A stretch of DNA of 39,803 nt from NCBI GenBank assembly GCA_030429005.1, contig JAUIDP010000026.1, positions 1 to 39,803 on the forward strand, in the 5' to 3' direction. The notes under the pieces were generated by a model. It ran no database searches and had not been told where the DNA came from. It worked only from the letters and a program-made list of their open reading frames with translations. Below are positions 1-39,803 of this stretch, in pieces. The position numbers were made by a program, and so were the translations under genes. The first letter of the stretch is position 1. The number at the start of each line of letters is the position of its first letter. Source of the stretch: Gammaproteobacteria bacterium. GTDB taxonomy: Bacteria > Pseudomonadota > Gammaproteobacteria > Steroidobacterales > Woeseiaceae.

Positions 1-89
1 GGTTATTGCCGCTGCAAGCACTGTGTCGGAAGGCGGAAGCATGTGGAATAGCGTGATTGAGATAAAGCCGGTCGCGAACAGAATTTTGA
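1..89. other. window edge, no gene supported
   Basis: This short stretch lies downstream of the phosphatase gene stop. One plus-strand frame is open through it and runs on into the antisense of the phosphatase gene, but it has no recognisable protein content. I see no terminator hairpin with a T tract. It may hold the tail of something beginning outside the window. Confidence 0.3.
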
Positions 90-428
90 CTATCTGCAGC
101 ACGAGACATCCACATACCGCGGCACCCTGCGCTTCAAGAGTTCTACCAGCAACGGGTCCATATACTCGAAGTGATCGGGTATCGACAACACGCCCACCTT
201 CTTGTTGCCTAACAGCGGTGCAAACTTGTTGGTGACCTTGCGTTTGTGCGAGTTTTCCATCACCAGTATGACGTCGGCCCATTCAATCAGGTCGCCGCTC
301 ACAGGCGTCTCACAATCCTTGTTGGTTCCCGCGCTGATGGTTGCAACACCGGCATAGTCCGCAAATACTGCTGCCGCGGTCGGGCTGCGCAGCCGGTTCT
401 CGCTGCAGACGAACAGTATTCGGATCAC
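90..428 (-). CDS. low-molecular-weight protein tyrosine phosphatase family protein
   Basis: This 112-residue cytoplasmic protein begins with a short hydrophobic strand followed by CSENRLRSPT. That gives the CX5R phosphatase loop with Cys8 and Arg14 followed by Ser. It is shorter than classical LMW-PTPs (about 150 residues) but matches a compact bacterial subfamily of roughly 110 residues. A PDHFEYMDP segment near residue 85 carries Asp residues that could act as the general acid. The start is GTG at 428-426, which overlaps the stop of the upstream CPxCG gene as GTGA, so the two are probably translationally coupled. The substrate is unknown. The family call is good; phosphatase activity is inferred from the loop. 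Confidence 0.85.
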   Translation of the reverse strand: MIRILFVCSENRLRSPTAAAVFADYAGVATISAGTNKDCETPVSGDLIEWADVILVMENSHKRKVTNKFAPLLGNKKVGVLSIPDHFEYMDPLLVELLKRRVPRYVDVSCCR

Positions 429-613
429 TCGTTTTCCGCCCGGACTCTCACCTTCAGTTCACCGTTCACATCTGTCGACACGTCGAATACGATCGGCCGG
501 CAGCAAACCTGGCAGTCTTCGATGTAATTCTGGTCGGGTTCGGATGGATCCAGCAACACATCGATCCCTTCGCCGCAGTAAGGGCAGTCTACCGTTGTCT
601 CGACCTGGTCCAT
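425..613 (-). CDS. CPxCG-type cysteine-rich small zinc-binding protein
   Basis: This 62-residue protein has CPYCG at residues 10-14 and CQVCCRP around residues 35-41, forming two Cys knuckles of a probable zinc ribbon. It fits the small CPXCG motif-containing cysteine-rich proteins of Gammaproteobacteria, whose function is not established. The start ATG lies at 613-611, 11 bases after the moeA stop. The gene overlaps the downstream phosphatase gene by four bases. The length and the C-terminal acidic/basic tail match what I know of the family. No function should be assigned beyond likely metal binding. Confidence 0.85.
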   Translation of the reverse strand: MDQVETTVDCPYCGEGIDVLLDPSEPDQNYIEDCQVCCRPIVFDVSTDVNGELKVRVRAENE

Positions 614-624
614 GCCGGTTCAGG

Positions 625-1821
625 TCACCAGCGATGCAGCGGCACGCCGGTGCCAACCTTGAATGTCGTCGACTCCAGCGCCAGTTCGACATAGCCGTCG
701 GTACCGCTCAACGAGGCAAAATCTCCGGACGTGTTCGTCGGCGCCGGCATCGCCAGCGTCTGCCCGCCGACTGCGGAAACCAGTTTCACCGGCAGGAGGC
801 AGGTCAGTTGCGGCTTGAAGACATACTCCTGCGCCAGGCTTGCGAACTCCGGTGGTTTGGCTCGCAGGCCGGCTGCGGCGTTCAACGCCGTCACGACGTA
901 CTGCCGGCAGCACACCAGCGCAGAGACCGGGTTTCCCGGCAGCGCAAACACCGCCTGGCCATTCTTGCCGATGCCAAACCACATCGGCTTGCCGGGTCGC
1001 TGGCTGATCTTGTGGAAGACCACGTCAACACCCAGGTCGGCCAGCACTTGCGGCACGTAGTCCGCCTTGCCCATTGATACACCGCCCGACAGGATCAGCA
1101 CGTTAGCTGCGTCGAGGTGGTCCGCGATACGTGTGCGCAGGACCTTTTCGTCATCGACAATGTGATCGTGCCGGCTATCAGTGAAGCCGTGTTTCTCCAG
1201 CAACGCGACCAGTGCCGGGCCGTTCGACATGCGGATCTGGTGAGGCGCAATCGGTTCGCCCGGCGGCACCAGTTCGTTGCCGGTCGAGATCACGCGAATT
1301 GTCGGCGCTGCGCTAACTGCAACTTCCGTCAGACCGCACGAGGCGATGATCGCGATGTCCATCGGCGAGATACGCGTTCCCGGCGTCAGCAGCTCCGCGC
1401 CTTTTGCATGGTCGGATCCGCGCGCATGGATGAATTGCCGCTGCTCGGCGACATAGCCCGCTTCGATCCCGGCAATGCCGTCATCGACAGTGATGCGCTC
1501 CACCGGCACGATGCAGTCGGAACCGTCGGGCAACGACGCACCGGTCATTATCTCGATGCAGTTGCCTCCTTGCAGCTCCAGTGCCGGATCGCCTGCCGCC
1601 TGCAGTGCCTGGATCGGGAATTGCCGCCGGCCGGCAGCAAACTCTGTGTGTGCGATCGCGATGCCATCCATCATCACGCGATCAAACGGCGGCTGGTCGC
1701 GCTCGGCCACAACGGCCTGTTGCAGTACCCGACCGTTTGCAGCCGCTACCGAAATCATTTCTTGCTTCGCCGCGGGCATTGCGGCCAGGATCGCGGCGTT
1801 TGCTTCGCCGACGGTCAGCAT
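625..1821 (-). CDS. moeA: molybdopterin molybdenumtransferase MoeA
   Basis: MoeA inserts molybdate into adenylylated molybdopterin to give the molybdenum cofactor in the cytoplasm. The 398-residue length is typical. Recognisable blocks are PFDRVMMDGIAI near residue 45 (substrate-binding MDGyA motif), EIMTGASLPDGSDCIVPVE near 90, STGNELVPPG near 185 and the central MogA-like SGGVSMGKADYV near 245. These are followed by FALPGNPVSAL near 290 and a C-terminal domain. The ATG at 1821 starts only three bases after the purD stop, so it is probably transcribed with purHD. No molybdoenzyme is seen in the window. Confidence 0.95.
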   Translation of the reverse strand: MLTVGEANAAILAAMPAAKQEMISVAAANGRVLQQAVVAERDQPPFDRVMMDGIAIAHTEFAAGRRQFPIQALQAAGDPALELQGGNCIEIMTGASLPDGSDCIVPVERITVDDGIAGIEAGYVAEQRQFIHARGSDHAKGAELLTPGTRISPMDIAIIASCGLTEVAVSAAPTIRVISTGNELVPPGEPIAPHQIRMSNGPALVALLEKHGFTDSRHDHIVDDEKVLRTRIADHLDAANVLILSGGVSMGKADYVPQVLADLGVDVVFHKISQRPGKPMWFGIGKNGQAVFALPGNPVSALVCCRQYVVTALNAAAGLRAKPPEFASLAQEYVFKPQLTCLLPVKLVSAVGGQTLAMPAPTNTSGDFASLSGTDGYVELALESTTFKVGTGVPLHRW

Positions 1822-1824
1822 GCG

Positions 1825-3114
1825 TTAGCCTGCCTGCCTCTCGCGCGCAATCGCGCGGTGGCCGATATCGCGGCGCAGGTAGGCTTCATCCCAGTCAATC
1901 TTGTCGACGGCGTCGTAGGCTTCCTCGGCCGCTTCCGCCACCGAATCGCCAAGCCCTACGACGCACAGCACCCGGCCACCGCTGGTGAAAACGACATCGT
2001 CGCCGGACGTACCCGCGTGAAAGACCTTCTGCGTTTCGTTAAATGTGGCGTCCAGTCCCGAAATCACCTTGCCCTTGTCGTAGCCACCCGGATAGCCACC
2101 CGCCGCCATCACCACGCCCAGTGAGACACGCTCGTCCCATTCGGCGGCCTGGCCGGCCAATGTGCCGTCCAGCGTCGCGCTGCACAAGGCTACCAGGTCG
2201 GACTTCAGCCGCATCATGATCGGTTGCGTTTCCGGGTCACCCATGCGGCAATTGAACTCGATTACCTTCGGTGTGCCGTCCGCCATAATCATCAGCCCCG
2301 CATACAGGAAGCCGGTGTAGTTCGCGCCGTCTGCACGCATGCCCGCCAGCGTCGGGTGGATAACTTCATCGAGGATGCGCTTCTCGATTTCCGGCGTAAC
2401 CACCGGCGCCGGGGAGTAGGCACCCATGCCGCCCGTGTTCGGGCCGGTGTCGCCTTCGTCGCGCGCCTTGTGGTCCTGCGAGGTCGCCATCGGCACGATG
2501 TTCTCGCCATCGGTGATGATGATGAAACTCGCTTCCTCGCCGTCGAGAAACTCCTCGACAACGATGCGTGCACCAGCGTCGCCGAACTTGTTGCCCGAAA
2601 GCATATCGACCGCCGCGGCTTCCGCTTCGGCGAGCGATTGCGCCACGATGACGCCTTTGCCGGCCGCAAGTCCGTCGGCCTTGATAACAATCGGCGCGCC
2701 CTGCTCGCGGATATAGGCAAGCGCCGCATCCAGGTCTGAGAAATTCCGGTAAGCCGCCGTCGGGATGTTGTGGCGAGCGAGAAAGTCCTTCGTAAATGCC
2801 TTCGAGCCCTCGAGTTGCGCCGCAGCGGCGCTGGGACCGAAGCAAGGCATATTCGCTGCCTCGAAGCGGTCAACAATACCGGCTACCAGTGGGGCTTCCG
2901 GGCCGACGATCGTCAGGTCGACAGCCTCATCCTGCGCCAGCTGTAACAGCGCATCGATGTCTTCGGCCGATACAGCAACGTTGCGGCACCGGGGCTCGCG
3001 TGCGGTGCCGGCATTGCCGGGCGCTACGAGCACCTCGCTGATATCAGCGGCTTTGGCACACTTCCACGCCAGTGCATGCTCGCGTCCGCCGCTGCCAATA
3101 ATGAGAATCTTCAT
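1825..3114 (-). CDS. purD: phosphoribosylamine--glycine ligase (GARS)
   Basis: PurD catalyses the ATP-dependent joining of phosphoribosylamine and glycine, step two of de novo purine synthesis. The 429-residue protein starts [18 protein letters not shown], the family N-terminal nucleotide-fold signature. It carries the ATP-grasp core, including [11 protein letters not shown] near residue 145 and the Mg-binding [12 protein letters not shown] near 285. The length is normal. The ATG at 3114-3112 overlaps the purH stop by one base (TGATG), indicating translational coupling in a purHD operon. The moeA gene follows after three bases. Confidence 0.97.
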
Positions 3115-4661
3115 CAGTGCCGGAAGTGTCGCATGCCGGTAAAGACCATCGCCAGCCCGTGTTCGTTGGCGGCCTGGATGACTTCGTCGTCGCGCATCGA
3201 ACCGCCCGGCTGGATGATCGCAGCGATGCCGGTTTCAGCGGCGGCGTCGATGCCATCGCGGAACGGGAAGAACGCATCCGACGCCATCACCGAGCCGTCG
3301 ACGGTGAGACCTTCGTCGGCCGCCTTGATCGCCGCGATCTTCGTGCTGTAGACGCGGCTCATCTGGCCGGCGCCGACGCCTATCGTCATGTTGTCCTTGC
3401 AGAAGATGATGGCATTCGACTTGACATACTTGACGACCGTCCAGGCAAACAGCATGTCCGCGACCTGTGCCGGTGTCGGCGCTGTTTCCGTCACGACCTT
3501 GAGGTCATCCGCGGTAATCCTGCCAAGGTCGCTGCCCTGAACCAGCAGCCCGCCGGAAACCTTCTTGAATTCCTGGCCGCCGGCTTCGGCCACCCACGGC
3601 CCGGTGTCGAGTACACGCACGTTGCGCTTCTCTGACAACACCTCGGCCGCATCGGCTGCCACGTCCGGCGCAACGATAACCTCGACAAACTGCCTGTCGA
3701 TGATGGCCTTCGCCGTCTTCGCATCCAGCGGCCTGTTGAACGCAATGATGCCGCCAAAGGCCGACGTCGGGTCTGTCCGGAAGGCTTTTTCGTAGGCACT
3801 GCCGATGTCGTCGGCCACGGCCACACCGCAGGGGTTGGCGTGCTTGACGATCACGCAGGCCGGCGCCTCGAACTGGCGCACACACTCAAGGGCCGCGTCA
3901 CTGTCGGCAATGTTGTTGTACGACAGCGCTTTGCCCTGCAGCTGCGTCGCCGTCGCGAGTGAGCCTTTCGGCGCCTGCTGGTCGACATAGAACGCCGCCT
4001 GCTGGTGCGGGTTCTCGCCGTAACGCATTTTTTCGACCAGATTGCCTGCATACAGGAAGCGCTCCCCGAGCGCGTCGTCACCCAGCGATGCCGACAGGTA
4101 CTTCGTAATCGCCGTGTCGTAGCTGGCCGTGTGTGCGTAGGCTTTGGCCGCCAGCCGGCGGCACATCTCCGGTGACAGGACCTTGTCCTGCAATGCGTCC
4201 AGCACCGCGGTGTAGTCTGCCGGGTCCACGACGACGGCCACGCTTTCGTGGTTCTTTGACGCGGCACGGATCATCGCCGGCCCGCCGATATCGATGTTTT
4301 CGATGGCGTCCTCGATTGTCGTGTCGTCACGCGCGATGGTTTGCTCGAACGGATACAGGTTTACGGCCAGCAAATCGATGGGTTCGATGCCGTGTTCAGA
4401 CATCACGGCGTCATCTGTACCGCGCCGCCCGAGCAGGCCGCCATGAATCGTCGGATGCAGCGTTTTGACGCGCCCGTCCATGATTTCCGGGAAGCCGGTC
4501 TTGTCACTGACTTCGACGACATCGATGCCGGCTTCGCGCAGGGCCCGGCAGGTACCGCCGGTGGAGAGAATTTCAACGCCCAGTTCGGCAAGGCCGGAGG
4601 CGAACGGTATAAGACCATGCTTATCGGATACGCTCAGCAGCGCCCGTCGCACCGTTAACAT
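3114..4661 (-). CDS. purH: bifunctional AICAR transformylase / IMP cyclohydrolase
   Basis: PurH carries out the last two steps of IMP synthesis. The first is formylation of AICAR using 10-formyl-tetrahydrofolate; the second is ring closure. The N-terminal IMP cyclohydrolase part shows [20 protein letters not shown] and [13 protein letters not shown] within residues 1-75. The C-terminal transformylase part includes KHANPCGVA near residue 270 and [20 protein letters not shown] near 415. The 515-residue length is usual. It lies ten bases after the fis stop and overlaps purD by one base, continuing the dusB-fis-purH-purD order of many Gammaproteobacteria. Confidence 0.97.
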
Positions 4662-4671
4662 CAGAAAAGTC

Positions 4672-4932
4672 CTACTGAATCAAAGAGTAAAAACGCAGTT
4701 TCTTCCGCAGCGTGCCGCGATTGAGACCGAGAATGCCGGCTGCCTGGCTCTGGTTGCCCTGAGTGTAGTCCATGACTGCCTTGAATAAAGGTCGTTCGAC
4801 CTCGCCAATGACGAGGTCATACAGATCGCCCGGGCGATCGCCATTCAGGCTCTCGAAATACACCGCCAGTGCGTCTTCAGTATGTTTGTGTAGTGGCTTG
4901 CTGCGTTTCTTCTTGCCGTTCTTTTTGCCCAC
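4672..4932 (-). CDS. fis: Fis family nucleoid-associated DNA-binding protein
   Basis: Fis is a small homodimeric nucleoid protein that bends DNA and activates growth-phase promoters. The 86-residue product has a very basic N-terminus ([10 protein letters not shown]) and the characteristic C-terminal helix-turn-helix [20 protein letters not shown], the usual end of Fis. The enterobacterial protein is about 98 residues, so this one is slightly short at the N-terminus. The predicted start is GTG at 4932-4930, preceded by a GGAAAG-like ribosome site. It sits 21 bases after dusB, the conserved dusB-fis pairing, so transcription from the dusB side is likely. Confidence 0.93.
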
Positions 4933-4953
4933 GCTTTCCGAATCCTGTACCGA

Positions 4954-5940
4954 CTAGGCGGCAATCGAAATACCCCCGTCCCCGCGGTCAAAGTATTCCA
5001 GCACCAGTCGAATTTGTTCTTGCCCACTGCCGGCCCTGACCGCCTGGTAGCGAAACTCGCCTGCGTTTACGAGTTGCTTGCTGTACCAGGTCAGGTGTTT
5101 TCGAGCCACCCGCACACCGACACGTTCCCCATAGAATCGGTGCAGTTCTTTTAGATGGCCGAGCATAGTATCACGCAATTCATTTTTTTCTAGCGGAGTT
5201 ATTTTTCCCGCACCGGAATGAAATTCTGCAAGTTCCCTGAAAAACCACGGCCGGCCCTGGGCGCCTCGGCCGATCATCAAGCCATCAGCACCAGTTAGTC
5301 GCAAAACTTCAAGTGACTTCTCCAGAGTCGTGATGTCGCCGTTGGCAAAAACCGGAATGCCAACCCGCTGCTTGATCTGCGCGATCGTGTCGTACTCGGC
5401 TTCACCCTTGTATTTGCATGCGCGCGTTCTGCCGTGCACGGCGAGCGACTGCACGCCGCTTTGTTCGGCGATGTGAGCGATCCGGGCGCCATTGCGATTT
5501 GCCCGGTCCCAGCCTGTGCGCATTTTCAGTGTCACCGGTACGTCGACCGCGGCTACCACGGCTTCCAGGATCTCAGCGACCAGCTTCTCATCCTGCAGCA
5601 AGGCCGAGCCGGCGAGTTTCCTGCAGACGTTCTTGGCCGGGCAGCCCATATTGATGTCGATGACCTGGGCACCGCGTTCGACACAGGCTTGCGCCGCCAC
5701 GGCCATTTGCCGTGGCTCCGAGCCGGCGATCTGCACGACTACTGGTTCAGCGTCGACATCGATATCCAGCTTGCGACGGGATTGCGCCGTCTGCCAGAGG
5801 CTGATGTCTGCCGTGGTCATTTCCGAGGTGGTCAAACCAGCACCGAAGCGGCGGCAGATCCGTCGGAACGGGGCATCCGTGACGCCGACCATCGGCGCCA
5901 GCACGAAGCGGCTGCTGAGATCGTAGGGCCCGATTTTCAT
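4954..5940 (-). CDS. dusB: tRNA-dihydrouridine synthase B
   Basis: DusB is an FMN/NADPH-dependent enzyme that reduces specific uridines in tRNA to dihydrouridine. The protein begins MKIGPYDLSSRFVLAPMVGVTD, the standard DusB start. INMGCPAKNVCRK near residues 96-108 contains the catalytic Cys106, and LAVHGRTR and FANGDITT follow in the barrel. I chose ATG 5940-5938 because 18 upstream codons lie inside the previous gene and are not conserved-looking. The start overlaps that gene's stop by one base (TGATG). The result is 328 residues, a normal size. The fis gene follows, as in most Gammaproteobacteria. Confidence 0.95.
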   Translation of the reverse strand: MKIGPYDLSSRFVLAPMVGVTDAPFRRICRRFGAGLTTSEMTTADISLWQTAQSRRKLDIDVDAEPVVVQIAGSEPRQMAVAAQACVERGAQVIDINMGCPAKNVCRKLAGSALLQDEKLVAEILEAVVAAVDVPVTLKMRTGWDRANRNGARIAHIAEQSGVQSLAVHGRTRACKYKGEAEYDTIAQIKQRVGIPVFANGDITTLEKSLEVLRLTGADGLMIGRGAQGRPWFFRELAEFHSGAGKITPLEKNELRDTMLGHLKELHRFYGERVGVRVARKHLTWYSKQLVNAGEFRYQAVRAGSGQEQIRLVLEYFDRGDGGISIAA

Positions 5941-8423
5941 CAGCGGAAGTCTTTGTCGTCGCAGCGCAGACGGTCGCCACCGATGCGGTAGCAAACGTTC
6001 AATTTGAAGCTCGTGGCAGCCGCCGATGGCGATTCGATCGAGATCACCGCGTTGAAGGTTTCCTTCGGCTGTACCTGCCGGTCTATGTCCGCGCCCTCTT
6101 CGAGGTACTCGGCAGGTTCGAGCACCCGGCTGCCGATAATTTCTTCGAAGCGGTCTTTCAGTTCGACGTGTACGAGCGGGTAGGGCAGTGCCTCCTCGGA
6201 ATTGTTGCCTACCCGCGAGTAAATCGTCAGCACATTGTTGCCGTCGTCCGTGCTGCCCTTGGTCGCCTCGAAGCGCCAGCCGGAAACGTTCCAGGCCGGG
6301 GTCACCGGGCTGCCGAACAGGTTGTATACCGGGCCGATCGCACTCTGGAATGCGGGCGAGACAGCCAGTGCCTCGCGCGAGTGGTGAATCACCTGGATGA
6401 CGAGGACGACGAACAGCAACGCGGCGGCCGCTGCCATGCTGCGTTTCGATGGTTGCCAGTCACGCAGACTGAAACGCGGCTTCTCCTCCTCGAGCTCCAT
6501 CTGCTTCATGCTCTCGGAGGCCGCGGCCCGGGCGGCTTCGAGCCGATCCTGGTCCTCTTCGGTCATGACCGACTCCCCCTCCATGATGATGGTCTCCATC
6601 AGGGGGTTGTCGTCGTCGGCCGGTGCGGCCAGCGCTGCGGCGGCCAGGTCTATCGCATCAGGTTCGTCGCTGCCGCTTGCATCATCCTCGTCAGCCGCTG
6701 CCGTTTCGTCGACCTGCGACCCGTCATCGCTGGCGTCGGCAGCCGGTTTTTCCTTGGCGATGTCCGCTGCAGTATCGACCTGTTTTTGCACGATTGTGGA
6801 CGTAAAGCCGTCCTCGTCTTCCACGGCGATCGCCAGAAGGTCCTGGTCGATCAGCATGTTGACGGTTTTTTCTTCCTCGGTGAGTTCCGGCACCTCGATA
6901 TCGTCGGGTTCGGCGAAGTCGCCGTCGTCGATACCCTCCAGCGCCATTTCGAGGTCGGCAGCCAGTTCCTTCTCGTCCGGCAGTTGCGCTTCATCCTCGA
7001 GTTCCTGCGCCTCGAGCAGCGTCTCGTCGGGTGCCTCGTCGCTGATGTCCTCGGCAGCGGGTTCGTCGAGAACGGCTTCGGCCAGTGCCCGGTCCGCCGG
7101 TGAGTCCTCGAGCTGGATTTCGTCGAGCACGTCCGCTTCGTCTTCAGCGGTAATCTCCTCGAGGTAGTCGTCTTCATCGAGGATGCCGGCGCGCGAAAGT
7201 TCTTCAGGGGCGACGCCGTCCAGGTTGATCTCGTCGTCCGTACCTGCATCAGACGCGTCAGCCTCGGTTTCGTCGGTTTCGTCGGTTTCCAGGCTGATCT
7301 CGTCAGGCTCAAGTTCAGACTCAAGCCCAGACTCAAGCTCAGACTCGAGCTCAGGTTCGGGCTCATGCTCAGGCTCGGCCACTTCCAGCTCGATTTCCTC
7401 AACGTCGGCCGCGGCGTCATCCAGTTCCAGTTCGATCGCGTCGCCGTCCAGGTCTATCTCTTCCGGCTCTGCCTTCGCCGCCTCAGCCTTTGCAGCCGCT
7501 TCGACTTCGAAGGCGGCGGCAATCAGGTCTTCCTCGATCGAGGTATCAGCCGGGTCCTTCGTCTCGTCCTCGTCGAACTCCAGCGTCTCCGGGCCAGCCT
7601 CAAGGACCAGTTCCTCGGCCGGCGCGTCGTCGGCTGCCGTGTCGTCATCGGCGGCCGGATGCAGGCCACTCATGTCCAGTCCCAGCTCTTCAGCCTGGCG
7701 GGCAAACTGGGCATCCATGTCCATGGCGGCCAGGTCGATCTGTGCGAAAGCTTCGCTTGCGCCTATCTCCAGTTCGGCTGTTTCCTCGTCGCTGTCATCA
7801 TCGGCGTCGTCCTCGACCACTGGCAGCGCCTCGACGACCTCGATGTCTTCGCCGGTTTCCGGCGCGTCGTCAGCAGTCGCTGCCGCCGCCTCGTCAAGGT
7901 CGTCGAGCAGGTCTTCCCATTCGTCGGGCTCGCCGAACACGAGATCGACCTGCGACTCATCCAGCCGCGGTTGGGGTGGTGTTTCGATGACAGGTTCCGG
8001 TGGTTGCGGCGGCACGGCGGGCATGTCCAGGTCGAAATCGTCCGGGAGCGGCGTGTTGTCGTCGAAGCGCATTTCCTCGTGGACCATGCTGGGTACCGGG
8101 TCCTCGGCAAGGTCTTCATCTTCGTCGGCGTCGATGACGCGCCACTCCACGCCGGTATCCTCGATGCGGATGTCTTCGCCGGCGAGCTGGTCCAGCGTCT
8201 TCAGCAAAGCGGCGCTCTGCTCGGCGGAAATCGACCGTGGCGGGGTACCGGCCTCGGCGGGCGGGCTCTCGCTGGTTGCAGTGACCGGCATCTCCTCGGA
8301 CAGGTGTGCCAGAGCATTGAATGCCACACCACAGCCGCCGCAACGGACTTTGCCCGCTGCCTGTTTCAGAACATCAGCCGTAACGCGAAACGCGACCTCG
8401 CATTCGGGGCACTGGGTATACAT
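5940..8423 (-). CDS. zinc-ribbon and DUF3426 domain protein with very long acidic linker
   Basis: The N-terminus (residues 1-38) is an MJ0042-type zinc ribbon with CPEC and CGGC knuckles. The C-terminus has one membrane helix (about residues 665-685, RSMAAAAALLFVVLVIQVIHH) followed by a DUF3426 domain of about 140 residues. Between them lie roughly 600 residues dominated by Asp, Glu and Ala, with runs such as EPEHEPEPELESELE coded by imperfect 12-bp repeats. Relatives at the same prmA-dusB position are usually far shorter, about 200-400 residues. The topology suggests a cytoplasmic zinc ribbon and acidic arm with a periplasmic C-domain. Function is unknown. The gene lies three bases after prmA and overlaps dusB by one base. 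Confidence 0.85.
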   Translation of the reverse strand: MYTQCPECEVAFRVTADVLKQAAGKVRCGGCGVAFNALAHLSEEMPVTATSESPPAEAGTPPRSISAEQSAALLKTLDQLAGEDIRIEDTGVEWRVIDADEDEDLAEDPVPSMVHEEMRFDDNTPLPDDFDLDMPAVPPQPPEPVIETPPQPRLDESQVDLVFGEPDEWEDLLDDLDEAAAATADDAPETGEDIEVVEALPVVEDDADDDSDEETAELEIGASEAFAQIDLAAMDMDAQFARQAEELGLDMSGLHPAADDDTAADDAPAEELVLEAGPETLEFDEDETKDPADTSIEEDLIAAAFEVEAAAKAEAAKAEPEEIDLDGDAIELELDDAAADVEEIELEVAEPEHEPEPELESELESGLESELEPDEISLETDETDETEADASDAGTDDEINLDGVAPEELSRAGILDEDDYLEEITAEDEADVLDEIQLEDSPADRALAEAVLDEPAAEDISDEAPDETLLEAQELEDEAQLPDEKELAADLEMALEGIDDGDFAEPDDIEVPELTEEEKTVNMLIDQDLLAIAVEDEDGFTSTIVQKQVDTAADIAKEKPAADASDDGSQVDETAAADEDDASGSDEPDAIDLAAAALAAPADDDNPLMETIIMEGESVMTEEDQDRLEAARAAASESMKQMELEEEKPRFSLRDWQPSKRSMAAAAALLFVVLVIQVIHHSREALAVSPAFQSAIGPVYNLFGSPVTPAWNVSGWRFEATKGSTDDGNNVLTIYSRVGNNSEEALPYPLVHVELKDRFEEIIGSRVLEPAEYLEEGADIDRQVQPKETFNAVISIESPSAAATSFKLNVCYRIGGDRLRCDDKDFR
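7308..7379 (-). repeat. imperfect 12-bp tandem repeat inside the acidic gene
   Basis: Six consecutive 12-base units of the form CTCAAGCTCAGA (plus-strand reading) lie here with scattered substitutions. Because 12 is a multiple of three, they keep the reading frame and encode a four-residue Glu/Ser/Leu/Pro-rich repeat on the minus strand. The first four units are the most alike. Such arrays can expand or contract by slippage, which may explain part of the unusual length of the linker. Confidence 0.7.
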
Positions 8424-8426
8424 CGC

Positions 8427-9323
8427 TCAGTCCTCGGTCCTGCGACCGTTCAGTCGTGCCCAGGTCTGGCCATCCTGCTCCCGGTATTCGGGTTCTGCGA
8501 ACTCGATCCAGGGCTGGTACGCCGCCAGCACGTCTCCAACCTGCTCGGAGAGTATGCCGGATAGTGCGAGCAGACAACCGCCTTTGACATGTGTGCAGAT
8601 GGATTCTGCCAGTTCAATCAATGGTCTAGCGAGAATATTGGCGAGTACAACATCGAACTCGCCGGCGACACCGCGGGGGTGGTTGCTCACCTGGATGCGG
8701 TCGCGCACGGCGTTCCGCTCGGCATTGTCGGTGGTAGCGCGTACGGCCTGGTCGTCGATGTCCATGGCAACGGCCTGGCCGGCACCGAGCAATATGCCGG
8801 CGATGGCGAGGACGCCGGAGCCGCAGCCGTAGTCCAGGATGCGCTTGCCCGCAACGTCGATACTGTCGAGCCATTCGAGGCAGAGCGCGGTTGTCGGGTG
8901 GGTGCCGGTGCCGAAAGCGAGGCCCGGGTCCAGCCGCACGACGACCGCATCCGGCGCATCAACCCGGGTATCGCCCGGGCTGATCCAGAGCCGCGAACCA
9001 AACTGCATCGCGGTAAAGTCCTTCAGCCATTCGCGCTCCCAGTCACGGTTTTCCAGCGTCATGATCTCGTGCGCGGGCAGCGTGTCGAGCCCGAGCGACG
9101 TCTTCAGGTCCGCTGCAAGCGCGTCAAAGTTGGTCTCGCCGCTGAACAGGCCGGTGATGCGCACGTCCGGCCACAATGGTGTTTCGCCGGGAGCCGGTTC
9201 GAGCACGGGCTTGTCGCCGGCATCGGTCAGTGTGATCGAGCTGGCGCCATGGCGGGTAAATATCGCTTCGACCGCCTCGCGATTCAGCGATTCAAGGTCC
9301 ATGACAAATTGTCGCCAATCCAT
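8427..9323 (-). CDS. prmA: ribosomal protein L11 methyltransferase
   Basis: PrmA trimethylates ribosomal protein L11 using S-adenosylmethionine. The Rossmann core shows LDPGLAFGTGTHPTTALCLEWL near residue 140, ILDYGCGSGVLAI (SAM-binding) near 170 and a VLANILARPLIELA motif near 235 in the position of the catalytic loop. I chose ATG 9323-9321 (MDWRQFVMDL) since the upstream frame runs into accC sequence and is Arg/Ser-rich shadow. The 298-residue length fits the family. It follows accC after 22 bases and precedes the zinc-ribbon gene by three bases, consistent with a single transcript. Confidence 0.95.
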   Translation of the reverse strand: MDWRQFVMDLESLNREAVEAIFTRHGASSITLTDAGDKPVLEPAPGETPLWPDVRITGLFSGETNFDALAADLKTSLGLDTLPAHEIMTLENRDWEREWLKDFTAMQFGSRLWISPGDTRVDAPDAVVVRLDPGLAFGTGTHPTTALCLEWLDSIDVAGKRILDYGCGSGVLAIAGILLGAGQAVAMDIDDQAVRATTDNAERNAVRDRIQVSNHPRGVAGEFDVVLANILARPLIELAESICTHVKGGCLLALSGILSEQVGDVLAAYQPWIEFAEPEYREQDGQTWARLNGRRTED

Positions 9324-9345
9324 CAAATTTTCGGTGTGTTCCCGG

Positions 9346-10689
9346 TCACACCAGGCCGAGCCGTTTCTCCAGGTAGTGGATGTCCGTTCCGCCCTGCTGG
9401 AACGCCGCGTGCTGGAAAATCTCCTGGTGTAGCGGCACGTTGGTCTTGATGCCGTCGATGACGATCTCGTCCAGCGCAATCTTCATGCGCGCGATCGCGG
9501 CGTTGCGGTCGCTGCCGTGTGTGATCAGCTTGCCGATCATCGAGTCGTAGTAGGGCGGGACCTTGTAGCCGCTGTAGACATGGCTGTCGACGCGTACGCC
9601 TGGGCCGCCGGGTGCATGCCACAACGTGATGAGGCCGGGGGACGGCATGAAGTTTTTCGGATCTTCGGCGTTGAGCCGGCATTCGATCGCGTGACCCTGG
9701 ATCCTGACGTCGTCCTGCGTAATGCTGAGTTTTTCGCCTGCGGCAATGCGCAGCTGCTCGCGCACGATGTCGATGCCGGTAATCATCTCGGTCACCGGAT
9801 GCTCCACCTGCAGGCGCGTGTTCATCTCGATAAAGTAGAACTCGCCCTTCTCATACAGGAACTCGAACGTGCCGGCGCTGCGATAGCCCATTTCCTGGCA
9901 GGCGCGCACGCAGCGCTCACCGATATGGTTGCGTTGCTCTTCGCTCAGGCCGGGCGCGGGGGCTTCTTCGATGACTTTCTGGTGCCGCCGCTGCATCGAA
10001 CAATCGCGCTCACCGAGGTGTACGGCATTGCCGTGACTGTCGGCCAGTAACTGAAACTCGACGTGCCGTGGCGTTTCCAGGAATTTCTCCATGTACACGA
10101 CGTCGTTGTTGAAAGCGGCGCGCGCCTCGGCCTTCGTGACGGTAATGGCTGCGATCAGCGAGGCCTCCGCGTGCACGACGCGCATGCCACGGCCACCGCC
10201 GCCACCGGATGCCTTGATGATGATCGGGTAGCCGATATCCCGAGCGATGCGAATGTTCTCGTCAGGGTCGTCTTCCAACGGCCCGTCCGAACCCGGCACG
10301 CAGGGAACGCCGGCCGACTTCATCGCCCTGATCGCCGAAACCTTGTCGCCCATCAGGCGGATGGCACTGGCGGGCGGGCCGATGAAAACAAAACCGCTCG
10401 TCTCGACGCGCTCGGCGAAGTCGGCATTCTCCGAGAGGAAACCGTAGCCCGGGTGAATGCCCACGGCGTCGGTTACCTCGGCCGCCGCGATGATCGACGG
10501 CATGTCGAGATAGCTCTCGGTCGATGGTGGTGGACCGATGCATACGGTTTCATCCGCGAGCAATACGTGTTTGAGGTTGTTGTCCGCGGTCGAATGCACC
10601 GCGACGGTCTTGATGCCCATCTCACGGCAGGCGCGCTGGATGCGCAGCGCGATCTCGCCGCGGTTGGCTATGACGACTTTATCGAGCAT
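9346..10689 (-). CDS. accC: acetyl-CoA carboxylase, biotin carboxylase subunit
   Basis: AccC carboxylates the biotin on AccB with bicarbonate and ATP, the first half-reaction of fatty-acid synthesis. The product starts [17 protein letters not shown]. It contains the Gly-rich ATP-binding loop [11 protein letters not shown] near residue 160, [21 protein letters not shown] near 210-235 and the catalytic [14 protein letters not shown] near 287-300. The 447-residue length is exactly typical. The longer open frame upstream overlaps accB and is not credible. The gap to accB is 14 bases, so it is a classic accBC operon. Confidence 0.98.
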
Positions 10690-10703
10690 GCGTGGCTGCC
10701 CGC

Positions 10704-11177
10704 TTAGCCGGTGTTGCGCTGGTCGATAACGAACAGCGTCTGTCCGTACTCGACCGGTTCGCCGTTCTGGATGCGAATGGACTTGATGACGCCGGCGACG
10801 TCGGCCTCGATCTGGTTCATCATCTTCATCGCCTCGATGATGCACAGCGTGTCGCCTTCGTTGACCTTGTCGCCAACCTGCACGTACGGGGCGGCACCCG
10901 GTGATGACGATGCGTAGAAAGTGCCGACCATTGGCGCCGTCACCTGGAAGCCGGTTTCTTCCGGCTCGGCCGGGGCTGCTGCCTCTGCCGCAGCGACCGG
11001 AGCCGGAGCGGCGGCCGCAGGCGCGGGTGCGGCGATCGGCGCCGCGGTGACGACCGGCGGTGCGCTTTGCGAGTAGCGGCTGATGCGAACCGACTCCTCG
11101 CCCTCGGTGATCTCGATCTCGGCAATGCCTGACTCGTCGAGCAGTTCAATAAGTTTCTTAACTTTTCTGATGTCCAT
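10704..11177 (-). CDS. accB: acetyl-CoA carboxylase biotin carboxyl carrier protein
   Basis: AccB carries biotin between the carboxylase and transferase subunits of acetyl-CoA carboxylase. The 157-residue protein begins [18 protein letters not shown], has an Ala/Pro-rich flexible linker at residues 39-72, and ends in a biotinyl domain. In that domain EAMKMMNQ places the biotinylated lysine at Lys118. The start ATG overlaps the aroQ stop by one base (TAATG), and accC follows after 14 bases. The whole aroQ-accB-accC arrangement matches that of Pseudomonas-like genomes. Confidence 0.97.
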
Positions 11178-11629
11178 TATTCGTCCTCGGCATCTGTCAG
11201 CTGCACGTGCGCCGCCTGGATTGCCAATTCGTATCCGTAAGCCCCAAAACCAAACAAGCAAGCCCTGGCGATATCGCTGAAGTAACTCTTGTGCCGAAAA
11301 TCCTCCCTGGCAAAGGTGTTACTGAGGTGCAGCTCGATGAACGGAATGTCCACCGCGAGCAGTGCATCGCGAAGGGCCACGCTCGTATGCGTGAAGGCGC
11401 CGGGATTGATGATGATAAAGGCGATGCCGTCTTGCGCCGCCTTTTGCACCCGGCCAACCAGTTTGTGCTCGGCGTTGCTCTGGTAGCAGGTCAGCGTATG
11501 TCCGAGTTCTTCCGCCACGTCGATACAGTTGGCCTCGATGTCCTCGAGGCGGGTCGCACCGTACACCTCCGGCTCACGCGAGCCGAGCAGGTTCAGATTC
11601 GGTCCATTGAGAAGCAACAGATCAGACAT
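11177..11629 (-). CDS. aroQ: type II 3-dehydroquinate dehydratase
   Basis: AroQ dehydrates 3-dehydroquinate to 3-dehydroshikimate in the shikimate pathway. The 150-residue size and dodecamer-type signatures are clear. [20 protein letters not shown] holds the catalytic Tyr23. [16 protein letters not shown] follows near residue 75, and [11 protein letters not shown] near 98-108. It is the first gene of the aroQ-accB-accC-prmA block, and a candidate promoter lies between its start and the transposase element. It overlaps accB by one base. Confidence 0.97.
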
Positions 11630-11668
11630 TTGCCAGGAAAAGCAACCAGATTGCCGAAGTTGGCGGCA

Positions 11669-11699
11669 ATTCTAACCATTTTCCCGAACTTTTGTGCAA
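11669..11699 (-). promoter_or_regulatory. candidate promoter of the aroQ-accBC operon
   Basis: On the minus strand a TAGAAT box (11669-11674) is preceded by TTGCAC (11694-11699) at 19 bases, slightly wider than ideal. The first two bases of the -35 lie in the A/T run that is also the outer end of the transposase element. The element therefore borders, and may even supply part of, this promoter. Confidence is modest because of the spacing. Confidence 0.35.
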
Positions 11700-11732
11700 A
11701 AAAACCGTGACAGTTACTACTTACACCTTTTT
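11698..11732 (+). repeat. left 35-bp inverted arm of the RAYT element
   Basis: Seven A residues, a 23-base core starting CCGTGACAGTTACTAC, and five T residues make up this arm. It is the exact reverse complement of 12517-12551. The core includes a near-palindrome AACCGTGACAGTT with one mismatched pair. On the opposite strand the core contains GTAG, resembling the guide tetranucleotide of REP elements; this last point is suggestive only. Confidence 0.9.
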
Positions 11733-11865
11733 TCTGCGGGCTTTGTGGCGGTGACGAGCGCGTAGCCTTGCCTGTTTTTGGATTACCGTAACGAAAACGC
11801 AACTGTTTGCTTGCGCCCGCCGGTGGAAAGATGGCAGGTCTCAAGTGGTCGAACAGGAAATCGCT

Positions 11866-12528
11866 ATGGGCCGAATGCCGAGAATTGTGGTGCCTGGCTA
11901 CCCGCATCACCTGACGCAACGCGGCGCACGCAAGCAGACGACTTTCTTTAGTGAAAGTGACTACAAGATGTACATAAGATTGCTCTCGAAAGCGATACGC
12001 AAGTTCGAGGTGGAGGTGCTGGCTTACTGTCTTATGCCAAACCATGTTCATCAGGTGGTTGTACCCCGCAAGAGCACCGGACTGGCGGACCTGGTAAGGC
12101 ATGTGCACAAGACCTACGCTATTGCGGTCAACGCGCGCGAGGGGTGGCAAGGACATCTTTGGCAAGAGAGATTCCGCTCATGCGTACTCGACGAGCCGCA
12201 TTTACTGGCCGCCGTCCGATACGTCGAGCTAAACCCGGTGCGCGCCAGGCTCTGTCAACATCCGGGCGAGTGGGCGTGGTCGAGTTATCGTGCCCATGTC
12301 AATGCGACTGACGATGGGGTGGTTTCCGTTGCGCCTATGCTCGACAGGGTGAGTGACTGGCGGCGTTTCGTCCGAAGCGAAAGTCAGGATGAGAAAAGCT
12401 TCTCGAAACTTCGTGAACGGTCGCGAACCGGGCATCCGGTCGGCGACGCCAGATTCATCAACAATTTGGAGAAATTGACTGGCCGCAACCTCATGTCGCC
12501 AAAGTTGGGTCGGCCGAAAAAGGTGTAA
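11866..12528 (+). CDS. REP-associated tyrosine transposase (Y1 family)
   Basis: The 220-residue protein has the TnpA_REP layout. An N-terminal MPRIVVPGYPHHLTQRG comes first, then the HUH metal-binding motif in MPNHVH (His60 and His62), then a helix with a candidate catalytic tyrosine in HKTYAIAVN (Tyr84). HLWQERFRS and VRYVELNPVRARL follow. Such enzymes cut and join single-stranded DNA at REP-type hairpins. I chose ATG 11866 because AGGAAA sits five bases upstream; GTG 11845 and ATG 11875 are alternatives. The gene looks intact, with no frameshift. It lies opposite to its minus-strand neighbours, as expected for an inserted element. Confidence 0.9.
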   Translation: MGRMPRIVVPGYPHHLTQRGARKQTTFFSESDYKMYIRLLSKAIRKFEVEVLAYCLMPNHVHQVVVPRKSTGLADLVRHVHKTYAIAVNAREGWQGHLWQERFRSCVLDEPHLLAAVRYVELNPVRARLCQHPGEWAWSSYRAHVNATDDGVVSVAPMLDRVSDWRRFVRSESQDEKSFSKLRERSRTGHPVGDARFINNLEKLTGRNLMSPKLGRPKKV

Positions 12529-12551
12529 GTAGTAACTGTCACGGTTTTTTT
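12517..12551 (-). repeat. right 35-bp inverted arm of the RAYT element
   Basis: This is the exact reverse complement of 11698-11732. It contains the transposase stop codon TAA (12526-12528), and its terminal T run overlaps the TAA stop of the minus-strand tlpA-like gene at 12552-12550. Transcripts from either side end in a U run here, so the arm may also help termination. Confidence 0.9.
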
Positions 12552-13161
12552 AGAGCAGGTTGAGTTGGGCTTTTGCTTCGGCGATGTCGATCGTGCCGGT
12601 GTCGAGCTGGTTCATGACGGCGACGATGTTGTCGAGGTGTTGTTGGTGGATCTCGCCCATGTGTGCGCCGACGAGGCGGCCGTCTTTGGTGACCACCATT
12701 GTGAACGGCAGGCCGACGAAGCTGATGCCGGACGACTCGGCGACCGCCATCGCGTCCTGTTCACCGACCAGGATGGGGTAGTTGAATTCTGCGGCCTCTG
12801 CGTAGGCGATCACGGGCTCGAGAAATTCAACGGCTATGCCGATGACCTGGAAACCGTCGGCGTCGTGTGTCTCCTGGAACGCTTTCAGCAGCGGGATTTC
12901 CCGCCGGCACGGCGCACACCAGGTAGCCCAGAAGTTGACGATGCGGTGCTTGCCCTGCCACTCGGCGAAACTGTGTACCTCGCCGTCCAGCCCCCCGAGT
13001 TCGAACTCCACCTGGATGGGGCCGGCAGGCTTGACCGTTGCGACGACCGAATCGGCCGGCGACGGCGAGGGAACGGGTGTGTCCGGTTGCCTGTCCAGGT
13101 AGAAAAGGTAGCCTGCGACTGCGCAAGCGATCGCAACTGCGATTACAAGAATATTTTTCAC
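12550..13161 (-). CDS. TlpA-like thiol:disulfide oxidoreductase (thioredoxin fold, membrane-anchored)
   Basis: An N-terminal hydrophobic segment (residues 3-21) acts as signal anchor and is followed by a Pro/Ser linker. A TlpA/ResA-type thioredoxin domain then carries the redox motif WCAPC (Cys82, Cys85). The cis-proline region is GLPFTMVV, near residue 151. It should reduce disulfides on envelope proteins, probably fed electrons by the DsbD encoded 36 bases upstream. The start is GTG at 13161-13159, with a CAGG-type ribosome site. The gene ends with its stop inside the right end of the RAYT element but appears complete. The exact substrate is unknown. Confidence 0.88.
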   Translation of the reverse strand: MKNILVIAVAIACAVAGYLFYLDRQPDTPVPSPSPADSVVATVKPAGPIQVEFELGGLDGEVHSFAEWQGKHRIVNFWATWCAPCRREIPLLKAFQETHDADGFQVIGIAVEFLEPVIAYAEAAEFNYPILVGEQDAMAVAESSGISFVGLPFTMVVTKDGRLVGAHMGEIHQQHLDNIVAVMNQLDTGTIDIAEAKAQLNLL

Positions 13162-13197
13162 GCTAAACCTGCCGGTTCTAACTGTTTTTATCGGGCT

Positions 13198-15438
13198 CTA
13201 GATGACGTCCGCGAAAGCCTTGTTGACGTGTTCCTCAAAAGCCTTCGCTTTCATGTAGCCAACGACCTCGAAGCCGTGGCGCTGCTGGCCGTCCGTGCCA
13301 AAGAAAATAATTGTTGGTGGTCCAAAGACCCCGAAACGCTGCAGAAGTTCCTTGTCCTCGGCGTCGTTGGCCGTGACGTCCGCCTGCAGCAGTACCGTAT
13401 TCGACAACGCGTCCTGCACACCGGCATCAGTAAACGTGTATTCCTCCATCTCGATGCAGGAAACGCACCAGTCCGCGTAGAAGTCCAGCATCGCCGACTT
13501 GCCCGCCGCTGAAGCCGCCGCCAGCTCGCGGTCGAGATCGGCAACTGTCTTGATACGAGTGAATTCGACGTGATTGTCTTCGGCGATGGCGGCGCTGCCA
13601 CCCGATGCGAGACTGATGCCGGCCAGCGGTTTCAGCGGGTTGGTGCCGCCACTCAATGCGCCGAGCATCAGCAACAGGCCGTAGACGATCGCCAGGAAAC
13701 CAAAGCCCTTGCCGAGTTTCTGCGCCGTCGACGACTCGCTGCCAAGCGTCGTGAGTCCGCCCATGAATACGCCGGTCATGAATACCAGTACCGCCCACAG
13801 CGCCATCGATACGCTGCCCGGAAGTACGGTGCGCAACATCCACAGCGCCAGGCCCAGCAGCATGAAGCCGAATGCCGTTTTGACGGCAACCATCCAGTTG
13901 CCGGCCTTCGGCAGCAGGTGCCCCTGCGCCGCGCCGACAATTAATAGCGGCGCGCCCATGCCAAGGCTCATGGCAAACAGTGCCAGGCCGCCACGCAGCA
14001 TGTCGCCGGCCTGCGCCATGACGATCAGTGCAGCAATCAGGGCTGGTGCCACGCAGGCGGTCACAATCAGGGCCGATAGTGCGCCCATGATGAATGCGCC
14101 AACCGTCGTACCGCTTTTCTGGTTGCCGCTGATACCGGCAAGCTTGCTTTGAATGCTGCTCGGCATCTGCAGGTCGTAGCCGCCAAACATGGCGAGCGCC
14201 AGCAGCACGAAAAAACCGGCAAAAATCATCAGCACCCACGGCTGGTTGAACATCGCCTGGAGTTGCGCGCCGGCAGCCGCCGCTGCGATACCGGCGCCGG
14301 TGTACACCAGCGCCATGCCCAGGACGTAGCTGAGCGCGAGCCCGAAGCCGCGTGCGGGGCTGGTGTTTTCGCCTTCGCCGGCAATGATTGACGTCAGGAT
14401 CGGGATCATCGGCAGGACGCAGGGCGTGAACGCCAGCAACAGGCCGAGCCCGAAGAAGGTGGCGACGACTTTCCACAGGTTGCCATCGATGATCAGCTGG
14501 GCAAGCCGGTTCTGCTCCGAGACCATCTGGCCGTCGGCCGGCCGCAGGCTTGCGAGGTCATCGATTCGTTCGGCCTCGGGCAGCTCGGCGCTGAGCACCA
14601 CCGTCTGCGGCATATAACAGAGACCCTCATCCGCACAGCCCTGGTACTCGAGTTCGATCTCGAGCGTCATCGCGTCGGCCGTCGCGCGCTGGATCGTAGC
14701 GCGGCTCACCATCTCGTCGTAATAGACGACCTGCTCGCCGAAAAACTCGTCGGTATGCAGCTTGCCCTCCGGCATCTCGACCTGGCCGACGCGAGCGTCT
14801 TCGCTCAAGGACGTGACCCTGGTCTTGTCCCGGTAGACGTAATAGCCGGGCAGGATACGGATGCCGACTTCGACCGTGTTGCCGTCAACGACAAACAGGT
14901 CGGGGAAAAACACCTCGTCAGGCGGCGGGAAATCGCCCATTGCGAGGTCGCCAATACCCTGGGCTGCTGTGGTGCCGCCCAGCGTGCCAAGGTCCGCGGC
15001 CGGCTGTTTGAGGGCGACCGTCTCCGTCCACTCCTGCGGCGGGTAGCAAAGCCCGCCGTCCCAGCAGCCACGGCTCTTGATGACGAGGTCTACCGTTGCC
15101 GGTCGCTCGCCGTCGACCCGGTAGGGGATGCGGACGTAGAAATTCTCACGAAAAACCTGCTGTTTGCCGAACCACTCGTCTTCGTGCGCCTCGCCGGCCG
15201 GCAGCCGCGCCTTGCCGAGCTCGACGCCTTCCGTCGTCGTTTCGAAGGCGAGTTCCTTGCGGTACAGGTAGTACTCATCCTCTATGGCCCAGTCGACCTC
15301 CAGCGCATCGCCGGTATCGAATACGACATAACGATAGGCGTCCTCAGGGCGCAGTGGTTCCTCGTCCTGGGCGTACGCAGCGGGTGCCGCCAACAGCAGC
15401 AACAGCAGGAAACGGGTCAATGTGACGATTTTGAGCAT
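13198..15438 (-). CDS. dsbD: thiol:disulfide interchange protein DsbD with duplicated N-terminal domain
   Basis: DsbD passes electrons from cytoplasmic thioredoxin to periplasmic partners. A signal peptide (residues 1-23) is followed by two tandem DsbD-alpha-like modules, each with a C-x5-C pair (Cys125/Cys131 and Cys268/Cys274). Next comes the membrane domain with FTPCVLP (Cys340) and TACVAP (Cys462), then a C-terminal thioredoxin domain with DWCVSC (Cys658/Cys661). At about 746 residues it exceeds the Escherichia coli protein (about 565) mainly because of the extra N-terminal module. Starts at 15453 and 15477 are also possible, and none has a clear ribosome site. It is divergent from groES and upstream of tlpA. 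Confidence 0.92.
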   Translation of the reverse strand: MLKIVTLTRFLLLLLLAAPAAYAQDEEPLRPEDAYRYVVFDTGDALEVDWAIEDEYYLYRKELAFETTTEGVELGKARLPAGEAHEDEWFGKQQVFRENFYVRIPYRVDGERPATVDLVIKSRGCWDGGLCYPPQEWTETVALKQPAADLGTLGGTTAAQGIGDLAMGDFPPPDEVFFPDLFVVDGNTVEVGIRILPGYYVYRDKTRVTSLSEDARVGQVEMPEGKLHTDEFFGEQVVYYDEMVSRATIQRATADAMTLEIELEYQGCADEGLCYMPQTVVLSAELPEAERIDDLASLRPADGQMVSEQNRLAQLIIDGNLWKVVATFFGLGLLLAFTPCVLPMIPILTSIIAGEGENTSPARGFGLALSYVLGMALVYTGAGIAAAAAGAQLQAMFNQPWVLMIFAGFFVLLALAMFGGYDLQMPSSIQSKLAGISGNQKSGTTVGAFIMGALSALIVTACVAPALIAALIVMAQAGDMLRGGLALFAMSLGMGAPLLIVGAAQGHLLPKAGNWMVAVKTAFGFMLLGLALWMLRTVLPGSVSMALWAVLVFMTGVFMGGLTTLGSESSTAQKLGKGFGFLAIVYGLLLMLGALSGGTNPLKPLAGISLASGGSAAIAEDNHVEFTRIKTVADLDRELAAASAAGKSAMLDFYADWCVSCIEMEEYTFTDAGVQDALSNTVLLQADVTANDAEDKELLQRFGVFGPPTIIFFGTDGQQRHGFEVVGYMKAKAFEEHVNKAFADVI

Positions 15439-15520
15439 AGGTCGGCGGAGCATACTGGCGCCAGGGCGCCTTGTCATCGATCCAGGTCGGATTTTTGGCA
15501 GCTTTCGAGCCGCCGGGTCC

Positions 15521-15548
15521 TTGAAATTTGCAGGGCTATGCCTATTAT
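15521..15548 (+). promoter_or_regulatory. sigma-70 promoter of groESL
   Basis: TTGAAA (15521-15526) and TATTAT (15543-15548) are separated by 16 bases, a good housekeeping promoter. The CIRCE operator starts at the last base of the -10, so bound HrcA would block initiation directly. No obvious heat-shock sigma-32 promoter was noted. Confidence 0.7.
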
Positions 15549-15574
15549 TAGCACTCCCTGCGGCCGAGTGCTAA
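15548..15574 (+). promoter_or_regulatory. CIRCE operator (HrcA binding site)
   Basis: TTAGCACTC, nine bases, GAGTGCTAA forms the full CIRCE inverted repeat without a mismatch. CIRCE is bound by the heat-shock repressor HrcA, which needs GroEL for activity, giving feedback on groESL. It lies 64 bases before the groES start and overlaps the promoter. The hrcA gene is not in the window, but its presence elsewhere is predicted. Confidence 0.97.
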
Positions 15575-15638
15575 CAACCCGGTTCGCAAAGTCGCTGAAA
15601 AGCGGTTAAAAATCAAAATGTTATAGGAGATTGAAACC

Positions 15639-15929
15639 ATGAAGATTCGTCCACTTCATGATCGGGTCATCGTCAAGCGCATGGAAGAAGAGCGCACATC
15701 ACCGGGTGGAATCGTCATTCCCGATGCTGCGACGGAAAAGCCGATCAAAGGTGAGGTGATCGCTGCCGGCAACGGCAAGATCTCGGAAAACGGTGATGTT
15801 CGCGCGCTGGACGTCAAGGTGGGTGACACGGTCCTGTTCGGCAAGTACGCCGGCACCGAAGTCAAAGTCGATGGTGATGAACTGCTCGTGATGAAGGAAG
15901 ACGACATCATGGCAGTCATCGAAGACTAA
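15639..15929 (+). CDS. groES: co-chaperonin GroES
   Basis: GroES is the heptameric lid of the GroEL chaperonin. The 96-residue product starts [18 protein letters not shown]. It has the mobile-loop region [19 protein letters not shown] at residues 17-35 and ends [17 protein letters not shown], all canonical. An AGGAGA ribosome site lies at 15625-15630. It is the first gene of a CIRCE-regulated operon, with groEL 22 bases downstream. Confidence 0.99.
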
Positions 15930-15936
15930 AGTTTAA

Positions 15937-17595
<1,659 letters not shown>

Positions 17596-17618
17596 GTCGC
17601 TTTCCACCTGGAAAAGAC

Positions 17619-17649
17619 AAAAGCCCGGCCTCGTGCCGGGCTTTTTTTT
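17619..17649 (+). terminator. Rho-independent terminator of groESL
   Basis: AAGCCCGGC (17621-17629) pairs with GCCGGGCTT (17635-17643) around a five-base loop, followed by a run of T to 17649. It lies 25 bases after the groEL stop and separates groESL from the receptor gene. Confidence 0.95.
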
Positions 17650-17768
17650 GTCCTGAAGGGCAGCGGGGAGGCCATATAAGTATTTGGTCGAAACGCCACC
17701 GTTCTAAATAAGTCGGACTATACTCAGAGAGGAAACAACATTCTGGTTTAGGCTTTCGGGGGGAAGAT

Positions 17769-20396
17769 ATGAACCATTCAACGTGTATGAGGTCGTTCGG
17801 CCTCTGTGCCGCTATTGCTGCGCTGTTTTCGCCACTTGCTCCACTGGTCTATGCACAGTCAGACGAGGGCAGCTTTGCCATCGAGGAAGTCATAACCACT
17901 GGAACACGCCGGGAAGGGCAATCGCCGACAGAAACCATGTCACCGATCGATGTCCTGGCGGGTGAGTCGCTGACCAACCAGGCAACATTCGATATGACCG
18001 ATGGCCTGACCAGGATTGCGCCGTCCCTGAATACCCAGCGGTTTCCGATCGCGGACGGCACGGCGGTCATACGACCGGTGACCCTGCGTAACCTGTCGCC
18101 GGACCAGACGCTGGTACTGCTCAACGGTTCGCGTCGGCATCGGTCGGCGCTGGTGAACCTCCAGTTTTCACCTTTGGGTACGGTCAATACCGGCGCGCAC
18201 TCGGTGGACTTCGGGCTGATTCCGTCCGCGGCAATCGAGCGCGTGGAGATCCTGCGTGACGGCGCTTCGGCACAATACGGATCTGATGCCATCGCCGGCG
18301 TCGTCAATATCATCCTCAAGGACGATAGCGACGGAATCGGCCTGTACGCACAGACGGGCGAGTACTTCGAAGGTGACGGCACACGCACGACGCTGGCTGC
18401 CAACGCGGGCTTTCCACTGGGTGACGCCGGTTTCATCAACGCAACGATCGAGCAATCGACGGCAGATACAACGTCCCGGGGCAATGTCAGGTTCGACTGC
18501 CCTGACCGGATTGCGGCAGTCGGCAAAGAGAATGTGCCGCTGGACGGACTCTGTCAGCGCTGGGGTGACCCGGACATCGACACGCTCAAGTTCTTTGTGA
18601 ATGCCGGCATAGATATCACCGACTCGACCGAGTTCTTTGCCACGGCGAGTTACGCTGACAGCGAGTTTCGGTCTGATTTCTTTTATCGGCCAGGCTACAT
18701 TCCGGGCACCGGCGGGAGCGGTGCACTGGTCGTCGATGATGGCAACGGTTTTCCGGCTGAAGCACCACAGCAACTCGTTGACGACATCACGAATGCCGGG
18801 CTCGATCCGGACAATTACCTGACCGCGGACGGCGCCAGCGCCAGCGGTTTTGTCCTGCTCAATCCGATCCAGGCGCAGTTTCCGGGCGGGTTCAATCCAG
18901 ACTTCGGTGCCGACCTCAGTGACTACTCGGTGTTGCTGGGCTTGCGCGGCGAGACGGCGGGTGAGTTGAGCTGGGATGTGCGCGGCAGGGTCGCCGAGAA
19001 TGAAGTGGACTACCTGCTGAGCAGCACAATCAACCCGAGCCTCGGATTGCTTTCGCCGACTTCATTCAGGCCCGGTGCGCTGACGCAGGAAGAGACGGCG
19101 CTGACTGTCGATTTTGTCAAGACGCTCGATGTCGGCGGCCTTGCCTCACCGCTCAATGTTGCATTTGGCGTGGAGTGGCGTGAAGAGAGCTATACGCTGA
19201 AATCGGGGGACCCGGCATCGATCGAGGTTGGGCCGACATTCCTGCAGTTCGGGTTTGGCTCGGAGAGTTTCCAGGGTTACCCCCTTGAGTCGGCCGGTAG
19301 TTTTGATCAAACCAGCTACGGGGCTTATATCGATGTCGAGGCCGACTTCACGGATCAGTTTTCCGCCGGTGCTGCCGTGCGCTACGCGGACTACGATTCG
19401 TTCGGCAGCAACGTCAGTGGGAAGCTTTCGGGTCGATTCGATTTTTCAGATCGCGCGGCGCTCAGGGCAACGGTCAGCACCGGTTTCCGGGCGCCGACCG
19501 TGGGCCAGGTCAATACGCTGAACGGCACTACGGCCGCGAACTCGGCAGGCGTACTGGTGCCGCAATTTATCTATCCGGTCGCCAATGATGTTCCGCAGGC
19601 ATTCGGTGCGCAGGAACTCGACGCCGAAGAGTCGACGAGTTTCACGATCGGCGCCATATTCCAGCCAACGGACAACACGAGCATTACGATCGACTACTAC
19701 GACATTACGATCGACGACCGCCTGACAGTCCTGAACGTTGGCGATCCGGCCACCGGGACGATCCAGCAACAGGAGATCGACGACTTTCTCGTGCCCGCGG
19801 GTATCCCGAACGCACAGGCTTTCCTCGATGCCAGGGTGGCGTTTTTCATCAACGGGTTCCAGTCGAATATTTCCGGTATCGATGTCTCGGTCGTGTCGGA
19901 TTTCGAGGTCGGGTCCGGGAACCTGGTTGTAGACCTTCGTGCCAACTTCAATGAGCAGGATGTCAGCAAGATCCAGTCGTTGCCGACACCGGGGCTGCGC
20001 GCTTCCTCGTTGTCTGCCGCGAATATCTATGATCTCGAGAACCAGGTGCCGGACAGCCGCGGGACGTTGACGTTTGACTATGCTACCGGCGGGATGTTTT
20101 CCGGCCTCGTGCGGCTGAACTACTACGGTGGCTGGGGAGATTCCGGCGGACAAATCGCCTCGTCGGACAATTCCGAAGCAGTCTCCTACAGTTCCGAGTT
20201 GCTCGTCGATGTTGAAGCGAATTTCCGCCTCAATGATAACTTTCGAATCGCTGTCGGCGGCGAGAATGTCTTCGATGCCTACCCCGACAACGACGGGCAT
20301 TTTGTCGCCGGGTTGCTCGGCATCGAGTACGCCCTGACTTCGCCGTTCGGTTTCAATGGCGGCTTCTGGTACGCCCGCCTCGGGGTGGATTTCTAG
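17769..20396 (+). CDS. TonB-dependent outer-membrane receptor
   Basis: The 875-residue protein has a signal peptide ending VYA-QS at residue 29 and a TonB-box-like EEVITTGTRREG at about 38-49. The plug domain includes VLLNGSRRHRSALVN and the conserved IERVEILRDGASAQYGSDAIAGVVNIILK. A long beta-barrel follows, with GFRAPTVGQVN near residue 577 and an outer-membrane C-terminal Phe (WYARLGVDF). It should import a large or scarce substrate using the proton motive force through TonB. No transport or catabolic genes adjoin it, so the ligand cannot be inferred. A GGGGGGAAG ribosome site lies directly before the ATG. A TATACT -10 candidate at 17719 lacks a good -35. Confidence 0.95.
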   Translation: MNHSTCMRSFGLCAAIAALFSPLAPLVYAQSDEGSFAIEEVITTGTRREGQSPTETMSPIDVLAGESLTNQATFDMTDGLTRIAPSLNTQRFPIADGTAVIRPVTLRNLSPDQTLVLLNGSRRHRSALVNLQFSPLGTVNTGAHSVDFGLIPSAAIERVEILRDGASAQYGSDAIAGVVNIILKDDSDGIGLYAQTGEYFEGDGTRTTLAANAGFPLGDAGFINATIEQSTADTTSRGNVRFDCPDRIAAVGKENVPLDGLCQRWGDPDIDTLKFFVNAGIDITDSTEFFATASYADSEFRSDFFYRPGYIPGTGGSGALVVDDGNGFPAEAPQQLVDDITNAGLDPDNYLTADGASASGFVLLNPIQAQFPGGFNPDFGADLSDYSVLLGLRGETAGELSWDVRGRVAENEVDYLLSSTINPSLGLLSPTSFRPGALTQEETALTVDFVKTLDVGGLASPLNVAFGVEWREESYTLKSGDPASIEVGPTFLQFGFGSESFQGYPLESAGSFDQTSYGAYIDVEADFTDQFSAGAAVRYADYDSFGSNVSGKLSGRFDFSDRAALRATVSTGFRAPTVGQVNTLNGTTAANSAGVLVPQFIYPVANDVPQAFGAQELDAEESTSFTIGAIFQPTDNTSITIDYYDITIDDRLTVLNVGDPATGTIQQQEIDDFLVPAGIPNAQAFLDARVAFFINGFQSNISGIDVSVVSDFEVGSGNLVVDLRANFNEQDVSKIQSLPTPGLRASSLSAANIYDLENQVPDSRGTLTFDYATGGMFSGLVRLNYYGGWGDSGGQIASSDNSEAVSYSSELLVDVEANFRLNDNFRIAVGGENVFDAYPDNDGHFVAGLLGIEYALTSPFGFNGGFWYARLGVDF

Positions 20397-20413
20397 ACTG
20401 GGCAAACAGCACG

Positions 20414-20445
20414 AAAAGGGGTCAGGGCGCTGGCCCCTTTTTGTG
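20414..20445. terminator. bidirectional terminator between the receptor gene and msrQ
   Basis: A 12-bp stem (20414-20425 with 20430-20441, one G-T wobble on the plus strand) has a four-base loop and is flanked by A residues on the left and T residues on the right. It can therefore terminate transcripts from both strands. It overlaps the last codons and stop of msrQ, so the two convergent genes share it. Confidence 0.88.
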
Positions 20446-21063
20446 TTTCTTTTGCAGGTACCAAAAGACACGTAGCCCCAGCAGCACGGCGAGCACAAGC
20501 GCGTAGTAGATCGCGTCGTCCGGCCCTTTCTTGACCTGCCACCAGTAATGCCAGATACCCAGTATCCCGACAACATAGACACTGTTGTGCAGGGTCTGCC
20601 AGTGCCGGCCGAGGCGCCGGCGCATGCCGTCGGTCGACATCAGCGCCAGCAGTGTCAGCAGCACGAGCGCGGCGAAGCCCACGGTGATGAACGTCCGCTC
20701 GGTCAGGTCTTCGACGACCAGTGGCAGGACTTCGGCCAGCGGTGTGAAGTACAGGCCGCGGTCGAGCATCAGCCAGACGAGAAAGTGCATCAAGACGTAG
20801 AAAAAAGCGAACAGGCCGAGCATGCGGCGAAAGCGGGTCAGCCAGTTGCGGCCGGAGAGTTTTCTAAGTGGCGTGACGGCCAGCGCGATAAGCAGGAACC
20901 GAATGGACCAGTTGCCAAAACGGTCCAGCATGTTTTCGACCGGGTTGGCGCCGAGTGAGCCGGTCAGCTCAAGAAGGTCAGTGATGACCAGCAGAAACGG
21001 CGCCAGGCACAGCAGGAAGACGATCGGTTTCCAGATGAACCGGATTTGGCGAACGGTGTCCAT
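20422..21063 (-). CDS. msrQ: protein-methionine-sulfoxide reductase heme-binding subunit MsrQ
   Basis: MsrQ is an inner-membrane b-type heme protein that passes electrons from the quinone pool or a flavin reductase to periplasmic MsrP. The 213-residue product has about six membrane segments. It shows the ferric-reductase-like motifs RRMLGLFAFFYVLMHFLVWL (heme-ligand His near residue 93) and GRHWQTLHNSVYVVGILGIWHYWW (further His residues near 150-170). It starts five bases after the msrP stop, the usual msrPQ operon. Its end overlaps a shared terminator. Confidence 0.95.
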   Translation of the reverse strand: MDTVRQIRFIWKPIVFLLCLAPFLLVITDLLELTGSLGANPVENMLDRFGNWSIRFLLIALAVTPLRKLSGRNWLTRFRRMLGLFAFFYVLMHFLVWLMLDRGLYFTPLAEVLPLVVEDLTERTFITVGFAALVLLTLLALMSTDGMRRRLGRHWQTLHNSVYVVGILGIWHYWWQVKKGPDDAIYYALVLAVLLGLRVFWYLQKKHKKGPAP

Positions 21064-21068
21064 AAGGA

Positions 21069-22028
21069 TCAGTAATACTTGCGCAGGTCGATACCCTTGT
21101 ACAGGTGCGCAACATGTTCGCCGTAGCCGTTGAACATTTGTGTCGGGATGCGTGGCGCAAAGGCGCCGGCGCCGATGCGTCGCTCGCTGGCCTGGCTCCA
21201 GCGCGGATGGTCGACCTCGGGATTCACGTTCGCATAGAAGCCGTACTCGTTCGGCTGCGCCATTTGCCAGCTGCAGCGCGGTTGCTTCTCAACAAAGCTG
21301 ATGCGTACGATGCCCTTGATATTCTTGAAGCCGTATTTCCACGGCACAACGAGCCGGATGGGCGCGCCGTTCGGATTCGGCAGGACTTCGCCATACAGGC
21401 CCACAGCCAGGATCGACAGCGGATTGCTGGCTTCCGCCATCGTCAGTCCTTCGCGATACGGCCAGTCGAGCTGGCGCCGCCGTTGCCCCGGCATGCGCTC
21501 GGGATCATGCAGTGCACGGAAAGCGACAAACTTCGCTTTCGACGTGGGCTGGTGATGCCGGATGATCTCAGCGAGCGAGATGCCAACCCACGGGATGACC
21601 ATTGACCAGGCTTCGACACAGCGCAGGCGGTAAATGCGTTCCTCGAGGTCATAGGGCTTGATGAAATCATCGAAATCGAAGGTGCCGGTTTTCTCCGCGT
21701 GGCCGTCGACAGTGATCTGCCAGGGCCTTGGTTCGAAGTCGCCGGAGTTTCTGCCAGGGTCGAACTTGCCGGAGCCGAATTCCCAGTAGTTGTTGTAGGT
21801 CGTGATGTCCTCATAGGAGTTCATCTTCTCGCGCGTGCTGAAGCGACTCTTGCTGACGCCGTCGAGGGTGGCGCGCCGCTCGGCAGGTACGACAGCGCTC
21901 AATGCCGGACCTGCCAGCGCCACACCGCCGGCGATACCGCCTGCGCGAATAAACTCGCGCCGATTGAGGTAGTTCGCCTTGCTCGTAATCTCCGAGGGGC
22001 GGATGTCGCCGGGTTTCTTGATCAGCAT
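21069..22028 (-). CDS. msrP: periplasmic protein-methionine-sulfoxide reductase catalytic subunit MsrP
   Basis: MsrP is a molybdopterin enzyme that repairs oxidised methionines in envelope proteins. A Tat signal with the twin arginine in NRREFIRAGG (residues 22-31) precedes the sulfite-oxidase fold. YNNYWEFG is at residues 78-85 and the molybdenum-ligand Cys137 lies in YRLRCVEAWSM. I chose ATG 22028 (MLIKKPGDIRPSEIT), which gives 319 residues and a normal Tat leader; the longer open frame adds 17 unlikely residues. The moeA gene at 625-1821 would supply its cofactor. msrQ follows after five bases. Confidence 0.95.
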   Translation of the reverse strand: MLIKKPGDIRPSEITSKANYLNRREFIRAGGIAGGVALAGPALSAVVPAERRATLDGVSKSRFSTREKMNSYEDITTYNNYWEFGSGKFDPGRNSGDFEPRPWQITVDGHAEKTGTFDFDDFIKPYDLEERIYRLRCVEAWSMVIPWVGISLAEIIRHHQPTSKAKFVAFRALHDPERMPGQRRRQLDWPYREGLTMAEASNPLSILAVGLYGEVLPNPNGAPIRLVVPWKYGFKNIKGIVRISFVEKQPRCSWQMAQPNEYGFYANVNPEVDHPRWSQASERRIGAGAFAPRIPTQMFNGYGEHVAHLYKGIDLRKYY

Positions 22029-22113
22029 ATTGTTAATCCGAATTAGCCACCTGGTCATACAGACCGGCCCTGCGGGCAAAATATTGCACGATTTTCATTA
22101 AACTGGCCGTGCG

Positions 22114-22521
22114 ATGAGCCAAAAGTCAATTCTAAGGGCCTATTACGGCGGCACGCTCGTGTTCCTGCTGCTCGACCTCGGGTTTCAGTTCAGCGTGCGG
22201 GCGACGTTCCTCGATTCGAGCACGGGACTGCGGCTCCTGTACTACGGATTTTGCATGCTCTGTTTCCTCGTCATGGCCTGGAAACCCGCGCTCACGGCGC
22301 TGATCGGCGCCGTCGAGTCCGTCGTGACGCTGAGCGCGCTGATCATTGCGATGGGCGTTCGCGTCATGGTCCCGGCGGACCCGATGCTGGAGACCGGTGC
22401 CGACGTCGTAACGGCCCGCGAGTTGATGAATTTTGTTCTCGCCGGCGGCATCGCTTATGTCGCCTGGGGCAGCAACATGCAGCAGCTGTTCGGGCGTCGC
22501 GGCGGGGGCAGCCATTCCTGA
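22114..22521 (+). CDS. small membrane protein of unknown function
   Basis: I do not recognise this 135-residue protein. It has about four hydrophobic helices (residues 10-27, 40-56, 60-82 and 107-122), short loops, and a Gly/Arg-rich end (FGRRGGGSHS). It is divergent from msrP, 85 bases away, and codon use resembles the neighbours. The ATG at 22114 has no strong ribosome site. Its downstream neighbour is the T-box leader of ileS, which probably has its own promoter, so no shared role is implied. Confidence 0.7.
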   Translation: MSQKSILRAYYGGTLVFLLLDLGFQFSVRATFLDSSTGLRLLYYGFCMLCFLVMAWKPALTALIGAVESVVTLSALIIAMGVRVMVPADPMLETGADVVTARELMNFVLAGGIAYVAWGSNMQQLFGRRGGGSHS

Positions 22522-22584
22522 GAGCCGACGAGCAACAGGCCGCTTGTCTTTGCCCTGCTCTGACGTTAATGTGCGCCGAAGACG

Positions 22585-22865
22585 TTGAAGGGGAGGAGTA
22601 AGCGGACCTTCAGGCATGAGCGACCGGGAAATGGTGCGAGCCCCGGGCCAGGAAACCGCCGAAAATCACCCCGGAGTCGCTGCCCGAACAGCACACTGCC
22701 TGCCCAGTAGACGCAGCCGACTGACCCGCGAAAAGGGTGACGGATCCCAAAGATCCACGAGGCGGCAGCCGCGAGTCTGCCGTGAATTCGGGTGGTACCG
22801 CGAAGTTTCCTCCTCGCCCCGATTGGCCTGGCAACTGCCGGGCTGCCGGGGCGTGTCTGTTTTTG
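22585..22865 (+). promoter_or_regulatory. T-box riboswitch (isoleucine specifier), transcriptional type
   Basis: A leader fitting the T-box class precedes ileS. Stem I has a GGAGTAAG segment (22595-22602), GCGG/CCGC and CCT/AGG helices, and an apical arm. That arm has AGCGACC and GGTGCGAGC loops closed by CCGGG/CCCGG (22624-22628 with 22642-22646), very like known T-boxes. The specifier ATC (22665-22667) follows GAAA and precedes ACCCC, and reads isoleucine. AGTAGA lies at 22707. The T-box sequence CGGGTGGTACCGCG is at 22789-22802, with TGGT at 22793-22796 able to pair with an ACCA tRNA end. A terminator follows. TTGTCT (22544) and TTAATG (22566) form only a weak promoter candidate upstream. 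Confidence 0.92.
22815..22864 (+). terminator. T-box-controlled intrinsic terminator of ileS
   Basis: CGCCCCG (22815-22821) pairs with CGGGGCG (22847-22853). A nested CCTGGC/GCCGGG stem lies inside, and TGTCTGTTTTT follows, ending at 22864. It sits directly after the T-box antiterminator sequence, where the Gram-positive T-box terminator lies. Binding of uncharged tRNA-Ile should favour the antiterminator and let transcription continue into ileS. The T run is only five long and interrupted before that, so efficiency is uncertain. Confidence 0.8.
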
Positions 22866-22876
22866 GAGTGAATGAA

Positions 22877-25800
22877 TTGGGATTCAAGGAAGTACAGGGC
22901 CGCTACAACGGGCCGGAGCTCGAGAACGAAATGCTGACGTTCTGGCGGGACAACGATGTCTTTGCGCAGACCCTCGAGCAGAGCAAGGACCGGCCACGAT
23001 TCAGTTTCAACGAGGGTCCGCCAACGGCCAACGGCAAGCCCGGCATCCATCACGTGCTGGCGCGTACCTTCAAGGACGTGTTCCCCCGCTACAAGACGAT
23101 GCGCGGCTACTATGCGCCACGCAAAGCCGGCTGGGACACACACGGCCTGCCGGTCGAGCACGAAGTCGAGAAACACCTGAAGAAGCAGGGGCTCGTCGAC
23201 AGCTACGACAAGGAAGAGATCGAAGAAAAAGTCGGCATCGCCGAGTTTACGCGCCTGTGCCGAGAGTCGGTCATGACCTACATCGGCGACTGGGAGAAGA
23301 TGACCGAGCGCATGGGCTTCTGGGTCAATCTCGACGAAGCCTATTACACGCTCGACAACAGCTTCATCGAGACGGTCTGGTACCTGCTCAGGGAAATCTG
23401 GGACAAGGACCTGATCTACCGTGGTTACAAGGTCGTGCCCTACGATCCACGCATAGGTGCGACGCTGTCCTCGCACGAGCTTGCCCAGGGCTACGAAGAG
23501 ACGGAAGACCCGTCGGTCACCGTGCGTTTTCGACTGGCCGGCGATGACAATACCTCGATCCTGGTCTGGACGACCACGCCGTGGACATTGCCGTCCAACC
23601 TGGCGCTCGCTGTCGGTGCCGACATCGACTACAGCTATTGCGAAGCAGGCGGGGAAACGCTGATCGTTGCCGAGGCACTGCGTGAGTCGGTTCTGCGGGA
23701 CCTCGAACACACCGTCAGCAGGACCGTCAAGGGCAGCGAACTCGTCGGTACACGTTACCAGCGGCTGTTCGACTATCTCGAGGTCGACTCGGAGGCCGCC
23801 TTCCAGGTGTATGCCGGCGATTTTGTCAGCACCGAAAGCGGCACCGGTATCGTGCATACGGCACCGGCTTACGGTGTTGACGACCTGGCGTTCGGCCAGG
23901 CACATGGCCTGCCGGTCGTGCACGGCGTCGGCCTCGATGGCAACTTCATCGCCGACGTCGAACCTGTCGCCGGCATGTTTTTCAAGGACGCCGACAAGCC
24001 ACTTATTCGCATCCTGAAAGATCGTGGCCTGATGTTCCGTTCCGAACGCATCACGCACAGCTACCCGTTCGGCTGGCGCACGAAAGACCCGATCATCTAC
24101 TACGCGAAAAATGCCTGGTATATCCGTACTTCCAGTTTCCGCGATCGCATGACCGAACTGAACCAGACGATCAAGTGGGTACCGGAGCATATTCGCGACG
24201 GTCGTTTCGGCAACTGGCTGGAGAATAATGTCGACTGGGCGCTGTCGCGCGAACGTTTCTGGGGTACGCCACTGCCGGTCTGGACGGACGGCGACGGCGA
24301 CTACCAGTGCATCGGCTCGGTGGCCGAACTCAGCGAGAAAAGCGGCCGGGACCTCAGCGAGCTGGACCTGCACCGACCCAGCATCGACGACATTACCTTC
24401 GAACAGGACGGCAAGACCTGGCGGCGTGTGCCGGAGGTCATTGACTGCTGGTTCGACTCGGGCGCAATGCCTTATGCGCAATGGCACTACCCGTTTGAGA
24501 ACCAGGACATATTCGAGCAGCACGCGCCTGCCGACTTCATCTGCGAAGCAATCGACCAGACACGCGGCTGGTTTTATTCGCTGCACGCAATCGCAACGCT
24601 GGTGTCCGACAGCGTGGCCTACAGGAACTGCATCTGCCTCAGCCACATCGTCGACAAGGACGGCAAGAAGATGTCCAAGTCGCTCGGCAACATCGTCGAC
24701 CCCTACGACGTATTCGACACCGTCGGCGCTGACGCATTGCGCTGGTATTTTCTCGCGCGCCTGTCGCCCGACGTGCAGAAACGCATCTCGGTCGACATCG
24801 TCGCCGATGTCGCCAGTTCCTTCATCAATACGTTCTGGAACACCTACGGCTTTTTTGTCCTGTACGCCCGCATCGACGACGTGGACCTGGGCCAGCCCGT
24901 GGCACCGGCGGACCGTCCCGAGATCGATCGCTGGGCACTGGCGCTGACTCACCGTACGATCGAAACGGCGACGGCTGCGCTGGAAAATTACGATGCGAAG
25001 ACCGCCGGCGAGGCTATCGAGTCGTTTGTCGACCAGCTGAGCAACTGGTATGTACGCCGCAACCGGCGCCGTTTCTGGAAGTCGACTGATACGGAAGACA
25101 AGCGTGCGGCCTACCTGACGTTGTACGAATGCCTCGTCGCGGCACACAAGCTGATGGCGCCGTTCGTGCCGTTCCTCGCCGAAGAGGTGTACCAGAACCT
25201 GGTTCGCGGCGTGGACGCGGACGCGCCGGCCAGCGTGCACATGGTCAAGTGGCCTGAAGCGGACCCGGACTGGCAAAACGATGCCTTGTTGTTTGACATC
25301 GATGTCGTGCAGAAAGTGGTCGGCCTCGGCCGTGAGGCGCGCAGCCAGTCGGGCGTCAGGACGCGCCAGCCGCTCGCGAGACTCCTTGTGCGAGCACCGG
25401 ACGATGCGTCGGCCAGGGCGCTGGCCGCGCACCAGGACCAGGTCCTCGAAGAACTGAACATCAAGGAAGTCGAGTTCATCGCGCGCGATGCGGACATCGT
25501 CAATTACCGGATCAAACCAAACCTGCCGAAACTCGGCAAGGAAGGTCACGGCAAGAACCTGCCGGCGATTCGCAAGGCACTCGAGGCCGCCGACGGCAAT
25601 GCCATTGCAACGGCTGTTGCCCGCGACGAAGCATTTACGCTGGCGTTCGCTGGCGGTGAAATCGACCTGACCGGCGCCGACCTGTTGATCGAGACAACCT
25701 CGGCACAAGGTTACGCCTGTGCCGAGGACATCGGTTACCTGGTGGCGCTGGACACGAACCTCGACGACGCACTGGTCAGCGAAGGCATGGCGCGCGAAAT

Positions 25801-26032
25801 CGTCCGTTCCGTACAGGACGCAAGAAAACAGGCGGGCCTCGAAGTCGCCGATCGCATTCGGCTGGGCGTCTCCGGAAGTGCCGCCGTCGAATCGGCACTG
25901 GCGGCACACCGTGATTATGTGATGACGGAAACCCTGGCTGTCGAATGGGCACCCGGGCAGACTGACGCCCTGTACACCGACAGCAAAAGCCTCGGCGACG
26001 ATACGTGGACGATCGAAATCAGCAAGCTTTAG
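22877..26032 (+). CDS. ileS: isoleucyl-tRNA synthetase, IleS2 type
   Basis: This enzyme charges tRNA-Ile. Eukaryote-like IleS2 features include the start MGFKEVQGRYNGPELENEML, YKVVPYDPRIGATLSSHELAQGYEE near residue 190, the editing-domain WTTTPWTLPSN near 231 and KMSKS at residues 598-602. A long C-terminal region replaces the zinc finger of IleS1. The class I signature reads GIHH (residues 56-59) instead of HxGH. I chose TTG 22877, since GGAG at 22865-22868 is eight bases upstream and the protein then begins like its family; it gives 1051 residues. The open frame extends to 22616, but that part encodes the T-box. It is not beside ribF or lspA, so a second ileS may exist. Confidence 0.95.
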   Translation: MGFKEVQGRYNGPELENEMLTFWRDNDVFAQTLEQSKDRPRFSFNEGPPTANGKPGIHHVLARTFKDVFPRYKTMRGYYAPRKAGWDTHGLPVEHEVEKHLKKQGLVDSYDKEEIEEKVGIAEFTRLCRESVMTYIGDWEKMTERMGFWVNLDEAYYTLDNSFIETVWYLLREIWDKDLIYRGYKVVPYDPRIGATLSSHELAQGYEETEDPSVTVRFRLAGDDNTSILVWTTTPWTLPSNLALAVGADIDYSYCEAGGETLIVAEALRESVLRDLEHTVSRTVKGSELVGTRYQRLFDYLEVDSEAAFQVYAGDFVSTESGTGIVHTAPAYGVDDLAFGQAHGLPVVHGVGLDGNFIADVEPVAGMFFKDADKPLIRILKDRGLMFRSERITHSYPFGWRTKDPIIYYAKNAWYIRTSSFRDRMTELNQTIKWVPEHIRDGRFGNWLENNVDWALSRERFWGTPLPVWTDGDGDYQCIGSVAELSEKSGRDLSELDLHRPSIDDITFEQDGKTWRRVPEVIDCWFDSGAMPYAQWHYPFENQDIFEQHAPADFICEAIDQTRGWFYSLHAIATLVSDSVAYRNCICLSHIVDKDGKKMSKSLGNIVDPYDVFDTVGADALRWYFLARLSPDVQKRISVDIVADVASSFINTFWNTYGFFVLYARIDDVDLGQPVAPADRPEIDRWALALTHRTIETATAALENYDAKTAGEAIESFVDQLSNWYVRRNRRRFWKSTDTEDKRAAYLTLYECLVAAHKLMAPFVPFLAEEVYQNLVRGVDADAPASVHMVKWPEADPDWQNDALLFDIDVVQKVVGLGREARSQSGVRTRQPLARLLVRAPDDASARALAAHQDQVLEELNIKEVEFIARDADIVNYRIKPNLPKLGKEGHGKNLPAIRKALEAADGNAIATAVARDEAFTLAFAGGEIDLTGADLLIETTSAQGYACAEDIGYLVALDTNLDDALVSEGMAREIVRSVQDARKQAGLEVADRIRLGVSGSAAVESALAAHRDYVMTETLAVEWAPGQTDALYTDSKSLGDDTWTIEISKL

Positions 26033-26049
26033 AACCGGTTCAGGCGCGC

Positions 26050-26079
26050 TTGCACCGGCAATCGAATATTTGCTATAAG
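26050..26079 (+). promoter_or_regulatory. promoter with extended -10 for the gene at 26230
   Basis: TTGCAC (26050-26055) and TATAAG (26074-26079) are spaced 18 bases apart, and TGC directly precedes the -10, giving the extended TGn element. Transcription would start about 26086, leaving a leader of some 145 bases before the ATG at 26230. Confidence 0.65.
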
Positions 26080-26124
26080 AAAGGCACGCAGGTAGTTGAA
26101 ACACCAAGAGTAAAAAGGGACTTA

Positions 26125-26201
26125 CCGGCTGAGAGGACCGGACTACAGGAGGTAGTCACTCACAAAGCGTAACGAAACCGCTCGGAAACGAAAGAAGCGG
26201 T
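26125..26201 (+). promoter_or_regulatory. structured 5' leader with three hairpins, class unknown
   Basis: Three stems follow one another. CCGG/CCGG is at 26125-26128 and 26138-26141. GACTAC/GTAGTC with the loop AGGAG is at 26141-26157. ACCGCT/AGCGGT is at 26177-26182 and 26196-26201. The middle hairpin displays AGGAG in its loop. No T tract follows, so it does not look like a terminator. I cannot assign it to a known riboswitch. It may stabilise the messenger or bind a protein. Confidence 0.4.
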
Positions 26202-26229
26202 CAAATAACAATTAAACGCTGGAGTTGAC

Positions 26230-26601
26230 ATGTCTTATCCCGTCGATAGCTTCCATGCTGCGGCATCGGTTCTGGTCGGTCACGGCCATATAAAACAACG
26301 ACTTATGAGAGCCTTCGAGGACTACCTCGACGCTATCGACGAAGATGAAGTGCCCGAATCGAGACGCGGGGCATTCATCGAGGTACAAAAAGCCATGCAC
26401 CGGGTGGCGCCGCTGAACGGTGAGGGTTCGGTCTGCGCCTCGGTGCGCAAGATGTCACCGGTCGAAGCCGGTGACTGTGCGATCACTATCCTGTCGATCT
26501 ACCGGGACATGCTTCGCGAAGTCGACGACGACGCGCCGCGGCTGCGTGTCGCCAACGATGTGCATACCAAGATACCGCCGTTTCTTTTGAAGTCGGTCTG
26601 A
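26230..26601 (+). CDS. conserved-looking small protein of unknown function
   Basis: I do not recognise this 123-residue soluble protein. It is acidic and mostly helical in appearance, with EDYLDAIDEDEVPESRRGAF at residues 31-50 and one Cys in EGSVCASVRKMSPVEAG followed by another at DCAITILSIYRDML. It has no signal peptide or membrane helix. The ATG has a GGAG ribosome site five bases upstream. It has its own good promoter and a long structured leader, so it is likely well expressed. It is followed by murI after 143 bases. Confidence 0.75.
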   Translation: MSYPVDSFHAAASVLVGHGHIKQRLMRAFEDYLDAIDEDEVPESRRGAFIEVQKAMHRVAPLNGEGSVCASVRKMSPVEAGDCAITILSIYRDMLREVDDDAPRLRVANDVHTKIPPFLLKSV

Positions 26602-26744
26602 TACCGAGTCACCCGGGTCTGCCCGGCGCTCGGGCGCTTCGCCGGGGTCCCGCAGTCGACCCTGGTGGTCGCCGGGTGCTCCGGTGACCATTTGCAGCCC
26701 GCAAATTCTTCCACTCGGCTCTTGGGCTTGGGCACAATAGCGGC

Positions 26745-27572
26745 ATGAATACAACGGCAAACAGGCGACTCCCTATTGGCGTCTTCGACTCCGGTGTCGG
26801 CGGACTGACGGTGCTCAAGGCGCTGCGCGAGGCGTTGCCGGGCGAAGACCTTATCTACCTGGGCGACACGGCACGGCTGCCGTATGGCACCAAGAGCCCG
26901 GCGTCAATATCACGCTACGCCAGCCAGGCGACCCGGCTGCTGCAGCAGCGCGATATCAAGCTGCTGGTTGTCGCCTGCAATACAGCGTCAGCCGTCGCCC
27001 TGGACGTGTTGCGCGAGCAGATGCAGCCGCTGCCGGTCATCGGTGTGGTCGAGCCGGGCGCGAGTGCCGCCGTTGCCGCCCGGCCTGCTGGCCGTCACCT
27101 CGTGCTGGCGACCGAAGCGACCGTGCGACTTGGCGCCTATCGGCGCGCGATCGAGTTGCTCGACCCGGCAGCCAGGGTCAACGAACTGGCCTGCGAGATG
27201 CTGGTCTCGCTGGCGGAGGAGGGCTGGCACGACGGAGCGATCGCCGAAGCCATCGTCGCGCGCTATGTCGACGAACTCGGGGCTGTCGCCGAAGCGGCAG
27301 ACAGCGTCATTCTCGGTTGCACCCATTTTCCGCTGCTGCGCGCGCCGATCGCTGCGGCGTTCGCGGATTCGGTGTCCGTGGTCGATTCGGCGAGCACGAC
27401 GGCTACCGTGGCGCATGACCTGCTCGATTCACTCGATCTTGCGGCGGATCGCGGCCACCCGGGCTCGGTGCGGTTGCTGGCGACCGACGGTGCGGGGCGT
27501 TTTGCACGGGTCGGGGGCTGGTTCCTCGGCGCGGATCTGGCGGCAAACGACGTCGAGCTTGTCGACCTGTGA
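26745..27572 (+). CDS. murI: glutamate racemase
   Basis: MurI makes D-glutamate for peptidoglycan. The 275-residue protein shows IGVFDSGVGGLTVL at residues 11-24 and YLGDTARLPYGTKS near 38-51. The two catalytic cysteines are Cys78 (VACNTASA) and Cys192 (LGCTHFPLL). All key residues are present and the length is normal. The upstream 143 bases contain GC-rich hairpin sequence but no promoter I can call with confidence. The lipoprotein gene follows 36 bases later. Confidence 0.96.
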   Translation: MNTTANRRLPIGVFDSGVGGLTVLKALREALPGEDLIYLGDTARLPYGTKSPASISRYASQATRLLQQRDIKLLVVACNTASAVALDVLREQMQPLPVIGVVEPGASAAVAARPAGRHLVLATEATVRLGAYRRAIELLDPAARVNELACEMLVSLAEEGWHDGAIAEAIVARYVDELGAVAEAADSVILGCTHFPLLRAPIAAAFADSVSVVDSASTTATVAHDLLDSLDLAADRGHPGSVRLLATDGAGRFARVGGWFLGADLAANDVELVDL

Positions 27573-27608
27573 GATAATCCCGGACCGTTTTTCCCGGGGG
27601 TAGACACC

Positions 27609-29279
27609 GTGCTTCAAAAAATCCCGTTCCGCGCCATGCTGGCGTGCCTGACTGCCTTTGTCCTGGTTTCCTGCAGCAGCAAGGCGCCGCCGGACGTCGA
27701 AGTCGCCGCGCTCGAAACCGTCGAGCCGCGCCCTGAAATTTACGCCGACTTCACGCTGACCGCCGACCTGAGTTACTACACGGACGAGCAGCGCGAAATG
27801 ATCGGCCTGCTGATCGACGCATCGCAGATCATGGAAGACCTGTTCTGGCGGCAGGCCTACGGCGACGACTACGAGTCATGGCTGGCGTCCATCGGTATCG
27901 AAAAAGCGCGGCTGTTTGCCGACCAGAACTACGGACCATGGGATCGGCTGGATTCTTTCAAGCCATTCATCGACGGCGTCGGTGTGCGGCCGCCAGGGGC
28001 AAATTTTTATCCGCACGACATGACCCGTGAAGAGTTTGATGCGGCGTACCTGCCGGGCAAGACGGGCCAGTACTCCCTGATTCGACGCAATGCGGCAGGT
28101 GAACTCACGCTCATTCCATACCATATCGCGTATGCCGATGAACTGAACGCAGCCGCGGCATTGCTGCACGAGGCCGCCGATCTTGCCGAAAGCACCGAGT
28201 TTGCCAACTACCTGAAACTGCGGGCGGCGGCGCTGATCAGTGACGAATACCAGATGAGCGACATGTACTGGATGGACGTCAAGGACAATGAGATCGACGT
28301 CGTGATCGGACCGATTGAGACGTACGAGGACCAGCTGTTCGGTTATCGTGCCGCCTACGAGTCCTATGTGCTGTTGAAGGACCTGGAGTGGAGTGCGCAA
28401 CTGGCGCGCTTCGCCGAGTTCCTGCCGGAACTGCAGGAGGGCCTGCCAGTGCCGGAAGCCTACAAGCAGGAGTATCCGGGTACGGACTCCGACCTGAATG
28501 CCTATGACGTGGTGTATTACGCAGGTGACAGCAATGCCGGCGCGAAGACTATCGCCATCAACCTGCCGAATGACGAGGAGGTGCAGCTTGCCAAGGGTAC
28601 GCGGCGCCTGCAGCTGAAAAACGCCATGCAGGCCAAGTTCGAGAAGATCCTCGTGCCGATTGCTGATGTGCTGATCGACGATGCACAGCGCAAGCACGTC
28701 TCCTTCGACGCGTTTTTTGCCAATACGATGTTTCACGAAGTGGCGCACGGCCTTGGCGTAAAGAACACGATCAATGGCAAAGGCACCGTTCGCGAAGCGT
28801 TGCGCGAGCTGGCGTCGAGCATGGAAGAGGGCAAGGCCGACATCCTGGGCCTGTACATGATTACCGCATTGCACGATGCCGGGGAGATGGGCGACGTCGT
28901 TCTCGAGGACTACTATGTCACGTTCATGGCCGGCATATTCCGCTCGATCCGCTTCGGCGCCAGCGATGCACACGGGCGCGCCAACATGGTGCGTTTCAAT
29001 TACTTCCTCGACAACAACGCATTTGTTCGCGATGCAGAAACCGGCAAGTACAGCGTGGACTTCGTGCGCATGCGTGAAGCGATCGCAGGTCTTTCGAACA
29101 AGCTGCTCGTCCTGCAGGGCGACGGCGACTATGCAGGCGCACAGGCACTGGTCGACACCAGTGGCGTCATCGGCCCGGATCTGCAGACGGATCTCAATCG
29201 TCTGACCGAGGCCAGCATTCCGGTGGACATCACGTTCAACCAGGGCCGGGCTGAACTCGGACTGGAGCAGGTGCAATGA
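27609..29279 (+). CDS. lipoprotein zinc metallopeptidase, dipeptidyl-peptidase III (M49)-like
   Basis: A lipoprotein signal peptide ends in the lipobox LVSC (Cys22), so the 556-residue protein is membrane-attached in the envelope. HEVAHGLG places a zinc HExxH at residues 376-380, and EEGKAD at 406-411 supplies the likely third ligand, an arrangement like the bacterial DPP III-related family. True M49 enzymes have a longer HEXXGH motif, so substrate and exact family remain uncertain. The GTG start (27609) has a GGGGGT-type ribosome site. It overlaps the following DUF885 gene by four bases (ATGA), suggesting joint expression in peptide breakdown. Confidence 0.85.
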   Translation: MLQKIPFRAMLACLTAFVLVSCSSKAPPDVEVAALETVEPRPEIYADFTLTADLSYYTDEQREMIGLLIDASQIMEDLFWRQAYGDDYESWLASIGIEKARLFADQNYGPWDRLDSFKPFIDGVGVRPPGANFYPHDMTREEFDAAYLPGKTGQYSLIRRNAAGELTLIPYHIAYADELNAAAALLHEAADLAESTEFANYLKLRAAALISDEYQMSDMYWMDVKDNEIDVVIGPIETYEDQLFGYRAAYESYVLLKDLEWSAQLARFAEFLPELQEGLPVPEAYKQEYPGTDSDLNAYDVVYYAGDSNAGAKTIAINLPNDEEVQLAKGTRRLQLKNAMQAKFEKILVPIADVLIDDAQRKHVSFDAFFANTMFHEVAHGLGVKNTINGKGTVREALRELASSMEEGKADILGLYMITALHDAGEMGDVVLEDYYVTFMAGIFRSIRFGASDAHGRANMVRFNYFLDNNAFVRDAETGKYSVDFVRMREAIAGLSNKLLVLQGDGDYAGAQALVDTSGVIGPDLQTDLNRLTEASIPVDITFNQGRAELGLEQVQ

Positions 29280-30991
29280 AGCAATGGCTCTTGCTGGCAG
29301 TCGTGAGCTGCACACTGTTCGGGTGCGGCAAGTCAAAAGCTCCCGAGCCCGTTGCCGAACGGCCGGCGTGGGCGGAGTTCGCGGCTACGACGGTAGCGGA
29401 GTATTACAGTAACTACCCGGAAAGTGCGGTCAGCGATGGCCTGCATGAGTACGACGGTCAGATGGAAGACAAGAGCAAAGCGGGACAGGCAGCAACAGCG
29501 GCCTGGCTGGACCGGACCATCGCCGCGGCTGCGGCTTACGACGATCTCGCCGGGATCGAGGCCCTGGAGCGGGACTACCTGCTGACGGCGTTGCGCGGCC
29601 GGTTGTTCTGGTTGCGCGATTCCGGCTACAGCTCGAAAAACCCGCTGAGTTACATCCGCTTCGGGGTCAGCGTCTACGTTGACAGGGAGTACGCTCCGCC
29701 GGAGGAACGTATCCAGGCGTACACGACGTATATTGCACAGGTACCGGCCGCGCTGCAGACGATGCGCGACAACCTCGAACCACCTCTGCCGTCACCCTTC
29801 CTGACGATCAGCCACGGCATCCTGTCGGGATTCGCTGACTACCTGGAGAATACTGTGCCGGGACTGTTCGCCGACGTGGCCGACGAGCAGCTGCAGCGCC
29901 GCTTCGCCGCGGCGAACAACGATGCAATTGACGCTGTCCGCGAGGCAGCGATCTGGCTGGATGGGCTCAAGACGACCGGCACCGATGCGTACGCGCTCGG
30001 CGAAGAGAAGTTCCTGAAGATGCTGAAAGATACGCAGGGCGTGGAGATCACGCTGGCGGAACTCAAGGCGGCTGGTGAACTCGACCTGCAGCGCAACCTC
30101 GACGCGCTGTACGCAGCCTGCGCGGAGTTCGCGGCGGGCGAGAGTACCGAGGACTGCGTGTTGAAAATGCAGAATCGCAAGCCACCGGAGGGCGCCGTTG
30201 CCGGCGCGACGCGACAGTTGCCGGCGCTGAAGCAGTTCCTGGTGGAAAACGACATCGTCTCGATACCGAGCGATGAGGAAGCGCTGGTTGACGAGGCGCC
30301 GCCGCACCGGCGTTTCAACTCCGCTTACATCAGCATTCCCGGTCCGTTCGAGTCCGGTCTGCCGTCGGTATACTACATTGCACCACCCGACCCGACCTGG
30401 AGCGAGGCAGACCAGCTTGCCTACATACCCGGCGAGACCGACCTCCTGGCGATCTCGGTACACGAAGTTTGGCCGGGTCATTTCCTGCAGTACCTGCACT
30501 CGAACCGCGCCGGCAATAATGTGGGCCGGCATTTCGGCACGTACACGTTCAGTGAAGGCTGGGCGCACTACACCGAGCAGATGATGGTCGACGCCGGCCT
30601 CGGTGACGGCGACCCGGAAGTGCGAATCGGCCAGATCATGAACGCGCTGTTACGTAATGTTCGCTACCTTTCGGCTATCGGCCTGCATGCCGAGGGCATG
30701 TCTGTCGAGCAAAGCCAGCAGATGTTCCTGGAAAAAGCCTACAAGGACTTTGGTAATGCGCAGCAACAGGCCTATCGGGGTACCTACGACCCCGGTTACC
30801 TCAACTACACGCTGGGCAAGCTCATGATCAACAAGCTGCGCGACGACTGGACTGCCGGCCGCGGCGGCGAAGAAGCCTGGGGCCGGTTTCACGATGAATT
30901 CCTGAGCTACGGCCAGCCACCGATCCCGTTACTTCGCGACTATATGCTCGGCGAGGACTACGACGGCGACAAGGCGTTGTTGCCGCAGTAG
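29276..30991 (+). CDS. DUF885 family lipoprotein, predicted metallopeptidase
   Basis: The signal peptide ends at the lipobox LFGC (Cys17), anchoring the 571-residue protein to a membrane. The DUF885 signature HEVWPGHFLQ starts at His396. Further conserved-looking segments are SEGWAHYTEQMM near residue 426 and GYLNYTLGKLMI near 505. The HExxxGH arrangement and distal Glu suggest a zinc peptidase, though the family is still largely uncharacterised. The start overlaps the upstream M49-like gene as ATGA. Together they look like a two-gene peptide-degrading module. A hairpin follows the stop. Confidence 0.9.
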   Translation: MKQWLLLAVVSCTLFGCGKSKAPEPVAERPAWAEFAATTVAEYYSNYPESAVSDGLHEYDGQMEDKSKAGQAATAAWLDRTIAAAAAYDDLAGIEALERDYLLTALRGRLFWLRDSGYSSKNPLSYIRFGVSVYVDREYAPPEERIQAYTTYIAQVPAALQTMRDNLEPPLPSPFLTISHGILSGFADYLENTVPGLFADVADEQLQRRFAAANNDAIDAVREAAIWLDGLKTTGTDAYALGEEKFLKMLKDTQGVEITLAELKAAGELDLQRNLDALYAACAEFAAGESTEDCVLKMQNRKPPEGAVAGATRQLPALKQFLVENDIVSIPSDEEALVDEAPPHRRFNSAYISIPGPFESGLPSVYYIAPPDPTWSEADQLAYIPGETDLLAISVHEVWPGHFLQYLHSNRAGNNVGRHFGTYTFSEGWAHYTEQMMVDAGLGDGDPEVRIGQIMNALLRNVRYLSAIGLHAEGMSVEQSQQMFLEKAYKDFGNAQQQAYRGTYDPGYLNYTLGKLMINKLRDDWTAGRGGEEAWGRFHDEFLSYGQPPIPLLRDYMLGEDYDGDKALLPQ

Positions 30992-30996
30992 TTCAC

Positions 30997-31019
30997 CGCT
31001 AGCCGCTTAGCGGCTAGCG
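30997..31019. terminator. perfect hairpin between convergent DUF885 and folE genes
   Basis: CGCTAGCCGC (30997-31006) pairs perfectly with GCGGCTAGCG (31010-31019) around TTA. It lies six bases after the DUF885 stop and contains the folE stop. There is no T tract on either side, so it may block RNA decay or act with Rho rather than as an intrinsic terminator. Confidence 0.5.
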
Positions 31020-31613
31020 CCTCGCGTCGATCATGCGCAGGAATTCAGCGCGGGTGCGTGCGTCCTTGCGAAAGCTGCCGACCATCTGGCTGGTGACCAT
31101 CGACACGTCGGACTTGTGCACGCCGCGCGTCGTCATGCACTGGTGTACCGCTTCGATGACCACGCCGACGCCTTTCGGGTGCAGGACGTCTTCGATGCAG
31201 TTGGCAATTTGCGCCGTCATTTTTTCCTGCACCTGGAAGCGTCGTGCAAATGCTTCGACCACCCGGGCGAGTTTGCTGATGCCGACAACCTTGTTTCTCG
31301 GCAGGTAGCCAACGTGGGCCTTACCGATAATCGGCGCCATGTGGTGTTCGCAGTGCGACTCGAACTCGATGTCCCGCAGCACGATCATTTCGTCGTAGCC
31401 TTCCACTTCCTGGAAAGTGCGCTGCAGGAACTGCACCGGATTGTCCTTGTAGCCGCTGAACCAGTCTTCGTAGGCGCTGGCAACGCGCTTGGGTGTGTCC
31501 AGCAGACCTTCGCGGCGCGGATCCTCGCCCGCCCACAACAGTAGCGTCTCGATCGCTTCCTCGGCTTTCTTGCGGCTGGGCCGGCGCGGTTTGCGTGTCG
31601 CTTGTTTGCTCAT
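31014..31613 (-). CDS. folE: GTP cyclohydrolase I
   Basis: FolE converts GTP to dihydroneopterin triphosphate, the first step of folate synthesis. The 199-residue protein has the zinc ligands in [10 protein letters not shown] (Cys88, His91) and HQCMTTRGV (Cys159), with [19 protein letters not shown] between them. A basic N-terminus precedes the conserved core. I chose ATG 31613 (MSKQATRK), which overlaps the msrA stop by four bases. It is the last gene of the operon running from 34571. Coupling with msrA has no obvious functional reason. Confidence 0.96.
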
Positions 31614-32182
31614 ATGGCGCAACTTACGCCGGTGCCGCCGATGCCACAATAGCCATCCGGATTCTTGGCAAGGTACTGCTGGTGGTAGTCTTCGGCATAG
31701 TAGAAGGTATCGAGCGGCGCAATTTCCGTCGTGATCGCACCGAAGCCTGCGCTGGCCAGTTGGCCGGAATAGGCGTCGCGCGATGCCCTGGCGCCTTCAA
31801 GTTGTGCGTCGTCCAGGGCATAGATCGCGGACCGGTATTGTGTGCCGATATCATTGCCCTGGCGCATGCCCTGCGTCGGGTCGTGACTCTCCCAGAACAC
31901 CTGCAGCAGATCTGCATAGCTGACCTCATCCGGATCGAACACAACAAGCACGACTTCTGCGTGGCCGGTACTGCCGGTGCAAACGGTCTTGTAGTCCGGA
32001 TTGGGCAATGTGCCGCCGGCATAGCCCGCGGCGGTGGAAAAGACACCGTCCATTTGCCAGAACTTGCGCTCGGCGCCCCAGAAACAGCCGAGGCCGAACA
32101 CCGCCTGTTGCAGTCCGTCCGGGAACGGCGGCCGCAACGGGTTGCCATTCACAAAGTGCGAATTCTCAATTTGCATGCTCAT
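31610..32182 (-). CDS. msrA: peptide methionine sulfoxide reductase MsrA
   Basis: MsrA reduces methionine-S-sulfoxide in proteins using thioredoxin. The active-site GCFWG holds Cys33. [14 protein letters not shown] and the C-terminal [14 protein letters not shown] with two recycling cysteines complete the 190-residue protein. No signal peptide is seen, so it is cytoplasmic and complements the periplasmic MsrPQ. The start lies two bases after the M23 peptidase stop and the end overlaps folE as ATGA. Confidence 0.96.
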
Positions 32183-32184
32183 GT

Positions 32185-33018
32185 TCAGATTGCCTCGTAG
32201 CGCCCACCGCGACGCAGACGCGTGATGATACCGTCGGCGCCCTGGAAGCGCACCGGTATGGATTGCGTATTGCCACCTGTCGTGGCGCGGTACACGGCAA
32301 AATGCAGGTGCGGCATCGTTGTGTGCCCGGTATTGCCGGAATACCCGATCTTCTGCCCGCGCGATACGTAGTCACCGACGTCGACCAGTGCGCCGTCCTG
32401 TTGCAGATGGTAATACTCGCCAGTGGTCCCGTCGCTGTGCAGAATGACGATGAAGTTGGCGTATCGGCCGCAGCCGTCTTCCCAGCAACCGATGGAATGC
32501 GATTCCTCGACGCGTGCGACCACGCCGGCGCGCGCTGCGTGTACCGGGGTGCCGGTTTGCATATCGAAGTCGATGGCAAACTCCTCCAGCCCCGTGTGAC
32601 TGAAACGCGAGCCATAACCCTGCAAAACCCGGTACGAACGGCCGCTGCGATACGGCAACGCATACAGGTGATCGTCATCGTGCACGGCGTCCTTATCGCC
32701 GATCGACCACTCCAGGGAAAAGTCCACGTCGTCACGGCGGGCGACCATTTCGCCGGGCAACAGGATCGCGTTTTCCGACTGCCGGGCTGCGAGTGTCCGG
32801 GTCACCGACTTGCCACCACCGTTGTAGCCCGCATTGTTGTGAACTTTCAGCGTGTAGGTGATCGGGAAGTCGCCAAGGTTACGGGCACGCAGGCCGATTG
32901 CGCCGCCGGCCTCGACTACGTCCACGCACAGCCATTCGTTATTGCAATCGGCCCTGGCAGATCCTGCTGCGGCCAGTAACAGGAAGCTCGCGAGCAAGCT
33001 GATGGCGGCTGGCTTCAA
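32185..33018 (-). CDS. M23 family (LytM-like) peptidase, secreted
   Basis: A signal peptide (ending near ARA-DC, residue 23) leads to an N-terminal beta-rich domain and a C-terminal M23 domain. His141 and Asp150 in [10 protein letters not shown] and HLH (237-239) in MPHLHFAVY fit the zinc ligands of lysostaphin-like enzymes. Four Cys residues (25, 31, 178, 183) could form two disulfides. The 277-residue protein probably cuts peptidoglycan cross-links or regulates such enzymes. It overlaps the upstream TPR/TonB-C gene by four bases (ATGA), and msrA follows by two bases. Confidence 0.9.
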
Positions 33019-34571
33019 GGTGCGCCCGTGCCGGAAGCGTTGCCCCTGGCTTCTTCCAGGTCCGCCTGGCTGTAGTAGAACGTGTGTACGATGACCTGGT
33101 CCTCGGTCGCAACCGGTTCGCCGTCCGCGTAGCGCGGGCGGTAAATCCGCCGGCGTAACTGACGCTGCACCCTGCGGTGCAGGCTGACAAACTCCCGAGG
33201 CTCGGCTTCAATGACACTCAGGTTCTCGGCCCGGCCTCGCTCGGAGACGTCGTAACTGATCGTGATGCTGCCTTTGGAGAGCGCATCGTCGTCGCTGGCC
33301 AGCTGTGTGGTGGACGGCGTATTGACGAATTGCGGAAACGGGTTTTCTCGCAGCGTTACCCATTGCTCCATATTCTCACGGCGATAGGCAAGTTTTTCAT
33401 CACCGTCAGACAGGTCCTCCCAGGTCGCGTGGTAGACGTTGTGCGCCTGTTGCGCGTTGTCGAGGAAGTTGTAGTAATCACCCAGGGCCAAGCTCGTATC
33501 CGCAATCATTGTCCAGCTCGCGTTCGGGTCCTCGCTGGCAATACGCAGCGCTCTCTTGAAGTGTGTCTCACCGGTCGCCAGGGTGCCGATCGAATTCGAG
33601 GTCCCCGAGAGATCGATATAAAAATACGACTGGCCCAGCTTGGTCAGCGGCTCGACCAGTGCCATATCGTCCTTGCCGAGGCTGGTCTCGAGGATGCGGA
33701 TCGCGCGGCGCAACGTGGTGCGCTGATCGTTGATAAAGCCCGCGCGGTGCTGCCACTCGGCCCTGCGCATCAGTGCCGGCACCATGGCCAGTGCGTTGTC
33801 CGCATAGGCGCGTTCGTTCAGCGCGTAAATCCGGTCCTGGATGTGCTTGGCTTCGTCGATATTGCCGACACGCAGCTGCGATTCGGACATCGACTCGAGG
33901 ATGCTGATCTGGTCGAGATTGTGCGGCCCGGCGTTGACATGCGTGACATGCACCGCACGTGTAAACGACTGGATGGCCTTGTCAGGCCGTCCCGCCTCGA
34001 GTTGCGCTGCACCCAGGCCACGCAGCGGGTTGACCAGCTGCTCGTCCAGCTGGTCTTCGTTGTTTTCAATGATCTCGATCGCTGACTCGAAATTTTGCTG
34101 GGCTGCATCGAACTGCTCGGTTCGGTGCTGGACGATCGCCAGGTTTGTCAACGCCTTGGCAAAGTCTGTCGAGTTCGGGCCCTGTACGGAGATGGCCAGT
34201 TCGACCACGCGTTTTGCAACGGAGTCCGCTTCGTCATAGACACCCTCCTGCATCAGGCCGATGTAGCGTTCGTACTGGTAAACCAGCTCGTCCGCCTCCG
34301 TCGCAAACGTCGGCCCTGTCACGGGCGCTGAGTCGTCGACGGTAACATCCGCTGCGTCGTCTTCCCCGGGGTCGTCTGCAACCGGCACGACCTGGTCCAG
34401 TTGCGGGGCGGGCGGCCCTTGTTCCACGGCTTCCTCTTCCATGGTGTCCTCAACCATGGCGTCTTCCTGTTGCAGGGTGGCCGGTTCCGGAGGCAGCGAA
34501 TCCTGCGTCTCTTCCTGCGCGCTCAGGCTTGCCGCCACAAGCGTCAACGCAAATAGGGGAGCTTTTTTCAT
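33015..34571 (-). CDS. secreted TPR-like protein with TonB C-terminal-like domain
   Basis: The signal peptide (MKKAPLFALTLVAASLSAQ) is followed by an acidic Glu/Pro-rich stretch to residue 85. Helical tetratricopeptide-like repeats fill about residues 90-340, with patterns such as DFAKALTNLAIVQHRTEQFDAA. The last 90 residues resemble a TonB C-terminal fold (VSERGRAENLSVIEAEP, IYRPRYADGEPVATEDQ). I chose ATG 34571 because the upstream 22 codons precede the signal peptide; the result is 518 residues. The combination suggests a periplasmic scaffold, but function is unknown. It heads an overlapping operon with an M23 peptidase, msrA and folE. Confidence 0.8.
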   Translation of the reverse strand: MKKAPLFALTLVAASLSAQEETQDSLPPEPATLQQEDAMVEDTMEEEAVEQGPPAPQLDQVVPVADDPGEDDAADVTVDDSAPVTGPTFATEADELVYQYERYIGLMQEGVYDEADSVAKRVVELAISVQGPNSTDFAKALTNLAIVQHRTEQFDAAQQNFESAIEIIENNEDQLDEQLVNPLRGLGAAQLEAGRPDKAIQSFTRAVHVTHVNAGPHNLDQISILESMSESQLRVGNIDEAKHIQDRIYALNERAYADNALAMVPALMRRAEWQHRAGFINDQRTTLRRAIRILETSLGKDDMALVEPLTKLGQSYFYIDLSGTSNSIGTLATGETHFKRALRIASEDPNASWTMIADTSLALGDYYNFLDNAQQAHNVYHATWEDLSDGDEKLAYRRENMEQWVTLRENPFPQFVNTPSTTQLASDDDALSKGSITISYDVSERGRAENLSVIEAEPREFVSLHRRVQRQLRRRIYRPRYADGEPVATEDQVIVHTFYYSQADLEEARGNASGTGAP

Positions 34572-34608
34572 CGTTATAGTCAGACTTGTATTCACACGGG
34601 AAGTTCGC

Positions 34609-34629
34609 GGCCGGGATTGCTGCCCGGCC
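34609..34629. other. GC-rich hairpin after the radical SAM gene
   Basis: GGCCGGG (34609-34615) pairs with CCCGGCC (34623-34629) around seven bases in the gap between the radical SAM stop and the TPR gene start. No T tract follows, so it is only a possible partial terminator. Confidence 0.35.
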
Positions 34630-34650
34630 AGCAACAACTATACCCGAATG

Positions 34651-35715
34651 CTACAAATTCAGATCGAGTTGCTGCCGCCCCGGCGGCAGGAAGCGGCTGC
34701 AATCCAGCGTGTGCTGGTAGCGTTCCGCACCGATGCCGTGGCGGCGGCAGGCTGCGCGAAAGCGACTGGCCAGCATGTCCGCGTAGGGCCCGCGTCCCCG
34801 CTGCCGGATGCCGAAACGATTGTCATAGTCGCGACCGCCGGAGGCCTGGCGAACGAGGCTCATGACGTGCGCAGCGCGCTCCGCAAAGTGTACGTCAAGC
34901 CATTGCTCGAACAGCGGCCGGACTTCATGCGGGAGCCGCAGAAAAATGTAGCTGGCGTGTGCTGCGCCCGCAGCCGCGACGGCTTCGACAATGCGCTCGA
35001 TTTCGGCATCGTTGATTGCGGGAATCACCGGCGCCACCAGCGCGCTGACCGGCACGCCGCTTTCGGCGAGCCGTTCGATAACCTTTAGCCGAGCCTCGGC
35101 CGCGGGTACGCGTGGTTCCATGATGCGCTTCAGGGACCTGTCCATGGTCGGCAGGCTGATGGCGACCGAGCAGAGATTGCGTTCCGCCAGCCACGCCAGA
35201 AGGTCCATGTCGCGCTCGATCAGTGTGCCTTTCGTAATCAGGTTGACCGGGTGTTCGTGCTTCCTGAACAACTGCAACAACTGTCGCGTGACGCCGGTCG
35301 TCCTCTCGGCTGGCTGGTAGGGGTCGGTGTTGGCGCCGATGGTTATCGGCTTGCACTCGTAGCCGGGCTTCTCCCAGGCGTCGAGCAGCCGCTCCGGTGC
35401 GTTCGGCTTGTAGAAGATGCGGGTTTCGAAGTCGATGCCGGGCGACAGGTCGAGGTAGCTGTGGCTGGGCCTCGCGTAGCAGTAGATGCAACCGTGCTCG
35501 CAGCCCTGGTAGGGGTTGATCGAACGGTCGAATGGCACATCCGGCGAATTGTTGTGGCTGATGATCTTGCCGGCACGCATCGCCGTCAGGACCGTCTCCG
35601 GCGGAGCCGACGGGCCTGCCGCCTCTGCAGAGCTCTCGACGCTGCGTACGGCATAGCGGCCGTCCAGCGCGGAAACCGCGCCGCGGCCTTTGTGGGGTTT
35701 CAGGGCATCGGGCAT
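34651..35715 (-). CDS. PA0069-family radical SAM protein, SplB-like
   Basis: The 354-residue protein has the radical SAM cluster motif CxxxCxxC in CEHGCIYCYARPSHSYLD (Cys72, Cys76, Cys79), with ITIGANTDPYQPAE and LITKGTLIERD in the barrel. It resembles the spore photoproduct lyase-like family that includes Pseudomonas PA0069. A perfect LexA box covers its promoter, and PA0069 itself is known as a LexA-regulated gene, so a DNA-damage role is likely. The reaction is not established. The ATG follows the palindrome directly, with GAGG as ribosome site seven bases upstream. Confidence 0.92.
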   Translation of the reverse strand: MPDALKPHKGRGAVSALDGRYAVRSVESSAEAAGPSAPPETVLTAMRAGKIISHNNSPDVPFDRSINPYQGCEHGCIYCYARPSHSYLDLSPGIDFETRIFYKPNAPERLLDAWEKPGYECKPITIGANTDPYQPAERTTGVTRQLLQLFRKHEHPVNLITKGTLIERDMDLLAWLAERNLCSVAISLPTMDRSLKRIMEPRVPAAEARLKVIERLAESGVPVSALVAPVIPAINDAEIERIVEAVAAAGAAHASYIFLRLPHEVRPLFEQWLDVHFAERAAHVMSLVRQASGGRDYDNRFGIRQRGRGPYADMLASRFRAACRRHGIGAERYQHTLDCSRFLPPGRQQLDLNL

Positions 35716-35763
35716 GCGCCAGCCTCAATTACTGTGTTTTTGTACAGTAATTGAGGCTGGCGC
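35716..35763. repeat. perfect palindrome, 20-bp arms, 8-base loop, centred on a LexA box
   Basis: The arm 35716-35735 is the exact reverse complement of 35744-35763, with GTTTTTGT between. The inner part is the LexA site, and the outer 14 bases on each side go beyond what LexA needs. The palindrome touches the radical SAM start codon and ends 15 bases from the next stop. Confidence 0.95.
35730..35749 (-). promoter_or_regulatory. LexA (SOS) box
   Basis: TACTGT, eight bases, ACAGTA matches the gammaproteobacterial LexA consensus fully in both half-sites. It overlaps the -10 of the radical SAM promoter, so LexA would block transcription until DNA damage. Confidence 0.93.
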
Positions 35764-35772
35764 CGAATTCAA
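35744..35772 (-). promoter_or_regulatory. sigma-70 promoter of the radical SAM gene
   Basis: On the minus strand TTGAAT (35767-35772) and TACTGT (35744-35749) are spaced 17 bases apart. The -10 is one LexA half-site. Transcription would start near 35737, giving a leader of about 22 bases containing GAGG before the ATG. Confidence 0.6.
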
Positions 35773-35778
35773 TACGGC

Positions 35779-36141
35779 TCAGTTCAAAACCCGGTACCCG
35801 CGTCCGCGCATGCAGCGCTTGAAAACGGCTTGCCGGTCGCGGTCGGCTTTCAGGCCCGAGTCTGTGCCACCGAAGAGGGCGCCGTAGGCGGCGTCTTCGA
35901 TAACATCCCCGTGACCGTCGATCGCTCCCACGGCGGCGCCAACCGCGGCACCGAGGCCAGCCCCCCTGGCGGTTCCGGCAGCGACTGAAACCTGGCCGGT
36001 GTATGCCTCACACTCGCTCCAGTCATCCGCCATGATTTCGGGGTCGACGCCCTTGGTATCGATGATCGGATCAGGGTGCGCGGCGCAGCCGGCGATGAAT
36101 GCGCAGCAGGCTATCAGCCAGCTTGTCTTGCTCTTGCCCAT
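35779..36141 (-). CDS. small lipoprotein with glycine-zipper segment
   Basis: The 120-residue protein has a lipobox FIAGC (Cys19) and a glycine-zipper stretch GLGAAVGAAVGAIDG near residues 62-76, typical of small envelope proteins that insert into or associate with membranes. Four further cysteines follow or precede, including DWSECEAY and FKRCMRGRGY. The end RGRGYRVLN resembles other Gly-zipper lipoproteins. Function is unknown. It is transcribed towards the radical SAM gene but is separated from it by the LexA palindrome. Confidence 0.8.
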   Translation of the reverse strand: MGKSKTSWLIACCAFIAGCAAHPDPIIDTKGVDPEIMADDWSECEAYTGQVSVAAGTARGAGLGAAVGAAVGAIDGHGDVIEDAAYGALFGGTDSGLKADRDRQAVFKRCMRGRGYRVLN

Positions 36142-36225
36142 CGGAAGGCCCCTTTGCGTGACTCTTAATCAAGTCAACGCGGCAGGGCGACATCCGTTGA
36201 CACCGTGGCCGGCCGAATTTGCCGC

Positions 36226-37077
36226 TCAGTCGGACTTGACCGAATACAGGTGCACGTCCTGCTGCGGGAACGGGAACGAAATGCCCTCCTGGTCGAAGCG
36301 CTTCTTGATGGCTTCGGTCAGGTCGAACATGACGCCCCAGTAGTCCTCGGTCCTGACCCAGGGCCGCACGACGAAATTGACGCTGCTGTCGGCCAGTTCG
36401 GAAACGGCAATCTTGTGCGGCGGGTCGTCGAGGATGCGGTCTTCGGCGGCTATCAGTTCCTCGAGCGTTGCACGGACCTTGTCGAGGTCGTCGTCGTAGC
36501 TGACGCCGATCACCATGTCGACACGGCGGGTCTCGTTGGCGGAGTAGTTGGTTATGATACTGCCCATGATCTGGCCGTTCGGCACGATGATCTGCTTGTT
36601 GTCACCGGTCTTCAGCACCGTCGTCAGTATTTCGACGCGTTCGACGGTGCCGGCGATTCCGGCGGCCTCGACCCAGTCACCGACGCGGTAGGGTTTGAAC
36701 AGCACGATCAGCACGCCGGACGCGAAATTTGACAGCGAGCCCTGCAATGCCAGACCAATCGCCAGGCCGGCTGCACCGAGAACCGCGACAAACGACGTTG
36801 TCTGCATGCCGAGTGCACCGACGGTCGCGATGATGACAAACACCATCAGCACCATGCGCAGCAGGCTCAGGACGAATCTTTCCAGCGTATCTTCGATGTC
36901 GCGCTTGGCCATGATTCGCCGCACCGTGCGCACGATGACGCCGACCACGAATTTGCCGACGTAGAAGATGACGATGGCTTTGACGATGTTGAAGGCGAGG
37001 TCCACGCCGGTCGTTTGCAGCGTTACGAGGATGTCATCCCAGGAAAATCCCAGGTCGGGCAGTTTCGATGTGTCCAT
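36226..37077 (-). CDS. small-conductance mechanosensitive channel, MscS family
   Basis: The 283-residue inner-membrane protein has three N-terminal membrane helices. The third carries the Gly/Ala-rich pore pattern GAAGLAIGLALQGSLSNFASGV near residues 104-125. It is followed by the MscS beta domain (PYRVGDWVEAAGIAGTVERVEILTT, VPNGQIMGSIITNYS) and a C-terminal alpha/beta domain. Length matches E. coli MscS (286). It should open under osmotic downshock. The EamA gene lies 10 bases upstream, suggesting co-transcription. Confidence 0.95.
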   Translation of the reverse strand: MDTSKLPDLGFSWDDILVTLQTTGVDLAFNIVKAIVIFYVGKFVVGVIVRTVRRIMAKRDIEDTLERFVLSLLRMVLMVFVIIATVGALGMQTTSFVAVLGAAGLAIGLALQGSLSNFASGVLIVLFKPYRVGDWVEAAGIAGTVERVEILTTVLKTGDNKQIIVPNGQIMGSIITNYSANETRRVDMVIGVSYDDDLDKVRATLEELIAAEDRILDDPPHKIAVSELADSSVNFVVRPWVRTEDYWGVMFDLTEAIKKRFDQEGISFPFPQQDVHLYSVKSD

Positions 37078-37087
37078 TAATTGTCTC

Positions 37088-37981
37088 TCACGAAGTATCT
37101 GTGGTTTTTCTTGACCGCCGGTTCAGAACCAGCCAGTTTCCTATGAGGGTCAGGATGATGCCGATTAGAGCCGCGGGTGTCCACGTGTAACCTTCAAACA
37201 ACGTCGACAACAGCAGCGCCACGATCGGGAAAGCGATAGCGCTGTACGCGGCTTTTGCAGCGCCGATGCGGCGAATCAGTGCCAGGTAGCAGCCGAAAGC
37301 AACCGCCGAACCGAACAGTGCGAGATAGGCCAGCGACACGATGTAGCCGGTCTGCAGCGAAAAGGTCAGTTCCCGCCCCAGCGCCAGGGCGATGCCGATC
37401 GACAGCAGCGCGGCCCATGCCATGGCGTGCGCGTTGACGGCCATCACCGGCAAGTCACGGCGCGTGTTAAAAAATGCGGCCATGTTGCCCAGCGACGCGA
37501 TGATCGTGGAAACGAAAATCAGCGAGATGCCAACGACGGCGTCGTCGGTGAAGCTGAGAATCGTTACCTCGGGCCAGAAAATCAGCGCGATGCCGGTAAA
37601 TCCGACTGCGGCAGCAACCAGCACGCGCGCTTCGAACGGACTGCCAAAGAACAGGCGTTCGAAGATCGCATTGAACAGGACAATGCTGCTGAAAATCACG
37701 GCGATCAGCCCGGTGGTGATATACGCAGTGCCGAAATAGACGAGAAAGTAGTTCAGACAGAACAGCATCGTGCCCTGGACGAAAACCATCGGGTAGGCGG
37801 AACGGGGCAAAGCGATGCGGCGGCCCGACAGGACCAGGTAGCCGTATAACAACAAGGCGGCAATGCCAAAGCGATAGCCGACAGACAATTCTTCCGCGAC
37901 CTCGCCGAGCTGAAACGGGATGACAATCCAGGTCGAGCCCCAGATCAGGACGACCGCGAGATAAAGAAGAATGACCTGCAT
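37088..37981 (-). CDS. EamA/DMT family transporter
   Basis: The 297-residue protein has about ten membrane helices in two EamA repeats. The first begins LYLAVVLIWGSTWIVIPFQLG and the second begins near residue 150 with GISLIFVSTIIASLGNMAAFF. The family exports or imports small metabolites, and the substrate cannot be told from sequence. It lies three bases after the Yellow/MRJP-like gene and ten before mscS, so the three are probably one transcript. Confidence 0.9.
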   Translation of the reverse strand: MQVILLYLAVVLIWGSTWIVIPFQLGEVAEELSVGYRFGIAALLLYGYLVLSGRRIALPRSAYPMVFVQGTMLFCLNYFLVYFGTAYITTGLIAVIFSSIVLFNAIFERLFFGSPFEARVLVAAAVGFTGIALIFWPEVTILSFTDDAVVGISLIFVSTIIASLGNMAAFFNTRRDLPVMAVNAHAMAWAALLSIGIALALGRELTFSLQTGYIVSLAYLALFGSAVAFGCYLALIRRIGAAKAAYSAIAFPIVALLLSTLFEGYTWTPAALIGIILTLIGNWLVLNRRSRKTTDTS

Positions 37982-37984
37982 CGA

Positions 37985-39103
37985 CTATTGGCCGGGCACG
38001 CCCTCTGTAGCGAGTTGCACACGAAACACCGGGTACGGGCCACTGGCCTCGATGTGCTCGCGCGATTGCAACACGACGTCGTGCAACGCACTGTCGGCGA
38101 TGTAGAGCCAGCCATCCGGCCCGAAGCTCAGTGCGTCCGGCCAGCGAATCCGGTTCGAGCGCAGCACCGTCCGCAGCTTGCGGTCATCGCCAACGCGCAT
38201 GATGGCACCGTGTTCAATGTCGGTGATATAGACATTGCCGGCCGTATCCGTACTGAGGCCGTCGCTCAGCGGCTTGTCGGCATGGCGTTCGACAGCGGTG
38301 GCGAGTTCATCGCTGCCGGTCTGCGGATCGATGAGAAGCTCCAGGGGGATGCGATACAGCCCGGCACCTGTCAGCGCACCGAAATACAACCACTCCTCGG
38401 TGATGGCGATGCCGTCGACCCCGGCGCGCAAAGCCAGCAGGCCGGCAGCATACGTCATCGGCTCGCCGTGGTTGCGAATGATGTAGTCTTCGCTGCTGAC
38501 CGAGGCATGCCCGTCGAGCACGCGGCGGGCAGTCGAGGTCTCAACGTTGTACACGATCAAGGCCGGCTGCTTGCGCCAGATGCTGGCATCGGCGATTACG
38601 ACAGTGCGGCCGTCGGGGCTCACCTGCAGGTCCTGCAGGAAAGACCCCTTGGGTGCCAGTTGTTCGGAGAAACGCCTGTCGTGTATGACTTCGCCGCTTT
38701 CCAGGTCGAATGCCAGCAGGCGCGGCGGGCGCATGCCATGATTGCCGTGGTCGATCGTCCAGAGACGGTTTTGCCGGTCGATAACAACACCGAGCACGGT
38801 GTCGAACAGGTCCTGCTGCGACTCGACGTTGGGGTAGGGCACGGACGCGCCGTCTACGTAGTGCAAAAGCTTGTTGCCCTGCGGCCGCGCTTCCGGGTGT
38901 ACCGTAAAAAACACTTCGCCGCTGTTGCTGACCGCCACGTTGCCGATAGGCTCGCGAAACGCAAGCACCTGCTCGAGTCGTGTCTCGGCCAGTTCGGGAG
39001 TGCCGGTCAGGTCCGGGTAGTCGTCGCCCCCGCCGTAGCGTACTCGCAGTACGGCAGCCAGCACGACCGCCAGCAGCAACAAGAACAGGATGACTTTTTT
39101 CAT
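37985..39103 (-). CDS. Yellow/major royal jelly (MRJP)-like beta-propeller protein
   Basis: A signal anchor (residues 1-19) precedes a six-bladed propeller-type sequence: IGNVAVSNSGEVFFTVHPEA, RLWTIDHGNHGMRPPRLLAFDLESGE, FLQDLQVSPDGRTVVIADAS, DGLSTDTAGNVYITDIEHGAI and WPDALSFGPDGWLYIADS. This matches bacterial Yellow/MRJP or SMP-30-type proteins, some annotated as gluconolactonase-like. The 372-residue size fits. Substrate and activity are unknown. It is followed by EamA after three bases. Confidence 0.85.
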   Translation of the reverse strand: MKKVILFLLLLAVVLAAVLRVRYGGGDDYPDLTGTPELAETRLEQVLAFREPIGNVAVSNSGEVFFTVHPEARPQGNKLLHYVDGASVPYPNVESQQDLFDTVLGVVIDRQNRLWTIDHGNHGMRPPRLLAFDLESGEVIHDRRFSEQLAPKGSFLQDLQVSPDGRTVVIADASIWRKQPALIVYNVETSTARRVLDGHASVSSEDYIIRNHGEPMTYAAGLLALRAGVDGIAITEEWLYFGALTGAGLYRIPLELLIDPQTGSDELATAVERHADKPLSDGLSTDTAGNVYITDIEHGAIMRVGDDRKLRTVLRSNRIRWPDALSFGPDGWLYIADSALHDVVLQSREHIEASGPYPVFRVQLATEGVPGQ

Positions 39104-39146
39104 TCCCGCTGAGGCCCCCCGGCGTGCGCAACGAATGCCGGGAATT

Positions 39147-39803
39147 CTACATGATTGCCAGCGCCCAGGCGCCCGCGATCAGCAGTAACGCGCCGATGCC
39201 GGATATCCATTGCAGGCGTTCGCTGTCCAGGCGTTCGCGAACCGGCGATAGCAGCATGCCGGCGCCCAGCCCGAACAGGAAGCCCATCAGGTGGGCGCCG
39301 ATGTCCGTTCTCTCGCCGCCGGTGCCGGTAAACATCAACAGGGCGAAACCACCGACGATGGGTCCGATGCGGTATGGCCAGCGGTCCTCTGCCATCAGCT
39401 TGCCGCGCCAGACGAAACCGGCCACCAGGCCAAGCGCGGCGAACACGGCCGTCGATGCGCCAATTGCCCGGTGGCTGGCGTCGAGCAGCAGCGTATTCAG
39501 GCCGTTGCCGAGTCCGGCGGCGATGACAATACTCAGCCAGGCGACGCCCGAGCCGAGCAGGCGGCCGGCGAACAGGCCGAACATGATGCCGAAGACCAGG
39601 TTGCCGATGAGGTGCTCGAGATCGGAATGGAGCGTCAGGGCCGTCAGCGTGCGCCACCACTCGCCGGCGCGAACCAGCGCGCCGTCGACGCGGCCAGCGA
39701 CGTACCAGTCCGTGCCCCAGGTCGTGTAATCGGCGACGACCGCCACGCCGCAGATCACCAGGCAATAGGAGAGCAGGCCGGGCAGTGCATTGTGCAACGT
39801 CAG
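39147..39803 (-). CDS. rhomboid family intramembrane serine protease (5' end outside window)
   Basis: The frame is open to the window end, so the N-terminus may lie beyond it; a TTG at 39797 would give 216 residues. About six helices are visible. HSDLEHLIGN, the catalytic GASTAVFAALG (Ser115 by the TTG numbering) and GAHLMGFLFG (His169) form the rhomboid Ser-His dyad with its supporting His. It should cleave membrane proteins within the bilayer. It lies 43 bases upstream of the Yellow-like gene on the same strand and may share its transcript. Confidence 0.88.
   Translation of the reverse strand: MTLHNALPGLLSYCLVICGVAVVADYTTWGTDWYVAGRVDGALVRAGEWWRTLTALTLHSDLEHLIGNLVFGIMFGLFAGRLLGSGVAWLSIVIAAGLGNGLNTLLLDASHRAIGASTAVFAALGLVAGFVWRGKLMAEDRWPYRIGPIVGGFALLMFTGTGGERTDIGAHLMGFLFGLGAGMLLSPVRERLDSERLQWISGIGALLLIAGAWALAIM

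Follow-up and report, generated by a model that had tools for sequence, protein, structure and literature searches.

The stretch of DNA analysed here, referred to as the window (39,803 nucleotides), carries on its forward strand an ileS gene for a type-2 isoleucyl-tRNA synthetase, and directly before it an RNA leader assembled from the parts of a T-box riboswitch. Genes of ordinary gammaproteobacterial type, aroQ, accC, prmA, dusB, purH, purD and groEL, lie nearby on both sides of ileS. Two short frames flanking ileS (22114–22521 and 26230–26601) had no NCBIfam or Pfam match. The features of the locus are as follows.

22544–22572, + strand: sigma70-like promoter, TTGTCT (22544–22549), 17 bases and TAATGT (22567–22572); pattern recurrent upstream of related leaders
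22582–22677, + strand: Stem I with apical AGCGACC (22619–22625) and GGTGCGAGC (22633–22641); RF00230 alignment and covariation in 91 leaders
22665–22667, + strand: specifier codon AUC (isoleucine); alignment of 91 leaders
22680–22716, + strand: Stem II; RF00230 alignment, partly supported by covariation
from 22718, + strand: IIA/B region; RF00230 alignment, weakly supported by covariation
22742–22756, + strand: extra hairpin, seen by eye
22762–22783, + strand: Stem III; RF00230 alignment, two-sided changes in 7 of 7 pairs
22789–22821, + strand: antiterminator; RF00230 alignment, sequence and covariation in 91 leaders
22789–22802, + strand: T-box sequence CGGGTGGTACCGCG, one base off AGGGTGGNACCGCG, within the antiterminator
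22793–22796, + strand: UGGU bulge, predicted from the sequence to pair with the ACCA end of tRNA-Ile
22815–22864, + strand: intrinsic terminator, hairpin 22815–22853 and U-rich tail 22854–22864; folding and a script run over 91 leaders
22865–22868, + strand: GGAG, likely ribosome-binding site, from the sequence
22877–26032, + strand: ileS, type-2 isoleucyl-tRNA synthetase; TIGR00392 and tree

The synthetase scored 937 bits against TIGR00392, for which the cut-off is 621, and its start is likely the TTG at 22877, with the GTG at 22868 as a possible alternative. It was the only TIGR00392 match above the cut-off in the assembly; the matches below the cut-off have the lengths of related synthetases and might be ValS, LeuS or MetG, and because the assembly is 84.84% complete a second ileS might exist. 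The Rfam T-box model RF00230 matched positions 22576–22824 of the forward strand over its full length (model positions 1–219) with 80.8 bits and an E-value of 5.2e-18, which was the single T-box match in this assembly of 3.14 Mb (G000). The original prediction had named a score below the threshold of the covariance model as a ground for refutation, and by this criterion the window's own score counts against it, although homologous leaders of the family do pass: the Rfam gathering score is 93 bits, a curator's threshold and not a mechanistic feature, and a default scan of the window listed no family because 80.8 bits lies below it. The landmarks it had read from the letters (AGCGACC, GGTGCGAGC, ATC, a T-box sequence one base off, TGGT and a terminator) were found at the places it gave, and its location of the leader holds apart from the 5′ end, which at 22585 is about 9 bases tight. 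Its central proposal, an isoleucine T-box in front of ileS, is supported by the full-length RF00230 match, by TIGR00392 and by the specifier in related leaders. The full-length match, the specifier matching ileS and the UGGN bulge are features of class I T-boxes, and Stem I is long and has its apical elements, not the short Stem I of class II.

For the structure we projected the Rfam pairing of the window, counting the 46 pairs in which neither base is missing, onto a MAFFT alignment. Its 91 leaders are the window's own, those of 87 further family members, one from another family of the order (G165) and two from gammaproteobacterial MAGs (L008 and L009); the family leader L180 was left out as it is without a T-box core. 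Standard pairs occupied 90.7% of the cells over the 46 pairs, as against 30.6–48.2% when the 3′ partners were slid by 1–3 columns, and two-sided changes occurred in 34 of the 46 pairs, as against 14–23 pairs after sliding, although these events are not independent because the leader sequences are related. Eight pairs were weakly supported, with standard pairs in 36–72 of the 91 leaders or in fewer than three quarters of the filled cells: two in Stem I (45/91 and 63/91), two in Stem II (46/91 and 72/91), one in IIA/B (36/91), two at the tip of Stem III (49/74 and 55/78) and the innermost antiterminator pair (52/88). Stem II was for the most part paired, with two-sided changes.

The specifier, read from its alignment column, is AUC in all 91 leaders, the ends of 90 of which had also been set by an ATC pattern. 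The core GGTGGTACCG[C/T]G precedes ileS in all 91, and the conservation of this core is partly a product of selection because the leaders were chosen by the core pattern; likewise, of the 90 leaders chosen by that pattern, 87 have GGTGGTACCGCG and 3 have GGTGGTACCGTG. The invariant columns of a 27-row alignment fall in the Stem I apical elements, the specifier and the T-box. The specifier and T-box bases are conserved in homologous leaders, as the original prediction required. A chance match is ruled out by the E-value, by the covariation and by the absence of T-boxes from the 367 sampled genomes of the class outside the window's genus.

The signals for starting and stopping transcription recur among the relatives as well. 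Of 90 leaders, 84 are closely preceded by the pattern TTGNNN-N16–18-TANNNT, compared with 4.7% of shuffled stretches, and in 56 of those 84 the spacing between the −35 element and the leader is identical. In the window, the terminator hairpin folds with −30.8 kcal/mol (z −2.8). A script detected such a hairpin in 90 of the 91 leaders, 86 of which have at least four U in the next nine bases, and in L117, the only leader it missed, the hairpin is visible by eye. In three leaders (L116, L122 and L157), the terminator hairpin contains palindromes that look like small mobile repeats, of the GGTAACTG or the GTGACTG type. The strand 22815–22821 is predicted to be common to the 3′ arm of the antiterminator and the 5′ arm of the terminator. 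The free optimum for 22786–22864 (−35.9 kcal/mol) contains the terminator and a fold forced to form the antiterminator reaches −26.9 kcal/mol, so that the default state is off. The antiterminator piece alone (z 1.1) and Stem I alone (z 0.0) folded no better than shuffled sequence, so that single-sequence folding does not support these two parts; covariation does support both.

When the folded piece is extended to 22786–22880, the optimum combines the terminator hairpin with a pairing between UUCCUCC (22807–22813) and GGAG.GAA (22865–22872). This pairing brings up the possibility that the T-box acts mainly at translation, hiding the ribosome-binding site in the off-state. The terminator tail of the window, UGUCUGUUUUU, might also be read in this sense, being irregular and less regular than most, with a U tail that begins only after UGUCUG. 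We nevertheless consider regulation mainly at translation unlikely, because terminator-like hairpins with U-rich tails are conserved in 86 of the 91 leaders, whereas the UUCCUCC stretch has no conservation in the 27-row alignment, and hence no conserved sequestering of the ribosome-binding site of the class II kind was found there. Known translational ileS T-boxes have a short Stem I, unlike the long one here.

The combined evidence makes it very probable that the leader is a class I, transcription-attenuating T-box that senses tRNA-Ile and controls the only ileS found in the assembly, and it was probably acquired together with ileS by horizontal transfer. We infer tRNA binding and the response to charging. 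Transcription would start near 22579, and the AUC specifier in Stem I would read the anticodon of tRNA-Ile(GAU), while the apical modules of Stem I would be expected to stack on the tRNA elbow. The ACCA end of an uncharged tRNA would pair with UGGU (22793–22796) and stabilise the antiterminator, allowing RNA polymerase to read into ileS. With charged tRNA, the C-rich strand 22815–22821 would instead join the terminator, and transcription would stop before the ribosome-binding site. For the presumed ligand itself, an E. coli tRNA-Ile query gave four weak partial matches in the window's own genome and 15 matches in seven relatives, the best of which in each genome was tRNA-Met(cat) according to ARAGORN, and a pattern search for tRNA-Ile(GAU) gave none in four genomes. 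ARAGORN, applied to 30 of the 42 tRNA matches in the one-contig genome G105, returned 34 distinct tRNAs, with neither Ile(GAU) nor Ala(UGC) among them. These two tRNAs are usually encoded within rRNA operons, which may be absent from the sequences searched. No tRNA-Ile(GAU), whose discriminator base (A73) should match the T-box, was therefore seen in those sequences.

The T-box is a trait of the whole family and not of one odd genome, a point on which the original prediction is amended. At E-values up to 1e-5 we found it in 89 of the 107 genomes of the family, probably the Woeseiaceae, and in all 12 genera, with one match each, and in 43 of the 45 good-quality genomes of the family; the carriers include a one-contig genome of 4,059,891 bases. 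The same leader scored above the Rfam cut-off in 16 of the 107 genomes, which may already have been flagged by automatic Rfam annotation, and the other 73 of the 89 matches lie below it. Beyond the family, a sample of 296 genomes of the order had 78 with a T-box, 77 of the window's family and G165 of another family, and a sample of 369 genomes of the class had two, both of the window's genus (G000 and one more); in both samples the filters were strict and only a few candidates were scored in each genome, such that weak matches can be lost. Within the class sample, the expected rarity of T-boxes is therefore borne out.

In the order sample, IleS matches at E-values up to 1e-180 comprised 84 from the window's family, four from family f6 (65–70% identity) and one from family f8 (40%). 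Of the four f6 loci, that of G165 carries the T-box, those of G181 and G201 are without the core and that of G222 is cut off. The genes of G181 and G201 (L269 and L270) belong to the same IleS clade and lie, judged by eye, immediately after a ribF-like sequence, where ileS usually sits in Gammaproteobacteria; they are possibly in-place replacements of the native gene. In named genomes, the closest IleS sequences among the best 80 of 591 matches were 14 gammaproteobacterial loci with 68–85% identity in the best segment, titled Woeseiaceae (four), Chromatiales, Acidiferrobacteraceae, Gammaproteobacteria or Proteobacteria, followed by Anaerolineales at about 50%. Within the same best 80 matches, 13 of the 14 gammaproteobacterial loci have a T-box core before ileS, L010 being the one without, and three of the 14 have a T-box above the Rfam cut-off.

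An assembly in 125 contigs and 84.84% complete might raise the suspicion that the contig is a contaminant or a chimera originating in a phylum that has T-boxes. The occurrence of the T-box in all 12 genera of the family, a one-contig genome included, refutes this idea, to which we assign hardly any probability, and ordinary gammaproteobacterial-type genes lie on both sides of ileS on the contig. The placement on a gammaproteobacterial chromosome proposed earlier accordingly stands, given aroQ and accC nearby and gammaproteobacterial MAGs as the nearest named IleS relatives among the best 80 of 591 matches.

We examined the origin of the gene with a quick IleS tree of 73 rows (LG+G4), which came with long-branch and composition warnings and deliberately omits 28 of the 80 loci (best of 591 matches), namely L025, L049 and others that are mostly Bacteroidota. 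The 16 gammaproteobacterial rows including the window's form one clade with a support of 100, surrounded by type-2 IleS of Chloroflexota, Deinococcota, Actinomycetota, a cyanobacterial MAG and two alphaproteobacterial rows. The tree settles no order of branching among these groups and does not single out a donor phylum. Another 14 gammaproteobacterial type-2 rows, in groups of 11 and 3, stand elsewhere in the tree, and these have neither a T-box core nor a profile match within 650 bases upstream of ileS. A profile built from the 91 gammaproteobacterial leaders and run upstream of ileS gave long matches (about 150–290 bases) in most Chloroflexota rows, both Trueperaceae rows, L038 (Bacillota) and L028 (a Leptolyngbyaceae MAG), and short matches around the core only in L033, L036, L055 and L061. 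No profile match was obtained upstream of ileS in L024, L032, L034, L035, L037, L039, L042, L046–L048, L050, L067, L077 and L010; in L044 a core stands 595 bases before the stretch ends, with no profile match, and L041 has too little upstream sequence. In the cyanobacterial MAG, the T-box core and the long profile match lie before ileS near position 3305 of a short contig assigned to that genome (L028, JASJDH010000428.1).

T-box presence changes at least seven times on this tree among 67 scored rows. The simplest account would be that ileS was transferred along with its leader and that losses came later, and repeated gain of the leader is an alternative compatible with the tree. G181, G201 and L010 have this ileS but no T-box core before it, so either the leader can be dispensed with or it was gained repeatedly. 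An ancestor of the gammaproteobacterial clade probably acquired ileS and leader together from another phylum; the direction, the time and the joint nature of the transfer are what we infer. The original prediction is also to be amended as to the gene under control, a type-2 ileS that looks acquired from another phylum.

In its parts, the leader is an ordinary class I T-box. It shares with the class I T-boxes of Bacillota (RF00230; ileS and glyQS leaders) a long Stem I, a specifier matching the synthetase, Stem III, the UGGN bulge and a competing terminator, and differs from them in its gammaproteobacterial host, one match per genome, G+C-rich sequence and scores mostly below the Rfam cut-off. 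T-boxes are chiefly a feature of Gram-positive bacteria, and what is surprising here is the host, the family-wide spread and the transfer that the leader apparently shared with a type-2 ileS. T-boxes before ileS have been reported in Dehalococcoides and Deinococcus (PMC2494555). The ileS T-boxes of Chloroflexota and Deinococcota have the same type of gene and position, and the profile of the gammaproteobacterial leaders matches most Anaerolineae and Dehalococcoidia and both Trueperaceae rows; their IleS, however, is only about 46–50% identical among the best 80 of 591 matches, and several Anaerolineae have the core AGTGGTACCGCG, unlike the window's leader. The ileS T-box of Mycobacterium tuberculosis is a translational (class II) T-box of Actinobacteria, which sequesters the ribosome-binding site (PMC10907184). 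Such class II T-boxes have in common with the window the control of ileS by tRNA-Ile, here predicted, whereas the window has a long Stem I and a conserved terminator-like hairpin.

Proteobacterial T-boxes were present in 2 of 125 genomes in a survey of 2008, at leuA of Geobacter and Pelobacter (PMC2494555). These share with the window a place in the group then called Proteobacteria, but they belong to Delta-proteobacteria and precede a leucine biosynthesis gene. The TBDB database holds 23,535 T-boxes, and the word "proteobacteria" is absent from the main text of its paper (PMC7778990). In the portion of the literature covered, T-boxes are described from Firmicutes, Actinobacteria, Chloroflexi, Deinococcus/Thermus and a few delta-proteobacteria, and no report of a gammaproteobacterial T-box appeared among the titles and opening lines of abstracts in this partial coverage. 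Woeseiaceae are widespread in marine sediment, and the main text describing the closed 4.1 Mb genome of Woeseia oceani XK5 contains neither "riboswitch" nor "T-box" (PMC7082342). The family includes a cultured species, Woeseia oceani. A family-wide gammaproteobacterial T-box would be evidence that bacteria can acquire an RNA switch of several parts along with its gene and retain it.

Some genomes of the family appear to have lost the leader. The 18 of 107 genomes without a T-box match include three that showed no ileS and 15 that have it, in seven of which ileS is truncated or has its start at the edge of a contig, leaving eight with enough upstream sequence. Remnants were recognised by eye in four of these: the interior is deleted in L196, L197 and L199, the last also with a palindrome, and in L206 it is replaced by a palindrome of the mobile-repeat kind (GGTAACTG or GTGACTG type) noted above for three terminators. 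In L192, L193, L195 and L198 the leader is gone without trace and a promoter-like stretch remains, again as judged by eye. Rfam at E-values up to 1 found no T-box in any of these eight loci (L192, L193, L195–L199 and L206) or in L010. In L180 (G050:C23:20641-21384) the leader is intact up to the specifier, and a long palindrome replaces the rest up to the 3′ arm of the terminator and TTTTTT; the 3′ strand of Stem I thereby equals the 5′ arm of the terminator, in a hairpin of −59.0 kcal/mol.

This series of deletions and interruptions in eight relatives and L180, together with a window score below the Rfam cut-off, could suggest that the T-box is a decayed, functionless element kept by descent after ileS was acquired. 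Such a history is very improbable for the window, which retains the specifier, UGGU, antiterminator and terminator, and the 91 intact leaders keep their functional bases while the helices vary with compensation. We therefore favour a working class I T-box in the window. As a more speculative extension, to which we give little weight, the module of synthetase and riboswitch might have crossed phyla, become the isoleucine sensor of the family and later been rewired in some lineages by palindromic insertions, L180 being possibly a Stem-I-only switch that senses tRNA-Ile occupancy, charged or not. Intact, truncated, palindrome-interrupted and lost versions in one family constitute a natural series for the gain and decay of a riboswitch. 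L010 carries a riboswitch of another kind, an SAH riboswitch at 5732–5814 that scored 48.4 bits, above the cut-off of 37.
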